The notes under the pieces: generated by a model
The model's input: only the letters and a program-made list of their open reading frames with translations
What the model was told of the DNA's origin: nothing
The model's database searches: none
Position numbers and translations under genes: made by a program
Shown here: positions 1-64,000 of the stretch, one piece after another
Numbering within the stretch: the first letter of the stretch is position 1
Layout: the number at the start of each line of letters is the position of its first letter
Assembly: GCF_017875315.1 (NCBI RefSeq)
Contig: NZ_JAGGMM010000002.1
Location: 124,001 to 188,000, forward strand
Direction of reading: 5' to 3'
From: Methanomicrobium sp. W14
Lineage (GTDB): Archaea > Halobacteriota > Methanomicrobia > Methanomicrobiales > Methanomicrobiaceae
Length of the DNA stretch: 64,000 nt

Positions 1-370
1 CCGTTGGGTGAACGTCCTGTTCAAGGAGTTCCTCTGCACGCTTTAAAAGTTCGCCTGCAATAACTACAGCCGATGTTGTACCGTCTCCGACCTCATCGTC
101 CTGTGTCTTTGCAACCTCAACCATCATCTTTGCCGCAGGGTGTTCGATGTCCATCTCTTTGAGTATTGTGACACCGTCGTTTGTGATTACAACGTCGCCG
201 ATTGTGTCAACGAGCATCTTGTCCATTCCCTTTGGACCGAGTGTTGTACGAACTGCACCTGCAACAGCTTTTGCTGCCGCAATATTACCGCTCTGCGCAT
301 CGCGTCCGCGTGTGCGCTGGCTTCCTTCTTTCAGAATGAAAATTGGCTGTCCGCCAAGATTTGCTGCCAT
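1..370 (-). CDS. Thermosome subunit, N-terminal part (group II chaperonin), cut by window edge
   Basis: ATP-dependent group II chaperonin subunit that folds cytosolic proteins in a double-ring complex. Only the first 123 codons are present; the gene runs off the left edge. The translation begins [20 protein letters not shown] and carries the chaperonin signatures [12 protein letters not shown] (residues 42-53) and GDGTT (95-99), which form the nucleotide-binding site of the equatorial domain. The start is the ATG complementary to 368-370, just downstream (in transcription terms) of an AT-rich stretch. The family is unambiguous; which paralogue it is cannot be told from this part. Confidence 0.95.
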
Positions 371-428
371 TAATATTTCTCTCCTTTAATGTCTTAAAAA
401 AGTGGTTAGTAGTTCTATATATATTTAA

Positions 429-1352
429 TTACTCATCAATAAGCTCAAGAAGGTCTGAACCTTCTTCCAGTGTCGAAAGCTCATTTTCGCTTATTATCAG
501 GGTTTTACCTATCTTCTTCCGTTTCTTGTAGTCCGTAACCACGCATACGGCCTTTGAGTCTGTGATGTCGGAGAGGTTTCCTATAAGTGCAGCGCGCTTC
601 AGTGTCTTCTGGGCTGTCCCGTAGCCTGCGAGAATGTTCTTCTCATCGTATACACACAGTGCCTCGAAGGGAGCCCTCTGCATCGGGTGCATCTTCATGC
701 CCATCCGTTCGAAATCGCGCGGAATGTTCCCTGTATTTCTGTATGTCTCAGGGTTTTCCTCAATGTCAATGCCATGCCCGTGCGAGAGAAGGTTTATCGC
801 CTCAACAATTGCAGTGTCGAATATCTCCTCAAGTTTTATTGCTATGTCAAGGGTGGTGCTCATCCCACTCTCGTACTTTGAGATTGTCCTTCTTGAAACG
901 CCTAAAGACCCTGCAAGGTCTCCGAGAGACATATTGCGGCTTTCACGGAGGTCTCTAAGTTTGTTTCCGTTTATGTTCACGTAAAGGCCGCCTGGCTGTG
1001 CATATACAAGAGGCGGGACATCATCGACGAAGAAGTCGTAGAATGTCGTGATGCTTGTTGCGATTATGCCGTATCTTAAGTATACGGCGCCTCTTTCAAG
1101 CTCGAAATCACGTGCCTTCTCTCCGATTATGATGGGCTTTGCATTGAGGTGCTTTGCTATTACGGCAAGGTCTCTTGCACTTTCCTCCCCTGCGCTGTCG
1201 ATATGCGGGACTATCTTTATTATAATTATGTTGTCGCCTTTGCGCGCAATCAGATCAAAACTGCGCGGGCGCATTCCGCAGCGCTCTGACACATTGTATC
1301 CTGCCATTATAAGCACGCTTACAACTGTCTGGAGAAGTCTTTCGTGTGACAT
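429..1352 (-). CDS. Archaeal HTH-type transcriptional regulator (XRE-like HTH in the middle)
   Basis: A 307-residue protein of a type common in methanogens and annotated as a putative HTH-type transcriptional regulator. Residues 131-178 form a classic XRE/Cro helix-turn-helix with the recognition segment GVSRRTISKYESG. The N-terminal 100 residues contain a pattern (SFDLIARKGDN followed by IIIIKIV, residues 31-47) reminiscent of a restriction-endonuclease-like or Holliday-resolvase-like fold. The C-terminus (210-307) has no domain I recognise. The gene lies divergently from tiaS with only about 70 bases between starts. Its target is unknown. DNA binding is well supported; the N-terminal fold is my inference. 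Confidence 0.85.
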   Translation of the reverse strand: MSHERLLQTVVSVLIMAGYNVSERCGMRPRSFDLIARKGDNIIIIKIVPHIDSAGEESARDLAVIAKHLNAKPIIIGEKARDFELERGAVYLRYGIIATSITTFYDFFVDDVPPLVYAQPGGLYVNINGNKLRDLRESRNMSLGDLAGSLGVSRRTISKYESGMSTTLDIAIKLEEIFDTAIVEAINLLSHGHGIDIEENPETYRNTGNIPRDFERMGMKMHPMQRAPFEALCVYDEKNILAGYGTAQKTLKRAALIGNLSDITDSKAVCVVTDYKKRKKIGKTLIISENELSTLEEGSDLLELIDE

Positions 1353-1421
1353 TGGTAAGTTAGTTTTTCTTTAGAGTATGCAACTATATAATTTGTACTG
1401 CATTATCATAAAAGGAGACTT

Positions 1422-2687
1422 TTGTTGGGAACTATAAGGATTGGAGTGGACGACACCGACTCTCCTAACGGCATGTGTACAACGTATCTCGGTGCGCTTC
1501 TCTGCGAAAAACTGGAGAAGAAAGGGTTTGAGATAAAAGAAAGGCTCCTTATACGCCTTAACCCGAATGCCCCTCACAAGACCCGCGGCAACGCCGCAAT
1601 ATGTGTTGTTGCTGAAAATGCTGAAAAAAAAGAATCTGATGCGGGTGATGCCAAGAATGAGGCGTTTTTTACTGCATGCTCTCTTGTAGAGGAGTTTGCC
1701 GAGTTTGACTGCGAAAATACAAATCCGGGTGTTGTGGTAAGCGAAGGACCCGTATCACCTGATTTTTACAAAAAGGCCCTGCGTGATTTCTGCACGATTG
1801 AGGAGGCGGAAAACCTCCTTGAAAAGTCCGGTGCACTTTACAGGGGGTGGAAGATAAAGCGTGGCCTTATAGGCGCCACTGCAGCAGTATCAGCGGACCT
1901 TTCGGATTATACGTATGAGGTTCTGGCATACAGAAGTCCGTTTTCAAAGGAAAAAAGGAGTGTTGACAGAAAATCCGTATTTCTTTCAGAGAAGATGACG
2001 TATCCCCGCACATGGGACTCGGTGGACATGAAAAGCGGTGTTGTTGTCTGCGTCCCGCACACTCCCGACCCGGTTCTTTACGGAATACGTGGGGAATCCC
2101 CGGAGTGGGTCATGAAGTCGCGTTCGTATATCGTATCCGAGGAGCCTGAAAGGGAATGCCTGTACAGGACGAACCAGGGGACTGACGTCCATCTTGTCGA
2201 CTCCGTGATATCTGATATCCTTGACGGCCGCTCGTACAGGCTGAAAGGAAAGGTCTCAAAAAAGCCGTTTACAGGCACAGGGGGCCATGTTGAAACTGAG
2301 ATATCGGACGGAAAGTCCTCTGTCCGCTGTATGGCCTATGAGCCCACAAAAGAGTTCCGGGACATTGTCCGCGGGCTTATTGTCGGGGATGAGATCATTG
2401 TCTGCGGAAGCTACAAAAACGGAAGCATAAATCTTGAGAAATTCTTTATTGAATCCCTTGCGGAAGATATGACCAAAAAACCTCCTGTGTGCCAAAAATG
2501 CGGCAAAAGAATGACAAGCGCCGGAAAAGACAAAGGGTATAAGTGCCGGACATGCGGTGAAAAATCAAAGTCTCCAGAGATAATCCGCTCAGAGAGGTCT
2601 GTTGGTAAAGGCTGGTATGAAGTGCCTCCTGTTGCAAGAAGGCATTTGTCCATGCCGCTTGTAAGAAATAGGAGAAAAAATTCTTAA
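1422..2687 (+). CDS. tiaS: tRNA(Ile2) 2-agmatinylcytidine synthetase TiaS
   Basis: TiaS attaches agmatine to C34 of tRNA-Ile(CAU) so that the tRNA reads AUA. At 421 residues it has the family length. The N-terminus holds the catalytic/ATP-binding motif GVDDTDSPNG (residues 8-17). An OB-fold-like region precedes a C-terminal zinc ribbon with two CxxC pairs (CQKCGKRM and CRTCGEK, about residues 355-378). The start is TTG, preceded by the Shine-Dalgarno-like AAAGGAGA; no in-frame ATG lies close enough to keep the family N-terminus. Single-gene unit, divergent from the HTH regulator. Confidence 0.93.
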   Translation: MLGTIRIGVDDTDSPNGMCTTYLGALLCEKLEKKGFEIKERLLIRLNPNAPHKTRGNAAICVVAENAEKKESDAGDAKNEAFFTACSLVEEFAEFDCENTNPGVVVSEGPVSPDFYKKALRDFCTIEEAENLLEKSGALYRGWKIKRGLIGATAAVSADLSDYTYEVLAYRSPFSKEKRSVDRKSVFLSEKMTYPRTWDSVDMKSGVVVCVPHTPDPVLYGIRGESPEWVMKSRSYIVSEEPERECLYRTNQGTDVHLVDSVISDILDGRSYRLKGKVSKKPFTGTGGHVETEISDGKSSVRCMAYEPTKEFRDIVRGLIVGDEIIVCGSYKNGSINLEKFFIESLAEDMTKKPPVCQKCGKRMTSAGKDKGYKCRTCGEKSKSPEIIRSERSVGKGWYEVPPVARRHLSMPLVRNRRKNS

Positions 2688-2764
2688 AATATGATCTAAT
2701 TTTTTAAATATCAGTGGAAAGAATTCTGGCAGAACGAATTGATAAATAAAATCTATGTGATTCA

Positions 2765-3901
2765 ATGACCGACTATCTTTTTCCCGGTGTGGCTGTAGTT
2801 TTTACAGCCCTTTGTATGCTTTTTGCGGCTGCATTTCCTTACCTGTATTATCTTTTGGGAATAAGGTTCGGAAAAAAATCAGGAAAAATTCCGGCCCTTT
2901 CTTCTTTTCCCGGGATAAGCATTGTAATCTCGGCTTACAACGAATCTGCGGTAATAAGAAGGAGAATAGAAAACCTTGCCGAATCAGACTATCCAAGAGA
3001 CAGGTATGAGGTCTTGTTCATTGACGACTGCTCTTCAGACGGTACCGGGGAAATTGCCCGTAAGGCATTTGTAAAATGCGGCATTGAATACACTTTTTTC
3101 AGAAACAGTGAGCGCAAAGGGACAAACCGGTCGTATAATCTTGCAATACAAAAGTCGAAATACGATATAATCGTGACTACTGATGCAAACAAGTTTTTCA
3201 GGAAAGATACCCTGAAAATTCTCATATCAAGACTATTAAGCGATGAGTCCATAGCCGCGGTCTGTGCCGAGGTCCTGCCTGCAAAAGATATGTCTTCAGG
3301 CAATCTTGTTGGAATGGAAGGCATATACAGAAATTTTTACGGGCGCATGTGCGACTGGGAGAGTTCCGTTGACTCGACGTATAACTTCAACGGAGCTCTT
3401 GTCGCCTTTAAAAAGAATATTATCAGCTCTATAAACGAAAGAAAGGGTGCTGATGATGCTAACACCGCTTTTGAGGCCATAAGAAAGGGTTACAGATCGG
3501 TTTACGAGATAAATGCGCTGGTTTTTGAGAAAGTCCCCGGGGTTGCAAAAAAACAGTATAAGCAAAAGATAAGGCGTGCAAAAAGGCTTATTGAGGCGAC
3601 TCTGGCGAACACTGACCTTCTGCACGAAAAAAGGCCGTTTTCAAGGAGATTTTACCCCGTAAGGATCATGATGTACGTACTGTGCCCGTCACTCTTCTTT
3701 GCGGGTGGAATTCTTTTTACAGCCGGTCTTTTGCTTGTAAACGTCTTTCTGGGGCTGGTCTTTACAGCGGCTGTTCTCCTGTCTGTGATTCTTTTCAGGA
3801 ACAACCTGATATCTGCCTTTGTCCTGAACCAGTTTTATCTTTTATCAGGTCTTTTGCACCTTGGGAAAGACATGAGGGTATGGGAGAGCACATCCGTCTG
3901 A
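2765..3901 (+). CDS. Membrane-bound family 2 glycosyltransferase
   Basis: A processive-type GT2 enzyme expected to transfer sugar from a nucleotide sugar at the cytoplasmic face of the membrane. An N-terminal membrane segment (about residues 5-33) is followed by the GT-A core: IVISAYNES, FIDDCSSDGT (the DDxSxDGT nucleotide-sugar site) and TTDANK as the DxD-like metal site. The region FNGALVAFKK and the KIRRAKRLI segment fit acceptor and QxxRW-like positions. Two or three hydrophobic helices end the protein (about 300-360). It converges on asparagine synthase with a 57-base overlap at the 3' ends. With AglB nearby it probably serves surface glycan synthesis; donor and acceptor are unknown. Confidence 0.85.
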   Translation: MTDYLFPGVAVVFTALCMLFAAAFPYLYYLLGIRFGKKSGKIPALSSFPGISIVISAYNESAVIRRRIENLAESDYPRDRYEVLFIDDCSSDGTGEIARKAFVKCGIEYTFFRNSERKGTNRSYNLAIQKSKYDIIVTTDANKFFRKDTLKILISRLLSDESIAAVCAEVLPAKDMSSGNLVGMEGIYRNFYGRMCDWESSVDSTYNFNGALVAFKKNIISSINERKGADDANTAFEAIRKGYRSVYEINALVFEKVPGVAKKQYKQKIRRAKRLIEATLANTDLLHEKRPFSRRFYPVRIMMYVLCPSLFFAGGILFTAGLLLVNVFLGLVFTAAVLLSVILFRNNLISAFVLNQFYLLSGLLHLGKDMRVWESTSV

Positions 3902-5713
3902 CCTTTTGTCGAAGAATATCCTCAGCCACAGTTCGGTGCAGACGATTCTCCAGATTTCAGAGGAGTAACCGGATTTTCCATCAAGAAATCTGTCGTATTC
4001 TTCCCTGACTTCGTTAAAATTCCAGTAATTCCTCTTTTTGAACGATTCCGAGTTTATAATGCCTGAGATGTTTCCCTTCAGGTCTTCTTTCATCCAGACC
4101 TCTTCGGGTGTTGAAAAGCCTTTTTTGTCCATTCTGCACCTGATTTTTTCAGGTACAACTCCTTTAATCGCTTTTCGAAGGATGTATTTCGTGACACCTT
4201 TTCTTATCTTCTGGTCAGCAGGAAGGGAAGAAAGGAATTCGACTACCCGAAAGTCCAGGAAAGGCACTCTCGCTTCGACTGAAAAAGCCATCGAAGTCCT
4301 GTCCTCCCAGTGGAGAAGATATGGAAGATTTGTGCTTTTAAGGTCGGTGTCAAGAGCCTCGTTCAGGCTGCCCTGATACCTTTTAAGCGGAATATCCCCC
4401 CCTTTTATCAGGTTGCGCCTCTTTTTCCTGACGAAGAACTGGGGAACAGCATAAGAAAGAAAACTTCTGTGGTTTCTTAAGACTCCAAAAGTTTCAAGTG
4501 CGGCTTTTACAGGGTGCCCTTTTTTGAAGAGGTCTTTTATGTAGCAGAAAAAGTATGCGATGTATCCTCCAAGCATCTCGTCGGCACCCTGTCCGTCAAG
4601 GACAACTTTCACATTTCTTCCGATGTCTCTCATGACACAGTACTGGGAGTAAAGTGTAAGCTGAAGGAACGGCTCGTCGTTTGAGTATATGAGGTGGTCA
4701 ATATCTTCCCAGAGTTCTTTCGGGTCAGGACTTACATAATGCGGTGTAACGTCAGATGAGTCCGCAACAACTTTGATGTATTCGCTTTCGTCAAATCTTT
4801 TGTCAGAAAATACGGCGGAAAACGTATTCTGTGCACCTTCAGTGCCGCCGGACTGATTCTCTTTTTTAAGTCCGTTTATGATCATTGTTATTGTGGATGA
4901 ATCAAGCCCTCCCGAAAGACAGGTTCCGACATCGACGTCGCTTCTGAGGTGAATCTTCACCGAGTCTGACAGGAGGTTTAAAAATTTTTCAGACAGCCCT
5001 TTGTCTGCTCCTTTCTTTGAAACGACCTCTTTTGAGGGGTTTGTATCCCAGTATTTCGTTATATCCGCGGAATCTTTGTGGACTGTCATGTAGTGGCCGG
5101 GCAGAAGCTGGTATACCCCTTCAAACATAGTCTCGTCGTCATAGTCCGAAATTCCCCATTTCAAAAAAGCTGTAAGTTTTTCTTCGTTTACTCTCCTTCC
5201 GGTGCCGGCGTCTCTGCACAGGGCTTTTATTTCAGATGCAAATATAATCCCTTTTTCTGAAATGGAATAGTAGAATGGCTTTATACCGAGCCTGTCCCGT
5301 GCACAGAAGAGTGTCTGTGTGTTTTTGTCCCATACGGCAAACGCCCACATACCGTTGAATTTCAGAAGGCACTCCTCGCCCCATTCCTCGTAGGAGTGGA
5401 TTATAACCTCGCTGTCGGTTTTTGTTTGGAAAACATGCCCTTTTTCCAGAAGTTCCATCCTTAATTCCGGGTAGTTGTAGATTTCCCCGTTGAATACAAG
5501 CCATACTGAGCCGTCCTCGTTTGTCATCGGCTGTTTCCCCTCAGCCGTAAGGTCTATTATGGAAAGTCTCCTGTGAACGAGGCCGGTTTTGTCATCACAA
5601 TATATCCCGGAATCGTCAGGACCCCTGTGAACAAGGGTCTCTGACATTTTTTCAAGAAGGTCTTTGTCTACGTCATGCCCCAAAAAGGCGTAGTGTCCGG
5701 CAATACCACACAT
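3845..5713 (-). CDS. asnB: Asparagine synthase, glutamine-hydrolysing
   Basis: Converts aspartate, ATP and glutamine to asparagine. In sugar gene clusters this family may instead amidate glycan acids. The N-terminal class II glutamine amidotransferase domain starts with the catalytic MCGIAGHY (Cys2 exposed after Met removal) and has HRGPDDSG (29-36) and FNGEIYNY (74-81). The synthetase domain carries the PP-loop motif CLSGGLDSS (265-273) and VLDGQGADEMLGGY. Its 622 residues match AsnB. The last 18 codons overlap the convergent glycosyltransferase. Its location between a GT2 enzyme and AglB suggests a surface-glycan link, but plain asparagine synthesis is equally compatible. Confidence 0.93.
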   Translation of the reverse strand: MCGIAGHYAFLGHDVDKDLLEKMSETLVHRGPDDSGIYCDDKTGLVHRRLSIIDLTAEGKQPMTNEDGSVWLVFNGEIYNYPELRMELLEKGHVFQTKTDSEVIIHSYEEWGEECLLKFNGMWAFAVWDKNTQTLFCARDRLGIKPFYYSISEKGIIFASEIKALCRDAGTGRRVNEEKLTAFLKWGISDYDDETMFEGVYQLLPGHYMTVHKDSADITKYWDTNPSKEVVSKKGADKGLSEKFLNLLSDSVKIHLRSDVDVGTCLSGGLDSSTITMIINGLKKENQSGGTEGAQNTFSAVFSDKRFDESEYIKVVADSSDVTPHYVSPDPKELWEDIDHLIYSNDEPFLQLTLYSQYCVMRDIGRNVKVVLDGQGADEMLGGYIAYFFCYIKDLFKKGHPVKAALETFGVLRNHRSFLSYAVPQFFVRKKRRNLIKGGDIPLKRYQGSLNEALDTDLKSTNLPYLLHWEDRTSMAFSVEARVPFLDFRVVEFLSSLPADQKIRKGVTKYILRKAIKGVVPEKIRCRMDKKGFSTPEEVWMKEDLKGNISGIINSESFKKRNYWNFNEVREEYDRFLDGKSGYSSEIWRIVCTELWLRIFFDKRSDGCALPYPHVFPKVQKT

Positions 5714-5883
5714 TTTATTCTGCTCTTAATTTCTTTTTTATCTGGTCTTCAGGTACCGCTTTTGTCTTTTATACGGTTACCATGCGTTTTTTCCGTCAGG
5801 CCCTTTTAAGGCAAAGCTGTTTAATGATAATAATTCTGATAATAATCTATAATAGATTAAAATAAAGATATTACCTTAAGGAA

Positions 5884-8484
5884 ATGTTTATGAATATATC
5901 TGATGTTGCTAAATTCAGGAATTGCATAATTCTTGTTTTACTGATTATATTTTCGGCATTGGCGCTTTGGATAAGGCTGATACCATCAGAGGGGCTCGTT
6001 ACGGGTGCAGGTGTTGACCTGCTGGGTAATGATCCCTGGTACAATCTCAGGCTCATAGAGGTTATGGCTTCAAACTCACTGCAGTACCCGTGGTTTGATC
6101 CGATGACCTACTACCCGTTCGGGACTCATAACTTCTGGGGCCCGCTGTACCCGATGATGGGGGCTATAATGTGCATAATCTCGGGTGCTTCAACGCAGAC
6201 CGACATAATGTATGTTTCCTCGTGGCTTCCGGCGCTTCTGGGCATGCTGATGGTTCCCCTTATGTACCTTGTCGGTGAAAAGGTTTCCGACTGGAAGACA
6301 GGCATTATAGCAGCCCTGTTCACGTCTGTCGTCGCAGGGCAGTACGTGTACAGGTCCCTCTTCGGTTTTGTTGACCACCACATAGCGGAGGTTTTTTTCG
6401 GGGCTCTTTTCAGCTTATTCTACCTGTATTACCTGGTTTATACAAGGAAAAATCCCGTGGATTTCAAATCCCCTGAAACATTGAAAAAACCTGCACTTAT
6501 AGCCGTCTTCTGTGGTATCGCGTATGTTCTCGGCCTTGCCAACATGCCGACAATGGTCCTTTTTGCACTTATTGCAGCCCTTTATACAGGAATTCAGTTC
6601 ATATGGGACAGGCTTAAGAAAAATTCATCTGAATATCTTGTACTTCTCAATGTCGTCGCGTTTGCAGTCGCGATAATCGGTTTTCTGGTAATCGGAATAC
6701 ACCACACCGGAATGAGTATGGCAAGGTATTCGGTGGGCCATGTATTTGCGTACCTTGCGCTTATCGTTGCGACGCTTGTCCTCTACGGACTGGAAAGAGG
6801 TCTTCGGGAAAAACCTTTGTCTTATTACCTCGGTGCACTTGGAGGACTGATTATTGCCGGAATAGTCTTTATGGTGCTTTTTATACCGGAGTTCTTTTCG
6901 TTTTTCATATCCGGTCTCAGCTCATTCTTCGGTTACTCTGCAATTTTTCTTACTATACAGGAGGCCAACCACTGGACGCTTGAAGGCGCATGGACTTCCT
7001 TTAACTACGGAATGCTCCTGCTTTTCCTTGGATTTATAGTGTCAATATATAAATTCCTGAAGGAGTCCCGCCAGACTTATCTTTATATTTTCGTGTGGTC
7101 TGCGGTAATACTCTACTCAACTACGATACAGGTGAGATATGAGTATTACCTTGCCGCAAACATTGCGCTTATGGGAGCTGTTTTTGTATCCTGGGCTGTT
7201 GACAACGGTTTTAAAGATATCCTTGGATTTTTCAGTTCTGATGTGAGTTCAAAAGAACCTGTAATACAGCAGTCCGATGGAAAGAAAGGCAAAAAATCCG
7301 CAAAAAAACCCGAAGTGGAGAAAAAACAGAAAATCAACAAGAAAAAGTCTCCCAGTGGCCTTAATGCACTTGTGGCGGTTTTTGCGGTGCTTCTTGCCGT
7401 AGCTTTCGTGTATTTTTCGGCAGAAACGAGCATTTTAACAGCTACAGGGGAAAAATATGACGGTATGACACCTGACTGGCAGGAGTCGCTTGAGTGGATG
7501 GGTGAAAACACCCCGGACACGGGAATAAATTATACTGAAATCTACAACTCCGCTGCCTATGAAAACCCTGAGGAGTCATATGGCGTAATGTCATGGTGGG
7601 ACTACGGCCACTGGATAACTTTTGTTGCGCACAGGCCGCCCAACGCCAACCCGTTCCAGGAGGGTGTATCAGGTCCTGACGGTGCAGCGGCCTTTTTCAT
7701 ACAGCAGAATGAGACACAGTCCAACGCTATCCTGGATGACCTGAATACTAAATATGTAATTACCGATGTAGAGATGGATACGTCCAAATTCTGGGCAATG
7801 TCGGTATGGTACAATGCGACTCTTAAGCAGACACCTTATATGACCACTCTCGGGCAGGTCTCGCAGGACAACTCGATAAGTTCTGCAAATCCTTACAATG
7901 AAAACTACTACGATACGATGATTTCAAGGCTCCATAACTTTGACGGCTCAATGAAGGAGCCCGGAAACGTACTTTATATCGAATACGTTGACGGCTCAGT
8001 ATACGGAGTATCAATACCTCTCATAACAAACTATGATGAGCTGTCTTATTCCGATGCCGTTTCAAAAGCTGAAGCGTACAATGCAAATGAGTCCGGAGGA
8101 AAACATGCCGGTTTATTTGGGGTAAGCCCGCTGTCGCCGGTATCAGTGGTCCCTGCCCTTCAGCATTACCGCCTTATCCATGAGTCTCCGACAAATGTCG
8201 CCGGAAAAGGGTCAGGTTCTGACCTGAAATATGTAAAGACCTTCGAGTACGTAGAAGGGGCACATATAAAAGGCGAAGGCATAATCGAAATACCGCTGAT
8301 GACAGACCAGGGACGGAAGTTTACTTACAGGCAGAAAAGTGTTGACGGAGAGTTTGTTGTCCCGTACTCTACTACCGGGGACAACTATGGCACGAAAGTC
8401 CTCGGGGAGTATTCAATTGAAGGGACAGACAAGACTTTCGCGGTAAGTGAGGATGCTGTGTTAAACGGTCTTTATGTAAACTGA
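5884..8484 (+). CDS. aglB: Dolichyl-phosphate oligosaccharyltransferase AglB (STT3 family)
   Basis: Transfers the lipid-linked glycan to Asn in NxS/T sequons on the outer membrane face. At 866 residues it has the STT3 layout: about 13 hydrophobic segments in the first 455 residues, an acidic motif LLGNDPWYN near residue 50 (catalytic metal), and the hallmark WWDYGHW at about 571-577 in the extracellular domain. A Lys-rich spacer (about 463-490) precedes the last membrane helix and the soluble C-terminal domain. The start may be the second Met (residue 3). It stands divergent from asnB with 170 bases between. It supports N-glycosylation of the S-layer and other surface proteins. Confidence 0.96.
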   Translation: MFMNISDVAKFRNCIILVLLIIFSALALWIRLIPSEGLVTGAGVDLLGNDPWYNLRLIEVMASNSLQYPWFDPMTYYPFGTHNFWGPLYPMMGAIMCIISGASTQTDIMYVSSWLPALLGMLMVPLMYLVGEKVSDWKTGIIAALFTSVVAGQYVYRSLFGFVDHHIAEVFFGALFSLFYLYYLVYTRKNPVDFKSPETLKKPALIAVFCGIAYVLGLANMPTMVLFALIAALYTGIQFIWDRLKKNSSEYLVLLNVVAFAVAIIGFLVIGIHHTGMSMARYSVGHVFAYLALIVATLVLYGLERGLREKPLSYYLGALGGLIIAGIVFMVLFIPEFFSFFISGLSSFFGYSAIFLTIQEANHWTLEGAWTSFNYGMLLLFLGFIVSIYKFLKESRQTYLYIFVWSAVILYSTTIQVRYEYYLAANIALMGAVFVSWAVDNGFKDILGFFSSDVSSKEPVIQQSDGKKGKKSAKKPEVEKKQKINKKKSPSGLNALVAVFAVLLAVAFVYFSAETSILTATGEKYDGMTPDWQESLEWMGENTPDTGINYTEIYNSAAYENPEESYGVMSWWDYGHWITFVAHRPPNANPFQEGVSGPDGAAAFFIQQNETQSNAILDDLNTKYVITDVEMDTSKFWAMSVWYNATLKQTPYMTTLGQVSQDNSISSANPYNENYYDTMISRLHNFDGSMKEPGNVLYIEYVDGSVYGVSIPLITNYDELSYSDAVSKAEAYNANESGGKHAGLFGVSPLSPVSVVPALQHYRLIHESPTNVAGKGSGSDLKYVKTFEYVEGAHIKGEGIIEIPLMTDQGRKFTYRQKSVDGEFVVPYSTTGDNYGTKVLGEYSIEGTDKTFAVSEDAVLNGLYVN

Positions 8485-8497
8485 AAAAAATAAAAAA

Positions 8498-9679
8498 TTA
8501 TAACATTTTTTTGCGGGTCGGGTCAATACATGACACTTCAAACCCGGGTATCACGACTCTTGCGACGGGAATTTCCGTTTTTGAAAGGAAATATATGAAA
8601 ACGTGCTCGGAAAGTCCGGAAATTCTGTCCAGTATGATTTTTATGTCTTCATCTATGTAGTCGGTGCTGCTGTCAGGTATTTCGGATATTTTTATTTCTT
8701 CTTTTGTGTCGGTTTCGGGGAACCATATCCTGTTTATGCGTTTGAGCCTGTCATAACCTGCCTTTTCCACTATGGATTTTCTGGTCCTGTTTTCCCTGTA
8801 CCCCTTTATGTCGTCTGCCCTTCTCTGTGCAATCTCCGTTAAGGCGTGTATTGCCGCAATTTCAGGGTTCAGGTTTGATCCCATGCCTGTTACAAGAAGG
8901 CCGGGCTCTTTTGTTACGGTATCGTCAGACGATGCGGCTATTGTCGGGACTTTCGTTTTTCCCTCAATATACCACATGTTAATCCTGATGCCGTTCTCCT
9001 CGTACCTTTTGCAGAGGTTTTTGAGAGGGCCCTGTGTGTCTATTATAAGCTTTTTTCCGAGAAAGCGTCCATTCTGGGCGCAGCTTAAGGCATCGTTTTC
9101 GATGACCTCGTAAATCCCGTAAAGAACTGCTTCTTCAGGTGTGTTTCCCGCCGCAAGACCGTTCGTATTACTCCTGAAAAGCTGCTGGGCCATCCCGAGG
9201 GGATCATAGGGATGAAAAACAGCGTTTGCCGGTATGTACATGTCGTCGTCTCCGAGAATGTCCCATGCAAAGACCCAGTGCATCTCTTCTCCTGTCTGCA
9301 CATCACGGGGAAGAATGAGGTCTTTCGGGTCAAGAGCCTTTGTAAGTCCAATCTGCTCGTAACTCGCGAATTTCATCTCTTCTCCGCGGTACTCGGCACT
9401 GAACCGTTCAACAGCCTCCATCATCGCAGAAGCCTTCGCTTCGTTTGTGCTGACTCCTTTTCCTGTACAAAACCTTGTCCCGCCCCAGACTGCCCTTGGT
9501 CTTACTGCCGAGTATACAGGAATGTTTATGCCATCTGCTTCGGTTAGGCACAGCAGGTCTTTTACTCCTGCCTTTTGTACAGAGGGTTTAATCAAATCCA
9601 GTGTTTTTTCAGGTGCAACCGCCCTGTGTGCATCATTTTTGTATTCCTTTTTTACCCTGTTAATCTGGATGCGGTTCAT
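8498..9679 (-). CDS. YcaO-domain protein, likely McrA-glycine thioamidation enzyme
   Basis: YcaO enzymes activate a peptide amide with ATP. In methanogens YcaO with TfuA installs the thioglycine in methyl-coenzyme M reductase. The 393-residue sequence has the YcaO pattern of ATP-binding Glu-rich motifs: SAMMEAVERFSAEYRGE, then GIYEVIENDALSC, then ALTEIAQRR with a following RxDD-like ADDIKGYRENR. The start region MNRIQINRVKKEYKNDAHR matches archaeal YcaO openings. No tfuA gene is visible in the window; some methanogens encode it elsewhere. The specific McrA role is established for the family in methanogens and inferred here. Confidence 0.88.
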   Translation of the reverse strand: MNRIQINRVKKEYKNDAHRAVAPEKTLDLIKPSVQKAGVKDLLCLTEADGINIPVYSAVRPRAVWGGTRFCTGKGVSTNEAKASAMMEAVERFSAEYRGEEMKFASYEQIGLTKALDPKDLILPRDVQTGEEMHWVFAWDILGDDDMYIPANAVFHPYDPLGMAQQLFRSNTNGLAAGNTPEEAVLYGIYEVIENDALSCAQNGRFLGKKLIIDTQGPLKNLCKRYEENGIRINMWYIEGKTKVPTIAASSDDTVTKEPGLLVTGMGSNLNPEIAAIHALTEIAQRRADDIKGYRENRTRKSIVEKAGYDRLKRINRIWFPETDTKEEIKISEIPDSSTDYIDEDIKIILDRISGLSEHVFIYFLSKTEIPVARVVIPGFEVSCIDPTRKKML

Positions 9680-9737
9680 TGCAGAATTTTTTTGATGCCC
9701 AATGTTTATATTTTAGACGCACACAAAAATATCCGGT

Positions 9738-10022
9738 ATGGAGGAAAAGATAGTCTCAGTCGGTGATATCGTAAGGTACCCGCGTACCGGAACCACCGGA
9801 AGGGTTACGGAGATTGAGATGAAAGACGGATTTGCGTTCGCAAAGGTCGATGAGACCGGGCTTTTTTACAGGACTGATCAGCTTATTTTCGCGAAGTCCG
9901 TTAAGGTACACAGGGAAAAGTCCGATAAAGGCGATCTTGATATGCTTAACAGAGCAGAAGACTTAAGCTCCGGGGACATAGAAGCAGCATTTGATGAGGT
10001 CACAGGCGTGGGAGCCGGATAA
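9738..10022 (+). CDS. DUF2098 family archaeal protein
   Basis: A 94-residue protein of the methanogen-restricted DUF2098 group. It shows a small beta-barrel-like N-terminal half with IVSVGDIVRYPRTGTTGRVT and FAKVDETGLFYRTDQL, similar in feel to KOW/SH3-like folds, and an acidic C-terminal tail ending in DIEAAFDEVTGVGAG. Function is unknown. It is divergent from ycaO (58 bases between starts), so the two may share a promoter region, and an F420 or McrA-related role would be a guess only. Confidence 0.8.
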   Translation: MEEKIVSVGDIVRYPRTGTTGRVTEIEMKDGFAFAKVDETGLFYRTDQLIFAKSVKVHREKSDKGDLDMLNRAEDLSSGDIEAAFDEVTGVGAG

Positions 10023-10187
10023 CCTCCTTTTGATAAAAATGCGAAATACGGGAAAAGAAAAAAGACTGCTTTCTTTTTCCTGATATTGTATTTTCATTGC
10101 CGGTTGCATCCGTCCCTGATTATATTGTGGATTTTTCCTAAAAAAACAAAAAGAGAGATTTTTTGAATTATTTGTAGCCCGTTTTTT

Positions 10188-10619
10188 TCAGTGCTGGTGC
10201 TCTTCAATCGGTATTGTGGTAAGTTTTACCGAATCCACGCCTTTCTGTGCCATTAAAGCTTCTGCTATCTGTTTTATTTCTCCTGCATCGCCTCTTACGA
10301 GGATTATTTCAAGGCATTTGTCATGACTTACATGTGAATGGAGAGAAGACTGAACTATTTCAAGGTGGTTGTGCTGTATTTCCGTCAGGGTCTGGAGAAG
10401 ACCGCGGTGTTCGTGGTCGTACACCATAGTAATTACACCCTGTCTTAGCCCCTTCACATCAGACATCCACTGGTAATACGTTATGTAGCTTCGTATTGCA
10501 TCCCTGATACCTTCAGAACGTGAGGAATAACCGCGGTAATTAAGGATTTCATCAAATTTGTCCAGAAGGTTTTTCGGAAGAGATATTCCGATTCTTGAAA
10601 GATCCGATTCGTGTACCAT
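10188..10619 (-). CDS. nikR: Nickel-responsive transcriptional regulator NikR
   Basis: Ribbon-helix-helix repressor with an ACT-like nickel-sensing domain that controls nickel uptake, which matters in methanogens because F430 and hydrogenases need nickel. The RHH lies in the first 45 residues (RIGISLPKNLLDKFDEI and SSRSEGIRDAIRSY). The C-terminal domain keeps the nickel ligand set, the His cluster SSLHSHVSHDKC, equivalent to His76, His87, His89 and Cys95 of E. coli NikR. I place the start at the ATG ending at 10619, because a GGTGAT Shine-Dalgarno sits about 7 bases upstream; a GTG four codons earlier is possible. It is divergent from the eIF2-gamma operon. Confidence 0.93.
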   Translation of the reverse strand: MVHESDLSRIGISLPKNLLDKFDEILNYRGYSSRSEGIRDAIRSYITYYQWMSDVKGLRQGVITMVYDHEHRGLLQTLTEIQHNHLEIVQSSLHSHVSHDKCLEIILVRGDAGEIKQIAEALMAQKGVDSVKLTTIPIEEHQH

Positions 10620-10953
10620 TTTATTTATCACCCAACATTTTCAGAAACAAGGCGGAACAAATTTCTGCATCTGCTCTGTATTGTTTTACTTTTTGTGTAT
10701 ATTATTATAATTGTTTCTTACATATTGTGCTTGCCGGTGTGAACGGCGTTCCGGATGCCGGAAAACCTGAAGAAACAGTTTCTGGTTCCTGCTATTAAGT
10801 ATATGATGCCAAGGTTTATTGATTTCACGGTTAAAAACTACTAATAGCTTTCAGGCATTTGAATTTAAAGGTACTATTTTCTCTCTGTTTTTCCAGGGTG
10901 CAGAGTAGGTATAAGTAGTGTTGACATATATTTATAAGGAGGTTTGAAAAGTA
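10620..10953. promoter_or_regulatory. Divergent nikR / eIF2-gamma intergenic region
   Basis: About 330 bases without a gene. On the + strand, GGTATAAG (about 10909-10916) is a good TATA candidate for the translation operon, and the following GGAGG (10938-10942) is a Shine-Dalgarno in front of the GTG start at 10954. The AT-rich block around 10690-10730 could hold the nikR promoter and an autoregulatory site, but I cannot point to a clear NikR operator. Confidence 0.45.
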
Positions 10954-12189
10954 GTGAGCAGCGAATTAATCCCCGATGTTAATATAGGCCTTGTAGGTCA
11001 CGTGGATCATGGAAAAACCACACTTGTTTCAGGAATTACCGGACAGTGGACAGACAGGCATAGTGAAGAGATAAAACGCGGCATCTCCATCCGTCTTGGA
11101 TATGCTGATGCAACAATATACAAATGCCCTTCATGTGAGGGTCCTGATTCATACTCGACGTCTGAGGTCTGCCCGGACTGCGGGGGCAAATGCGAGCCTT
11201 ACAGGACATTTTCATTTGTTGATGCACCCGGTCATGAGACACTTATGGCGACTATGCTTTCAGGCTCGGCACTTATGGACGGAGCAATGCTTGTCATTGC
11301 AGCCAATGAGAAATGTCCCCAGCCGCAGACGAAAGAGCATTTAATGGCCCTTGAGCTTGTGGGTATCAAAAATATAGTAATCGTTCAGAACAAGATAGAT
11401 GTCGTTTCGCAGGAACAGGCGCTTGCTCACTATAAACAGATAAAAAAGTTTGTTAAAGGAACTATTGCGGAAAATGCACCTGTGGTTCCGGTTTCTGCAC
11501 AGAAAGGCATCAATATTGGGGCTCTGCTCCAGGCAATCGATGAAAACATTCCTTCACCCAGACGTGATCCTGATGACGAGCCGCTGATGCTTATCGCAAG
11601 GTCGTTTGATATAAACAAACCGGGGTGCAGCTGGCGCGAAGTAAAGGGAGGAGTTATCGGAGGCTCTCTTACTCAGGGTGTAATGCATGAAGGTGACGAG
11701 ATAGAAATACGCCCCGGAAGGAAGGTGGAGGCGGAAAACCAGGTACACTGGGAACCAATAATTACAAAGGTCACTTCCATCAATGCGGGAAGCCACAAGA
11801 TTTCAGAGGCTGATCCCGGGGGTCTTCTGGGTATAGGCACGAAGTTAGACCCGGCCATCACAAAGAGCGACGCACTTGCAGGGCAGGTTGCAGGACACGT
11901 GGGAAAGCTTCCGCTGGTCTGGAACCGCCTTTCGTTTAAGGTGTCCTTAATGGAGAGGGTTGTAGGTTCTGACGACGAGTTTAAAATAGAGCCTCTGAGG
12001 CACAGGGAACCCCTGATGCTTTCTGTCGGGACTGCTGTTACGGTCGGTGTCGTCGTGAACACCAAGAAGGACGCCGTGGAAGTAGTGCTGAAAAGACCTG
12101 TCTGCGCCGCAGCCGGTGCACGCATCGCCATCAGCAGGCAGGTAGGCGGCCGCTGGCGCCTTATCGGGATGGGAACACTGGTAGAGTGA
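10954..12189 (+). CDS. Translation initiation factor aIF2 subunit gamma
   Basis: GTPase core of archaeal initiation factor 2, which brings Met-tRNAi to the small ribosomal subunit. The motifs are G1 GHVDHGKTT (about residues 11-19), a zinc knuckle with CPSC and CPDC (about 56-74), G3 DAPGHE, and G4 NKID. The 411 residues match the family. Translation starts at a GTG behind the strong GGAGGT site. It heads a tight co-directional cluster with a PIN protein, RpoE', Spt4, dephospho-CoA kinase, S24e, S27ae and Kae1-Bud32, an arrangement typical of euryarchaea. Confidence 0.97.
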
Positions 12190-12195
12190 AATTGA

Positions 12196-12576
12196 GTGAA
12201 AGTCCTCTTTGATGCCAATGCGCTTATGATGCCGGGCCAGTTTGGTGTAGACGTCTTTTCTGGGACTGAGGCACTTGTCGGTTCATACGAGCCTGTAACG
12301 CTAAAAGGCGTTGTATCCGAACTTCAGGGACTTTCACGCGGCAGGGGAAGGGATGCTTCCGCTGCACGTGTAGGCATCTCGCTTCTGAAAAGGTGCGGGA
12401 TAGAAGAAAATCCGGTCAACTCCGTCCCTGTCGACGATATGATTGTGGCATATGCCGCTGCGACGGGGTGCATGGTTGTCACAAACGACAGAGGGCTTAA
12501 AAATAAGCTTCTGGACAGTAATATTGATGTGATAGTACTTAGAAACCAGAAGACTCTCGAAATTATAAGAAGTTGA
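12196..12576 (+). CDS. PIN-domain protein, Fcf1-like (probable RNA-processing nuclease)
   Basis: A 126-residue single PIN domain, expected to be a Mg-dependent RNase. The acidic residues are in VLFDANALM (Asp6), VVSEL (conserved Glu), PVDDMIVAYAA and VVTNDRGLKNKL, the usual four-site PIN pattern. It starts at GTG 6 bases after the eIF2-gamma stop, so the two are cotranscribed. Unlike VapC toxins it has no antitoxin partner and sits in a ribosome/transcription cluster, which supports an rRNA- or RNA-processing role (the archaeal Fcf1-like group). Confidence 0.85.
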   Translation: MKVLFDANALMMPGQFGVDVFSGTEALVGSYEPVTLKGVVSELQGLSRGRGRDASAARVGISLLKRCGIEENPVNSVPVDDMIVAYAAATGCMVVTNDRGLKNKLLDSNIDVIVLRNQKTLEIIRS

Positions 12577-12602
12577 ATTCAGGCAGAGTGGTGAATTAGA
12601 AT

Positions 12603-13175
12603 ATGTATTACAGGATGAAGCTTCAGGACAAGGTCCGCGTTCCGCCGGGACGCCTTGGCGAGGATTTGAAGACTGTTGTTCTGGATGAACTCCAGAAACA
12701 GCTTGAGGGCAGTATAGACAAGGAAATAGGCATATTTATAGCTGTTACCGGAATCGAAGACATAGGCGAAGGCGACATTATCCCCGGCGACGGTGCTGTG
12801 TACTACTACGTTGAGTTTGACGCAGTTGTCCTCAGGCTTTCGATGCAGGAGATAGTGGAAGGCGAGGTTGTTGAAACTACAAGCTTCGGTGCGTTCGTAT
12901 CTCTCGGTCCGATTGATGCAATGCTTCATGTGAGCCAGATCTCGGATGATTTCATCAACTACGATGAGAAGAACGGCAGACTTATCTGCCAGGAGACCAA
13001 GCGCCAGATAGCTGTCGGTGACGGTGTGCGTGCACGTGTCGTTTCCCTGAGCCTTTCCGAGCGTGACCCGCGTGAAAGCAAGATAGGCCTTACCATGAGA
13101 CAGGCCGGTCTTGGCACCGAGAACTGGATAGAAGAAGACATGGAGGCGGCAAAGGCAGATGGCGCCAAAGAGTAA
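12603..13175 (+). CDS. rpoE1: DNA-directed RNA polymerase subunit E' (Rpo7)
   Basis: Rpo7 forms the stalk of archaeal RNA polymerase with Rpo4 and binds nascent RNA. The N-terminal tip domain begins MYYRMKLQDKVRVPPG, and the S1 RNA-binding domain spans about residues 80-165 (EGEVVETTSFGAFVSLGPID). Its 190 residues match the family. It overlaps the next gene (Spt4) by 17 bases, indicating translational coupling within the operon. Confidence 0.95.
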   Translation: MYYRMKLQDKVRVPPGRLGEDLKTVVLDELQKQLEGSIDKEIGIFIAVTGIEDIGEGDIIPGDGAVYYYVEFDAVVLRLSMQEIVEGEVVETTSFGAFVSLGPIDAMLHVSQISDDFINYDEKNGRLICQETKRQIAVGDGVRARVVSLSLSERDPRESKIGLTMRQAGLGTENWIEEDMEAAKADGAKE

Positions 13176-13362
13176 GAAGGTCCTTAAAGTCTGCCGCAAC
13201 TGTCACCACGTAGTTGACGGCGAGTCATGCGTTTCGTGCGGCAGTTCAAATTTAAGCGAGGACTGGGCAGGGTATCTTTACATAGTCGACCCGAAAAATT
13301 CGATGATTGCAAAGAAGATGAATATCGATATGCCCGGAAGATATGCCCTGAAAGTACGTTAA
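13159..13362 (+). CDS. spt4: Transcription elongation factor Spt4 (RpoE'')
   Basis: Small zinc protein (67 residues) that dimerises with Spt5 to keep RNA polymerase processive. It has two zinc-binding pairs, CRNCHH and CVSCGSSN, and the conserved tail SEDWAGYLYIVDPKNSMIA. It begins inside the last codons of rpoE1, the usual euryarchaeal pairing. Confidence 0.95.
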   Translation: MAPKSKKVLKVCRNCHHVVDGESCVSCGSSNLSEDWAGYLYIVDPKNSMIAKKMNIDMPGRYALKVR

Positions 13363-13365
13363 AAT

Positions 13366-13851
13366 ATGTGGTTTCTGCCTGAATCCGAGAGGGTTAAGTT
13401 TAAAGAACCTTTCGGTGTTCTTTTTTCAGATATATCTGCAGCGCTAAAATACCTCGGGGACTCCCCGGTATATGCCGTAGGCGACGTTGTTACAGGCAAT
13501 CTCTGGAGAGCCGGGATTGTCCCGAAACTTTCTGTAATCGACGGGAACACCATGCGTGAGCCGTGCATGTCAACGCCTCTTCTACCGGTAAGAAGATTTG
13601 AGGTCAAGAATCCCGCAGGCTTTATAACCGAAGAGCTTGTTTATGCCCTCAGAAATGCTCTTGAGAACCCTCCGGCGCTTGTTCATGTAATCGGTGAGGA
13701 GGACCTGGCTGTAATTCCTCTTGTGAGGATGCTTCCCGAAGGGAGCGCGGTGCTCTATGGCCAGCCGTGCAAAGGCGTTGTTGTAAGGATAGTGGATTCG
13801 GAAGCAAAAAAACGTGCTGACGAGCTTTTTTCACTTTTTGTAAAAGTATAG
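13366..13851 (+). CDS. GTP-dependent dephospho-CoA kinase (DUF359 family)
   Basis: Catalyses the last step of archaeal coenzyme A synthesis, phosphorylating dephospho-CoA with GTP. This family (formerly DUF359) is related to thiamine pyrophosphokinase-like folds rather than to bacterial CoaE. The 161-residue protein shows VYAVGDVVTGNL, LSVIDGNTMRE, NPAGFITEELV and VIGEEDLAVIPLV, the conserved stretches of the family. It follows Spt4 by 3 bases, so it is part of the operon. Confidence 0.9.
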   Translation: MWFLPESERVKFKEPFGVLFSDISAALKYLGDSPVYAVGDVVTGNLWRAGIVPKLSVIDGNTMREPCMSTPLLPVRRFEVKNPAGFITEELVYALRNALENPPALVHVIGEEDLAVIPLVRMLPEGSAVLYGQPCKGVVVRIVDSEAKKRADELFSLFVKV

Positions 13852-13932
13852 TCATTTTTTTATCTGCCCCTGCATGTAGAATTCAGGCTGTTGGTTTTAA
13901 ATAAATCAGTGAAGAATATTTGAGGGATATCG

Positions 13933-14238
13933 ATGGACTTCGAATTTACAAGAGACGAGGAAAACAAGCTTCTTAACCGCACAGAGCTTGATTTTGTCCT
14001 TAAATACGAAGGCGCAACACCTTCAAGAAAAGAAATTCTGGGCAAACTCTGCGCACTTCGCAATGCAGACCCAAAGAAATGTGTAGTAGACTCACTCGAA
14101 GGAGAATTTGGAAAGCAGGAGATTGTTGCATCTGCACGTATCTACGAGAACGAGGAAGACCTTAAGGCAACCGAACTTGACTATGTAGTCAAACGCTGCC
14201 AGGCTGAAGAAAAACCGCAGGATGAAGCGGAGGCCTGA
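13933..14238 (+). CDS. rps24e: 30S ribosomal protein S24e
   Basis: Small-subunit protein of the archaeal/eukaryotic ribosome, 101 residues. It carries the family pattern [19 protein letters not shown] and the segment [26 protein letters not shown] site lies upstream of the ATG. It is followed after 5 bases by S27ae, the standard archaeal order. Confidence 0.95.
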
Positions 14239-14243
14239 GTGGG

Positions 14244-14429
14244 ATGGCTGCAACAAAAAAACCGGTAAAATCATCTGCTGTCAAGCGTTCCTCGATGTAC
14301 AAGGTTGAGGGAGACAAGGCCGTAGCCCAGCGCAGAAACTGCCCGAGATGTGGTCCGGGTGTATTTATGGCACAGCACGGCGATCGTGTTGCATGTGGCA
14401 AGTGCGGATATACTGAATTCAATAAATAA
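14244..14429 (+). CDS. rps27ae: 30S ribosomal protein S27ae
   Basis: Zinc-ribbon ribosomal protein, 61 residues. The zinc site is made by [11 protein letters not shown] and CGKCGYTEF, and the N-terminal basic stretch binds rRNA. It is packed between S24e and the Kae1-Bud32 gene, which begins 2 bases after its stop. Confidence 0.95.
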
Positions 14430-14430
14430 A

Positions 14431-16032
14431 ATGATAATGCCTGAGGATAGGCTGGTACTTGGTATCGAGGGAACGGCCTGGAACCTCAGTGCCGCTGTTT
14501 TCGGAGACTCGCTTGTCTCCCTGTATTCAAATCCCTACAGGCCGTCCACAGGAGGTATTCACCCTCGTGAAGCGGCGCAGCATCACGCCTCTGTTTTAAA
14601 GGACGTTGTTTCGAAGGCGCTTTCGGGCGTTGACCCGGAAAGGATTTCAGGTGTCGCCTTTTCGATGGGCCCGGGTCTTGGCCCGTGCCTGAGGACTGTT
14701 GGGACTGCGGCAAGGTCGCTTTCGCAGGCTCTCGGTGTTCCTCTTATAGGAGTGAACCACTGTGTCGCCCATGTCGAGATAGGAAGGTTTGCATGCGGTT
14801 GCACTGACCCTGTTGTTTTGTACGCGAGCGGTGCTAATACACAGGTTTTAGGATACCTGAAGTCCAGATACAGAATATTCGGAGAGACCCTTGACATAGG
14901 TCTTGGGAATGCTCTTGACAAGTTTGCACGGAGCAGGGGTCTTCCTCACCCCGGAGGTCCCCTTATTGAGGATTATGCAAAAAAAGGCACTCCTGTTGAG
15001 TTTCCGTATACAGTCAAGGGCATGGACCTTGCGTTTTCAGGGCTTATGTCGGCTGCAAAAGATTCCAAAGCTCCTATAGAGGACGTCTGCGCAGGTTTTC
15101 AGGAGACCGCCTTTGCGATGTGCGTCGAGGTTACCGAACGTGCGCTTGCACATGCCGGAAAGGACGAGGTTCTGCTTGTCGGAGGAGTCGGTGCAAACTC
15201 ACGTCTGCAGGAGATGCTTTCTGTCATGTGCGAAGAGAGAGGTGCCTCATTCTACGTTCCTGACAGGAAGTTTATCGGCGACAACGGGGCGATGATAGCG
15301 TACACCGGAAAAATCATGCTTGAAGCGGGGCAGACTGTTTCGATACCAGGTTCGGCCGTGAATCCTTCATACCGCTCCGATGACGTGGAAGTCCTCTGGA
15401 GAAAGGATACCGGGAGCACCATGTACGAGAAGGCTAACCTCATTGAGAACGGCTCTGCAAGGGGGGCTGAGGCTGTTGTCTTTGAGTCCGGTGACAACAT
15501 TGTAAAGCACAGGCTTTCGAAAAATTACAGGAACCACCTTCTTGACAAAAGGCTGATTTCTGAAAGGACACGTGCCGAAGCCCGCCTGCTCTCTCTTGCA
15601 AGAAGAGGCGGAGTCCCGACCCCTGTTGTACGCGACATCACCCATGACTCGGTTGTTATGGAGAAGATAAAGGGAAATATGCTCAAACTTGTCCTCAATG
15701 ACGAAAATGCCTACAAGGCCGGTGTTGTCGTGGGACATCTTCATGAAAGCGGCATAATCCATGGCGACCTTACGACCTCAAATATTATTGTGGGGAGTGA
15801 AAGCCCGGGGGTGTGTTATCTCATTGATTTCGGGCTTTCCTACATCTCTTCCGAGACTGAGTCGCGCGGGGTCGATCTGCATGTATTTTTCCAGACTCTT
15901 GAGAGTACGGCTCCGGGACAGGAAAAGCTTTCAGATGCGTTTTCAAAAGGCTATAAATCGGTTTTCAGTGGTGCAGATGAGGTTTTGGAGCGTGTTTCGG
16001 AGATAAAACAGAGGGGCCGGTATCTCCACTGA
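14431..16032 (+). CDS. Kae1-Bud32 fusion: tRNA threonylcarbamoyladenosine synthase with regulatory kinase/ATPase
   Basis: Two-domain component of the KEOPS complex that makes t6A37 in ANN-decoding tRNAs. Residues 1 to about 325 are Kae1/TsaD, with the Fe-binding GVNHCVAHVEIG and the nucleotide site GGVGANSRLQ. About 335 to the end is the Bud32 kinase, with HESGIIHGDLTTSNIIV and LIDFGLSY. I choose the ATG at 14431, right after the S27ae stop; the in-frame extension upstream lies inside S27ae. A second Met two codons later is an alternative start. Fusion of the two domains is a known feature of several euryarchaea. It closes the operon. Confidence 0.96.
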   Translation: MIMPEDRLVLGIEGTAWNLSAAVFGDSLVSLYSNPYRPSTGGIHPREAAQHHASVLKDVVSKALSGVDPERISGVAFSMGPGLGPCLRTVGTAARSLSQALGVPLIGVNHCVAHVEIGRFACGCTDPVVLYASGANTQVLGYLKSRYRIFGETLDIGLGNALDKFARSRGLPHPGGPLIEDYAKKGTPVEFPYTVKGMDLAFSGLMSAAKDSKAPIEDVCAGFQETAFAMCVEVTERALAHAGKDEVLLVGGVGANSRLQEMLSVMCEERGASFYVPDRKFIGDNGAMIAYTGKIMLEAGQTVSIPGSAVNPSYRSDDVEVLWRKDTGSTMYEKANLIENGSARGAEAVVFESGDNIVKHRLSKNYRNHLLDKRLISERTRAEARLLSLARRGGVPTPVVRDITHDSVVMEKIKGNMLKLVLNDENAYKAGVVVGHLHESGIIHGDLTTSNIIVGSESPGVCYLIDFGLSYISSETESRGVDLHVFFQTLESTAPGQEKLSDAFSKGYKSVFSGADEVLERVSEIKQRGRYLH

Positions 16033-16160
16033 ATAAAAATGTTTTTTTTACTAAAATACGCTTATACCTGGCTTTTAACAATTATCAAAGGATATTGTAT
16101 TTTAATTTTGATATTTTAATACCCAAAAGCTGTATATACTTAATCTGAGTATGATATCAT

Positions 16161-16262
16161 ATGGCAAAAAACCAGAAATCAGTAGGAAAGAACGTTAAAA
16201 ACGAAGCAAAATCAAACGATGCATCTGCCCAGAACGGTCAGGCCCAGAAAGGCAGAAAGTAA
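16161..16262 (+). CDS. Very small basic, Lys/Asn/Gln-rich protein (33 residues)
   Basis: A 33-codon reading frame running MAKNQKSVGKNVKNEAKSND and ending QAQKGRK. A TATA-like stretch (TGTATATAC, about 16131-16139) lies about 25-30 bases upstream, so the transcript would be almost leaderless. The gene is followed immediately by a palindrome and a long hairpin. The product is highly polar, with no Trp, Tyr, Phe, Leu, Ile, Cys or His, and is probably unstructured and nucleic-acid binding. I know no function. Support comes from start, promoter and terminator context rather than homology. Confidence 0.55.
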   Translation: MAKNQKSVGKNVKNEAKSNDASAQNGQAQKGRK

Positions 16263-16269
16263 ATTTTTT

Positions 16270-16366
16270 ACAAGCTTGTAAACGGGGTGCCGTCGGAAGA
16301 AAATTTTTTCCCGGCAGCCTTTTTCCCGTTTATTTAATGCAGGGTTTGCCTGAAATTCTTTTCAGG
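16270..16366. terminator. Palindrome plus two hairpins downstream of the 33-codon gene
   Basis: Three elements lie in series: the perfect palindrome ACAAGCTTGT (16270-16279); a long imperfect hairpin (16280-16331) with outer arms AAACGGG/CCCGTTT, middle arms TGCCG/CGGCA and an A/T inner stem; and a second hairpin CCTGAAA-TTCT-TTTCAGG (16349-16366). They may act as terminator or mRNA-stabilising structures. The rest of the gap to 16701 is AT-rich and holds nothing else I can identify apart from a TATA-like stretch shortly before the acetyltransferase. Confidence 0.6.
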
Positions 16367-16701
16367 TGCGACGTTTAATCAGACGTTCATCCAAAAATTC
16401 AGAAAAAATAAAGTCTAAAATAATAAAAATTTAAAATAAGCGTTTTTTTAAAATGTGTTTCTCATTTGTTTTGTAATTTTTGGAAATCTTTCTTTTTGCA
16501 GAATCAAGAAAACTCCCGTGTTTTGATTTTTTGTGTTTTTTAGGCCTTTGTCATTTTATGTGAAAAATAGATGAATTGATATCCCTGTTCTTCTGTTTTA
16601 ACGTAATATACATTTTTTCAACAATATTCTGCCTGATTGTTTAAATCGTACCAGTTAAATGTTATAACTTATATAATTATGTTGAGCGCAGGGTTATTTT
16701 T

Positions 16702-17292
16702 ATGAAAACGGAATTTTACGGACAAAATCTTTTATTTTCGTATATGTCTGAGGAGGACTTATTTTCCGTTTGCATGATGCTTGAAAAGAGAAATGTCTGT
16801 GAATGGCTGTTTTTTGGTCCTAATTCGTTTGACGAGACAAATAAATATTTCAAACCTCTGATATCCTCGATGAAGCAGGATCTGTTAAATAACAGGCCGG
16901 TGAATATTCCCGTTTTTACGATAAAAGATAGAAGATCAGGTTTTTTTGTAGGACAGTGCGGTTTAATCCCCGACGGGTTCTGTGGTGATGTTTATACGAT
17001 AGGGTACCAGCTGGACGACATCTGCTGGAGACGCGGTTTCGGTACCGAGGCATGCCGTTTTCTCATCTATTACGCTTTTTTTGTGGCCAAAGGCCGCAGG
17101 CTGAACGGTGACTGCATGGCGGGAAACAAGGGTTCACAGAGAATAATGGAGAAATGCGGGTTCAAAAAAGAAGGATTACAGAGAGATTACTGTTTTAAAA
17201 ACGGGAAATATCATGACAGAATTTTTTACGGCCTTCTTAAAGACTGCCTGGATGAAGACTGGCAGAATATCCTGATATCAGAATTCTGGTAA
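16702..17292 (+). CDS. GNAT-family N-acetyltransferase
   Basis: A 196-residue GNAT enzyme resembling the RimJ/RimL type, which transfers acetyl from acetyl-CoA to an amine. The acetyl-CoA loop is in the region YQLDDICWRRGFGTEACRF (R/QxxGxG/A type), followed by NGDCMAGNKGSQRIMEKCGF (motif A/B with the typical N-x-x-S-x-x-x-x-x-K-x-G-F) and the end KNGKYHDRIFYGLL. The substrate is unknown. It stands alone, convergent with rnhC across a shared terminator. Confidence 0.85.
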   Translation: MKTEFYGQNLLFSYMSEEDLFSVCMMLEKRNVCEWLFFGPNSFDETNKYFKPLISSMKQDLLNNRPVNIPVFTIKDRRSGFFVGQCGLIPDGFCGDVYTIGYQLDDICWRRGFGTEACRFLIYYAFFVAKGRRLNGDCMAGNKGSQRIMEKCGFKKEGLQRDYCFKNGKYHDRIFYGLLKDCLDEDWQNILISEFW

Positions 17293-17298
17293 AATGCC

Positions 17299-17330
17299 AA
17301 AAAGGCCAGGTATTTTCTTCCGGCCTTTTT
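17299..17330. terminator. Bidirectional terminator between acetyltransferase and rnhC
   Basis: Perfect inverted repeat AAAAAGGCC (17299-17307) / GGCCTTTTT (17322-17330) with a 14-base loop, sitting in the 50-base gap between convergent genes. The T-rich flank on each strand fits a terminator usable from both sides. Confidence 0.7.
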
Positions 17331-17344
17331 ATTTTTAAGACCTT

Positions 17345-18208
17345 TCATGGTTTTATGCCGGTTATATCCCCGGTTGTCTTAAAATGGATCTTTGCGTATC
17401 TTTTCAGGGCTTCTTTTCCTTCTTTATCCACGATTTTTCTTCCGGCAGTGATGACTTTTTTTGACGCCCCTTTGGGAAGCCTGAAGCCGGCTGATTCCGA
17501 GAGTTCATCGAGTTTTCCCAGAAACCTGTCCCTTGCAAGAACGGATGCAGCGGCAACGGCTATGTTTCTCTCGGCTTTTGTCACCTGTATGAGACTGATT
17601 TTTCTCCCTTTTTCCTGTAGTTTCGAAAGAATATATTTTTCATCGCCGAATTTGTCAGATATCGCCGTCTGGCATTCTTTTTTTGATAAAATCTCTTCTA
17701 TTGCCTTTGCATGTGCCCATGCGAGGAGGTGGTTTAAGTTTTTGTTCTCCTTTCTGAACTCACTGTAAAGTTTGTTGTATTTCATGGGCGATATTTCAAT
17801 TATTGAATAGCAACCCGGAAAATTATCCCTTATAATTTCAGCTGTTTTTTTGATCTCTTCGTCGGTCATAAGTTTGCTGTCACGGACTTTGGCCTGCCTT
17901 AAGACCACGGCAATCTTTTTGTCGGTATACATTCCAGCTGCAACAAGCGGCCCGAAATAGTCCCCTTTTCCTGATTCGTCTGTCCCTATCAGGGGAAACG
18001 GGATTTTTTCAGGGTTTATCTGTTTCTCTCTTCCTGTGTTAACCCGAAAATCCCTTCTTTCCGGGTTTTGTTCATTCACGGGAGTAATGCCGCAGTTATT
18101 TTTTATGCTGTCTGCGTAAGGCAGAATCTCTTTTAAGTGTTTGAGATTTTTTTCGTCTTTGACAAGCGAAAAATCATATTTTATCCCGCCTTTTTTGTTC
18201 GTGTACAC
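17345..18208 (-). CDS. rnhC: Ribonuclease HIII; true N-terminus probably further upstream
   Basis: Cuts RNA in RNA-DNA hybrids. The catalytic domain has GTDESGKGDYFGPLV (the RNase HIII form of the type 2 active site), RDSKLMTDEEI, HLLAWAHAKAI and the late acidic/His elements. RNase HIII is mainly bacterial and known in only some archaea. The annotated frame begins at GTG 18208, but coding-like sequence continues upstream to 18394 (about 62 more codons, including IAWGIQFKVRTAENTETIRV) that reads as the TBP-like substrate-binding N-terminal domain of this family. That extension contains no ATG, GTG or TTG. Either an unusual start (ATA/ATT) or a frameshift is implied. Catalytic function is sure; the start is not. 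Confidence 0.9.
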   Translation of the reverse strand: MYTNKKGGIKYDFSLVKDEKNLKHLKEILPYADSIKNNCGITPVNEQNPERRDFRVNTGREKQINPEKIPFPLIGTDESGKGDYFGPLVAAGMYTDKKIAVVLRQAKVRDSKLMTDEEIKKTAEIIRDNFPGCYSIIEISPMKYNKLYSEFRKENKNLNHLLAWAHAKAIEEILSKKECQTAISDKFGDEKYILSKLQEKGRKISLIQVTKAERNIAVAAASVLARDRFLGKLDELSESAGFRLPKGASKKVITAGRKIVDKEGKEALKRYAKIHFKTTGDITGIKP

Positions 18209-18697
18209 CCTGATAGTCTCTGTATTTTCTGCTGTCCTTACTTTGAACTGTATGCCCCAGGCTATTTTTTGGAGAGATTGTACTCCGGATTTGTGCTTTT
18301 TTAATTCATCCGCTATTCTCTCGTAAATCTTTAAAAGTTTCGTGTATTCCCTTTCAGAATCTATACTGGCACACCCGCCGTCCTTTTCTGTAAATTATGT
18401 ATTTAGTTTTTCCGTATATGCTGTTTTGTCTGAAATCTTTATTGCAGAGAATATTCAAATATACAGGGGTATACGGGACGGGAATTCCAGGGCACCCGGT
18501 GGTCTTTAGTTATTTTTGCAGTATAAAGCCATATCACCTCCAAAAAAGATATGCCTGAGACAAACAGTGCAAATGGCTTTCGGATGCTTTTTTTAAGGGG
18601 CTGTTTTTTTATTCCGCAGCATCTTAAACCATGGGTTTGTTCTGATAAAAGTTCCCGTGAAATATATCAAAATAAAAGTATAATTGCAGGAATTTAT

Positions 18698-20146
18698 ATG
18701 ACAGACAGCAATTCAGGCATCAATAATACAGAAACAGATAGCAATAGTTTAAATGACAATGTGCGGGGCGCTACGAAAAGAGTTTCAATTCTTACCGGGG
18801 ACCCTAAAAAAGCTATAATCAAACTTTCCGGACCTATGATTGTTGCAATGCTTCTTTTCTCGGTTTATAATCTTGTGGATGCAATATGGGTCGCCGGAAT
18901 AAGTCCTGATGCACTTGCGGCTGTTGGCTTTATCATGCCTGTTTTTATGATACTGACAGGTCTGGGGAACGGTATCGGAGCCGGTGTAACTTCGGCCATT
19001 TCAAGATTTATCGGGGCTGAAAGCAAGTCTGAGGCTGACAACGGAGCTGTTCATTCGTTTATTCTGGCGATAATTTTATCGATAGTTCTTACGATACCTT
19101 TCGTTTTTTTCATTGAGCCAATAGTTGCAGCCATGCAGGCAGGAACTGCAACCGGGCTTGCTGCTATATACGGCCAGATTGTCTTTTCAGGGACGATTCT
19201 TTTCTTTTTTTCAAGCATTGGTTATGCAGTCCTGAGAGCGGAGGGCGACACAAAGCGTACAATGTATGCCATGACGATTTCAGCGGTTCTCAATATGGTT
19301 CTTGACCCGGTTATGATATACTGGATGAATATGGGTATTGCTGGTGCAGCATGGGCCACTCTTATATCCATAGCAATGGTAAATTTGATTCTTCTATACT
19401 GGTTTTTTGTCAAAAAAGACACTTATGTGTCGGTCAAATGGAAGGCTTTCAATTACAAATGGTCAATTCTTAAGGATATACTTGGCGTTGGCATCCCTGC
19501 AAGCCTTGAGTTTATGCTGATGGCGATTGTTCTCCTTTTAGTGAATTTCATTCTAGTCGACGTGTCAGGAACGGATGCAGTTGCAGTATATACAGGAGGG
19601 TGGCGTGTTGTTATGTTTGCAGTAATTCCTGTAATTTCAATAGGAATGGCCGTTGTGTCCGTTGTAGGCGCCAATTACGGGGCAGGCAATTATGAAAACA
19701 TAAAGCTTGCTCTCAATTATTCCCTGAAAATAGGAGTTATCATCGGTATATGCACATCAGCTTTTACATGGTATTTTGCACCGCAGATAACTGCTGTTTT
19801 TACCTATTCATCCGAAAGTGCGTATCTTGTCCCTTCATTTATTGCGTTTTTGCAGACCATGTTCATATTCTATCCGTTCGTAGCTCCAGGTATAATGTCT
19901 TCATCGGTCTTTCAGGGAACAGGTCACGGTGTAACATCGTTTGTTATAAATCTGTTCAGAAATCTGGTGTTTATAGCTCTGTTTGCTTATATTCTCGGAG
20001 AGGTTGTGGGGCTTGGTGAGCATGGGGTATGGTACGGAATTGTCCTGGGTGACATCTGCGGAGGAATACTTGCCTACACCTGGGCGTCTTTGTACCTGAG
20101 AGTTCTCCTGAAGCATGAAAAAGAGACCCGGGCGGTAAGTACCTGA
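18698..20146 (+). CDS. MATE-family multidrug/organic cation efflux transporter
   Basis: A 12-helix MATE exporter that pumps cationic compounds using Na+ or H+. The hydrophilic N-terminal tail (about 40 residues, rich in Asn/Ser) is followed by KLSGPMIVAMLLFSVYNLVDAIWVAG-type helix 1 and by repeats of the MATE core (GIGAGVTSAISRFIGAE; GDTKRTMYAM). I place the start at ATG 18698; the frame stays open to 18551 but that part looks non-coding. The result (482 residues) is normal for the family. It is divergent from rnhC. Confidence 0.92.
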   Translation: MTDSNSGINNTETDSNSLNDNVRGATKRVSILTGDPKKAIIKLSGPMIVAMLLFSVYNLVDAIWVAGISPDALAAVGFIMPVFMILTGLGNGIGAGVTSAISRFIGAESKSEADNGAVHSFILAIILSIVLTIPFVFFIEPIVAAMQAGTATGLAAIYGQIVFSGTILFFFSSIGYAVLRAEGDTKRTMYAMTISAVLNMVLDPVMIYWMNMGIAGAAWATLISIAMVNLILLYWFFVKKDTYVSVKWKAFNYKWSILKDILGVGIPASLEFMLMAIVLLLVNFILVDVSGTDAVAVYTGGWRVVMFAVIPVISIGMAVVSVVGANYGAGNYENIKLALNYSLKIGVIIGICTSAFTWYFAPQITAVFTYSSESAYLVPSFIAFLQTMFIFYPFVAPGIMSSSVFQGTGHGVTSFVINLFRNLVFIALFAYILGEVVGLGEHGVWYGIVLGDICGGILAYTWASLYLRVLLKHEKETRAVST

Positions 20147-20199
20147 ATGTATGCTCTTAATGCATACTGTTTTTTTGAGACAGGTAGAAGGTTTTCTTG

Positions 20200-20748
20200 A
20201 TGGATATTACAGTTGTAACGGGAAATCCCAACAAGGTACTTGAGGTCGCATCTTTTTTTGAGGGTGTCGCGGACGTTGTTCACGTAAAGATGGACCTGGA
20301 GGAGATCAAAAGCAGCGATGTCGGTGTTGTCGCGGAAAAAAAGGCAGAAACTGCATATGAAATCATGAAAAAGCCTCTTATTGTCGATGATACCGGCTTT
20401 TATATCCAGAAACTCAACGGTTTTCCGGGGGCCCATGCGGCATATGTCCTTGATACAATAGGTGTTGAAGGTATACTGAAGCTTATGGACGGAATAACCG
20501 ACCGTAGTTCATATTTTGAGACCGCGATAGCGTATGCCGACAATGAAGGTGTGTTTGTCTTTAAAGGCAGGGTGGACGGAAATGTCGCCTTAAAGCCGAG
20601 GGGAAGCGAAGGCTTCGGTTATGACCCCGTCTTTGAGACCGGAGGGAAGACTTTTGCGGAGATTTCGGTATCCGAAAAATCAAAGACCTCGCACCGCGGT
20701 CGTGCACTTTCGGCGTTCAGGGACTGGTACTTAAAAAACCGGGCCTGA
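20200..20748 (+). CDS. rdgB: XTP/dITP diphosphatase (Ham1/RdgB family)
   Basis: House-cleaning nucleotide pyrophosphatase that hydrolyses ITP, XTP and their deoxy forms to prevent misincorporation. It has the family start ITVVTGNPNKVLEVASFF, the motif PLIVDDTGFYIQKLNGFPG, EGFGYDPVF and the end FAEISVSEKSKTSHRGRAL. The ATG at 20200 is preferred over the TTG one codon earlier. Its 182 residues are full length. It lies 50 bases downstream of the MATE gene. Confidence 0.95.
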   Translation: MDITVVTGNPNKVLEVASFFEGVADVVHVKMDLEEIKSSDVGVVAEKKAETAYEIMKKPLIVDDTGFYIQKLNGFPGAHAAYVLDTIGVEGILKLMDGITDRSSYFETAIAYADNEGVFVFKGRVDGNVALKPRGSEGFGYDPVFETGGKTFAEISVSEKSKTSHRGRALSAFRDWYLKNRA

Positions 20749-20988
20749 ATTACTTTTCAGACCCTTATTTTTTCTTCCTGATTTGTTTTTGTGAATATTC
20801 AGTGTTTGTGTGGTTTTTTTAAAAATCTTAAAAAACTTTTTTGGACGAAGAAACTCTTTTTAATGTGTTTTTTTACTCCGGTCTATCACCGGTAATTTTT
20901 TTGTCTGCCTGTTGTTTTCCAAAAATGTTAATACCGCAGACAGCATTGTATATAGAACTGAAATTAGATTTATCAGGGGTATACAAAT

Positions 20989-21135
20989 ATGGCAAGATTC
21001 CCAGAGGCAGAAGCAAGGCTGCTTGATGTAAAAGTCTGCATGAAGTGCAACGCAAGAAACCCGAAACGTGCAACAACCTGCCGCAAGTGCGGTTCGGACA
21101 ATCTCCGCCCGAAAAACAAGGAAAGAAAAGCATAA
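20989..21135 (+). CDS. rpl40e: 50S ribosomal protein L40e
   Basis: Tiny zinc-finger ribosomal protein, 48 residues. The sequence has two CxxC pairs, [20 protein letters not shown], and the basic end [14 protein letters not shown]-like GTATATAG (about 20948-20955) lies about 34 bases before the ATG, giving a short leader. It stands alone between rdgB and a convergent gene. Confidence 0.95.
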
Positions 21136-21324
21136 TATTTTTTTGTTCCCCTGTTCCCGCCAGGGCAGAAAGGGAAAGTTATCCAGTTCAAAAGGCGGTT
21201 TTTTATGCTGCTTATAGCTTTTTTTTGATTTTTTGTCATTTGTCTGATATCTTAAAACGTGAAGAGTCTTTTCATACTTTTGGCTGCACGGACAAAAATG
21301 GATAAATTGTTGTTTTTTTAGGTT

Positions 21325-21978
21325 TTATGCACTATAATAGGTTACTTTCTTTCCACCGTCCGAGTATTCCCCGTGGAAAGTCTCGAGATTTCTTTTGTAT
21401 CCTATGCGCTGTTCAATTCCCATTTCCCTTAGGTTTTCTCTTATTCTCATGACGTCTTCTTTGTCCTCCCAGTCGCGTGTATTTACGTATATGACCGTTT
21501 TTTCGTCACCTTCCTTTTTGTCCTGCTTTGCTGTGGAGACTTTGGCTGATATGCCGAGTCTCTTTTCGATGGTCGCATCCCTTATTTTTTCCCAAATCTC
21601 GTCAGAATTAGTTTTATCGGCAAAAATCAGCCATTTCCCACCTTTTTCGTCGTCTTCGGGACTCTGGCTGAAATCGGGAGCGTCCTGAACTATCCAGTAC
21701 ATTCTGGTAGTTTTTGAAGGGATTACACCTTCGCCGTTCTGTATATTGCTGTAAATATCACCGGGCCCGCTGAAGTCCTCCAAAAGGGCATCTGCAAGCA
21801 TTTTGTACTCCCTGGAAAATTCAAGGAAGATGCTTTTGAAGTCTTCAAGGAAATCTTCTCTGTCTTTTACCCGTTCAAAGAGATATCTGCCGCGTCTTTT
21901 AAGTTCCCTGTTGAGAATTATCTCAAAGATCCCGTAAGCTACGTCACCTATCCTTTCCGGAGAGTCATCTTCCTCCAT
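21325..21978 (-). CDS. Conserved protein, probable DUF1917 (putative phosphothreonine-lyase-like)
   Basis: A 217-residue soluble protein. The C-terminal half (about 88-217) shows MYWIVQDAPDF, EIWEKIRDATIEKRLG, AKVSTAK, VIYVNTRDWEDKEDVMRI and YKRNLETFHGEY, a pattern I recognise as the DUF1917/Bles03-like family, which archaeal annotations call putative phosphothreonine lyase domain proteins. The N-terminal helical region (1-75) is not recognised. Activity is unproven for this family, so only the family call should be used. Confidence 0.6.
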   Translation of the reverse strand: MEEDDSPERIGDVAYGIFEIILNRELKRRGRYLFERVKDREDFLEDFKSIFLEFSREYKMLADALLEDFSGPGDIYSNIQNGEGVIPSKTTRMYWIVQDAPDFSQSPEDDEKGGKWLIFADKTNSDEIWEKIRDATIEKRLGISAKVSTAKQDKKEGDEKTVIYVNTRDWEDKEDVMRIRENLREMGIEQRIGYKRNLETFHGEYSDGGKKVTYYSA

Positions 21979-22153
21979 GTATGAATAGTCTGAAATGTAT
22001 CTATAAAATATTTCGATTCTTGATCAAATATTAATCATTTTTTTATGGAACCTGACTGCTGCACTTTTACAGTTTTTCCGGCCGGAAGTGTCCGGACTTT
22101 TAAGGTTAAAATGATATAATACCAAAAAGAGTTGTATTGGGGGCTGTATTTTA

Positions 22154-22918
22154 TCAGGCTTTAATCTTTTTCTTTGCAAGTCCCGCCGCCTTTTCGCCGG
22201 AAAGAAGCATTCCGCCGAATACGGGCCCCATCCTGTTCTCGCCGCCGACAGCGTTTGCAGCCATTCCTGTGACAATAAGGCCGGGGAACACCTCTTTTGT
22301 GTGCATAAGGATGTTAGATTCGGCTTTTTCGGCCCACATAAACCCTTCTCCCTTTATCTCGAGTTTTCCGCCTTTGTTTTTGACCATGTGCGCTATAACA
22401 GAGTCGTGACCGGTTGCATCGACTGTCACCTTCGAGTGCATCATCAGGGGATCTACGTGGAGTTTTGTCATTTCAACGGGAGCCCAGTTTATGACGAGAC
22501 CCTCTACTGCTCCCGCATCTTTTACGACAACGTCCTCGACCGTCGTGAGGTTGAATATCTGTACGCCTGCATCGCAGGCCGCTGAAAGTATCTTTGCTAC
22601 GGCCTCTATCGAGGATGCGACATAATAGCCCTCTTCAAACTCCCTGTAACCTATATTGAAGTGATCCAAAAGGCGCAGTGCCTCTTTCTGGACGACTATT
22701 CTTGGAAACATCATGCCGCCGCCCCACATTCCGCCTCCGATTGAAAGCTTTTTCTCTACAAGCCCTACCTTTATGCCTTCCTCTGCAAGGAGCGCCGCGC
22801 AGGTTATGCCCGACGGGCCGCCGCCTACTATTGTGCAGTCGGAATCGAGGTATTCCAGCATTATTCTGCTCTGCTCTGACAGAATCGCTCTGCTTATAGT
22901 CACTTCGTCAAGTGTCAT
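22154..22918 (-). CDS. thi4: Sulfide-dependent ADP-thiazole synthase Thi4
   Basis: Makes the thiazole precursor of thiamine from NAD and glycine. It has the FAD/NAD-binding GGGPSG (32-37), GGGMWGGGMMFP (61-72) and the C-terminal GGENRMGPVFGGMLLSG. The yeast enzyme donates sulfur from its own Cys205 in a CMDP-like context; here the equivalent position is His154 in LHVDP, which marks the catalytic archaeal type that uses free sulfide and iron. That fits an anaerobic, sulfide-rich cell. No thiamine riboswitch is visible upstream. Its 254 residues are normal. Confidence 0.95.
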   Translation of the reverse strand: MTLDEVTISRAILSEQSRIMLEYLDSDCTIVGGGPSGITCAALLAEEGIKVGLVEKKLSIGGGMWGGGMMFPRIVVQKEALRLLDHFNIGYREFEEGYYVASSIEAVAKILSAACDAGVQIFNLTTVEDVVVKDAGAVEGLVINWAPVEMTKLHVDPLMMHSKVTVDATGHDSVIAHMVKNKGGKLEIKGEGFMWAEKAESNILMHTKEVFPGLIVTGMAANAVGGENRMGPVFGGMLLSGEKAAGLAKKKIKA

Positions 22919-23056
22919 TTTTTATCCGGAATATTTATCTGGTCTTTTTAGGTATAACATGACTGATTTTGTTTCCTTTCTGTACTCTTTTCATGCGGGA
23001 AACTGTGCGGGTGGCAGGATATATTTAAGCGATGTCTTTCTAATATATCAGGTATC

Positions 23057-23944
23057 ATGATAGGTAAGTGGAAGAGAGACTGGGGACTGACAGGACGTGT
23101 CTTTCTCACATGGGTCTTGATCCTTGCAGTATACCTGTTCTTTATAGGCGTTTTAAATTATTTTTTTCCGGGATATTTTATATTCCTGATAGCGCTGGCT
23201 TTTCTTTTTGCCTTTTCGCAGTATTTCTTCTCGGACAAGCTTGTCCTGGCAAGCACCCGCTCAAGAATTGTTGCAGAGGACGAGGAGCCGCAGCTTCATG
23301 CCATAATAGAGAAGCTCTGCAATGAGGCAGGACTCCCCAAACCGAAAATAGCTGTTATGCCGTCCCCTGTCCCTAATGCGTTTGCGACAGGAAGAAGCCC
23401 GAGCCATGCTGTTGTCGCGGTTACGGACTCGATTATGAATACCCTTAACAGGGAGGAGCTTGAGGCGGTTCTTGCACACGAGCTTTCGCACGTCAAGAAC
23501 CGTGATATCCTCACGATGACGGTTGCAAGCTTTATTGCGATGATTGCATCCATGGTGATGCAGAATGCACTTATCATGAACCTTTTTGACGGAAGGAACA
23601 ACAACGGTGCATGGATTGTCATCTGGATTGTCTCGATATTCGTGTGGATTGTCTCGACTCTTCTTATGCTTATGCTCTCGCGTTACCGTGAGTTTGCGGC
23701 AGACAGGGGAAGTGCGATGATTACGGGTAACCCGCAGGCTCTGATATCGGCTTTGAAAAAGATAAGCGGAAAAATGGAATACGTTCCGGCAAAAAAGAAG
23801 CAGGAGATAGAGGGTGCAAATGCATTCTACATTATCCCGGCTATTTCCGGAAAGAGCTTAACCGAGCTTCTTGCAACCCACCCTTCACTTGAAAGGCGTG
23901 TTGCAGCACTCGAAAAAATCGAGTCCGAGCTTCGCGGCTACTAA
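23057..23944 (+). CDS. htpX: Membrane zinc metalloprotease HtpX
   Basis: Integral membrane M48 protease for membrane protein quality control. Two N-terminal membrane helices (about 12-35 and 37-58) precede the cytoplasmic domain with the zinc motif HELSH (His141, Glu142, His145). Two more helices follow (about 155-205), then RYREFAADRGSA, which supplies the third zinc ligand Glu. The C-terminal LATHPSLERRVAAL is typical of HtpX. Its 295 residues are full length. Confidence 0.95.
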   Translation: MIGKWKRDWGLTGRVFLTWVLILAVYLFFIGVLNYFFPGYFIFLIALAFLFAFSQYFFSDKLVLASTRSRIVAEDEEPQLHAIIEKLCNEAGLPKPKIAVMPSPVPNAFATGRSPSHAVVAVTDSIMNTLNREELEAVLAHELSHVKNRDILTMTVASFIAMIASMVMQNALIMNLFDGRNNNGAWIVIWIVSIFVWIVSTLLMLMLSRYREFAADRGSAMITGNPQALISALKKISGKMEYVPAKKKQEIEGANAFYIIPAISGKSLTELLATHPSLERRVAALEKIESELRGY

Positions 23945-24042
23945 ATAAAGCCTGAAAATCCCAAAATCATTTTTTCGGGTCTCGTTGTTACTCTTTTTAA
24001 AATTCATAATACTTATTGCAGATACACTCTATATTCTCCGCT

Positions 24043-24621
24043 ATGCAGCTTAAGCCCTACATGAGAGAGAATGTGCTCTGCATGCCTGTTGTCCTTATCT
24101 CGACTGTATCAAAGGACGGAATTCTTAATGCAGCGCCCTGGGGGAATGTCACACCGATTTTAAGGCCTCTTGACGAGATTATGATTGCGTCATGGATTAA
24201 ACGCGACACTCTTGACAATATCCGTGATACGGGTGAATTCGTCGTGAATGTCGTCCCTTCGTCTATGATAGAGGAGGTTATGGTGTGCTCAAAGAACTTC
24301 CCGCCGGAAACGGACGAGTTCTGCGAAGCGAAATTAAAGCCGAAAAAATCACACTGCGTTTCTCCTCCCGGAATAGAGGGCTGTATTTCATGGATCGAGT
24401 GCAGCCTTAAGGAGGAGATCAAAAGGGATAAGTATTCGATTGTAATCGGAAAAATCGAGCACCTTGAAGCTGACGACGCGTATTTTGACGAATCCGGAAA
24501 TATGGATTACGAAAAGGCGAAGCCTTTGTGTATGATGTGCGGGGATGACGAAATCTCGTATGTGCGTCCTGTATGCGCCGGGCGGACTGCGAAGTATTCG
24601 GAGATGTTTACAGGCAGGTGA
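24043..24621 (+). CDS. Flavin reductase-like FMN-binding protein
   Basis: A 192-residue protein of the flavin reductase/FMN-binding split-barrel family, often of unknown partner in methanogens. It has PVVLISTVSKDGILNAAPWG and RDTLDNIRDTGEFVVNVVP, the flavin-binding stretches, and three Cys near the end (CMMCGDDEISYVRPVCAG). I choose the ATG at 24043, since the TTG at 24016 would place the TATA-like AATACTTAT inside or directly against the transcript start. It could reduce flavin or an electron carrier; the exact role is unknown. Confidence 0.82.
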   Translation: MQLKPYMRENVLCMPVVLISTVSKDGILNAAPWGNVTPILRPLDEIMIASWIKRDTLDNIRDTGEFVVNVVPSSMIEEVMVCSKNFPPETDEFCEAKLKPKKSHCVSPPGIEGCISWIECSLKEEIKRDKYSIVIGKIEHLEADDAYFDESGNMDYEKAKPLCMMCGDDEISYVRPVCAGRTAKYSEMFTGR

Positions 24622-24855
24622 AAAATAACTGCCTGAAATGAGAGTCTGCTGATAAAATCCGGATTATGCCTGTTTTTTTGGCTTTATTGCCGTTTTTTTG
24701 TATGGGTTATGGTTTTCGTTTATAGTAAGTGCGTATAGTCTTTGAGAACTTAATCAATATTCTTAATAACATGAAACGGCAAAATAGTATGGCACAGGCA
24801 GTCAGAAACACTTTTGTTTTGAGTGTTCCGGGAAGTCCTGCTTTGCAAAAGATTT

Positions 24856-24926
24856 GCACCGATGGTCTAGTGGTATGACTTTGGCCTTCCAAGCCAATAG
24901 CTCGGGTTCAATTCCCGGTCGGTGCA
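24856..24926 (+). tRNA. tRNA-Gly (anticodon TCC)
   Basis: A full cloverleaf is visible: acceptor GCACCGA pairing TCGGTGC, D-arm GTCTAGTGGTATGAC, anticodon stem TTGGC/GCCAA around loop CTTCCAA (anticodon TCC at 24888-24890), and T-arm with GGTTCAATTCC. CCA is not encoded. The AT-rich accessory island begins immediately downstream, so this gene may be an integration target, although I did not find a repeated copy of its 3' end. Confidence 0.97.
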
Positions 24927-25095
24927 CTTCACGTAAAGTTCAGATTTTATCTATTTCTGTGATGTTTTTTTTAAATTCATTGGATATTAGCCATTTACTT
25001 TGTTCGTGCAAAGATATATTATACAAAAAAGTCTATTTCTCATAGATTTCACAGTTTGAGTTGTGATCTCTATAAATTAAAAGGGGGAAATTTAA

Positions 25096-25302
25096 TTGAC
25101 AAAGTACTACGTAAATGATAATACCGACAATCAGGGCAATCACGAAGTGCATAAAGAAGGTTGCTCTTGGTTAAAGCTTGTTGTAAGTTCTACATATCTT
25201 GGAGAGTTTAGCAGCTGTAAAGATGCTGTTGCTGCAGCTAAAAAGATTTATTCAACAGCTGACGGAGATATTCATTGTATACCGGAATGCAATAACGGTT
25301 GA
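25096..25302 (+). CDS. Small conserved soluble protein (68 residues), function unknown
   Basis: Starts at TTG behind a strong AGGGGG site. The pattern KYYVNDNTDNQGNHEVHKEGC, then YLGEFSSCKDAVAAAKK and a final CIPECNNG, resembles a widespread family of short bacterial and archaeal proteins with spaced Cys residues, for which I know no function. The three Cys (residues 23, 41 and one of the last pair) may bind metal or form disulfides. It is probably mobile-island cargo, sitting just downstream of tRNA-Gly. The conserved pattern makes it a real gene. Confidence 0.75.
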   Translation: MTKYYVNDNTDNQGNHEVHKEGCSWLKLVVSSTYLGEFSSCKDAVAAAKKIYSTADGDIHCIPECNNG

Positions 25303-25564
25303 CTCTGAATTAAAAAGTAATTCTAATCTCCTGATGAAAGATAAATTAACCTTTTTCTCACTTTCACTTCACCCGCTCAACTGGTATTAATGCTACAGGT
25401 GATTTTTCATAGGGTGAATTTGAATCATGATCTTATAGCATAATAAATACAGCTATACCATAAAGATCAAAATATATCTTGAAAAAACAAATGAATCGTA
25501 AAAGATGCTCTTTCAAAGAATAGGCAGATATATATACCAAAATAATTCTAATGAGAGATAAAGC

Positions 25565-26647
25565 ATGAAAGATGTTCTACCAGGCTTAAATAATCAAAAT
25601 ATTAAAAAAATCTGGGACATTGCAAGGATTCTTGAACTAAAAAGAAAAACAGAATCTGATTTCAATAATGTCCATATTATACCAGCAATTTCTACTTTCA
25701 GGTCTGCTGAAGAGTTTTTTAAAAGTTTAGATGATGCAGGTTTTAGAGTTGATGGTGGATTTGGTAAATTGCTGTATATTTCTAAAGAGTTGGGTGGAGA
25801 CAGAGTAGTATTTTATGTTTTTTATGATGAATCAACAAATATCTCTCTTTTCATAACGACTGCAAAGAAATCTAAGGAAATTCCTGATGTTTTATTCAAA
25901 TACATAAATCATGAAAGGAATATTTCTAATCTTTGGATCTCACCCTGTACAATGAAAGAAATAAAGGACGATCTGTCTGGAAAGTATGAAAAAATGATGA
26001 TTACATATTTTTCAGCAAGGAGAGGAACAAGTACTGATATTAAAGCTGAAATTCGTCCGGAAATAAGTAGGAGTATAATTTACCGTGGTCTTGATGGTAA
26101 AAAAACGCTTGAAGAACTGGAATATTACTACGGGGTATTGCCTAAAATCTTAGAGATTAAGCTTCCAAATGGTGTACATTTTAAAATAGATAATAAGGGT
26201 ATTATTACATTAAATGATGGAAGATTTGATGAAATTTTTAAAATATTGGATTATATCATTGAAAAAATAATTACTGTGAAGAATGCAATAAACGAATCAG
26301 AATACAAAATATTCAATATTGGAAAAAATAAGCAGTTTAGGCATGCTTTGCAGAAACCTTGGTCGGTAATAATTTCTAGAAATATAGATATTGGCAGTAT
26401 GCCAAAAATCTGTAAATCATTTAATAGTGAAGAGTGGAATTTTACTCTCTTGGAAAGTGTATTGATATCAGGTTCACTTTTGTTCACAGCAAGATTAATT
26501 GACAATTATTCAGGAACAAAATTTGATATTTCTATGATTGGAAACAGGATAGATATCTTCCCTGTTGATGAAACAGATATCGGCTCATCAATACGCTTTT
26601 ATGAGTTTATTCTCGAAAATATTGATAATTCTGCTATAACTGGGTGA
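25565..26647 (+). CDS. Unknown protein, first gene of a coupled pair with a nuclease-like protein
   Basis: A 360-residue soluble protein I do not recognise. It has no membrane segments or obvious catalytic motif. Secondary-structure feel is mixed alpha/beta, with VHIIPAISTFRSAEEFFKSL near the start, an Arg-rich YFSARRGTST (about 156-165), and KLPNGVHFKIDNKGIITLNDG (about 199-219) that reads like a beta domain. Codons are strongly A/T rich compared with flanking housekeeping genes, which suggests transfer. Its stop overlaps the start of the next gene by 4 bases (GTGA), so the two are translated together and probably work together. Defence or element-maintenance is my guess from context only. 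Confidence 0.75.
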   Translation: MKDVLPGLNNQNIKKIWDIARILELKRKTESDFNNVHIIPAISTFRSAEEFFKSLDDAGFRVDGGFGKLLYISKELGGDRVVFYVFYDESTNISLFITTAKKSKEIPDVLFKYINHERNISNLWISPCTMKEIKDDLSGKYEKMMITYFSARRGTSTDIKAEIRPEISRSIIYRGLDGKKTLEELEYYYGVLPKILEIKLPNGVHFKIDNKGIITLNDGRFDEIFKILDYIIEKIITVKNAINESEYKIFNIGKNKQFRHALQKPWSVIISRNIDIGSMPKICKSFNSEEWNFTLLESVLISGSLLFTARLIDNYSGTKFDISMIGNRIDIFPVDETDIGSSIRFYEFILENIDNSAITG

Positions 26648-27819
26648 TATATATCACAAAAAATGAAATTCCTTATCCAACTGAGACATATCAGGAGTTT
26701 TATAAAAGGGCACCAAAACATATTAAAGCAAAACTTGAAGAAATAAAGAAAAGAAAAAAAGAATATTTTCTTCCGTCAAAAAGAGAAGATTTGTCTGAAG
26801 AGATTCAGACTGATACAAATCATCATGAGTTAATGAAACTCTGTGTGAAAGGATTTGCGCAGACTAGATTATCCCAAAATTCTGGCTATGAATTTTATTT
26901 TGCAGAGCCATTAATTGAATTAGCATCTTATGATTTTGAATTTGCCTCTCAAGAATTAGGAGACAAAAGTTTTGATCTCTTTTTATATAATGAAAAAGAG
27001 AATCGTTGCATTTTTATTGAATGTAAAAGTTCTGTTGATAAAGCAAATAAGATACTAGAGGAAATAGAAAATTCAAAGCAGAATGTTTTAAAAAACATTG
27101 ATTATTTATCTGAAATAGTTGATATCAAGCTTGATCCATCTAGATTTGAATATGTAGCTGCAGTATATGACATAGATAGTGATAAAATTCTAAAATCATT
27201 AACTGATAAAAAAAACAAAGGTAAATACAATACAAAATTGTGGGTTTACAAACCTCATTCCAATGTAATTCAGTTATATCATAATCATAAACATGATAAT
27301 AAAATTCTTACTGAATTTCTTCTTAAAGGATTTGGAAATAGTGAAGCTAGGTCAAGATTTGATTTGTCATGCTGTATTACCACGCATAAATTCAGACAAA
27401 TCATTATTCTCATAATAAGTGAATGCTATAATAACAATTATCAGTTAGATAAAGAAGATCCGAAGATTATCAGTATTTTAGACATAGAAAAAATCATGTG
27501 TAAAAAAATTTCTATGGGGATTTCAGGAGATGATAAAAGAAAATTCATAAAGCAAAGACTTCAGGGCATAATTAAGTACGGCATTAAATATCAGTTATTT
27601 CAAAAAATAGGTAACGACAGAATAAGATTACTTTGTCAGGGTGAAAAATTAGATGTTGTAGTGAAAAATATTAAAGAAAAATATATTAAAAATTGGACTG
27701 ATGCAAAAGCCGAAAAAGCGAGCTATCCAGCAGCGATTGATGAATACCGAAAAGAAATAAGAGATTTCGGAGAACAAAAATTACTGAATGATTGGTTTGA
27801 CGACAAAAGTCTAAAATGA
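26644..27819 (+). CDS. PD-(D/E)XK nuclease-like protein of an unknown two-gene system
   Basis: A 391-residue protein starting with GTG that overlaps the stop of the preceding gene. Residues 105-135 contain LGDKSFDLFLYNEKENR followed by CIFIECKSSVDKA: Asp111, Glu126 and Lys128 form the D-x(n)-E-x-K core of the PD-(D/E)XK nuclease fold, and Glu89/Glu92 in FAEPLIE could supply the upstream acid. A helix rich in Lys (26-42) precedes it; the C-terminal 230 residues are not recognised. A/T-rich codons match its partner. Restriction-like or other antiviral activity is plausible but unproven. Confidence 0.75.
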   Translation: MIYITKNEIPYPTETYQEFYKRAPKHIKAKLEEIKKRKKEYFLPSKREDLSEEIQTDTNHHELMKLCVKGFAQTRLSQNSGYEFYFAEPLIELASYDFEFASQELGDKSFDLFLYNEKENRCIFIECKSSVDKANKILEEIENSKQNVLKNIDYLSEIVDIKLDPSRFEYVAAVYDIDSDKILKSLTDKKNKGKYNTKLWVYKPHSNVIQLYHNHKHDNKILTEFLLKGFGNSEARSRFDLSCCITTHKFRQIIILIISECYNNNYQLDKEDPKIISILDIEKIMCKKISMGISGDDKRKFIKQRLQGIIKYGIKYQLFQKIGNDRIRLLCQGEKLDVVVKNIKEKYIKNWTDAKAEKASYPAAIDEYRKEIRDFGEQKLLNDWFDDKSLK

Positions 27820-28037
27820 GTGTACTGTATGAATACGTCAAATCTCTCGAAATAGTATATATAAATGGTATTTTTCTCATCTGAGTTTATTTTAATTGTA
27901 GTTCCTATGAATTATATCAACAGGTTTTTGATTATGCTTAATATATACCAAATTTTTGCGGGAATCTACATAATATTTGTTAAAACGAGAATATCAAAAA
28001 GACATCTTTTTTTCAAACAAAAGAAATTTATCGGTTT

Positions 28038-28361
28038 TTATGCTTTTTTGCTTCTCTGTTCCAGTTCTATAAGTATTAGTTTTATCAGGGGATTGTCAGT
28101 GTTTTTTAAGATCTCGGCCCTTAGTTCATTGTCATTTTCAGCTTTTTTATAGTCTTGTGTGGTGTATTTGGCTGAAGATTCTGCAACGCCTGTTGCCTGA
28201 TTAGAAAAGAACCTTTCCGTATATTCCTCGCAGGCCCTTATTATTTCTGTGGAACGGTCAGTCCGGTTTTCGTAACTTATTTGTTCCAGTTTTTCAACTA
28301 GATTTGGAGGCATTCTGGTAGTAACCATTTTGTAGTGTTTTTTCTCTAATGGTTTTGCCAT
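28038..28361 (-). CDS. Ribbon-helix-helix DNA-binding protein
   Basis: A 107-residue protein whose residues 11-52 fit an RHH (CopG/MetJ-like) fold: KMVTTRMPPNLVEKLEQI (strand then helix) and TDRSTEIIRACEEYTERFF. The C-terminal tail is charged and helical (YKKAENDNELRAEIL; LIKLILIELEQRSKK). It starts 9 bases from a cluster of GTATTAC-like repeats (28370-28475) that look like its own operator. A role as autoregulated repressor or plasmid/element copy-control protein is inferred. Confidence 0.75.
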   Translation of the reverse strand: MAKPLEKKHYKMVTTRMPPNLVEKLEQISYENRTDRSTEIIRACEEYTERFFSNQATGVAESSAKYTTQDYKKAENDNELRAEILKNTDNPLIKLILIELEQRSKKA

Positions 28362-28369
28362 TTGCTACT

Positions 28370-28475
28370 GTATTACAACATATTATTGTATTATAATTTG
28401 TAATATTCAGGAATACCAAGTAATACCAAAAAGTATTTATGCATTTTAAGTATTACATAAAATACACAGTAATAC
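28370..28475. repeat. Six-copy GTATTAC/GTAATAC array upstream of the RHH gene
   Basis: Seven-base units occur at 28370 (GTATTAC), 28388 (GTATTAT), 28400 (GTAATAT), 28420 (GTAATAC), 28450 (GTATTAC) and 28469 (GTAATAC), in mixed orientations with 12-30 base steps. Such short alternating repeats beside an RHH gene usually mark an operator, or iterons of a replication origin. Confidence 0.65.
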
Positions 28476-28760
28476 AAAAAATTTATCCTGACCTGGTAAC
28501 CGAAATGACTAAAAAAGGAGTTTTCAGGACGGGGTATCAGGCTATAAAAGAGTAACAGTGAATCAGTGTTTAAAGGCCCATGAAGACGAATTCGGTTAAA
28601 CTGAAAAACCAGACTTCTGAAAAATTTTCGGGAAAAACCATTGAAAACTAAAAAAACCAAAAATATCGGAAGTTTTATCAAAAAACCGCTATGATTTATC
28701 CGAGGCCATAATGCTTGAAAATAAAAACAAATTGCGGTATCCCCGGTCAGAGACTCTAAA

Positions 28761-29233
28761 GCAAACCACTATGCTAGAAGACGCCCGGACATAGGCCCCC
28801 TTATGCCCGAAGTTTTAAGTGGTGCAAACCAGTATCCTGAAAGTTTTAAGTTAAGGCCGTAAGGATACTTTAATCCGGAAATTACAGAAAAAACGGCAGG
28901 TTATTCTTTGGAATTACCAGTGTAATTTCGGCAAAGAAGAAGCCGGCCTGAAAAACAATAGTCTGAGAGATTAAAAATTTGAAAAGAGATCAAATGTAGA
29001 AAAGGGCGGTTACATCAATAATTGCCGTTCTCCCCCCATCGGAACAAACAGCTACATCCGAGAGGCCGGGAATACCAGCAACGAACACTATAATCCTGGG
29101 TTAATACTGAAAAGGAAAGACGACCCCCAATTAAAAGACCCTTTACGAACAGGGCTTTCTTTGCCATACCGTAAAGGTCAGGGGAGAGGAAAGGGATTTT
29201 CCTGTAAGGTTATCATTGCTATCCCTTTTTTTT
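28761..29233. other. Noncoding stretch rich in inverted repeats, possible structured RNA or element origin
   Basis: No convincing gene lies between 28476 and 29624. Within it are serial inverted repeats: ACCACT/AGTGGT (28765-28770 / 28818-28823), AGTATCCT/AGGATACT (28831-28838 / 28862-28869), GAAATTAC/GTAATTTC (28878-28885 / 28922-28929) with a nested AATTAC-CAGT-GTAATT (28912-28927), CCTTTACG/CGTAAAGG (29140-29147 / 29170-29177), and AAAGGGAT/ATCCCTTT followed by a T run (29190-29233), which looks like a + strand terminator. The decamer AAGTTTTAAG is repeated at 28810 and 28841, and GCAAACCA at 28761 and 28824. From 29234 to 29624 the DNA is simply AT-rich. Confidence 0.45.
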
Positions 29234-29624
29234 CTCCTTTTTTTCTGACCTGAACCTTAATCCGGGGATTATCTGTCGTTTCTGCCATATTTTTTTCAAA
29301 CTACTTTTTTAGTGTTATAAAGCACGCAAAAATGCTGTTATTTCCTGTATTCAGGACATAACCCACATATAAAATTTCAAATTGAAAAGTAAATTTCACT
29401 ATTAATCTAATATATTATACTCTTATATAATATTATTATATGATTAAATAACATATTAGGCCAATTAAGGAATTGCTTAATTACAGCAATATCCTGCCTT
29501 TTTCCAAAAACATGGGGAAAAATAATCTAAAATCTGATTTAAAGAAAAATTCCAGAGTGAAGCAATTTTATTATTTCTTAAATCCCATTAATTTTTCCAA
29601 AAAATTCTTGCGGATTGAAATGTA

Positions 29625-30569
29625 ATGGAGCAGTTACGGGAAATTGAGGATACGATTTTTGCTTTTACAGGCTGCAAAGGCGTCGAAAGAATAGAAAAGG
29701 GTTTTTCGTTTGATAAAAAATATCTTGTCTTCGGAGACAGCGGGAAAAAATATATCCTTAGAATAAGCCCTTTATCGGAAGCCGGGATTTTGGATAAGAA
29801 AAAGGCCGAGTTTGAGGTGATAAAAAGAGTATCTTCTGTCTCATCCCTTGTTCCTAAAACTTATTATTTTGGGGTGTCCGGTGACGAAAGCTTCTGTTAT
29901 ATGCTTCTTGACTATATTTCAGGTGACGACGGCGAGGAGTCGTTACCAAAACTTTCCGGAGATGTCCAGTACGACCTCGGCTGCAGTGCCGGAAGAGAAC
30001 TTTCAAAAATTCACGGGGTTGATGCACCCGCAGGTACAGACGGCTGGTATGAGCACCAGTCTGAAAAAATGAAGAAAAAATGGGACGCATTTAAAGAGTC
30101 CGGTATAAAAACCGGTATCATAGATATTGACAGGCTTTCAGGCTACCTTCTGGAAAATGAAAGCTGCATGAACTGCAAAAGGCAGTCTTTTCTTCACGGG
30201 GATTACCATCCCGGAAACCTCATCGTAACTGACAAAAAATTAAGTGGAATCGTGGATTTCAACAGGTACGGCTGGGGAGACCCAGTATACGATTTTTTGA
30301 AGGCCGGATATTTCACGACGCAGGTAAGCGTCCCGTTTGCGAGGGGGCAGGTTGACGGCTACAACAGTGGGCGCCCCTCTTCAGAATTCTGGAAGAAATA
30401 CGCCTTCTATGTTGCAGCGATGATAATACCTGATATATTATGGTCGCACTGGTATTCGCTGAAGACGGGTTCACCAGATCAGACGGAACTTTCGTGGGAG
30501 AGAGTGAAAAGAGTTTATAGTGATCATGACGGGTTTGAGTCGGATGTTCCTGTATGGTACAGTGAATGA
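29625..30569 (+). CDS. Aminoglycoside phosphotransferase-like (APH) kinase
   Basis: A 314-residue small-molecule kinase of the APH/choline kinase fold. The catalytic loop is SFLHGDYHPGNLIV (HGDxxxxN), followed by the metal-binding GIVDFNRYGWGDPVYDFLKAG. The N-terminal lobe has KYLVFGDSGKKYILRISPL with the ATP-binding Lys. The substrate is unknown; archaeal members rarely act on antibiotics and more likely phosphorylate a metabolite. Composition returns to the genome norm here, marking the end of the AT-rich island. Confidence 0.9.
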   Translation: MEQLREIEDTIFAFTGCKGVERIEKGFSFDKKYLVFGDSGKKYILRISPLSEAGILDKKKAEFEVIKRVSSVSSLVPKTYYFGVSGDESFCYMLLDYISGDDGEESLPKLSGDVQYDLGCSAGRELSKIHGVDAPAGTDGWYEHQSEKMKKKWDAFKESGIKTGIIDIDRLSGYLLENESCMNCKRQSFLHGDYHPGNLIVTDKKLSGIVDFNRYGWGDPVYDFLKAGYFTTQVSVPFARGQVDGYNSGRPSSEFWKKYAFYVAAMIIPDILWSHWYSLKTGSPDQTELSWERVKRVYSDHDGFESDVPVWYSE

Positions 30570-30696
30570 AAAACGTATATTTTCTTTTCTTTAAGTGCTT
30601 TATTCAATAAAATCCTGTCCAAAAAGCTTTTTATTTCCGGCTGGGGGTTTTCATATCCGCAAGTATTATATTTCAGTTCTGTCTTCTGATGTATCT

Positions 30697-31311
30697 ATGA
30701 AGAGGGGGTTTACGGCATTTCTGGTTCTTTTATCACTGACTGCACTACTGTTCATTTCAGGATGTACTGAATCAGAAAATTCTGGTGGTGATTTGACCGG
30801 ACAGAACGTTTCACAGACTTCATCCGTTCAAAGCAGTGTTTCTCTGTTGCCTGATTCGGAATATGTAAATGAATTTGAGTCCGAAGACGGAAGTTTTTCA
30901 ATGAAATGGAGTATTAACGAAGATATAGTATATTTCAAAATGACCGGGGATTCGAAAGGCTGGGTTGCGGTCGGATTTAATCCGACATCTGTTATGAAGG
31001 ACGCAGACATTTATCTCGGGTACATGGACGGCGATTTGGGGAGTATCCATGACATGTACTCAACAGGGCGTTTTGGCCCCCATCCCGATGACACAAAACA
31101 AGGTGGAGAGTTTAGTGTCCTCAACTATACAGTTTCAGAGTCAGGCGGAAAAACTACCGTTGAATTTTCAAGGTATCTTGATACCAAAGACACTTATGAC
31201 TCCGTCATAGAAGAAGGAGAAACGGTGGATTTTATATGGGCAATAGCTGACAGGGACGACCCTGATTTCAAACACAGTGTTGCAAAGGGAAGCGGAACCA
31301 TAGTTTTATAA
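30697..31311 (+). CDS. Lipoprotein with DOMON domain
   Basis: A secreted, lipid-anchored protein of about 204 residues. The start at ATG 30697 gives a clean signal peptide and lipobox (MKRGFTAFLVLLSLTALLF then ISGCTES; lipidated Cys at about residue 23). A Ser/Gln/Thr linker precedes a DOMON domain (about 50-204) with SMKWSINEDIVYFKMTGDSK, GWVAVGFNP, DIYLGYMDGD and the late DFIWAIADRDDPDFKHS. DOMON domains bind haem or sugar and often serve extracellular redox chains. The small membrane gene convergent on its 3' end may be a partner. Confidence 0.88.
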   Translation: MKRGFTAFLVLLSLTALLFISGCTESENSGGDLTGQNVSQTSSVQSSVSLLPDSEYVNEFESEDGSFSMKWSINEDIVYFKMTGDSKGWVAVGFNPTSVMKDADIYLGYMDGDLGSIHDMYSTGRFGPHPDDTKQGGEFSVLNYTVSESGGKTTVEFSRYLDTKDTYDSVIEEGETVDFIWAIADRDDPDFKHSVAKGSGTIVL

Positions 31312-31312
31312 T

Positions 31313-31480
31313 TTAAAGGAAGAGGATCACTCCAAGTAAGCCATGAAAAAGCGCCAGCAGGACCGTAAACTTTCCCAGGCGGAAATGCCATTTCATAGGT
31401 ATTTTGTGGTATCCTCTCCTGTTTAACATAACTATAAGAAAAGTTGCAATAAGAAACGAAAGCGTTGTAATTCCTGCCAC
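31313..31480 (-). CDS. Small two-helix membrane protein, N-terminus uncertain
   Basis: From GTG 31480 the frame gives 55 residues with a hydrophobic segment (ITTLSFLIATFLIVMLN), the polar KIPMKWHFRLGKF, and a second hydrophobic segment ending FTVLLALFHGLLGVILFL. Upstream the same frame continues to about 31531 with HDIIYYPVFGLPAIAVAG, which also looks coded and membrane-like, but has no ATG/GTG/TTG. A good AGGGGG site and an ATG lie just before it one frame out, so a single-base indel next to the start would explain the layout. It ends 1 base after the DOMON gene on the other strand. His and membrane helices hint at a cytochrome b561-like or haem-related partner; this is inference. Confidence 0.6.
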   Translation of the reverse strand: MAGITTLSFLIATFLIVMLNRRGYHKIPMKWHFRLGKFTVLLALFHGLLGVILFL

Positions 31481-31685
31481 CGCAATTGCAGGCAGCCCGA
31501 ATACCGGGTAATAGATTATATCATGATACGTTTTATTTTTCCCCCTTATTATTGATTTTTAGAATGTCCGGCATAATTCATATATCTGCCGTTAAGGGAA
31601 ATCTGGAATTTTCCTGGCGGATTTCTGCCGGTCAGAATATCATAATCGTTTTTATTTAAGCTAAAATAGGTAAAAATGGGTTAGG

Positions 31686-33056
31686 TCAGACATCTTTTTT
31701 AGGGTTTCTGATGTATGAAGCGAATGTTCCTATTATGCAGAGGACTACGAATATGGCGAATGCCAGATTTATTGCATGCATCAGGGAGGAGACATCTGCT
31801 TCTGCAAGCACTTCCTCTCCTATGGTAAGAGAGAATGCAAGCATGGATATTCCCATAGACGACATCATACCGCACATCCTCATCGTCCCGAGTACACCTG
31901 AAGCGACACCGTATTTTCTCTCGTCGACGCTGTTCATGACGGCGTGCGTGTTCGGAGAGGAGAAGAGTGCATACCCTGTCCCGAGAATTGCAAGGTTTAT
32001 TATGATTAAAAAGACCGACGTGGACGGTTTCAGGAATGCGAACATCATAAGTCCTGCAGTTATTATAACCATTCCGGATGTCGAAAGAATAGCCGAGTCG
32101 TATTTGTCCGAAAGTTTTCCTGTAAGAGGAGAGAGCACAGTCTGAAGAATCGGCTGTGCGATAAGGATGGTCCCGGCCGTAAACGAGTCGAATCCCTCTA
32201 TTGTCTGCAGGTAAATGCTTAAAAGAAAACTTATCGCAAAAGTTGCACTGTAGTTTATGAATGCAGCCAGGTTTGAGAACGCAAAAACCCTGTTCTTTGT
32301 AAAGAGAGATATCTGGAAGACAGGATATTTCGTCCTGTTTTCGCGTATGACAAACCCGATGAAGGAGAGTGCCGAGAGTGCGAAGAGTATAAACCCTGAA
32401 GTGTCGGGCATCTCCTGGAATCCTACCATCACGAAAAGGATCATCAGGGCGTAAAGGACTGAACCTGTAAGGTCAAATTTTGCTTCGTTGTCCTTTATTT
32501 CTTCGAATCTCAGGTATTTCATTCCCGAGACGAAGACGATGATACCTATTATGGCATTTGCATAGAATATGCTCCTCCAGCCCAGAAACTCTGTAATAAA
32601 CCCGCCTATGAAAGGACCGAGCGTGAGTCCCGAATAGACGAATGCAACGTTTATCCCGAGAGCGGTCCCCCTGTGCTCGGGGGGTATTACCCTTGTAATA
32701 ATGGCGATTGCGGTCCCGAATATCATCGCGGCGCCGAACCCCTGGACAAAGCGGCACATTATAAGATACTCAACCGAAGGCACCAGGGTGCACAGAAGAG
32801 ACCCTATCGTATATATTACAATTCCGGCCAGAAACATGGGGGCCCGGCCTTTCATATCCGCAAGCCGCCCCATAGGGACTATAAAAATCGAGGCTACAAG
32901 AAGATATGAAGTCGGAACCCATGCCAGAAGTATGGCATTGCTTGTGAATTCAAGCCCTATCTGGGTGATTGCAATATTTATTGAAGAGCCCATAAAGGGT
33001 GTCAGAAACGACCCAAGGGACGTAATGAGAAGTATTGCTTTCTGGCGTGAATCCAT
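31686..33056 (-). CDS. MFS efflux transporter, EmrB/QacA (DHA2-like)
   Basis: A 456-residue proton-coupled exporter with 12-14 hydrophobic helices. It shows the MFS motif A-like GRLADMKGRAPMF (loop 2-3), the motif C-like GLTLGPFIGGFITEFLGWR in helix 5, and FVQGFGAAMIFGTAIAI. The substrate is unknown. A single gene with its own AT-rich upstream region. Confidence 0.9.
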   Translation of the reverse strand: MDSRQKAILLITSLGSFLTPFMGSSINIAITQIGLEFTSNAILLAWVPTSYLLVASIFIVPMGRLADMKGRAPMFLAGIVIYTIGSLLCTLVPSVEYLIMCRFVQGFGAAMIFGTAIAIITRVIPPEHRGTALGINVAFVYSGLTLGPFIGGFITEFLGWRSIFYANAIIGIIVFVSGMKYLRFEEIKDNEAKFDLTGSVLYALMILFVMVGFQEMPDTSGFILFALSALSFIGFVIRENRTKYPVFQISLFTKNRVFAFSNLAAFINYSATFAISFLLSIYLQTIEGFDSFTAGTILIAQPILQTVLSPLTGKLSDKYDSAILSTSGMVIITAGLMMFAFLKPSTSVFLIIINLAILGTGYALFSSPNTHAVMNSVDERKYGVASGVLGTMRMCGMMSSMGISMLAFSLTIGEEVLAEADVSSLMHAINLAFAIFVVLCIIGTFASYIRNPKKDV

Positions 33057-33179
33057 TGTTATTAAATATAATATTTGATCGGTAAAATTCTTTGCCGAGA
33101 CGGCAAATTAATTAAAACAGAGTTTTTATAAATTTTTAAGCAGTCTTGGGAGTTTTTGCGGAAACACTTTCAGGGAATG

Positions 33180-33956
33180 TCAGCTGTTTTGGATGATCTC
33201 GTATTTCGTGTTTCTCTGCACAAGTGTCTTTTCTGCATCCGAAACGATTCTTTCCATCTCTTTCGGGTCAAGGTAATCTGTGTTCACGGCACCGGCCCCC
33301 TTTGATATCGACTCCTCGAACATTGTCCCGCCGATGTCGTTTGCACCTGCGATAAGTGCCAGCTGGGCGAATTTTGTGCCGTGCTTTACCCGGGACACCT
33401 GGATATTGTCAAAATTATGTAGGTAGAGACGGGATACGGCGTACATAAGAAGGTCTTCTCTTCCTGTGGCACCAGCCCTTGCAACTCCGCTTTTGTAAAG
33501 CGGAGTGTTGTAGTGGACGAATGAAAGAGGGACGAATTCCGTAAAGCCGCCTGTTTCAGACTGTATGTCCTTTAGTATCTTCAGGTGAGAGACTACGTCT
33601 TTTTGGCTTTCGACATGGCCGTACATTATCGTTGCCGTAGTCATTATCCCGATCCTGTGTGCTTCTTTGGCTTTTTCCCTGATGATGTCTTCTGTGTAAA
33701 AATAGGTCCCTTCTTCGCCGTCTTTTTTGCAGAACCCGCAGAAACCGCATGAGTTTATGCAGTGGTTCGTGACGTTTATGTTCTGGTTTCTTACGTATGT
33801 CACTGTATTCCCGCATTTTTCAGTGCAGAGGTCGTCGGCAGCCTTTGCAATTTTGAATACGCTGCTTCCTTTTGTTTTGAGTAAAGAAAGGGCCTCTTCT
33901 TCGGATAATTCGTGTCCTGCGAGTGTGTCTTTCAGAAGTGTATCGGGCTTTGGCAT
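33180..33956 (-). CDS. CofH-like radical SAM protein with an internal ~100-residue deletion
   Basis: CofH is the half of F0 synthase that joins tyrosine to the ribityl-uracil precursor of coenzyme F420. This 258-residue protein has CofH-type ends: TYVRNQNINVTN and the cluster motif CINSCGFC (Cys66, 70, 73), and later TTATIMYGHVES and TGGFTEFVPLSFVH. Normal CofH is about 350 residues; here the segment between IIREKAKEA (residues 91-99) and HRIGIMTTATIMYG, which normally carries the GGIHP, SPMEV and GTAAEIL barrel strands, is absent. The frame is intact across the junction (near 33659). It may be non-functional or an altered paralogue; a full CofH should exist elsewhere. Confidence 0.85.
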   Translation of the reverse strand: MPKPDTLLKDTLAGHELSEEEALSLLKTKGSSVFKIAKAADDLCTEKCGNTVTYVRNQNINVTNHCINSCGFCGFCKKDGEEGTYFYTEDIIREKAKEAHRIGIMTTATIMYGHVESQKDVVSHLKILKDIQSETGGFTEFVPLSFVHYNTPLYKSGVARAGATGREDLLMYAVSRLYLHNFDNIQVSRVKHGTKFAQLALIAGANDIGGTMFEESISKGAGAVNTDYLDPKEMERIVSDAEKTLVQRNTKYEIIQNS

Positions 33957-34251
33957 AAGTCGTAAGCTAATACAATAAGAGTAATCTGATATAGCGTTTG
34001 TGTCAGTTGCAAGAATTTTTTTGTTTTGGGTTCGTGATTCGTAAAAGATTTGCAGTATAAGTGAATTATTTTAAGTAAAAGATTTAAAAAAACAGTCACC
34101 TGGTAAAATAGTGTGGTAAAATAGTGAGGATTGTGCAGGAAACCGGGCTGAAATAATCTTTTTTTCTGTTTATTATGGTGGTTATTTTTGCGATGTTTCA
34201 AAACCATTAATATTCTGGAAATTTATACAAAGTAGGGATAGATTAAACCGT

Positions 34252-34325
34252 GGACTTGTGGTCTAGCTGGTTATGACGTCGCCTTCACACGGCGGAGATC
34301 GGGCGTTCGAATCGCCCCGAGTCCA
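34252..34325 (+). tRNA. tRNA-Val (anticodon CAC)
   Basis: Cloverleaf: acceptor GGACTTG/CGAGTCC, D-arm GTCTAGCTGGTTATGAC, anticodon stem TCGCC/GGCGG (one G-T pair) with loop TTCACAC (anticodon CAC), and T-arm GGGCG-TTCGAAT-CGCCC. CCA is not encoded. Its 3' half is overlapped by a small gene on the opposite strand, and AT-rich accessory DNA starts directly downstream. Confidence 0.96.
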
Positions 34326-34525
34326 TTTCCTTCGTTGTTTTGTAAAATAAAGACTAGATTGTTGTTTGTTTTATTTCTAAGCTCATTTAAAGCGTTATCT
34401 GTAAATCGGGACAAGTTAAGCCCTTTATTCCTGATATACTCAAAATTTTCAGGGCTAATTGTAATGTCCTTTCTTTTTCGTAAATCCTGAATTGGCTTTC
34501 TTTTTCGTTTTTCTCTCTTTTCCAT
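34271..34525 (-). CDS. Small ribbon-helix-helix-like protein reading into tRNA-Val
   Basis: An 84-residue frame. The first 32 residues are highly basic (MEKREKRKRKPIQDLRKRKD), then ITISPENFEYIRNKG and LNLSRFTDNALNELRNK give a strand-helix-helix pattern typical of archaeal RHH proteins. The final 16 residues (GAIRTPDLRRVKATS-like) are simply the antisense of tRNA-Val and are not protein-like, so the frame has been joined to the tRNA, as happens at an integration site. A perfect palindrome (34550-34567) lies just upstream as likely operator. Confidence 0.6.
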   Translation of the reverse strand: MEKREKRKRKPIQDLRKRKDITISPENFEYIRNKGLNLSRFTDNALNELRNKTNNNLVFILQNNEGNGLGAIRTPDLRRVKATS

Positions 34526-34540
34526 TTCTCTTTTCTCCTA

Positions 34541-34567
34541 TGTGTATGAATGTGTATTTATACACAT
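34541..34567. promoter_or_regulatory. Palindromic operator candidate upstream of the RHH gene
   Basis: ATGTGTAT-TT-ATACACAT (34550-34567) is a perfect 8-base inverted repeat. A further TGTGTAT half-site lies at 34541-34547, nine bases before the next one. Position about 20 bases upstream of the RHH start fits autoregulation. Confidence 0.55.
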
Positions 34568-34700
34568 AATTTACCGGACTTAATGTCAGTTTAATAGACC
34601 ATAAACTGAAGGTTCCAAAAAGGTTACTCTTACTTTGAAAGGTGGTTAACAGGCTGCTGTGCAACCCGCTATTTTTGTAATATGGGATTAGTTTCTGATT

Positions 34701-34889
34701 ATGAAACGGCTGAAATATCTTTTAGGTAAATATCACATAGATGTACTAACACCGGCTGAAGAATCCGAACTTAAGGAGATCATAATTCATAGAGAACCCA
34801 GGGCGGCTGAGTGGACTATAAAAGAAATATATGATTTAGGTCTTGTAATTGTAGGGGCTGATTGTATCTTTAAAAAATTGTTGGCTTAA
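34701..34889 (+). CDS. Small protein (62 residues), unknown
   Basis: Encodes MKRLKYLLGKYHIDVLTPAE with a central acidic helix and a hydrophobic end (LGLVIVGADCIFKKLLA). The N-terminal half resembles short antitoxin- or virus-type proteins in length only. It may be cargo of the accessory patch downstream of tRNA-Val. No homologue recognised; start is ATG with no strong Shine-Dalgarno. Confidence 0.45.
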   Translation: MKRLKYLLGKYHIDVLTPAEESELKEIIIHREPRAAEWTIKEIYDLGLVIVGADCIFKKLLA

Positions 34890-34896
34890 ATTTTTT

Positions 34897-35886
34897 TTAT
34901 TCTTTCTCTTTTTTAATTTTGTTTTCTTCTTCTGTTTGCCATATCTCCTTATCAAAGTCATAATATTCACAAAAACTATCATAGATAGTTTGATAATTTT
35001 TGTATAAACCATGGTTTGGAGGAAAACTAAATATCATAATTCCTTTTTCTCTTAGAAGCTGAGCATCTTCAAAATCTTGAGCGTAATAATTATAAAATTC
35101 TGTTTTAAGAAACTCCATAATTTCTTCTGGTTTGCTAAAGGTCTTTGCTTGACCAAACACTTTCACAAAAAAAGCATTTAATTGTGAATCAATAATTCCT
35201 CTTTCTTTGTAAAAATCAAAATTATTTATCAGATTTTCAATTTTTTGAAGATTAACATTGAAATCTTTACTTAGTTCGTAGATATTTGCAATAGCTCCTT
35301 TTGGTATTGAAAAATATTGGTTGAGTAATATGTATCTTAGATTTACAAAATAAAAATATGCAGTTGTACTAAAATATTTATAGTGAAAGTTATTTCCCTC
35401 ATTCCAATCAGTATCAGAAAATTGTTTTGGCATCCAATTCCATTTTTTTGTCAATTTATATTCATCAAATCGTGAATTAACAATAGGAATGAATTTATTT
35501 AATTGATTCTTATTATTTTCAATTTCTTTTAATAATGTTTTTAAAGCATTGACATAATCAAGTCTTTTTATTTCATCTTGATTGAAATATACTGTAATTG
35601 TTGAAAACATAATTGAAAGTGTTATTCCAAGTGCAAAGGAGAATGGAGAAAAATAGATGCTGTTTCCATCAAAGAATATTCTATTCTGAGACAAATTTTC
35701 ATTAGTTTGTAAAAAAAGATTACACAATAACATAAGAAACATATAAGTGGTAAATGATATCATGAAAACCGCTGAAATATATATTAGCCAAATAAAACGA
35801 TGTTTTTTTAATGGATGATATAATTTTAATTGAATTGATTTCTTAAATGATTTTAATAGATCTTTCTTTGTTGTTTCTTCCCCCAT
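34897..35886 (-). CDS. Predicted two-helix membrane protein, unknown, AT-rich
   Basis: A 329-residue protein with a basic N-terminus (KKSIQLKLYHPLKKHR), membrane helices at about 31-59 and 79-101, and a long cytoplasmic C-terminal domain (105-329) rich in Asn, Phe, Tyr and Lys. This domain contains INQ/NN-rich helices such as LKTLLKEIENNKNQLNKFIP. Topology resembles small membrane effectors found in defence islands, but I see no known effector motif. A/T-rich codons set it apart from flanking genes and support recent transfer. Confidence 0.65.
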   Translation of the reverse strand: MGEETTKKDLLKSFKKSIQLKLYHPLKKHRFIWLIYISAVFMISFTTYMFLMLLCNLFLQTNENLSQNRIFFDGNSIYFSPFSFALGITLSIMFSTITVYFNQDEIKRLDYVNALKTLLKEIENNKNQLNKFIPIVNSRFDEYKLTKKWNWMPKQFSDTDWNEGNNFHYKYFSTTAYFYFVNLRYILLNQYFSIPKGAIANIYELSKDFNVNLQKIENLINNFDFYKERGIIDSQLNAFFVKVFGQAKTFSKPEEIMEFLKTEFYNYYAQDFEDAQLLREKGIMIFSFPPNHGLYKNYQTIYDSFCEYYDFDKEIWQTEEENKIKKEKE

Positions 35887-36007
35887 ATTTGATTATTGAA
35901 AAGTTCAGGACGTTAAATGTTTTTGTTTCTTACTTTCGCACCGCACAGGCAAGACGTTTAAGAGAACTGTTTAAATTTTATATGGGGTTTAGCCTTTGTC
36001 CCAAATT

Positions 36008-36163
36008 ATGGAAATTAAAAGTGCTGATGTGTCCCGGTTCACGAACAAAGGCAGGCAGAAAGATTTTATGGTCGGAGGCGGACAGTGTGGAGCTAAACCG
36101 GCACAGGATAACAGGAATGCACGAAAAATTAAGATCTTTTGTATCTGTTATGAGCCTGATTAA
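36008..36163 (+). CDS. Doubtful short reading frame (51 residues)
   Basis: ATG at 36008 opens a 51-codon frame (MEIKSADVSRFTNKGRQKDF then MVGGGQCGAKPAQDNR). The Gly-rich GGGQCG stands out, but there is no clear ribosome site and the area is full of gene remnants; it may be a fragment of something larger. Confidence 0.25.
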   Translation: MEIKSADVSRFTNKGRQKDFMVGGGQCGAKPAQDNRNARKIKIFCICYEPD

Positions 36164-36416
36164 TACCCATTGCTTTTACAATTTTGACAAATTGGTTTTC
36201 TTCATCAATCCAATAAAAAATGTGTGGCCATTGATATATAGAGGCGGTAAGTTTTTGGATTTGACCCCTTCAGAAATTTTTTATTGCATCTTCTATTTGA
36301 TTTCTTAAGATATTCTCCGGGGCATAACAAAATTATTTCTTTTTGTGGAGTCTGTATTTTTTAGGAATGTTTGATATGTATTTCAGTGCGTCATCGCTGA
36401 AAATGATATCATACAT
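36150..36416 (-). pseudogene. Degraded RelE/ParE-like toxin remnant
   Basis: An ATG at 36416 overlaps the antitoxin stop (ATGTATGA) and reads MYDIIFSDDALKYISNIPKK, a typical RelE/ParE opening, but stops at 36333. Further down, frames contain NQIEDAIKNF and then YWIDEENQFVKIVKAMGI, the later RelE elements, with more stops and frameshifts. Thus the toxin half of a toxin-antitoxin pair has decayed. Confidence 0.65.
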
Positions 36417-36640
36417 CCCCAAAGACCTCATCGAAGAAGTGATACTTCTTTGTGGATTTATCAGCCACTTTGCAATCTGCAATTATTTTTTTTACATCCC
36501 AGTTTTCATCACCTGGTGTTTCTAATACCTGATCTGCCATATTTGACAGGGAATCGTAGGACTGGCCGACCTTCCGCAATCTGGAAAGTTTCATCCGTGT
36601 CTCATGGCTTATCGTTATCGTTTCACCATCGGTTGCTATT
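36409..36640 (-). CDS. RelB/VapB-like antitoxin of a decayed toxin-antitoxin pair
   Basis: From ATG 36594 the frame encodes 61 residues (MKLSRLRKVGQSYDSLSNMA and the acidic end KKYHFFDEVFGDV). The same frame continues upstream with TDGETITISHETR, the usual beta-strand and start of helix of an RHH/VapB-type antitoxin, which lacks an ATG/GTG/TTG. The stop overlaps the start of the broken toxin. Either the start is unusual or the antitoxin too is decaying. Confidence 0.55.
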
Positions 36641-36744
36641 GTGATTATTATTAATACAAGATGATTTTAGACTTTTTGTGTGACTAAAGTTTAGCGATAT
36701 AGTATTCGGGTCTCTTCCGGGTAGTGTCTAAAATTAATTACTGA

Positions 36745-36936
36745 CGCATTTCTTTCGATTTAATAGGCAGCTTCAACACTATACTTATTGAAGAGATATC
36801 CTCTGACCCTTCATATGACAGCTCCATGTTCTTCCCTGAGTTCTGGGATTTTGTCGAAATGTTCACTGAACCTTTTACTGAAAAGGATAAACTAGTGGAA
36901 AACCGGGCGATTGTCCGGTTCCACCGACTTTTATAA
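36745..36936 (+). pseudogene. C-terminal gene remnant without a start
   Basis: An open frame of 63 codons with protein-like composition (SFNTILIEEISSDPSYDSSM, FFPEFWDFVEMFTEPF, VRFHRLL then stop) and no start codon ahead of it. It contains an AACCGG/CCGGTT hairpin near the end. It is probably the tail of a gene truncated during rearrangement. Parent family not recognised. Confidence 0.35.
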
Positions 36937-36966
36937 TCTTTGCTGTCTCTTTTTCAGAAAAAAAGA

Positions 36967-37656
36967 TTATTGATATTTGTCGAGCCATTCCTTTCTTTGT
37001 ATTTCGTATTCTTTAAGGTCAGTGTCTTTTTCCGGGTCGTTGAACCATGTCTTAGTCCTTGCCCGTGAATCCGGCCTTGCAAGAAGTTTAAGCGCCTCTG
37101 TCTCCTCTTCGCTTCCGGATTTTATGACCCTGCCATGTAGTTTCACGACTTCCGGAGAGTCTTTTTCGTCAAGTGCGGACAGGAATACCCAGCCTCCCGT
37201 CTCAGAATACTTCTCCATTTTCTCCGCAAGATTCTTCATCTTTGTGTCATATTTCCCGGAATCAAGAGTTCTCTGCCTGTCAAATTCTTCAAGCTGTTCT
37301 TCGTTTAAAAGGATCTTTTTCTTGTCAGAAGTCCTTGTCCTGACAAAGATATCTGCATTGCAGTACGGGCATGGCATCTTTTTCTGCGGAAAGCTTTCAA
37401 GGCTTTTTTTGCATGACGGGCAGACAGCGTCGGGATTTCCGGCGGGAGTATAGTCCCGGTAGCCTGCATCCGAGATAAGCTCTTCAATGTATTTGCTGTA
37501 ATCTCTTTTTACCGTTACTTTTACCGCTTTATCAGGCCCGGATTTTTTTGAAGTTTCTTCCCGCTGTTTAACATTCTCCGGTTTCGGGCTGACTGTCTTT
37601 ATTGGTTCCTCCTTTTTGGGAAGGATGGCTTCTTTGATTATTTGTAATATTCCCAT
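36967..37656 (-). CDS. Zinc-ribbon protein of unknown function
   Basis: A 229-residue soluble protein. A Lys/Pro-rich N-terminal linker (10-50) leads to a zinc ribbon with Cys79, Cys82, Cys96 and Cys99 (CPSCKKSLESFPQKKMPCPYC). The segment after it (ILLNEEQLEEFDRQ) is helical. The C-terminal half (140-229) includes GGWVFLSALDEKDSPEVVKL and SRARTKTWFNDPEKD, not recognised. The ribbon suggests nucleic-acid or protein contact. It lies beside gene remnants but has normal composition. Confidence 0.7.
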   Translation of the reverse strand: MGILQIIKEAILPKKEEPIKTVSPKPENVKQREETSKKSGPDKAVKVTVKRDYSKYIEELISDAGYRDYTPAGNPDAVCPSCKKSLESFPQKKMPCPYCNADIFVRTRTSDKKKILLNEEQLEEFDRQRTLDSGKYDTKMKNLAEKMEKYSETGGWVFLSALDEKDSPEVVKLHGRVIKSGSEEETEALKLLARPDSRARTKTWFNDPEKDTDLKEYEIQRKEWLDKYQ

Positions 37657-37722
37657 AGCAATTTCTGAATTAGTATTAATTGAGGATAATAGTTTCCTAT
37701 AAAAAGAGTGTAAATTATTTAA

Positions 37723-38496
37723 TCAGCCGAATATTCCGCCGAACAGACCCCTGTCCTCTGCTTCAGCGGCTGACATCTCCTGCAGCCTGTTCTGTTCCTG
37801 TTCAAGAACTTTTATCTGGGCCTCAATCATTTCCTTAAGCTCTTCATCACAGTCACAGTCGTTTAAAACTGTGTTCAGGTTTTGTATTCTCTCCATGTTC
37901 CCGGCAGCTTTTTCCCGGATGTATCCGGCCGAATCACTGTCTCCCCCGAATAAAAATCTTGACACTGAGTCCCTGTTCTGTATTTTCTCCTCGGCATTGT
38001 ACTGGGCAGCAAGGGAATTGTTGAACTCCTCTGCAATGGATGAGATCTGGCTTCCTATGCCTCCTGATATATTTCCTGCAAGAAGAAGCGTTAAAACAGC
38101 AGTTCTGACAGTGTTCTGGTTTTTAAACCTGTTATTTGTCTCTGAACCTGAAACATTGGCGGATTCGTTCTGCATAAGTTTAATCTGTTCTTTGATCTCC
38201 AATTGTTGTTCCCTGTAGGAAGTCAGGTTTTTTGACGTTTTGTTGCTCTGTCCTAAGGATTCGTTTGCTTTACCTGGGGCAGCGGCAGCTGCGTTTGGTG
38301 CTGATGACCTGTTTGCCTGGGAAATGTTTGTGTATTTATCGCTTATTACAGCCGGTCTGTTGTCTGAGGCCAGTGCAGCAGCACTGTTTTGCTGGCTTCC
38401 CGCCGAATTGCCGCTGTTTTTTGCATCGACCGCAGTAACTGCGGTGATCAGTGCGGCAATTATAATAAATGCTATTATCCTTTTCATCCGGATCAA
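37723..38496 (-). CDS. Secreted coiled-coil protein, unknown
   Basis: A 257-residue exported protein: signal peptide at the start (MKRIIAFIIIAALITAVTAV from Met4), then a low-complexity Ala/Ser/Asn stretch (27-90) with several NxS/T sequons that AglB could glycosylate. A helical region with heptads follows (YREQQLEIKEQIKLMQNES; ERIQNLNTVLND; AQIKVLEQEQNRLQEM). A mid-protein hydrophobic segment (TVRTAVLTLLLAGNISGGIG) could be a membrane helix. Family not recognised; surface location is well supported. Confidence 0.7.
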   Translation of the reverse strand: MIRMKRIIAFIIIAALITAVTAVDAKNSGNSAGSQQNSAAALASDNRPAVISDKYTNISQANRSSAPNAAAAAPGKANESLGQSNKTSKNLTSYREQQLEIKEQIKLMQNESANVSGSETNNRFKNQNTVRTAVLTLLLAGNISGGIGSQISSIAEEFNNSLAAQYNAEEKIQNRDSVSRFLFGGDSDSAGYIREKAAGNMERIQNLNTVLNDCDCDEELKEMIEAQIKVLEQEQNRLQEMSAAEAEDRGLFGGIFG

Positions 38497-38662
38497 TCCT
38501 GTTTTTGTTAATTTAATTATGTTAATCGGCCTTTGTGGTATATAGATGTTTCAGTTTTTTTTGAAATTAGGATCTCGTGGTTAGAGCAGAAAAGTCCAAA
38601 TTTATTTTTTTGCTCTGCCTGTTTGTTTGGAAAATAAAGCCTGAAAATCTCCTGGCCGGAGA

Positions 38663-38944
38663 GTGTCAGGTATAGAACCGGATGAAGATATCCCGCAAAA
38701 CCTTGAAATATACGCTGGCATGCTCCTTTTAAAGGTCTTTTATAGCCTTATAGAAAACCCGGTCCGCCACGGGGGCAGCCTGACGAACTGGGCTTTCGGA
38801 AAAAACACAGGCCTGGGCCTATTTTTAGTATTGGAAATACTTTCAATAACAAAGATTGCGATAACGGAGACAGGAAAAGAGGGAGAAGGTTCAAGGTTTG
38901 AAACGGCGCTTCACGGGGGTGGATACAGGTTTGAAAAGAAATAA
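38663..38944 (+). pseudogene. Histidine-kinase ATPase domain remnant with internal deletion
   Basis: Reads LEIYAGMLLLKVFYSLIENPVRHGG (N-box, with Asn and Arg-His kept), then jumps straight to FGKNTGLGLFLVLEILSIT (G2 region) and GSRFETALHGGGYRF. The G1 box DxGxG and the F-box between them are missing, so the domain cannot bind ATP normally. No sensor or His-phosphoacceptor part is present upstream. It is a broken sensor-kinase fragment. Confidence 0.7.
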
Positions 38945-39076
38945 GAAAAAATGAATTAAATCCGTTTTTTGTATCCGTTAAACTTAGGGTGTTTTCCCGG
39001 GAGAAGTCCGTGTTTTGCCGCCATTCCTGCTGCCGGATATGGCTCTGTTAAAAAAAGGATATTTCATGTTTATTTT

Positions 39077-40057
39077 CTATTTATTGATTTCACCGCCATT
39101 TTTGTCCCTGAAAAAATATTTGTATATTCTGAAAGAACATGCATAGATGGCAAACAGGTATACCAGAAATCCGATGACTCCCAGGGATGAGCTTAAGAAA
39201 CTGTCAGAATGCGAAGATTCGCCTGTATCCCCGTAAGGGCCGTAGTTTACTCCCGACTGAGTGGTAAAGGTGGCGCTGAAGGGTACCGACGGAATGATGT
39301 ATTTTTCACCGAGCGAGTACTCACCTGACATACTTCCCGAGCCGAAGTTTGTCTTCGTTGATTCTTTCAGCACAAGCCATGGTGAATGTTCAGTAGTGCT
39401 TTTGTCAACGACTGTTATTATATTTCCTGCGTAGTTGCCGTAAAAACGGGCTGCAGTGTGGTCTGTGACAGCGTTCTGCCCGAAAATTCTTATCATGTCA
39501 TCCCTTTGAACAGTAACGAAGTCGAGATAGGTTGCGTTTATGTCATATTTCCCGGGTGCAAGCAGGTACAACCTGTTTATGGAGTAGCCTTTTGTAAGAT
39601 TTTCTTCCGGAATTCCTGTTTTCCTGTCAACTACGGGCGTTATCCTCTCGGCGACAGTCACGGGGCTTATATTATATTCTCTTGAGCTCGTACCGTCGGT
39701 TTCGACTGCGTGGATGTAATCCCCCCTGTCAAAGAGGTATACGGAATAATTCCCTAGTTTTGCCATTCCTATGGGTATGTTTGATGAATATTCCGGGTTA
39801 TCTGACCCGAAAAGGTAATTTCCGGTCGCGTTGGGAACATTTCTCAGGTAGTCGTCATATGTCTCTATGCGGTTAAGCTCCAGGTGTGGAGGAGTGATGT
39901 TTTCAGCCTTGTAAATATCCACATATCCGCTGTAGGATGTGCCGAACGTAGTTTCCGCTGATGAATACATAAGTATTGAAAATACGGGGAATACTATGAG
40001 AATTACGAGAAGGACCACTGCAACGGAGGTGATAAGTTTTTCATATGAAGTTGTCAT
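39077..40057 (-). CDS. Two-helix surface-exposed membrane protein, unknown
   Basis: A 326-residue protein with an N-terminal anchor (about 10-32, SVAVVLLVILIVFPVFSIL), a large outside domain with several NxS/T sequons (for example NIT, NAT, NLT) and Tyr/Gly-rich beta pattern, and a C-terminal helix (about 290-312, SLGVIGFLVYLFAIYACSF). It is predicted to face outward between the two anchors. Family not recognised. It stands divergent from the transglutaminase-like gene. Confidence 0.68.
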   Translation of the reverse strand: MTTSYEKLITSVAVVLLVILIVFPVFSILMYSSAETTFGTSYSGYVDIYKAENITPPHLELNRIETYDDYLRNVPNATGNYLFGSDNPEYSSNIPIGMAKLGNYSVYLFDRGDYIHAVETDGTSSREYNISPVTVAERITPVVDRKTGIPEENLTKGYSINRLYLLAPGKYDINATYLDFVTVQRDDMIRIFGQNAVTDHTAARFYGNYAGNIITVVDKSTTEHSPWLVLKESTKTNFGSGSMSGEYSLGEKYIIPSVPFSATFTTQSGVNYGPYGDTGESSHSDSFLSSSLGVIGFLVYLFAIYACSFRIYKYFFRDKNGGEINK

Positions 40058-40393
40058 TATCTCTCTTTTATATGATCTATTTCAATTATATATATACTTT
40101 TTATATTATTCAATACGCTCGTGGAAATATGTTTTGCAGCAGAGAGATTTTTTATAAAGTTAATGAAAAACTGTTGGCAGAATTTTGCGCGATTATGTTT
40201 ATACCGGATTTTTAAGGCAGGAATCTCCGACAATTTTTTTATATTATAAAATTTTATTTTTAATAACGATGGATATTCTCTGTCAGTTAAAAGGCCGGTT
40301 TAAAAAAACCTGTGTTCATAATTAAAATATATTATTTAATCTGTTTTTTTGCCCCGTAGGGGCAAAGAAAAAGAGGGGAGATCTGGTTATTCA
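40058..40393. promoter_or_regulatory. Divergent intergenic region with a perfect hairpin
   Basis: About 335 AT-rich bases between divergent genes. TATA-like runs lie near 40085-40110 and 40325-40340. At 40348-40366, TTTGCCCC-GTA-GGGGCAAA is a perfect inverted repeat 28 bases before the transglutaminase ATG, possibly an operator or a leader hairpin. No coding sequence seen. Confidence 0.5.
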
Positions 40394-41185
40394 ATGACGC
40401 CTGCAACAGAAACAATATTAAGCATTTTATTTTTTGTAGCCGTAATTTTCGGAATCTACTATATAAGCGGATTTCTGGCAAAGAAAAGGTATCTTCGCAT
40501 AATAGCCACTTTCGCAATATTTACCGCTTTTATGGTAGTATCCGTAATTGTGATATACCCGGGGGGAACGTCTGAAAACGGCAGTTCCGCTTCGTTTTCA
40601 TTTACACATTATACTGACGGCGACCTGGCGGGACATGTATCCGAAGCGATGGACTATACCGACCCTGACCTGAGGAATGCTGCCCTTGGCATGATTGGAC
40701 AGCAGCACGGTGGAAACTACAACCTTCAGCAGGTGTGCGACGTTTATGATTACATGTACAAATACTGGGTTTATGTAAACGATCCAAACGGGTTTGAGTA
40801 CATGTCACCTGCAAGCGATTCGGTTAAGACTATGAAAGGTGACTGTGATGACTTTGCCATTCTTATGGGGTCTCTTGTCGAGGGTATAGGAGGCTCTTCA
40901 CGTATAATTATTGCCGAAAACGGTGAATCCGGTCATGCATATGCCGAAGTTTACATAGCTGACAATCCTGATACGCTTAAGGTTATGACTGACTCGCTTC
41001 GCAAAAGGTACGGCATGGCGGACTACTGCTTTCATGTCTCGACAGAGAACGGGAGAAAAAAATACTGGCTGAACCTTGACTGGACAGCCGGGCACCCGGG
41101 CGGAAGTTTTTTTGAAAATTCCGGGCAAGCTCTTATTATCAGGCCGGACGGGAAATACTCGGGGGAATATCTTGATGTATTGTAA
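40394..41185 (+). CDS. Membrane-anchored transglutaminase-like cysteine protease-fold protein
   Basis: A 263-residue protein with two N-terminal membrane helices (about 7-26 and 33-55) and a transglutaminase-like domain outside. The catalytic triad is visible: Cys in MKGDCDDFAILM, His in ESGHAYAEVYIA and Asp in YWLNLDWTAGHPG. Such domains act as peptidases or cross-linkers at the cell surface. The start at 40394 has GAGGGGAGA upstream. It is convergent with the tubulin/PEGA operon across 75 bases, so a link with it is possible but unproven. Confidence 0.87.
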   Translation: MTPATETILSILFFVAVIFGIYYISGFLAKKRYLRIIATFAIFTAFMVVSVIVIYPGGTSENGSSASFSFTHYTDGDLAGHVSEAMDYTDPDLRNAALGMIGQQHGGNYNLQQVCDVYDYMYKYWVYVNDPNGFEYMSPASDSVKTMKGDCDDFAILMGSLVEGIGGSSRIIIAENGESGHAYAEVYIADNPDTLKVMTDSLRKRYGMADYCFHVSTENGRKKYWLNLDWTAGHPGGSFFENSGQALIIRPDGKYSGEYLDVL

Positions 41186-41260
41186 CTAAAGTAACCGGGA
41201 TGAAACATTTTTTTATCTTTTATTTTAAACAAAATCTGTTTTTCTGATCTTTAAAGCCTG

Positions 41261-42874
41261 TCATTCTTCATCCTTTTCTTCAGGACTGCCCGGGTCTGAA
41301 GAGCCGGGCGTTATTTCCGGACCCTGTTCTTCGTCAGTGTGTTTTAAAGGCTCAATTGTGAAGGTCTCCTCGGTTTTGTCCTCGTATTTGCCGTATCTTT
41401 CCTTTATGGCCTGGAGGTGGACGGAGATAAGGTGAGCCCCGAAACTTCTGCCTGAAATGTTTATATTATGCCTGCCCGCTTCAGTAAAGTGCTCGACGGG
41501 CTCCCCGTCTATATAGACCGTGCATACGAAGGCTTTGTACGGCCCTTTTATGTCAGCCGTAACGTATGCCCTTTCACCTGCATATCCCTTCTTTTCGTTT
41601 TCAGGCGGTCTTATAATCTCGATTTTTATCCCGGATGAAACCCTGTGTTTTACGACATCTCCTGCAATGAAAAAGATGAAAACTGCGAGAATGAAGAGTG
41701 GTGATATGTAGATTACAATATTGTTGATGTTCGGGGAGATGTCGTCCTGATTTTTCACCCCGTCGGAGTCAACGTCGTACGCCGCCTCAATCGATTCTTT
41801 GGCATAGCCGATTGCAGCCTCGGAGTTCCCGCTGTTATAGCTCTCCTTTGATTTTTCAAGAAGATTCCGGGCCCTTTCGGGATTATACTCCGCGTTTGCA
41901 GTGACTGCATCTTCGGCTTTTTCTATCGCTTCAGGTGCCATAGAGACAAGGGTGTACGAGAGGGACGCCCCAAAAGGCCCGAGGTAAACCCGGTCTTCAA
42001 CGCTTTCGTACCCGAATTTTTCGACTGATAAATTGTGCGGGCCCTGTACGGCCGAAACCGTAACAGGACTTTCCCCGATGTTTTCTTCGTCAAGGTAGAC
42101 CTTTGCACCTGCCGGAGTGGTTGAAACCGAGAATGAAACCTTTGAAAGGTTTAAAATTACATTGACTTCAGAAATTTTTCTTGCCTCGACATCGACGATT
42201 CCCTCCCAGTCGTCATAGCCTTCCTTTTTGATAGTGACATTGTATGTCCCGGGTTCGGTTTCGTCAAGAGTCTTTTTCGTATCGCCAACGTACTCGCCGT
42301 TAAGGTAGATTTTTGCACCCGAAGGCCCGGATTCGAATACGATTCGTCCCTTCGTCGGCAGTGGCTCGAAGGTGTGGACGAGGGACTGCGACATATCCTC
42401 GTTGATTGTGACAGTTTTCTGGTAGTCGGTGTAGTTTTCAAGTGTCAGCAGAAAAGTATGCTGACCTGTCGGGACGTTGTAGAGTACGGTGTCCGATGTC
42501 CCGTAGTAATCGCCGTCAATGTAAATCTTTGCCCTTTTGGGTTTTGTTGTGACTGAAAATGCACCTCCTGTCGAAGCCTCCATGTCGTGGCTGAGTATTG
42601 TAGTCTGCCCTTCTTTTACCTCAAATATTTTTTCCCAGGTTTTGTAGCCGTCCATTTCAAGGCGGACGTAGTGGATGCCCGGAAAAACGCCCGTGATAAC
42701 CTGGTCGGTCTTGTTGATGTATTCGTCGTTTAAGTAAATGTCGGCGCCTTTTGGGTTTGAGGATATTGATATGCTCCCTTTCCCTGTTTCTGATAAGACC
42801 GGAGCTGCAAGATATAACAGGAGAAGAAGAAAGATTAATGCCGGTATTTTTTTATTCAGGGGGATATTTTTCAT
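41261..42874 (-). CDS. Surface protein with four PEGA domains and a membrane helix (last gene of tubulin-like operon)
   Basis: A 537-residue protein: signal peptide (1-28), then four PEGA repeats (about 33-98, 104-170, 175-241, 246-300) recognisable by GSISISSNPKGADIYLND, TTKPKRAKIYIDG, ESGPSGAKIYLNG and TTPAGAKVYLDEE. A helical segment (about 310-365) and a Ca-binding-like DVDSDGVKNQDD follow, then a membrane helix (about 384-406) and a C-terminal beta-rich domain. PEGA domains are surface beta-folds related to S-layer and glycan contacts. It is the last gene of the 41-50 kb operon and may link the cytoplasmic machine to the surface layer. Confidence 0.9.
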   Translation of the reverse strand: MKNIPLNKKIPALIFLLLLLYLAAPVLSETGKGSISISSNPKGADIYLNDEYINKTDQVITGVFPGIHYVRLEMDGYKTWEKIFEVKEGQTTILSHDMEASTGGAFSVTTKPKRAKIYIDGDYYGTSDTVLYNVPTGQHTFLLTLENYTDYQKTVTINEDMSQSLVHTFEPLPTKGRIVFESGPSGAKIYLNGEYVGDTKKTLDETEPGTYNVTIKKEGYDDWEGIVDVEARKISEVNVILNLSKVSFSVSTTPAGAKVYLDEENIGESPVTVSAVQGPHNLSVEKFGYESVEDRVYLGPFGASLSYTLVSMAPEAIEKAEDAVTANAEYNPERARNLLEKSKESYNSGNSEAAIGYAKESIEAAYDVDSDGVKNQDDISPNINNIVIYISPLFILAVFIFFIAGDVVKHRVSSGIKIEIIRPPENEKKGYAGERAYVTADIKGPYKAFVCTVYIDGEPVEHFTEAGRHNINISGRSFGAHLISVHLQAIKERYGKYEDKTEETFTIEPLKHTDEEQGPEITPGSSDPGSPEEKDEE

Positions 42875-42970
42875 CGCGGATTGCCTCCGGGTTTTTATGT
42901 TCCGGGAAGGGTTTGTCCTTATTGCGGGGCCTGTTATCAGGTATATTCTGTTTAGGTTTTTTTCTGTCCT

Positions 42971-44395
42971 TTATGCCGTCCGGTTCACTTCTTTTTTAAT
43001 AAACAGGCGGTATATACCGGAATTATTAATGAATGCGGTCGCCGAAGCATCCGAGATTTCAGGTGTTGAGTTTACCTGGCTCCATAAATATCCGGACTGG
43101 TTGTACTCCATCAGGAAGTACTCTTTTCCGGGCGTGTGTTCGGCAGTAAGCTCAAAGGATACGTTTCCGGGCTGCGTTACCGTTATCTCATAGGCGCTCC
43201 CGAAGCCCGAATACCCTTTGGGGGTGTTTCCGGGAGTCGAGTTGAGGCGGATTATTTCAACCGTCTGCGTCGTGTTCATGGGTATTGTTGCAGAAGGCGT
43301 TATATGAGTAATTGTTCCGGGGCTGGTCCTGCCGGAATCAAAAAAGCCGTTCTGGTATAAAAAAACCGCAAATACGGCTGCAAGTATGATTGTCGCGGCA
43401 ACAGACAGGGAAATAATCCTGACAATCCTTTTTTTTCTGTTCTCCATATGCTCTTCATATTCGAGCATCAGGCTTTCCCTGTCGTAGTCGTTTACTTTCC
43501 ATTTGGAGTATTCGGATTCGTCAGGCCTTTTTTGTCTGTTTTTGGTAACGGAGTCATATGATGACGGTGAAAACGATTCCTCTTTTGGTAATGCTGCACC
43601 GATATTTTCTTCCGAGACAAAGTCAGAAAAGAGGTGCATCTTTTCAGGTGAGCGCCTGTTGCATGTTTTAAACTCGTATAACAGTCTGTTTAGGGTATCT
43701 TTTTTTGTCTGGGCGCCTGAAACTCTTCTTATGACCTGAGGGTTTTGCGCAAATATTCCGATGCTTTTGTAGATACTTTCCCATTTTTTGTCTTCGACTG
43801 CACCTGTCCTGAGGTCTATGTCCCTTTTTCCGGGATATTTTTCGGCTACAAGAAGGTCTGCACCGTGAAAAGGGCGTTTTGAGACGGCAAACGTGTAACC
43901 TGAAGAGATATATGGAATAATTTTTCCGGAGACAGCGACAACGAAGTCAAACGATGACGAAAGGTTTTCCCCTATGCATACAACGTTTTTTGACAGGAGA
44001 AGTCTTCCTGCTGCGTAGTCGGCGGTTCCTGAATTCATGAATTCGTTAAAACCGGAGGTTTTAATCTCTTTTCCGGGTGGGTTTACGGTTTCATAGCCTG
44101 TCCCTGAGAGCCTTTCTTCAGCCCTGTCATAGAATTTTCTGATGAAGTCCGGATCAAATCCCCTGTAGAGGCTTCCTGTGAGGTCCCTTTTTTCAAGGTA
44201 GATGAATGTGTCAGGTCTCCTCCCCTTCTTCTGCACGTTTAGAGCCGTTCCCATCAGGAGAGTCCTGTTTTTTGTACTTATATACAAAGACGCCGAACTC
44301 TCGTCAAGCCTTTCCGCGAGGTTTACAGCGTAATCGTCACGCATCGTGCCTGCGATTGTTTCGCCGTCAGTTGTAAATATTCCAAATGAATCCAT
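42971..44395 (-). CDS. Single-pass membrane protein of the tubulin-like operon, unknown
   Basis: A protein of 474 residues when started at the ATG ending at 44395 (MDSFGIFTTDGETIAGTMRD), which has an AAGG site; the frame stays open further upstream. About 320 cytoplasmic residues with no known motif come first. A membrane helix (RIISLSVAATIILAAVFAVF) follows and an outside domain of about 110 residues has Thr-rich sequence, several sequons and VTQPGNVSFELTAEHTPG, like pre-peptidase C-terminal domains. The inside part might serve as adaptor or effector for the neighbouring GTPase. It lies 31 bases after the GTPase stop. Confidence 0.7.
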   Translation of the reverse strand: MDSFGIFTTDGETIAGTMRDDYAVNLAERLDESSASLYISTKNRTLLMGTALNVQKKGRRPDTFIYLEKRDLTGSLYRGFDPDFIRKFYDRAEERLSGTGYETVNPPGKEIKTSGFNEFMNSGTADYAAGRLLLSKNVVCIGENLSSSFDFVVAVSGKIIPYISSGYTFAVSKRPFHGADLLVAEKYPGKRDIDLRTGAVEDKKWESIYKSIGIFAQNPQVIRRVSGAQTKKDTLNRLLYEFKTCNRRSPEKMHLFSDFVSEENIGAALPKEESFSPSSYDSVTKNRQKRPDESEYSKWKVNDYDRESLMLEYEEHMENRKKRIVRIISLSVAATIILAAVFAVFLYQNGFFDSGRTSPGTITHITPSATIPMNTTQTVEIIRLNSTPGNTPKGYSGFGSAYEITVTQPGNVSFELTAEHTPGKEYFLMEYNQSGYLWSQVNSTPEISDASATAFINNSGIYRLFIKKEVNRTA

Positions 44396-44426
44396 TTTAA
44401 TAACCTTTTTTGGGGAGCCCTGCGGC

Positions 44427-45992
44427 CTATAAACCGAACCTGAATATTTCGGTGAACCTCCACGGTGCAAGCGTTGACGGTGAAATTTCGTCCTCCATTC
44501 CCTCCTCCTCCGGGAAAGGCTCTGCCGTTGCGTCTACAGATACCGCAACGAAGTACATAGAGATGTCGTTCATTATGTTCACGAGATTTTTGAAGACCAT
44601 ATTCGAGCTTAAAATGTCGAAAAGACCCTTTTCTATAGCTTCGGCTTTCCTTGACCTCTCGGGGATGTCAGATAGTTTTTCGGCGTTCATGGACTTTGCA
44701 AGTTCTCTTATCTCCCTGTTCTTCCAGAAGAGAAGGTCAGTCTTTGTCACGGCAAGGGCATATTTTTTGTTCGGGCTGAAGAATCCGAAGAACTTCCTCT
44801 CCTCAAGGTCTATAAGGGTCTTCATGTAACCGCCGAACTCCCTTGCAAGCTGGGAGTGGCCCTTTCTGTTGTCCGTAATCTTCTCGCCGTCTATCAGGAA
44901 TATCACCTTTCCCGCCTTCAGGAAGTTGCCGTACATCGTGGATATTATGACGCTTTTGGTAAATTCGGGGTCAAGAAGCTTTTCTGAGTGGTGGAGCTTG
45001 ATGTATTTCACGAATTTTATAGTCCCTGCGTGTTTTCTGACTTCTGCCGGCGTCATGTCAAGCTTTTCGCTTAGAAGTGAGACCGCCTTTCTGAAGTTTA
45101 TCTCGTTTAGCTCGTCGTAGTATTCGCCTGCATAGTCGACGACAGTCCATTTAACGGGGATAATGCCGTATTTTTTGCCTGTGAGCTGGTACATCACCAT
45201 CTGGTAGCGGTATGTCCTTGAAAGGATTTTCCCGTCAAGTATGCTTGCGTAAAGGTTTGATATGCGCAGTTCGTCACCCTCGTCGTTAGGGTCGCCTGTC
45301 AGGACGACACCCTCGTTTGAGTGGCCTTTGTCGAAGTGCTCGGATATGTACCCCCACAGGCCAAGCACGAAATACGTCTTTCCCGACGATCTCGGGCCGA
45401 ATATGAATATCTCGGACGCCCTCACACCGACTGTGAGCTTAAGTGCAAGGACGTAGAGTATCAGGGATATCACTATTCCGGCACCGTAGAAAAAGATGTT
45501 TTGTGCAGCGTAGGCCGATGATACGGCAGCTTCGGTGTCGGCCGAAGATGCGTATATCTCGTATGCCAGAAAACCGATAATCACGGCAAAAAATGCCGTA
45601 AACAGCACTTTCGCCATCTTTGCAAGGTTGTCGTAGCGGTTTGTAAGGACTGATTTTGCGACGAACACAAGCCCTGTTAAGACGCCCGCGGAGAACGATG
45701 CAACCAGGAGCGTGATATTGGCCCACGGGGAAAGCATGACGTAAAATACCGGGATTGCCGCGAATATTCCTGCATATATAACGCCGTTTATTCTAGAGTC
45801 CTCGTTGAAGATCATCCCTATTGCGACTGCAAAAAAAAGGCCGCACAAAAGTTCTACGAATATTGTAAGCGCTGCCGGAGCAGTGTGCTGCTTGAACAGG
45901 GGGGCAATCGTCGTAAATATATATGCTACAAAAATGCTCAGCGGAAGCGCCAAAAGAAGATATATTTTTCTTCTTTTATTGTTTATTATCAT
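44427..45992 (-). CDS. Membrane-embedded TRAFAC-like P-loop GTPase
   Basis: A 521-residue protein with six hydrophobic segments in the first 190 residues, then a cytoplasmic nucleotide-binding domain: P-loop FIFGPRSSGKTYF (GPRSSGKT at 199-206), G3-like VVDYAGEYYDEL (Asp286), and G4-like AVTKTDLL (TKTD at 416-419). The G4 TKxD form favours GTP over ATP. It starts inside the stop of the tubulin-like gene (ATGA), so the two are translationally coupled. A switch that recruits or drives the tubulin-like protein at the membrane is a natural inference. Exact GTPase family needs profile search; double-GTPase-like groups are my best guess. Confidence 0.82.
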   Translation of the reverse strand: MIINNKRRKIYLLLALPLSIFVAYIFTTIAPLFKQHTAPAALTIFVELLCGLFFAVAIGMIFNEDSRINGVIYAGIFAAIPVFYVMLSPWANITLLVASFSAGVLTGLVFVAKSVLTNRYDNLAKMAKVLFTAFFAVIIGFLAYEIYASSADTEAAVSSAYAAQNIFFYGAGIVISLILYVLALKLTVGVRASEIFIFGPRSSGKTYFVLGLWGYISEHFDKGHSNEGVVLTGDPNDEGDELRISNLYASILDGKILSRTYRYQMVMYQLTGKKYGIIPVKWTVVDYAGEYYDELNEINFRKAVSLLSEKLDMTPAEVRKHAGTIKFVKYIKLHHSEKLLDPEFTKSVIISTMYGNFLKAGKVIFLIDGEKITDNRKGHSQLAREFGGYMKTLIDLEERKFFGFFSPNKKYALAVTKTDLLFWKNREIRELAKSMNAEKLSDIPERSRKAEAIEKGLFDILSSNMVFKNLVNIMNDISMYFVAVSVDATAEPFPEEEGMEDEISPSTLAPWRFTEIFRFGL

Positions 45993-48900
45993 TCACGGGC
46001 AGCCTCTCTGATGTCTTTTACTGTGTAAAGGTCCATTATCCTCTTCTTTGCCTCTTTTTCCTGCTCCTTCCCACCGGCCTCGAGATCGGCTATTTCGGCC
46101 GCTTCCGTAAGAAGAAGCGTCTTTCTGCGTATTACGTATTTTCCGTCCTGGAGGGCGAGTGCATGGTGGAGTATGTTGTCTTTTGACTTTTCATACTTCT
46201 CCCAGTAGCCGCCTCCTGTCGTAAGCGGTGAAATATTGTCCAAAAAGCTTGCCGCCGCAAAGAAAGTAAGCGAGATTTCCCAGGGCTTTGTGTAGTTGTG
46301 GGAGTTGATTTTTGCACTGTCGAAACTTTTCAGGTCGAGCAGTTTCACCAGGTAACGCCTGAAATCGCTTCCTTTGTTGTCTATTAACTGCGAAAGCCAT
46401 TTGGAAGGCGATGATGCGACAAGGGCCGCCTTGTCAAAGCTCCATCTTTCCGTTCCCGCATCCCCGTAGCCGACCGACATGTTGTTTATCCCGAGCTTGT
46501 GCGAGTCGATAAGCTCCTTATATTTCCACTGGACGATGTTGTAGAGTTTTTCAATCTCCGCTTTCCCCTCGTCATCGTAGTCAAGTACGGAAAGGTCGGA
46601 GTCCTCGTTTAAAAGCGAGAGTATTGCCGGGTTTATCTCCCCGAACCATGTCCTGTACATGCCTTCAATCGTTGAGTTTCCGCTCATCCTCTTTTCATCA
46701 AGCCCCCTTAAGCCCGACTCGTAGGACTCCGTGAAGGAATTGAACTTTTTTCTTGTGTCAAACGTTGAGCTGATGAGGTTGTCGGTCTTCAGGAGGAACT
46801 CCTCCTGCTGGTGCATCGATTTCTGGGACTGGATAAGCCCGTCTATCTCTGAGTTCAGGTTCTGCATCCTGTACTGGAACCCTTCACGCCGGTTGATTAT
46901 ATCAGTCAGGGTTTCCCTGATGTTAGTCAGGATTTCCGCGGTGTCACTTCCTGAAAAAGACCTCATCAAAGCCGTCTTCTCCTCTGATTCAAGGTTGAAT
47001 CCCGATACTAGGGGCCCTATTGTGGCTTCCCTTAATGACCCAAGCCTGAAATTGAATTCACGTGTCAGGAACTTGTCCTGTATGAAAACCTCGAAGGGGT
47101 CTGCAATGGATATTTTTCCGGGGTGCATCTGGGAAATTTTTCTGATTCTCTCCTCCTTTGTCGCTTTTTCGTTGCGGAACATAGCCGGGTTGAGTTTTTT
47201 TCCGAGAAGGCTGTCCTTTAGCCCCTGTTTTTTGGATACCCTGAGCATGTACTCGTTGTAGTAGTAGAGGGAGACCGACTCTGCAAGGTCTTTTAAGTAT
47301 GAAAGGTCTGATGCGGTCGCGTCTTCAAGCCTTTCGATATCCGCATATATTCCGGAGAGCGGAAGAGTGGACATCCATGCCTCCCTTTTAATAGGTCTGG
47401 CCCTGTCCTTTCCTTTGTCGGGCTGCCTAAACCTCTCTTTTATCCTGTATATGAGCTCTTCGAACATGTCGAGGAACTCTTTTTCGAGGTCTTCTATCGG
47501 TTCCTGGCCCGGCTGGCCTACTCCTCCGCTTCCGAGAGCCATATAGTCGTCTATCGGCTTTGCAAGGGCGCTGACCTCCTTTCTTATGACGTCCATCGCG
47601 GAGCCGCTCTCCTTTGTAAGTTTGTCAAGCTCTTCGCGTTTGCTTTTTATACGCAGGCCGGTCTCGTTTATCTCGGTTTTGAGCTCGGACTGCTTTGCCG
47701 AGAGTTCACCTGAGATTTTGCCGAAGTTCTCCTCTCCGCGGATGATGTTTATTATGGCAGTCCTTGCGGATTTATCGCCGATTGTAAGCGCCTTTGTCTG
47801 GAGTGCGGACATTGTCTCGAGGAGCAGGAGGTTCTTTTTTATGAGTTCATAGAGTTCCTGGTCCTTTGCGTTTTCATGCGGTCTGCTCTCGTTTTCAAGC
47901 GACCTTTTGAGCCTTGAGACGTATTCTGTGAGTTTTCCGTATTCTTTAATCTCTGATATGTCCCTTAAGCTCTCAGGCATGTTGTTGGAGACTGCCGATT
48001 CGATAATCGACCGGGTCTTGAAGTTTAAGAGGTCGGTTATCTCGTTCTCCCAGACCCTTTTGACTTTTTCAATCTCCTTTTTATACAGGCTTACGTCGCT
48101 GTGCGTAATCTCGGTGTCGGTTTTTGAGAAAATGTCAGGGTATATGCTCTCGTTGGCTGATATGAACTCCGAGACGTCCTTTAGAATCCTGCCCCTTGTC
48201 TGCTCAATCCCGGAGAAGTATTCTATGACGTCCTCGAACCCTTTCTTAAGGGACCTCAGGTTTTCAACCGGGTATTCTATAACGTGCGAATCGGCGAATA
48301 TGAATCCCGAGTAGTCCTTTTTGGCGTCGACTATTGCCGATATGTCTGCTGTAGGGAGATAGAACGAATTTATGAACATATACGGAAACGCCGAATCGAA
48401 CTCGACGACTTCCTGTTTTCTGTCTCCACCGTCCACGTAACCTGTGGGGCTTAGGGAAGATACTATAATGTAGTTGAAGAGCTTGTCTTCCTTCATGTTG
48501 AGGTACTCTATCTCCGAGAGTGCGATTGCGGCGTTGAGCTGCTCCTTTTCTCCCTCGCTTGCGGCCGGAAGAACCGCGAAAAGCCATATTTTTGACTCCT
48601 GTCCACGTTTTTCCTTAATGTAGCGGGCAAGGTCGATGAACATCCCTGAGCCTGTCCCTCCGCCGAGGCCGACTATTATCGCCACCGGCCCGTGTCCCTG
48701 AAAGGACGGGAAATGCTCTCCTCCCTGCGTAATCGCCTTGAAAAATACCGCTTTTGATATAGCACGCCTTCTGTGGACGCCGCCGCCGAAATCGTCGACG
48801 ATGTTCTTGTCGACTTTTTTGAGCATCTGGTAGTCGAACCCGTATTCTGGGTCGTTCATCCACCACACGTTTACAAGAGGTCTTTCACGCCTTTTTTTGA

Positions 48901-49255
48901 TCTGTTCGCAGACCTCGACCGATGTAAGGGATGACACTCTTTCTACGTTTGCAAGGTCCGGGAGGTGGTAATGGTAAGCCTTTACGCTTCCGCCCATCTG
49001 GCTGCTCTCCCTCTGAAGTTCGCCTGCTCTTTCCTCAACCTCCTCCGCACGCCTGATATCCCCCTTTCTCTGGTTTGAATCGGTGTCGAGGGTATACATC
49101 GAAAGACGCTTTCCGTCCGAGAGGTAGTGCTTCAGGAACCACTCGTGATCATAAAGGTTTGAGATCAGTTTTTTTCCGCACCCCCCGATTGCGACGACTG
49201 TCAGTTCGTCCGGCATCTGGAAAGGTTTTCCTTCTATTACGTCGTCTGTTGCCAT
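45989..49255 (-). CDS. Large tubulin/FtsZ-superfamily protein (Tubulin_2-like), 1088 residues
   Basis: The N-terminal 310 residues form a tubulin-type GTPase domain: T1 AIGGCGKKLIS (24-27 GGCG), T2-like TLDTDSNQ (55-62), FGGGVHRRRAISKAVFF (T3-like, 156-172) and the signature GLGGGTGSGMFIDLA (T4; GGGTGSG at 198-204). About 310-900 is long, charged and helical with coiled-coil runs (for example KSKREELDKLTKESGSAMDV), unlike FtsZ or CetZ, and the end is again mixed. It is thus a giant FtsZ-like protein, probably cytoplasmic, able to bind GTP and maybe polymerise. It follows the anchor gene by 6 bases and overlaps the GTPase gene by 4. Confidence 0.9.
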   Translation of the reverse strand: MATDDVIEGKPFQMPDELTVVAIGGCGKKLISNLYDHEWFLKHYLSDGKRLSMYTLDTDSNQRKGDIRRAEEVEERAGELQRESSQMGGSVKAYHYHLPDLANVERVSSLTSVEVCEQIKKRRERPLVNVWWMNDPEYGFDYQMLKKVDKNIVDDFGGGVHRRRAISKAVFFKAITQGGEHFPSFQGHGPVAIIVGLGGGTGSGMFIDLARYIKEKRGQESKIWLFAVLPAASEGEKEQLNAAIALSEIEYLNMKEDKLFNYIIVSSLSPTGYVDGGDRKQEVVEFDSAFPYMFINSFYLPTADISAIVDAKKDYSGFIFADSHVIEYPVENLRSLKKGFEDVIEYFSGIEQTRGRILKDVSEFISANESIYPDIFSKTDTEITHSDVSLYKKEIEKVKRVWENEITDLLNFKTRSIIESAVSNNMPESLRDISEIKEYGKLTEYVSRLKRSLENESRPHENAKDQELYELIKKNLLLLETMSALQTKALTIGDKSARTAIINIIRGEENFGKISGELSAKQSELKTEINETGLRIKSKREELDKLTKESGSAMDVIRKEVSALAKPIDDYMALGSGGVGQPGQEPIEDLEKEFLDMFEELIYRIKERFRQPDKGKDRARPIKREAWMSTLPLSGIYADIERLEDATASDLSYLKDLAESVSLYYYNEYMLRVSKKQGLKDSLLGKKLNPAMFRNEKATKEERIRKISQMHPGKISIADPFEVFIQDKFLTREFNFRLGSLREATIGPLVSGFNLESEEKTALMRSFSGSDTAEILTNIRETLTDIINRREGFQYRMQNLNSEIDGLIQSQKSMHQQEEFLLKTDNLISSTFDTRKKFNSFTESYESGLRGLDEKRMSGNSTIEGMYRTWFGEINPAILSLLNEDSDLSVLDYDDEGKAEIEKLYNIVQWKYKELIDSHKLGINNMSVGYGDAGTERWSFDKAALVASSPSKWLSQLIDNKGSDFRRYLVKLLDLKSFDSAKINSHNYTKPWEISLTFFAAASFLDNISPLTTGGGYWEKYEKSKDNILHHALALQDGKYVIRRKTLLLTEAAEIADLEAGGKEQEKEAKKRIMDLYTVKDIREAARE

Positions 49256-49261
49256 TTTATA

Positions 49262-50053
49262 TCAGTCCCCCTTGTATTCATCCTGAAAATCCATCATGTT
49301 CCTTGCACGAATTTGCCCGAATATAATTCCTGCCGCAAGTCCTACCACGAAGAGGACTACTCCTATAATAAGCGCCGTTGTAAAGGGCATGTTTTCGCTT
49401 TCCGAGGCTTCCGCGTAGTCAAGGAGTTCACCGGCCTCTTCTGTCAGCCCTTTCGAATAGAAGTCGCTTATAATTGACCTTAGCTTGGTATCGGACACGT
49501 CGTTTAAGCGGCTGTCAAACTCCTTTTCTCCGGGGATTGTCACCGAAAATGTCTCAGTCGCGGCTGTCCCCAGGATATCCCCGTTTTCGTCAAGCGCTTT
49601 TACGTTGTAATACGAATACCCGGTTGTCTGCGTGTTTCTTTTTGTCACCACAACGCCGTCGACGACTTCGGATGACGTCAGGACGGGGGCCCTCCCGGTG
49701 ACGGTTACCGTTACTGCGCCTAAGAATTCACCGTCGTCGCTTGTCAGTTTTATCTCCTGGTCGTTTAATGACGCGTCCCCGCCTGAAACGTTGATTTTTC
49801 CCGTGTCAATAACCCAGAGGTTTGTGTCAGAAACTGAAATGAGGTCTGTACTCATCTCAAGTATTCTCGCCTGTTTCGGAATACCGCTGATTTCAATTGT
49901 GTACTGGACCGATACTCCTTCATCCTGCGAATCCAGCAGGCTTCCGTTATTTACCTCAACGATTACTGCTGATGCCGGAGCACATATGAGCAGAAAAGTG
50001 AGGATAAGTGCTATTGATATTAATATGGATGCACTGTTCCGTGTTGCTAGCAT
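49262..50053 (-). CDS. Secreted, C-terminally membrane-anchored protein; first gene of the tubulin-like operon
   Basis: A 263-residue protein with a signal peptide (about 1-29, SILISIALILTFLLICAPASA), a beta-rich outside domain (30-200) including VSVQYTIEISGIPKQARIL, and a helix-turn region. A C-terminal membrane helix (about 228-250, TALIIGVVLFVVGLAAGIIFG) and a short acidic cytoplasmic tail end it. A TATA-like AAATATTTA lies about 30 bases before the ATG. It leads the operon and could be the membrane anchor or outside sensor for the tubulin-like partner. Confidence 0.8.
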   Translation of the reverse strand: MLATRNSASILISIALILTFLLICAPASAVIVEVNNGSLLDSQDEGVSVQYTIEISGIPKQARILEMSTDLISVSDTNLWVIDTGKINVSGGDASLNDQEIKLTSDDGEFLGAVTVTVTGRAPVLTSSEVVDGVVVTKRNTQTTGYSYYNVKALDENGDILGTAATETFSVTIPGEKEFDSRLNDVSDTKLRSIISDFYSKGLTEEAGELLDYAEASESENMPFTTALIIGVVLFVVGLAAGIIFGQIRARNMMDFQDEYKGD

Positions 50054-50074
50054 ACTGAGAAGATTTATTTTAAA

Positions 50075-50092
50075 ACAGTTAAATATTTCTCC
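50075..50092 (-). promoter_or_regulatory. Probable promoter of the tubulin-like operon
   Basis: On the minus strand GGAGAAATATTTAACTG gives a TATA-like AAATATTT about 28-36 bases before the ATG at 50053, which predicts a nearly leaderless transcript. No Shine-Dalgarno precedes the ATG, in line with this. Confidence 0.5.
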
Positions 50093-50261
50093 AAAAACCT
50101 GTTTTTGCTGTTTTCGTCCCGTGCACGAAAAATACGGTGTCTGTGCCGGCCATTTTATTGTACAGGTGAAGCCTTTAAAAGAGCCTGCATAAACATTAAA
50201 GGCAACGCAGATTGCAGTAATCGTTCTTCTGGTAGTCCTTGTCCTGATATCCGCCGGAAAT

Positions 50262-51464
50262 GTGCCCGGGGCAGGACTTAAAATCTGGCAGGTAATGCTT
50301 GGAGGAGCGCTGGCTGTTCTTCTCCTTGGACAGATAAGCGTTGAGTCGGCCCTGCATGCGATAAACTACGACGTCATAATCTTTTTGTCAGGCGCATTCG
50401 TAGTGGGTTCGGCACTTTCTTTAAGCGGCGCCCTCAACCCTGCCATTGATTTCTGCCTGAACAGATTCAGGTCGCCTGCGGCATTTTTCACGGCTTTTAT
50501 ATTCGGAGCGGCTGCCCTCTCCTCTGTCCTGATGAACGACACTGTTGCCGTAATAGGCACTTTTTTTGCCGCATCTCTTTCGAGGCGTATGAACATACCC
50601 CGGGAGACGATTCTTCTTGCACTTGCATTTTCGGTTACAACCGGAAGCGTTGCAAGCCCTGTAGGAAACCCGCAGAACCTTCTTATAGCATCGGATTCGG
50701 GGATGGTTGACCCGTTTTACGTGTTTGGCATTTATCTTCTTGTGCCGACTGTAATCTCTCTTCTTCTGATATACCCTGTTTTAAGGTTCTTTTACCCGTT
50801 TTTGCCTGCACCTTTGGGCAGGGAGCCCGAAAGTCCCGTAAGTGCAGGCACCTGTGGTGCATGCGACAAAAGACTCTCGCGTATTGCCGTATTTTCTCTT
50901 GCAATTTTTTTAGTGATGATTCTCCTGAAGATAACGGCCGGGATTTTTCTGCCCTATGTGACTGTTCCGCTGACTCTCATCGCGATAGCGGGAGCCCTTC
51001 CTGTAATCATTCTTTCAAAGAGGCGTACTGACGTTTTAAAGGGAGTCGACTGGGGGACACTTGTGTTCTTTGCGTCTATGTTTGTCCTTATGCAGAGCGT
51101 ATGGGACAGCGGTTTTTTTCAGGAGTTCATAGATGCGGGAAGCCTTTTTTCGTCACCTTTCATTATATTTTCGGCAGGACTGATATTGAGCCAGTTAATC
51201 TCGAACGTCCCGTTCGTAGCTCTTTTTATGCCGGCTGCAGCGGCGTCTGCGGGTTCTTCTCTCTCATACGCCGCACTTGCCGCCGGTAGCACTCTTGCGG
51301 GCAATCTTTTGATATTTGGGGCTGCAAGCAATATCATAATTGTCCAGAATGCCGGGAAAACAGGTGGAAAGGTTGGCTTTTTCAGGTTTGCAAAGGCAGG
51401 AGTGCCGCTGACGCTGTTGCAGTCGGCAGTGTATCTCATATATTTCTATGCTGTTTTTTCGTGA
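50262..51464 (+). CDS. SLC13/ArsB-like anion transporter; true start probably upstream
   Basis: A 400-residue, 10-11 helix carrier of the ion-transporter superfamily (divalent anion:Na+ symporters, ArsB-like). It has the family hairpin pattern SSVLMNDTVAVIGTFF and TGSVASPVGNPQNLLI, then a second copy SQLISNVPFVALFMPAA and AGNLLIFGAASNII. The GTG at 50262 is the first standard start, but the frame upstream to about 50199 encodes another helix (TQIAVIVLLVVLVLISAG) expected for the family, without ATG, GTG or TTG; ATT at 50211 is a possible start. The 3' end overlaps the convergent MFS gene by 29 bases. Confidence 0.85.
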   Translation: MPGAGLKIWQVMLGGALAVLLLGQISVESALHAINYDVIIFLSGAFVVGSALSLSGALNPAIDFCLNRFRSPAAFFTAFIFGAAALSSVLMNDTVAVIGTFFAASLSRRMNIPRETILLALAFSVTTGSVASPVGNPQNLLIASDSGMVDPFYVFGIYLLVPTVISLLLIYPVLRFFYPFLPAPLGREPESPVSAGTCGACDKRLSRIAVFSLAIFLVMILLKITAGIFLPYVTVPLTLIAIAGALPVIILSKRRTDVLKGVDWGTLVFFASMFVLMQSVWDSGFFQEFIDAGSLFSSPFIIFSAGLILSQLISNVPFVALFMPAAAASAGSSLSYAALAAGSTLAGNLLIFGAASNIIIVQNAGKTGGKVGFFRFAKAGVPLTLLQSAVYLIYFYAVFS

Positions 51465-52875
51465 TTTTTAAGGATTTTTCCATTGAAAGGGATTTCAGGG
51501 AGAGGACGGCTATCATAACGGCCATTACGGCGCCGCAGATGAATATCAGTGAGAAAGCCGTTGGGTCAGGGTATGTCCAGACTTCGTTTCCTATAATAAA
51601 CTCCCTGCTGAATGCCGCAAGTATTATTCCTGCAAATATGGGTCCTGTCATCCCGCCTATGTTTATACTGCTGTGAAGAAAACCAGTTGCACCTGCTGTC
51701 CTTCCCGGGGGGACTGATTTTATCGTCATCAGGAGGTATGCTGTTGATACGGCGGCCATTCCGGCACTGAAAAAGACCCACATAAGAGAGAGCGAGTAGA
51801 CCGAGAGGGGCATGATGAAGAATACTGCGGGAGCTGCAATAAGACATAGTGACCCTGCAACGACAGGTTTTTTGAACCCGTATTTCTGCATCAGAAATCC
51901 TGAAAGAGGGCTTGTTATCATGTCTGTAACCGACCCGGGGACCATTATGAGGCCTACGAACCTCTCTTCGAGAAAGAGTCCTGAAGGCGACTGGACGATG
52001 TAGGGAAGGCTCTGGATGTACAGAAACGTCATGCAGTTTACAAGAAAAGCAGTTGCTGAAAGTATAATAACAAGCGGCTTTTTTATAAGGCTTACATCTA
52101 TCGCAGGCATCTTCGCTCTTTTTTCTGTCCTGAAAAACGCTATTGTGCAGATTATTGTGAGGATGCCGTATAAGAAGGCCTGCGTGGATAAGGTCCCGTG
52201 CCCGTAACCTTCGGTTATTGTGAGCATAAAAAAAAGCATTGCCGAAAGCAGAAGGCACGCTCCCTTCCAGTCTGTCTTTCTGTACGCTCTTGTCTTTGAT
52301 TTTCTTATTATAAGAGCGAAGAGTGAGACATGGATTATCACAACAGGAACCAGTGCGTAGTAAGTCCAGCGCCACCCGAAGTAGTTGATGATGTACGAGC
52401 CCAAAAAAATTCCCGTCATCGTTCCTGCACCGTATGAGGCTGAAAGGACTCCGATTCCAAGCGGGATTTTTTCTGACGGAAACTGTTCGGAGACTATCGC
52501 AAAGGCTACGGGTATTGCCGCAATTCCCATCCCCTGCACTGCCCTGAAAAAGAGGAGCGACCATATGTCCCATGAAAAACCGGCAAGGACTATCCCCAAA
52601 GCGTATATGACGATGCATATGTACAGGATTTTTTTGCGCCCGTATGCATCACCGAGAGTCCCGAAGAAGGGGCATAACGCGGCTCCGACAAGGAGGACCA
52701 CGGGAAGGACCCAGGACCCGAATATTCCCGATGATGTGCAGAACTCGTGCTCGATTTCGGGGAGAGCCGCCACCAGCATGGATTCTGAGAACATGGGTAT
52801 TGCTATGCATGCCGCAAAAAGCGGAAGGGCCACTTTGAAGTAGTTTTTATCGGATAGTTTTAGCTGCATAAACAA
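51436..52875 (-). CDS. MFS efflux transporter (drug/H+ antiporter type)
   Basis: A 479-residue carrier with 14 hydrophobic segments, as in the DHA2 group. It shows FFGTLGDAYGRKKILYI (motif A), RAVQGMGIAAIPVAFAI (motif B) and VLSASYGAGTMTGIFLGSYI (motif C of exporters). It ends with a short basic tail. The substrate is unknown. Independent gene; the next 600 bases upstream hold only a decayed small gene. Confidence 0.9.
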   Translation of the reverse strand: MFMQLKLSDKNYFKVALPLFAACIAIPMFSESMLVAALPEIEHEFCTSSGIFGSWVLPVVLLVGAALCPFFGTLGDAYGRKKILYICIVIYALGIVLAGFSWDIWSLLFFRAVQGMGIAAIPVAFAIVSEQFPSEKIPLGIGVLSASYGAGTMTGIFLGSYIINYFGWRWTYYALVPVVIIHVSLFALIIRKSKTRAYRKTDWKGACLLLSAMLFFMLTITEGYGHGTLSTQAFLYGILTIICTIAFFRTEKRAKMPAIDVSLIKKPLVIILSATAFLVNCMTFLYIQSLPYIVQSPSGLFLEERFVGLIMVPGSVTDMITSPLSGFLMQKYGFKKPVVAGSLCLIAAPAVFFIMPLSVYSLSLMWVFFSAGMAAVSTAYLLMTIKSVPPGRTAGATGFLHSSINIGGMTGPIFAGIILAAFSREFIIGNEVWTYPDPTAFSLIFICGAVMAVMIAVLSLKSLSMEKSLKITKKQHRNI

Positions 52876-53142
52876 ACGTGAAAGAATTTACCGGGCCGGC
52901 AGAAACTTACCGTCCTGAAAAATCTTTCATATATCTGTGCTCTGTATTTATTAGGATTTGCCGGTGTACAGAAACATTCCCCAAAAATAAAGGTGAAATC
53001 AGGCTTATTTAATCTGGAAGTGTGATCTGTTTTTTTAAATTTCTGTACATTTAACCCTGGAATAAATGGCAGTTTTTCATTTTTGAACCGACCGTCAGAT
53101 TTAACCTTTTTAATGTGATACCTCAGAAATTTGCTGTGGGTT
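52876..53142. other. Intergenic stretch without a gene
   Basis: About 270 AT-rich bases upstream of the MFS gene. No convincing reading frame, repeat or RNA was found. TATA-like runs suit a minus-strand promoter. Confidence 0.4.
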
Positions 53143-53294
53143 ATGGAGTTTGAGGCAGGCGGTTTTGCACGTATGCAACTCCTAAAGAGGAGCACCACCT
53201 TTACATAGAATCAGGTGAATGCGTTCTCAGAAAAACCGGCGAAGGAGATGTCTTTGCACACGCCGGCGACTGCAGATTTACATGTTCATGCTAG
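53143..53294 (+). pseudogene. Frameshifted small Cys-containing protein gene
   Basis: ATG 53143 reads MEFEAGGFAR, and a +1 shift near 53175 continues as YATPKEEHHLYIESGECVLR then KTGEGDVFAHAGDCRFTCSC before the stop. The combined 50 residues look like a small soluble protein with four Cys. Without the shift the frames end quickly, so this is either a broken gene or a sequence error. Family not recognised. The following 53295-53484 shows nothing further. Confidence 0.4.
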
Positions 53295-53484
53295 GAGCAT
53301 GAAATAGAAAACTGCGGGGAAATCCGTTCTCAGGATAATATCGTTTATGCCCTTACAAAAAAATGCGACAGGGAGAAGCACGACACCATGCGGAAAGTAA
53401 AGAAACAAACGTGAATCTACAAAAAAAGGAATAATGGAAAGTAAAATATAAAGAGATATTTTTTCTGTCAGTTTCTTTTGACCA

Positions 53485-53886
53485 TCATACGACATTGACT
53501 GTCATATTCCAGGTCTCGTCGCCGGCTGTCGTGTTCTCCCACGGGCGCTTGTATATTCCTTCTATACTATAGTCGCCCTTTTCGCCTGTACTCAGCTCCC
53601 ATTTGTGGATTCCGCCTGTGCCGACCATGTTTTCACTGACAGAATCCGGGATGTAGGTGTCGTTTACAAGTGTAAGACCGCCTGTATTCATCTCCCACGA
53701 ATAGCCTGTAGACGGATTTTCAGGAAGCTCAATGTAAATTGTGCACCCCTGGTTTACGTCCTTTACGGCCCCGTTGTCATTTTCGGTGAACATGCTGGAG
53801 CATGCCCCGCCCGTGCATCCTGCAAATGCAATGCATGCAAGAAGAATGGATGCAGCCGCTATGCCGGCTGCTGTAATTTTCTTCAT
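53485..53886 (-). CDS. Lipoprotein with chagasin-like (I42) protease inhibitor domain
   Basis: From ATG 53886 the protein has 133 residues: signal peptide and lipobox (ACIAFAGCTGG), then an Ig-like inhibitor domain. The signature LPENPSTGYSWEM (loop NPSTGY), MVGTGGIHKWEL (GG loop) and IYKRPWEN (RPWE loop) are the three inhibitory loops of chagasin, which block papain-type cysteine proteases. Attached to the outer membrane face, it may guard surface proteins, for example from transglutaminase- or papain-fold proteases. The upstream ATG at 53928 would spoil the signal peptide. Confidence 0.88.
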   Translation of the reverse strand: MKKITAAGIAAASILLACIAFAGCTGGACSSMFTENDNGAVKDVNQGCTIYIELPENPSTGYSWEMNTGGLTLVNDTYIPDSVSENMVGTGGIHKWELSTGEKGDYSIEGIYKRPWENTTAGDETWNMTVNVV

Positions 53887-54042
53887 TTTTCTCCTCCGTA
53901 TTAGGGTATAGTTAAAATATATATTCAACTGGTATTAATAAAATTCCATAGCTTCAGGATATTTCAAAGTAATCTGCATCTTAAAATCAAAAAATGATGG
54001 CAAAATTGGAAATTTGCCTCAGTCGTCGCTGTGGCATGACGA

Positions 54043-54237
54043 TTATCTGCTTCTTATCTTCCTTATTCCAGATGCTCCCATGAGAATCGCCGATGCGGCA
54101 AAAAGAACCGTTTTGTGCTTTTTCAGTACAACAGCCACCCCTGTTGCAAAAAGTGCGTCCTTAAAGGCGTCACTGTCAAGCAGGCGCATAGTATGAGATT
54201 TCCACTCACGCTTTAAGGGTTTATTGTTTTCAGTCAT
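54043..54237 (-). CDS. Small membrane-associated protein coupled to a coiled-coil protein
   Basis: From ATG 54237 a 64-residue product: basic N-terminus (NKPLKREWKSHTMRLL), a hydrophobic helix (ALFATGVAVVL) and a second (TVLFAASAILMGASGI), and a basic tail. The start overlaps the stop of the preceding gene (ATGA), so both are made together. Function unknown. Confidence 0.65.
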   Translation of the reverse strand: MTENNKPLKREWKSHTMRLLDSDAFKDALFATGVAVVLKKHKTVLFAASAILMGASGIRKIRSR

Positions 54238-54953
54238 TTTTCCGTCCTTTTGTTCTTTCTTTTCCATACAGGAAGTCTTAAGTATTCAAGTTCGGTCTGT
54301 GTATATTCTGTCCATTCTGACAGGTCTTTTCTTAGGGCATCCTGTGACTGCCTGTATTCGTCAAGCGTCTTTTCAAAGTAGTCCGTCCACTCTGAAGTTA
54401 CAGAAAGTTTTTCTGAAAGCTGCGATATTGTACACCTTAAATCTTCAATATCCTTTTCGGTCTTCTTATGGTTTTCTGCAATTTCATTCTCTATTTTTTC
54501 AATTTTGCCTGAAAGCTTTGATATTTTATAGTCGAGAGCCCCGTAAATGTCGGACTCACTCTTCTCCTTCTTATTTCCGGTTAGGGAAGCCGGACTTTTC
54601 CTGCCTGCCGGTTGTTTTTCATCTTTTCCGGACATGTTTTTTTGCGCAGTGGTTTCGCCGGTTTTCTTCAGGGAAGGGTTTTTCCGTATTTTTCCCGAGA
54701 CCTTCTCCTTTGTGCTTTTTGAAGAGGGCTTTGACCCGAGCGATTTTAGGATGTCTTCTCTTGAAAACCCTGTTTTGGAAAGGTCTGAAATCTCTTTGAT
54801 TATTCCTGCAGCCTTCTCTTCGTAAAGCTTCACCCTTCCTAATTCCCTTGAAGGAACAAGCGCCGAAAAGTCTTTTGAAATTTTTTTGACCTCTTTTTCC
54901 GGAACACCGCATATGACTGCGATATCGGCCGCCTTGAGTATTTTATCGTTCAT
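54234..54953 (-). CDS. MerR-like HTH plus coiled-coil protein
   Basis: About 239 residues from the ATG at 54953 (a start at 54971 is also open). The N-terminal 65 residues (ILKAADIAVICGVPEKEVKK; LGRVKLYEEKAAGIIKEI) look like a MerR-type winged helix. A Lys/Ser/Pro-rich linker (75-135) leads to a coiled coil (145-225; ISKLSGKIEKIENEIAENHK). The end is basic (VWKRKNKRTEK). The design, a DNA-binding head with a coiled coil and a co-translated small membrane protein, could tether DNA to the membrane. That is inference. Confidence 0.7.
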   Translation of the reverse strand: MNDKILKAADIAVICGVPEKEVKKISKDFSALVPSRELGRVKLYEEKAAGIIKEISDLSKTGFSREDILKSLGSKPSSKSTKEKVSGKIRKNPSLKKTGETTAQKNMSGKDEKQPAGRKSPASLTGNKKEKSESDIYGALDYKISKLSGKIEKIENEIAENHKKTEKDIEDLRCTISQLSEKLSVTSEWTDYFEKTLDEYRQSQDALRKDLSEWTEYTQTELEYLRLPVWKRKNKRTEK

Positions 54954-55174
54954 TTTGTTTTTCGCCCGCATTTATGCAGATTTTTCCGGGAAAGCATTTC
55001 AATGGCTTTTATTCCGGTTGCTTTAAATCTGTTCAGGGAACTTTGAACTTCTGTTGCCTGATAATATCTCTGAACCTTATTATTTGTTAAACATTTTTGC
55101 AGAACTCCTTATTCTGCCGGGTTCATTCTTTTGACCATAAGTTACATATCAGGATACAGCCAAATGTGTTTTAA

Positions 55175-55660
55175 ATGGGATTTTCGCCACGTGACCTTCC
55201 GGGGATAGGAACAAAATACGAGATGGATACAGAAAGCGGTGACAGGCTTTCTGTGGTTTACATGGAAAAAGGAGGCGTCCAGATGTATATCGCCTCGCGT
55301 GACGGCGTGGACTCAGCTTCGGCCGAGCTTAACACCTCCGAGGCGAGAAGGGTCGGAAACGTTCTTACAGGTGCCGTTTTTGAGGCTGACGAAGAGGAGA
55401 TAAGCGTTATATTCTCATCATTTTCCGACCTTTCAATAAAAGTCCATACTTATATTCTCGGCGCAAAGACTGCAAAAAAATCGCTTTTTGATCTTAAAGT
55501 CCGTTCAAAAACAGGTGTTACGATAGTTGCGGTAAACCGCAAAGGAGAGAGCATAGTCAACCCGCCTTCTGACTTCTGTCTTGACGTCGGGGACTCTGTT
55601 CTTGTAATCGGTGACTCAACCCAGCTTGAAAAATTTGAAGAGGAATATATCAAACCATGA
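55175..55660 (+). CDS. TrkA-C (RCK C-terminal) regulatory protein, KhtT-like
   Basis: A 161-residue cytosolic regulator of the K+/H+ antiporter encoded next. The N-terminal part (LPGIGTKYEMDTESGDRLSV) is typical of KhtT, and residues 85-160 form a TrkA_C domain (TGVTIVAVNRKGESIVNP; LDVGDSVLVIGDSTQLEKF). It probably binds a nucleotide such as c-di-AMP or a cation and gates the transporter. It shares a 4-base overlap (ATGA) with the antiporter gene. Confidence 0.88.
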   Translation: MGFSPRDLPGIGTKYEMDTESGDRLSVVYMEKGGVQMYIASRDGVDSASAELNTSEARRVGNVLTGAVFEADEEEISVIFSSFSDLSIKVHTYILGAKTAKKSLFDLKVRSKTGVTIVAVNRKGESIVNPPSDFCLDVGDSVLVIGDSTQLEKFEEEYIKP

Positions 55661-56781
55661 TGGAAGGCATAGCCCTTGCACTTTTAGTCTGCCTGTTTTT
55701 TGCCCTTATATCAAAGAGGTTTAATTTTCCTCCGATTCCGATGTACATACTTGCAGGTATAATCCTAGGGACGACCGGTCTCGGGATTGTTGAAACAAGT
55801 GGTATCTCGGATTTTCTGACAAGCCTCGGGCTGATATTCCTTCTGTTTACGATGGGGCTTGAAATAAAGCCCTCGGAATTTATGAAGAAGAAGGACTCTT
55901 TTTTTGCAGTAGGAGTCATAGACTTTGGTGTCAACATACTGATAGGTTTTTTCGGGTCCGTTCTTCTTGGATTTCCCATATCAGACGCCGTTGTAATTGC
56001 ATGTGCGTTTTACATAAGCAGTTCGGCAATAGCGGTTGCGTCACTCATTGAGAACAGAAAGCTTGCAAATCCCGAATCCGAGACGATACTATGGCTGATG
56101 GTCTTTGAAGACGTTGTCCTGCTGATAATAATCGTTTTGTTCTCGGCATCAGGCAAAAATCCTGTCGAGACACTCGGTACTGCTTTTGCAGTAATAGCAG
56201 CGTTTTTCATCATCGTAAAACTGTTAAAAAGCCAGATCTCGGCTATTCTGGAAAGAGACGATGAAATCCCCCTTTTATTTACATTCACGCTCGTAATAAC
56301 CGTTGCAGGAATTTCTGACTTTCTCGGTATACCCGAAACCCTTACGGCGATTGCCCTTGGCTCGGCTCTTTCCATAACAAACGGGGAGGCTTTGGAGAGG
56401 CATGCGATGCCTTTCAGGGACGTATTCCTGATTCTCTTCTTTGTGTTCTTTGGAATATCGGTAGATTTAAGTTCCGGAGTGGATATCCTGCCTGTTATCG
56501 GCATATCTGTCCTGGCTGTCTTAAGTAAGCTTGTATCCGGAGTAATTATTGGAAAAAAAATCCACAGGAGTGCCCTTTCAGGTATTGAAATATGGTCCGA
56601 GACTACAGGTAGGGGTGAATTTTCGCTTGCAATTGCAGGTTACTACGGCTCGCCCCTTATATCCGGAACCGTTGCAGTTATGGTTGTTATAACATCATTT
56701 GTCGGTGGAATGATGGGCAAACACTCCAGAAATATTAAAAAGGCCTTTGCAGGGTTCTTAATGAGCAGAAGAGAGGTTTGA
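55657..56781 (+). CDS. CPA2-family K+(Na+)/H+ antiporter, KhtU-like
   Basis: A 374-residue membrane carrier with about 11-12 helices. It has the CPA2 pattern TSLGLIFLLFTMGLEIKP and, later, FEDVVLLIIIVL and GISDFLGIPETLTAIALG, then GVDILPVIGISVLA and TGRGEFSLAIAG. It lacks a C-terminal RCK domain because that part is the separate KhtT-like protein. The role is cation efflux or pH control. Translationally coupled to its regulator. Confidence 0.9.
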   Translation: MMEGIALALLVCLFFALISKRFNFPPIPMYILAGIILGTTGLGIVETSGISDFLTSLGLIFLLFTMGLEIKPSEFMKKKDSFFAVGVIDFGVNILIGFFGSVLLGFPISDAVVIACAFYISSSAIAVASLIENRKLANPESETILWLMVFEDVVLLIIIVLFSASGKNPVETLGTAFAVIAAFFIIVKLLKSQISAILERDDEIPLLFTFTLVITVAGISDFLGIPETLTAIALGSALSITNGEALERHAMPFRDVFLILFFVFFGISVDLSSGVDILPVIGISVLAVLSKLVSGVIIGKKIHRSALSGIEIWSETTGRGEFSLAIAGYYGSPLISGTVAVMVVITSFVGGMMGKHSRNIKKAFAGFLMSRREV

Positions 56782-56855
56782 AGCGTTTAGCCTTCCAAAA
56801 TGCAAAAAATTATTTTAAAAAAATAAAGATATCCAAAAATAATTATGCCCTGTTC

Positions 56856-57341
56856 TCAGGCTTTTGTCAGTGCAAGGATGTCAGACAGGACTTTTCCTAC
56901 ATCAAGCCATACGATAAGCCTTTTTTTGTCACCGCTTTCAGAGGCTTCCTTGTCACCTATCTTTATGATGCCCTTGACGTAGGCTTCGCTTGAGAGCGGG
57001 CCTTTCATGTCCTCTATTTCCTCTTCTGATATCTGGAGGACAGCGTGGACGTCATCAACAATGATTCCCGTGTTTGACCCTTCGGCCGCTTCAGGTACAA
57101 GAACTATTATCTTCTGGTCTTCTCTCTGCGCCTTTTCGGGAAGCCCGAGAATTTTGTTGAGATTTATGATGTTTGTAATCTCTCCTCTCAGGTTAATAAT
57201 TCCGGCAATATGCTCAGGTGCTCTGGGGACAGGTGTTATTGGAACCATCTCGACAATCTCTCTTGTAAGGGATATATCAAGGGCGTAGCGCTCGTTGCAT
57301 ATTTCAAATTCGACGACATCAATTACTGCCATTTGTATCAA
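56856..57341 (-). CDS. cheW: Chemotaxis adaptor CheW
   Basis: A 161-residue CheW protein that links chemoreceptors to CheA. It shows VVEFEICNERYALDISLTRE, the conserved HIAGIINLRGEITNIINLNK and VDDVHAVLQISEEEIED. It lies 11 bases downstream of the chemoreceptor gene, so both are one transcript. No cheA or cheY is in the window. Confidence 0.94.
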   Translation of the reverse strand: MIQMAVIDVVEFEICNERYALDISLTREIVEMVPITPVPRAPEHIAGIINLRGEITNIINLNKILGLPEKAQREDQKIIVLVPEAAEGSNTGIIVDDVHAVLQISEEEIEDMKGPLSSEAYVKGIIKIGDKEASESGDKKRLIVWLDVGKVLSDILALTKA

Positions 57342-57352
57342 ACCTTTAAACC

Positions 57353-59374
57353 TTATACTTTAAGATGACTAAGTGATTTTCTCAGGTCCTCTGAGAGCGA
57401 AGTCACTTCATGTATTGCACTGTTTATTTCTTCAACAGATGCACTTGTCTCTTCAGATAAAGCAGCCAGTTCCTCAATTTCGTTCTGCGTTTTTGTTGTT
57501 ATTTCATTGCTTTTTTCTGAATCACTGACAATGTTGTTCGTAATGTTTGCCTGGTCCTCAATTGCACGGGCTATTTCTCCCATATCTATTGAGACCTGAT
57601 CGGCACCTGCCACAATATTGTTAAGGGATTCTATTGCGGCGTTGACACTGTCAACTCCCGATAAAACCTGTGTATTTGCGGATTTTATTGATGCAGCAGT
57701 TTTTTCGCTGTTCTTCTGGATTCCGTTGATTACACTGTCAATCTGGGCGGTTGCATTTTTGGTGTCTGTTGCAAGGTTTTTAACCTCCCCTGCGACGACG
57801 GCAAAACCACGTCCGTGTTCGCCTGCCCGGGCAGCTTCAATAGCGGCATTAAGTGCAAGCATATTTATCTGGTTTGTAATATCATTTATAAGCTTCAGTA
57901 CGCTGTTGATCTCTAAAAGCTGTTTGTTCAGGTTCTCCATCTCGAAGACACTTTCGTTTGTGATGTCCGAGACGGCTGTCATCTTTTCCGTGGCCTCACG
58001 CCCGAGATTTTCAGCACCCTTCCCCATTCCGGCAAGATTTTGAGTTTGTTCCAGCACTTCCTGTGCTGTGCTTGCAATTTCTTCGTTTGACGCTGACAGG
58101 TCGGATATTGAGCGCGTTATATCTTCTATTCTTTTCTGGAGGGTTCTGGAGAGTTCAGCCGATTTCTGGCTTCCAAGTGCGACCTGTTCGGACGCCTTTG
58201 CTATCTCACCCGTTCCGTTTGCGGCGTCATGCATATTGTTCTGGATGTTGTCCATCCCTTTGAGTGCACCTCCGAATATCGACCTGAATTCCGTCACCGA
58301 GTTGTTGTAATCTTCCTTCAGGGTTTTCAGCGGGTCTTCTTCTTTTATGCTTAAGATATGTGTAAAGTCTCCGTCGCGGATGGCGTTCATGGCCTTCCCG
58401 ACATCCTCTGTGCTTTTTTCAAGGATATCTGCCTTTTTGTGGGCTTCCTCCATAAGTACCCGGACTTCGTCCTGTTTTTTTCTTATCTCGGTTATATTGT
58501 TGTATACTACGATGAGATTTTCAATTTCTCCGTTTGCATTTATTATAGGAATTCCGTACTGCTCAAGCGTGTAGACTCCGGTCGAAAACTTTACCTTTAC
58601 AACCCCGCTGCTTCTTGCTTTATTTTCAAATACGGATTTTAATCCTTCCCCGGTCGTTTCAAGTGTCTCAAAGTCCCTGAGGGTCATTGAAAGGAGCCTG
58701 TCGCGGCTTAATCCGGAAAGATTTGAATAGGCCTGGTTTACAACCCTTATATTGAATTTTTTATCACAGAGGATTATAGGCATCGGGTTTTCCTGGACAA
58801 TAGCTTCGGACCTTTCCTGAAGGGTCTTAATCTTTGTAATCTGCTCCCTGACCTCCTTTTCCTCATGCTTTTGCCTGGTTATATCCTTGAATACAAAAAG
58901 TCCGGTATCGATGTTTCCGTTCTCGTCCTTCAGGGGAATTCCATGCTGTTCGGCTATGACTTCCCTTCCGTCTTTGAATATGAATCTGAGGATGCAGGAA
59001 ACTCTTTTTTTGTCTTCAAAAAGTTTGCTTGTTCTGTCTCCCTCAAGCATTTTGACTTTGTAGTCTGATTTTCCCATTGCAAGAATATTTTCCCTGCTCT
59101 CCCCGATAAGGTCTTCATAAGCCCTGTTCATGTCAATAGTCATGTAGTTTTTGTCAACCTGAATCATCGGGAAAGGATTCTGATCAATCATCATCTGGAA
59201 ATTGCCGCATTTCCTTTTCAGGTCAATTATATCTTCTATTGCCGTGTTTACCGCCTCTGCAAGCTCTTTGAGCTCACCGTCAGTATTTTTGGCATCCACC
59301 CTTACGGAATAATCTCCTTCAATGGCCTTTTTAAGAATTTTTGTAATCAGATCTGCGTTCATTTGTACCACCAT
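57353..59374 (-). CDS. Soluble methyl-accepting chemotaxis protein with two PAS domains
   Basis: A 673-residue receptor without any membrane helix, hence cytoplasmic. The order is: HAMP-like helices (1-50), PAS 1 (about 55-165, [20 protein letters not shown]), PAS 2 (about 185-300, [20 protein letters not shown]), HAMP-like (about 310-355) and the signalling domain. The hairpin tip of that domain is [20 protein letters not shown] and [15 protein letters not shown], the CheW/CheA contact. The PAS domains may sense redox or a small ligand with haem or flavin. Cotranscribed with cheW. Confidence 0.94.
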
Positions 59375-59528
59375 ACACCCCTTCTGCTTTTGACAGAAAT
59401 TAAATCAAGAAATTTTTAGATATTATTCAGTTCTGCTTAAGAGCATATAAAAAGAATGTCCTTTTGCATTTAATACTTATTTTGGACTTTCAGCCCCTTA
59501 TATCATTTGGATATCAGTCAATTTTGTT

Positions 59529-59978
59529 TTAAAATAGTCTGTATATCAGATAGCCGCCGCAGGCTCTTTCTCTTTGATCAAAGTCTGCAAGGATATTTGC
59601 GCGGTTTCCCAGCTGTAGCATTTTTTCCGCGAGAATCTCGGTCCCGCATGTCTTGTCGATGAGTTTTGAAATTTCGGAATTTATTTTCTTTATATCTTCA
59701 TGTGATATGCTGTTGAGGGCATCTGTCGGGTATGAATCAATATCAAAATATGAGAATATGGCTTCAAGCGATATCAGCCACATCCTTGATTTTATGGCAC
59801 GTCTTGCAGCAACGTTTGCCTCTATCTCGGTAAGAACGAGGTAGGCACGGTTCGGGCCGTGGTAAAATGCTTTGAATGAGTATAAAGTGCCTTTTGACTC
59901 GGTGATTTTGTCGGGTGAAACCCTGAGGTAATCTGCAAGAGCTTTCTTTTTGTTTTCAAGGTCTCTTTCGCAAGGCAT
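59529..59978 (-). CDS. Conserved archaeal protein of unknown function
   Basis: A 149-residue soluble protein (MPCERDLENKKKALADYLRV). The first 60 residues look like an alpha/beta domain (TLYSFKAFYHGPNRAYLVLT) and the rest is helical (ANVAARRAIKSRMWLISLEA). The Cys at residue 3 and residue 111 and the end ACGGYLIYRLF are features. Not recognised further. Own promoter likely; nothing else seen in the 200 bases on its upstream side. Confidence 0.65.
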   Translation of the reverse strand: MPCERDLENKKKALADYLRVSPDKITESKGTLYSFKAFYHGPNRAYLVLTEIEANVAARRAIKSRMWLISLEAIFSYFDIDSYPTDALNSISHEDIKKINSEISKLIDKTCGTEILAEKMLQLGNRANILADFDQRERACGGYLIYRLF

Positions 59979-60183
59979 TTTATTTCATCTTCCCGTGTAA
60001 TGAAAATATCAGGAGTCCGGAGTTTGTAAACGGTATTTTTATCGGGTTTTGTATTCTTTTTTTTCGTTTTTCTGGCAGGGCTTTATGATTTTATGCTGCC
60101 TTTCCCATGGTTATTTTTGGTTTAAAACATTAATATATTAATTATATCCTCAAAAGAGCAGAAAAATGTTTTTTAATTTGTTT

Positions 60184-60786
60184 TTAGATTTCTGTTTTTA
60201 CAAGTGCATCATAGACCATTTTTCTGAGGGCCCTTTTATCGGGGTTGTAGAACTCATCCGCTTTTGCTGAATCCCCTGAACTTTCTGGTTCTGACTCTGA
60301 TATATCCAGCCTGTCAAGTGTAGCTTCTGCTGCATCGTCAACCCAGATTTTTACGGTTTCAAAGTCGGTTTCGGATATGTTTTCGGCCCTTACTGATACG
60401 AACACGGCTCCGTCAGGCGTTTCACGGACTATAGGCTTTCCTACGACGGATACGTATGCACCGGTCTCTATCTGTGATATTTTAAGCATTGCCTCCTGCT
60501 GGTAACTCCCCGCATTTATAAAGAATATTCCTGTCGGGTCGCTTACACGGGCTGTGTAAAACGGGTTTTCGTCTCCTTTTCTTTCCTTCTGGGTCATCTG
60601 TCCGCAGAAGAAAATCCTGTTGCATCTCTCTCCTGTAGGGAGCATAACGTAGACTGGACTTTTCTCGTCGTCCCCGTCCTTGAACTGGAGTCTTGTCTCA
60701 CGCAGTTCGGATGCAAAAACCCTTTTGGCTGGCTCTCTTACGTATCTTTTCTGCCCGTTCTGGTCATTTGCTGCATTTGACGGCAT
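60184..60786 (-). CDS. RPA-associated protein (euryarchaeal RPA partner, OB fold)
   Basis: A 200-residue partner of archaeal replication protein A. It contains an OB-fold core (about 40-135: FFCGQMTQKERKGDENPFYT; ARVSDPTGIFFINAG; AYVSVVGKPIVRE) and a winged-helix-like end (FYNPDKRALRKMVYDALVKT). RPA and this family always occur side by side in euryarchaea and form a complex on single-stranded DNA. It overlaps the RPA stop by 1 base. Confidence 0.9.
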   Translation of the reverse strand: MPSNAANDQNGQKRYVREPAKRVFASELRETRLQFKDGDDEKSPVYVMLPTGERCNRIFFCGQMTQKERKGDENPFYTARVSDPTGIFFINAGSYQQEAMLKISQIETGAYVSVVGKPIVRETPDGAVFVSVRAENISETDFETVKIWVDDAAEATLDRLDISESEPESSGDSAKADEFYNPDKRALRKMVYDALVKTEI

Positions 60787-62027
60787 TATAAGTCCACCTC
60801 CTCCTGTTCATGGGCACGGTTTATAAGCTGCGTATGCTTCTGTGAATCGAAAGACTGCGGCTGGCAGCTTTTTACTAGAAACGTCCCTTCAAGGTCGTTG
60901 CCGCGGCACTGGAGGTATCTTCCCAGAATAACGTCCTGCATCCTCATGAATACGTCATCCATCCCGAGAGGATTGTTTTCCGCTATCTCTATTGCTTTTT
61001 CAAGCGTTATTCCGGTAATCTTTTCAGTCTCGTCCCTTTGTATAAGGACATTTGTGGCTTTGGTTCCGTCGTCAATAACGCCTGTAATTCTTAAATCGTA
61101 TCTGAATTTGCTCTGTACTTCATGAACCGGGCAGAAATTCTGCCTGTTTAGGACACGGTTGCACCCTTCTACCGGGCACCTTTTGATAAGGCCTGACCCC
61201 GGGCCCATATTTATGAATGACCCGGATAATGTGGCGTTCCCGCCTGAAACTTCGATGGATGCTCCTTCTTCTTCGATTATGTCTGTTCCGGTGAGGTTAA
61301 GCGAGATTTTTCCCTGGTATTCATCGACTCCCGCGTAGTATATGTTGTAGACCCTGCCTTCCTCAAGCTTTACGTTGCTGTCGTCCTTCCAGGTGACGAA
61401 TTTCGCTGTCCCTGTTTCATCACCGAGGACTCCCGTCTGAAACATCCTCTCGTGGCGTGGCTCCCAGTTCTGGATTATTTTGACGCGGACTGTTGCAACG
61501 CCGGGTTTTAAGTCTGATATGAATTCAGGTTTGGGCATAAGCGGGATTTCCTCTTCGGTTTCGGTGACCTTTGTACCTGAATGAATCTTCATGCTTGGAG
61601 AACCCCTGAACTCGTCTATCGTTGCGGATTCTATTCTGTACCTTTTACCGATTTCAAATGCCGGGCAGTCCGCTTTTGACCATACGACAAACCTTACTGC
61701 TCCGGAGTCGTCGGCTATAATGCCCGCCTGCGCTATTGAAGGTGACGGGGGGTTTGAGATGGAAACGATTTTTCCTTCGACCGTCACCCAGTCGCCCGGG
61801 TTTGCGTCTGCTATTTTTGAGACGTCCTGGTTCTGCCTTCCGGTGCTGGAAAGGTTTTGTTCACGCAGAAATTCATTCGTAACCGTCCTTTCTGCCTCTT
61901 CGGCAGGGATTCCAAAGTCTGAAACAAGAAGCTTAAGCTTGGACAGTATTCTTTCTTTCTCGACGAAACCGCCCTTTTCTTCAATCTTATGGGAGATTCT
62001 TTCTGTTATCTGGGGATCAATGTCCAT
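60786..62027 (-). CDS. Replication protein A, single-strand DNA-binding, with zinc finger
   Basis: About 413 residues from the ATG at 62027, chosen because GGAGATG lies about 8 bases before it; an ATG 7 codons upstream is possible. It has two or more OB folds (DWVTVEGKIVSISNPPSPSI; GVATVRVKIIQNWEPRHERM), each with the RPA-type DETGTAKFVTWKDD strand pattern. A zinc finger (CPVEGCNRVLNRQNFCPVHE) and a C-terminal OB fold follow. It protects single-stranded DNA in replication and repair. Confidence 0.93.
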   Translation of the reverse strand: MDIDPQITERISHKIEEKGGFVEKERILSKLKLLVSDFGIPAEEAERTVTNEFLREQNLSSTGRQNQDVSKIADANPGDWVTVEGKIVSISNPPSPSIAQAGIIADDSGAVRFVVWSKADCPAFEIGKRYRIESATIDEFRGSPSMKIHSGTKVTETEEEIPLMPKPEFISDLKPGVATVRVKIIQNWEPRHERMFQTGVLGDETGTAKFVTWKDDSNVKLEEGRVYNIYYAGVDEYQGKISLNLTGTDIIEEEGASIEVSGGNATLSGSFINMGPGSGLIKRCPVEGCNRVLNRQNFCPVHEVQSKFRYDLRITGVIDDGTKATNVLIQRDETEKITGITLEKAIEIAENNPLGMDDVFMRMQDVILGRYLQCRGNDLEGTFLVKSCQPQSFDSQKHTQLINRAHEQEEVDL

Positions 62028-62156
62028 AATTTTCACATCTCCAATCATTACTCAGGATTTGATCACTATATATAGCTATTACGAGCACCCTGAAAGTGAA
62101 TTACGGGTTTGTATTTTAGAACTTATTAAGTACCTTTAATTTCAAAGACTGTTATC

Positions 62157-62348
62157 ATGGTATTAACAGCAGATAGTTCTTTAAGTGAACTGCTACAGGA
62201 GAATCCAAGGGCGGCAGAGACGCTGATGCGCTTTGGGATGGGTTGTGTCGGCTGTGCTCTTGCCAACGGAGAGACAATCCGCCAGGCGGCAGAGGAGCAC
62301 GGGATTCCTCTCCCTGAGCTTTTGAAGGCCCTCGGAATCGAGAACTAA
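62157..62348 (+). CDS. DUF1858 redox-disulfide-type small protein
   Basis: A 63-residue protein of the DUF1858 (hybrid-cluster-associated redox disulfide) family. It has SLSELLQENPRAAETLMRFG and then MGCVGCALANGETIRQAAEE, with the CxxC pair (Cys30 and Cys33) at the start of a helix. It may act in redox or metal transfer. Divergent from RPA; likely TATA in ACTATATATAGC (about 62066). Confidence 0.88.
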   Translation: MVLTADSSLSELLQENPRAAETLMRFGMGCVGCALANGETIRQAAEEHGIPLPELLKALGIEN

Positions 62349-62480
62349 GCCGTATCCGGCAAAACCATCTATTTTTTTGGGTTTAATAAAGCCTGTTTTA
62401 CATATGCTTATATGGCAGGGTGTTTAATTTGTGTCTGCAGGTGCACCCGATACCTGAACATTAAAAATAGGAGAGAAAAA

Positions 62481-63416
62481 TTATAAAGTGTTACTGTCCG
62501 GCTGTTGCTCTGACATCTTCAGTCCGAGTTCGCATGATATTTTTTTGAGTTCCGAAAGTTCAGTTTCCGGGTTTTTTAAGACGGCTCTTACTATATCGGG
62601 GTAATGGTTCAGGAGACAGTTTTTGCATGACCATATTTTTTTTCCCTGCGATACCGAGTCCACCCATTCACCGAGCTCCTCGTCACCGCAAGGGTAATGC
62701 GGGCAGTAGCACAGTTCGCATCTCTGCCCTTTGAAATGGCACGGATAATACTGGCATTTCCTCCTCTGCCACAGGTTCATCTTCAGTCCGTCTTTTGTGG
62801 TGAATATGAAAAATGACGGCTCATCCGCTTCAATAACACCGTCGTACCTTCTGATTGACTCGGTCACTCCGTTCTTTACGCATGTGTAGACTTTGTCGCC
62901 GCATCCGGTATAGGTCCCTGCAGATTCGTGGAATTTTCTGTTTTCTGACCCTTGTCTGTCATAAATTACGACGACTTCGTCTGTCGTCGTGCCGGTGAAG
63001 CTGTACCCCGCTGAAATTAGAGCGTCGGCCTTTGCCTCGGTTGCAGTTATTATCGTCTCGAGAAGGGCACCGTCGGATAATGCCTCCCTTGAATGGATTA
63101 TTATATTGATAGTGTTCGGACCTTTCGGGTTAGGATTTGAGACACCTGCCGTGACAAATACCGTGATGTATTCGTATGACATTATGCAGAGGTTCTTCAT
63201 CCCGACGGCAGTCAGCATTCCAAAAAAATCGTCTTTGTATCCCCTTTCACTGATTATATTTCTGAGAAGCCTGTACGGGTCATCTTCGTTGAAGTCACGC
63301 GGAACAGTATGGTTTACGACTGTTGTGATATCAGAAATTCCACCATTTATTCCTGTGCTGGCGGCTTTAAAAGAGCCTCTTATAAAAAGAGTATTTTTGT
63401 GAAGGAAATACTTCAT
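62481..63416 (-). CDS. cbiZ: Adenosylcobinamide amidohydrolase CbiZ fused to a Cys-rich small domain
   Basis: CbiZ removes the aminopropanol arm from salvaged cobinamide so that archaea can rebuild cobalamin. The N-terminal 225 residues have the family motifs INGGISDITTVVNHTVP, VSNPNPKGPNTINIIIHS and SYSFTGTTTDEVVV-like GYSFTGTTTDEVVVIYD. The C-terminal 85 residues are a Cys-rich zinc-like domain (CQYYPCHFKGQRCELCYCPH; CKNCLLNHYP). I start it at 63416, where ATGA overlaps the stop of the next upstream gene. Upstream open sequence lies inside that gene. Confidence 0.9.
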   Translation of the reverse strand: MKYFLHKNTLFIRGSFKAASTGINGGISDITTVVNHTVPRDFNEDDPYRLLRNIISERGYKDDFFGMLTAVGMKNLCIMSYEYITVFVTAGVSNPNPKGPNTINIIIHSREALSDGALLETIITATEAKADALISAGYSFTGTTTDEVVVIYDRQGSENRKFHESAGTYTGCGDKVYTCVKNGVTESIRRYDGVIEADEPSFFIFTTKDGLKMNLWQRRKCQYYPCHFKGQRCELCYCPHYPCGDEELGEWVDSVSQGKKIWSCKNCLLNHYPDIVRAVLKNPETELSELKKISCELGLKMSEQQPDSNTL

Positions 63417-63775
63417 GCTACGTTGTAGTGCGTGCGGTCTTTTAATTCCTGCTGTTTGCCATGGTTCCATCCTGCAACGTCTGCCAGGTAGCCCGTTACC
63501 CTTGATACCTGCGATACGTCGTGTGAGCCGCATTCAGGGCAGATTGGCTGGCCGCAAAGCGGGCAGTACTCTATCTTCTCTATTATGCTGTGCTGGCAGT
63601 TGCAGTGGTCAAGAGGGCACATAATCTCAAGATTTGTCTCCCCGCAGCAGGGGCATGGTGTTTCGTCAACGATATGGTTGCAGGTGTGGCATTTGTAGCG
63701 TCTCTCTTCAACCGGGATATCTTCAAGGCTTTTGTATTTTTTTGCGAGTGCAAGCTGTTCCTCAGTCCATATCAT
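63413..63775 (-). CDS. Small zinc protein resembling the C-terminus of anaerobic ribonucleotide reductase (NrdD)
   Basis: A 120-residue protein with many Cys: CHTCNH, CPCCGE, CPLDHCNC, CPLCGQPICPECGS. It ends with SQVSRVTGYLADVAGWNHGK then QQELKDRTHY, which copies the zinc ribbon and glycyl-radical loop (RVxGY) of class III NrdD but lacks the 500-residue catalytic barrel. It may be a stand-alone glycyl-radical or repair subunit, or a non-radical relative. It overlaps cbiZ by 4 bases (ATGA). Confidence 0.75.
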   Translation of the reverse strand: MIWTEEQLALAKKYKSLEDIPVEERRYKCHTCNHIVDETPCPCCGETNLEIMCPLDHCNCQHSIIEKIEYCPLCGQPICPECGSHDVSQVSRVTGYLADVAGWNHGKQQELKDRTHYNVA

Positions 63776-63979
63776 ATATTAGAATCCCCGGCAGAGACAT
63801 TAAATCTTTTTGTCTTATTTAAATATTTCTTTACCTAAAACAAGGATTTTTTAAGTGAATTTTCTCCCGGACTATTGCAGACCAGGAAATTGCCTTTCAT
63901 TGTCTGCGGATAGCTAATTTACGCCAGGGGCCTTCCTGTCACCAGTATTTTTAACTTTGAAAGTGAAATATAGGTCTCT

Positions 63980-64000
63980 ATGGGAAAAAATCTGCCTGAT
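63980..64000 (+). CDS. Start of a gene cut by the right edge
   Basis: ATG at 63980 begins MGKNLPD before the window ends. A TATA-like GAAATATAG (63965-63973) precedes it closely. Too short to identify. Confidence 0.3.

Follow-up and report, generated by a model that had tools for sequence, protein, structure and literature searches.

The gene pair P1-P2 recurs across archaeal genomes as a coupled two-gene unit, and we consider it, with a probability of roughly 0.55, to be an undescribed accessory defence cassette of archaea and proviruses, in which P1 would provide recognition and P2 would be the nuclease. An antiviral system is the best reading because the pair is patchily distributed, is exchanged as a cassette, and has defence genes beside several of its copies. 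In our model, P1 would be in complex with P2 and would recognise invading nucleic acid or a viral component, and P2 would cut DNA, be it that of the invader or the cell's own (abortive infection). Two haloarchaeal branches have a P2 that has lost its catalytic residues, and there the effect would come instead from a membrane protein whose gene lies immediately 5' of P1.

The gene pair and its site

The window, a stretch of 64,000 nucleotides from Methanomicrobium sp. W14, encodes P1 at 25565..26647 and P2 at 26644..27819, both on the plus strand. According to the ORF list, P1 has 360 aa and starts with ATG, P2 has 391 aa and starts with GTG, and the start of P2 overlaps the stop of P1 by 4 nt (GTGA), which are the sizes and the overlap that a sequence-only reading of this DNA had given. 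The A/T-richness that it described is also evident in the GC profile, in which the pair has a GC content of 29.2% compared to 44.4% in the remaining window. A candidate archaeal TATA box (GATATATATACC, 25527..25538, plus strand), recognised by its sequence, lies ~30 nt before the start of P1. Furthermore, a perfect palindrome (TGATATATATCA, 26645-26656) extends across the start of P2; it is similar to the TATA-like box ahead of P1 (repeat D13) and may serve as a second promoter or as an operator.

The left border of the variable site is a tRNA-Gly (TCC) gene (24856..24927, plus strand; ARAGORN and Rfam tRNA). Between it and P1 lies an ORF of 68 aa with a TTG start (25096-25302), which matches phrog_4298 (E 2.8e-18, function unknown), and P2 is followed by a convergent gene on the minus strand (28038-28361) for a ribbon-helix-helix-like regulator of 107 aa (phrog_876, E 4e-5). 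Neither gene is common to other P1-P2 loci, and therefore, both were excluded from the unit. The ~1.2 kb between the regulator and a phosphotransferase-like gene (28400-29600) contain hardly any credible ORF and gave no Rfam match. A second AT-rich stretch (34251-35886, 26% GC) adjoins tRNA-Val, encodes a protein of 329 aa that has hydrophobic segments in its N-terminal part, and is possibly another variable site.

HtpX, tRNA-Gly, and an MFS gene are common to sister genomes, in which tRNA-Gly adjoins HtpX as well. In G393 and G395, the P1-P2 stretch is absent and the MFS gene lies ~180 bp after tRNA-Gly with no gene in between; in G394, two or three small, ordinary genes separate the two, and in G198 the tRNA-Gly site holds ~8 kb, including genes for a DNA methylase, a 756-aa GHKL-ATPase-like protein, and a 413-aa protein. 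The tRNA-Gly site is thus variable, being empty in two of these genomes and differently filled in the others. In a sister genome (L175, 4035-8807, same tRNA-Gly site), methylase, GHKL-ATPase-like protein, and 413-aa protein are encoded in one operon, which may be a separate defence candidate. The earlier description of a mobile AT-rich island at tRNA-Gly thus stands with respect to a strain-variable AT-rich insert. Its mobility can be inferred from patchiness only, since no integrase was found among the window ORFs at the island and a repeat search in the window revealed no att-like repeat of the tRNA end.

Predicted folds of P2 and P1

An alignment of 52 nonredundant P2 sequences places the putative active-site residues of P2 at E88 (26905-26907), D111 (26974-26976), E126 (27019-27021), and K128 (27025-27027), all on the plus strand. 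The numbering of D111 and E126-x-K128 in the sequence-only reading is correct, and the acidic residue E88 is conserved in addition to that motif. The AlphaFold2 model of P2 from the family alignment (mean pLDDT, 85) has strands at residues 82-87, 112-116, and 121-128 with a helix (134-150) after them, and model and alignment together put D, E-x-K, and the upstream E in register on the core strands. By VIA-align, the predicted PD-(D/E)XK-type core (26815..27321, plus strand; residues ~58-226) resembles many solved nucleases with no single decisive match, the Z scores being 9.8 at the top for Upx, 8.8 for XisH, 8.7 for NucS/EndoMS, 8.6 for BsmI, and 8.5 for Can2. It is followed by a predicted winged-helix-like domain (27379..27678, plus strand; residues ~246-345), for which VIA-align gave JetC, ORC, and the DpnI winged helix with Z scores of 6.5 to 7.4. 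Motif and predicted fold agree with the PD-(D/E)XK-type core claimed for the second gene; we propose that P2 is a nuclease effector, and it may cleave DNA in a metal-dependent manner.

Searches with P2 in PADLOC, Pfam, and NCBIfam gave no match with a meaningful score, and neither P1 nor P2 matched PADLOC-DB 2.0.0 up to an E value of 5. Profile searches of PDB sequences gave no match for P1 and only chance matches of the coiled-coil type for P2. Weak P2 matches in archaeal proteins of 1100-1150 aa were dismissed as unspecific, as was a parallel weak NCBIfam match to the DNA polymerase II large subunit (polC, E 0.004).

P1 had been described as a protein with no known domain. This is true of Pfam, NCBIfam, and PADLOC, in which P1 has no match, but P1 does have a family, phrog_24372 of PHROGs (E 1.3e-59, function unknown), and its predicted fold is recognisable. 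The AlphaFold2 model from the family alignment (mean pLDDT, 85) has an RdgC/CENP-L-like region (residues ~22-244), followed by a TBP/CENP-N/RnlA-like C-terminal domain (~259-360). Foldseek matched the model to RdgC (E 4.5e-4, probability 1.00) and to Iml3 (E 4.7e-4, probability 0.99). VIA-align likewise related P1 to RdgC and CENP-L over its N-terminal two thirds and to CENP-N/Chl4, RnlA, and TBP over its last 100 residues; the Z scores, 7.4 for RnlA and 8 to 9 for RdgC, CENP-L, and the CENP-N/Chl4 domain, are of a level reachable by common arrangements and would indicate at most a common arrangement, not a common function. The RdgC family profile did not match P1 in the Pfam or NCBIfam scans. 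A family that is missing from the lists of these fold searches is not thereby excluded. We propose P1 as a sensor or scaffold.

The predicted likeness of the P1 C-terminal domain to the TBP-like domain of the toxin RnlA would also suit a toxin-antitoxin or addiction pair, with P2 as a DNase toxin that is restrained by P1, and so would overlapping genes that occur patchily and on mobile elements. However, both proteins have 350-410 aa and are above the usual size for such modules, and the pair is retained in two clades in which P2 appears, from its residues, to be catalytically dead. We therefore consider an addiction pair quite unlikely.

Occurrence, cassette exchange, and neighbouring genes

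At every P1 locus, save for contigs that end inside P2, P2 follows P1, adjacent and in the same order, and most of the junctions are overlaps or gaps of a few bases. Since homologues recur in this arrangement in tens of archaeal genomes, the pair is not a product of chance, and the coupled two-gene unit postulated from the single locus is borne out. Whole-genome searches revealed the pair in records of Methanoculleus, Methanofollis, Methanoregula, and Methanothrix, in other Halobacteriota, in many haloarchaea (54 of 392 genomes, roughly one in seven of those sampled), and in one Thermoplasmata MAG. It is present in 6/120 genomes of the order to which the window belongs and, among the searched genomes of the genus, in the window's own genome only. 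Genome and viral contigs gave no matches when scanned with single sequences, and a 17-row alignment was too diverse for use. Among the intact haloarchaeal versions with two genes is one on the Halorubrum lacusprofundi plasmid NC_012030. Two P1 matches in Gastranaerophilales failed the profile and were without P2, and therefore, no bacterial member is claimed.

The patchy occurrence bears on a possible role as an accessory of cellular DNA repair or recombination. The predicted RdgC-like and NucS/EndoMS-like folds would be in line with such a role, and AddAB-like genes adjoin the cassette in one haloarchaeal clade; yet the pair is missing from most relatives, including all other searched genomes of the window's genus, which makes a repair function very doubtful.

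The best viral relative of P1 is found in Haloarcula virus Harhisp1, a pleolipovirus, in which a P2 homologue comes next after P1 with a 4-nt overlap. Its Harhisp1 cassette comprises a c2 gene, P1, and P2. This virus is carried as a provirus by Haloarcula hispanica and was found encapsidated, its circular DNA being recovered with high coverage when a stock of virus was examined (PMC7911831). Another haloarchaeal genome contains a related provirus (L147), which has six DNA blocks in common with Harhisp1 at 77-95% (mostly 87-95%) identity, and the VP1 and Rep proteins of the two are 97% and 90% identical. At the same place between flanking blocks, the identity is only 29% for P1 and 26% for P2, and a single-TM partner gene in Harhisp1 stands against a pentapeptide-TM gene in L147. 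P1-P2 is thus an exchanged accessory cassette in these two proviruses, and since the whole cassette is replaced at one place, it behaves as accessory cargo. The pleolipovirus proviruses L048 and L147 differ chiefly in the cassette region and have near-identical flanks. A CopG/RelE pair is located inside the cassette region of Harhisp1 as well.

The main rival to the defence reading is a role in maintenance or replication, as an accessory of proviruses and plasmids in which P1 would bind DNA, as a partition or RdgC-type protein, and P2 would process ends or intermediates. The cassette does lie next to an Orc1-type rep gene in Harhisp1, in a second provirus, and on several haloarchaeal plasmids, and the RdgC- and CENP-like fold predicted for P1 would suit such a role. 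However, Rep is highly conserved between the two proviruses at the identities given above while P1 and P2 (26-29%) are not, and the cassette is therefore unlike a part of the replication machinery. Furthermore, the window copy and the methanogen copies linked to type I RM have no adjacent integrase or rep gene, and the nuclease motif is missing from whole clades. On balance, we regard a maintenance role as unlikely. The exchangeable cassette of Harhisp1 might also be read as a counter-defence or host-takeover module of viruses that persists in degraded proviruses. This is highly improbable, as only 1 of 50,697 phage records has the cassette and most copies are located on chromosomes or large plasmids, several of them near RM genes.

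Consistent with a defence cassette, several copies have defence-type genes within ~10 kb, encoding type I RM (in Methanoculleus), Eco57I-type methylases, McrC with a DUF1156 methylase, Mrr, HKD-Snf2 helicases, an LmuB-like ATPase, a Schlafen AlbA protein, and an HD phosphohydrolase. PADLOC models numbered 280 near the cassette versus 73 in controls (20 regions of the same genomes), but the two do not differ clearly, as the count is driven by a few methylase loci and the helicase, ABC, and methylase models are unspecific.

Motif loss, membrane-protein partners, and known systems

Among the first 52 nonredundant pairs, 28 have an intact P2 with E or D at position 88 (D in one of them), D111, E126, and K128, and 24 are degraded. 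A gene of a single-TM family lies directly upstream of P1 in 14 of the 24 degraded pairs, and in 5 of the 24, a divergently oriented gene encodes a pentapeptide-repeat protein whose C-terminal part has hydrophobic segments; neither membrane family occurs at P1 in any of the 28 intact pairs. A follow-up set, found after the pattern had been noticed, comprised 19 nonredundant pairs (17 haloarchaeal loci, from which two repeats of earlier contigs had been omitted, and two plasmids). All 19 were concordant, with twelve intact pairs that had neither family and seven degraded pairs with one. Over all 71 nonredundant pairs, a membrane partner is thus present in 0/40 intact versus 26/31 degraded pairs. 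The five degraded exceptions without a recognised partner are L051, in which E126 is changed to S as the sole change, L146, which lies at a contig end, and L149, L150, and L152, in which K128 alone is changed and E-D-E is retained. The degraded groups fall into two separate parts of the P1 tree, with three changes by parsimony; with only two to three independent pairs or losses, the link to membrane proteins is suggestive and carries no formal significance.

The sequence-only reading had held that loss of the D-ExK residues across the family would speak against a nuclease-based antiviral system. One or more of the residues are indeed lost in 31 of the 71 pairs, and they are intact in the other 40; all four are retained in the window copy and in nearly the whole of its methanogen clade. 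Since 26 of the 31 have gained a membrane-protein gene immediately 5' of P1, the loss is more in line with effector replacement than with a family that has no role. A possible third component is encoded in one haloarchaeal branch (L142, L193, and L195), in which P2 is intact and a gene for a 127-aa protein lies immediately upstream of P1 on the same strand. A wider model is tentative and rather doubtful as a whole: P1-P2 could be an undescribed archaeal immune core in which a sensor with a CENP-L/N- and RdgC-like fold commands swappable effectors, either the PD-(D/E)XK nuclease or, in versions with a dead nuclease, a single-TM or pentapeptide-TM protein, and this core would be exchanged by pleolipoviruses and used against rival viruses. 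If effector replacement is true, one sensor would lead to DNA cutting in some hosts and to a membrane effect in others.

Archaeal defence systems other than CRISPR and RM are poorly known, and in nearly a third of archaeal genomes, no system besides these two was detected (PMC12988326). Neither P1 nor P2 is named as a defence component in the defence libraries, and the cassette is carried by a virus of the laboratory species Haloarcula hispanica. Exchangeable defence cassettes are known from prophage-borne elements of the P2/P4 type (PMC9122126). P1-P2 resembles these as an accessory cassette that is swapped at one set position while the rest of the provirus is similar; it differs in that it concerns archaeal pleolipoviruses, of which two proviruses were compared, and in that protection by it is a prediction.

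With the defence nucleases Can2/Card1 (type III CRISPR), LmuA (Lamassu), and HamA (Hachiman), P2 shares the predicted alpha-beta core with E, D, and E-x-K placed as usual (VIA-align Z scores of 8.5 for Can2, 7.2 for LmuA, and 6.9 for HamA); unlike them, it has no CARF domain and no SMC or helicase partner. P1 has the predicted fold in common with RdgC, the recombination-associated DNA-binding ring protein, over ~180 residues (181 aligned; Z 8.3; rmsd 4.2; monomer only), whereas the identity is ~10% with no sequence match, and P1, unlike RdgC, has an additional C-terminal TBP-like domain and is always paired with P2. The N-terminal region of P1 also matches the fold of CENP-L/Iml3 (Z 8.2, 181 aligned) and its C-terminal domain that of CENP-N/Chl4 (Z 8.8, 93 aligned). 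Unlike CENP-L and CENP-N, P1 is archaeal or viral, is a single chain, is coupled to a nuclease, and has no sequence similarity to them; only the predicted fold is in common. If the wider model holds true, this common fold would connect an archaeal antiviral DNA sensor with the inner kinetochore.
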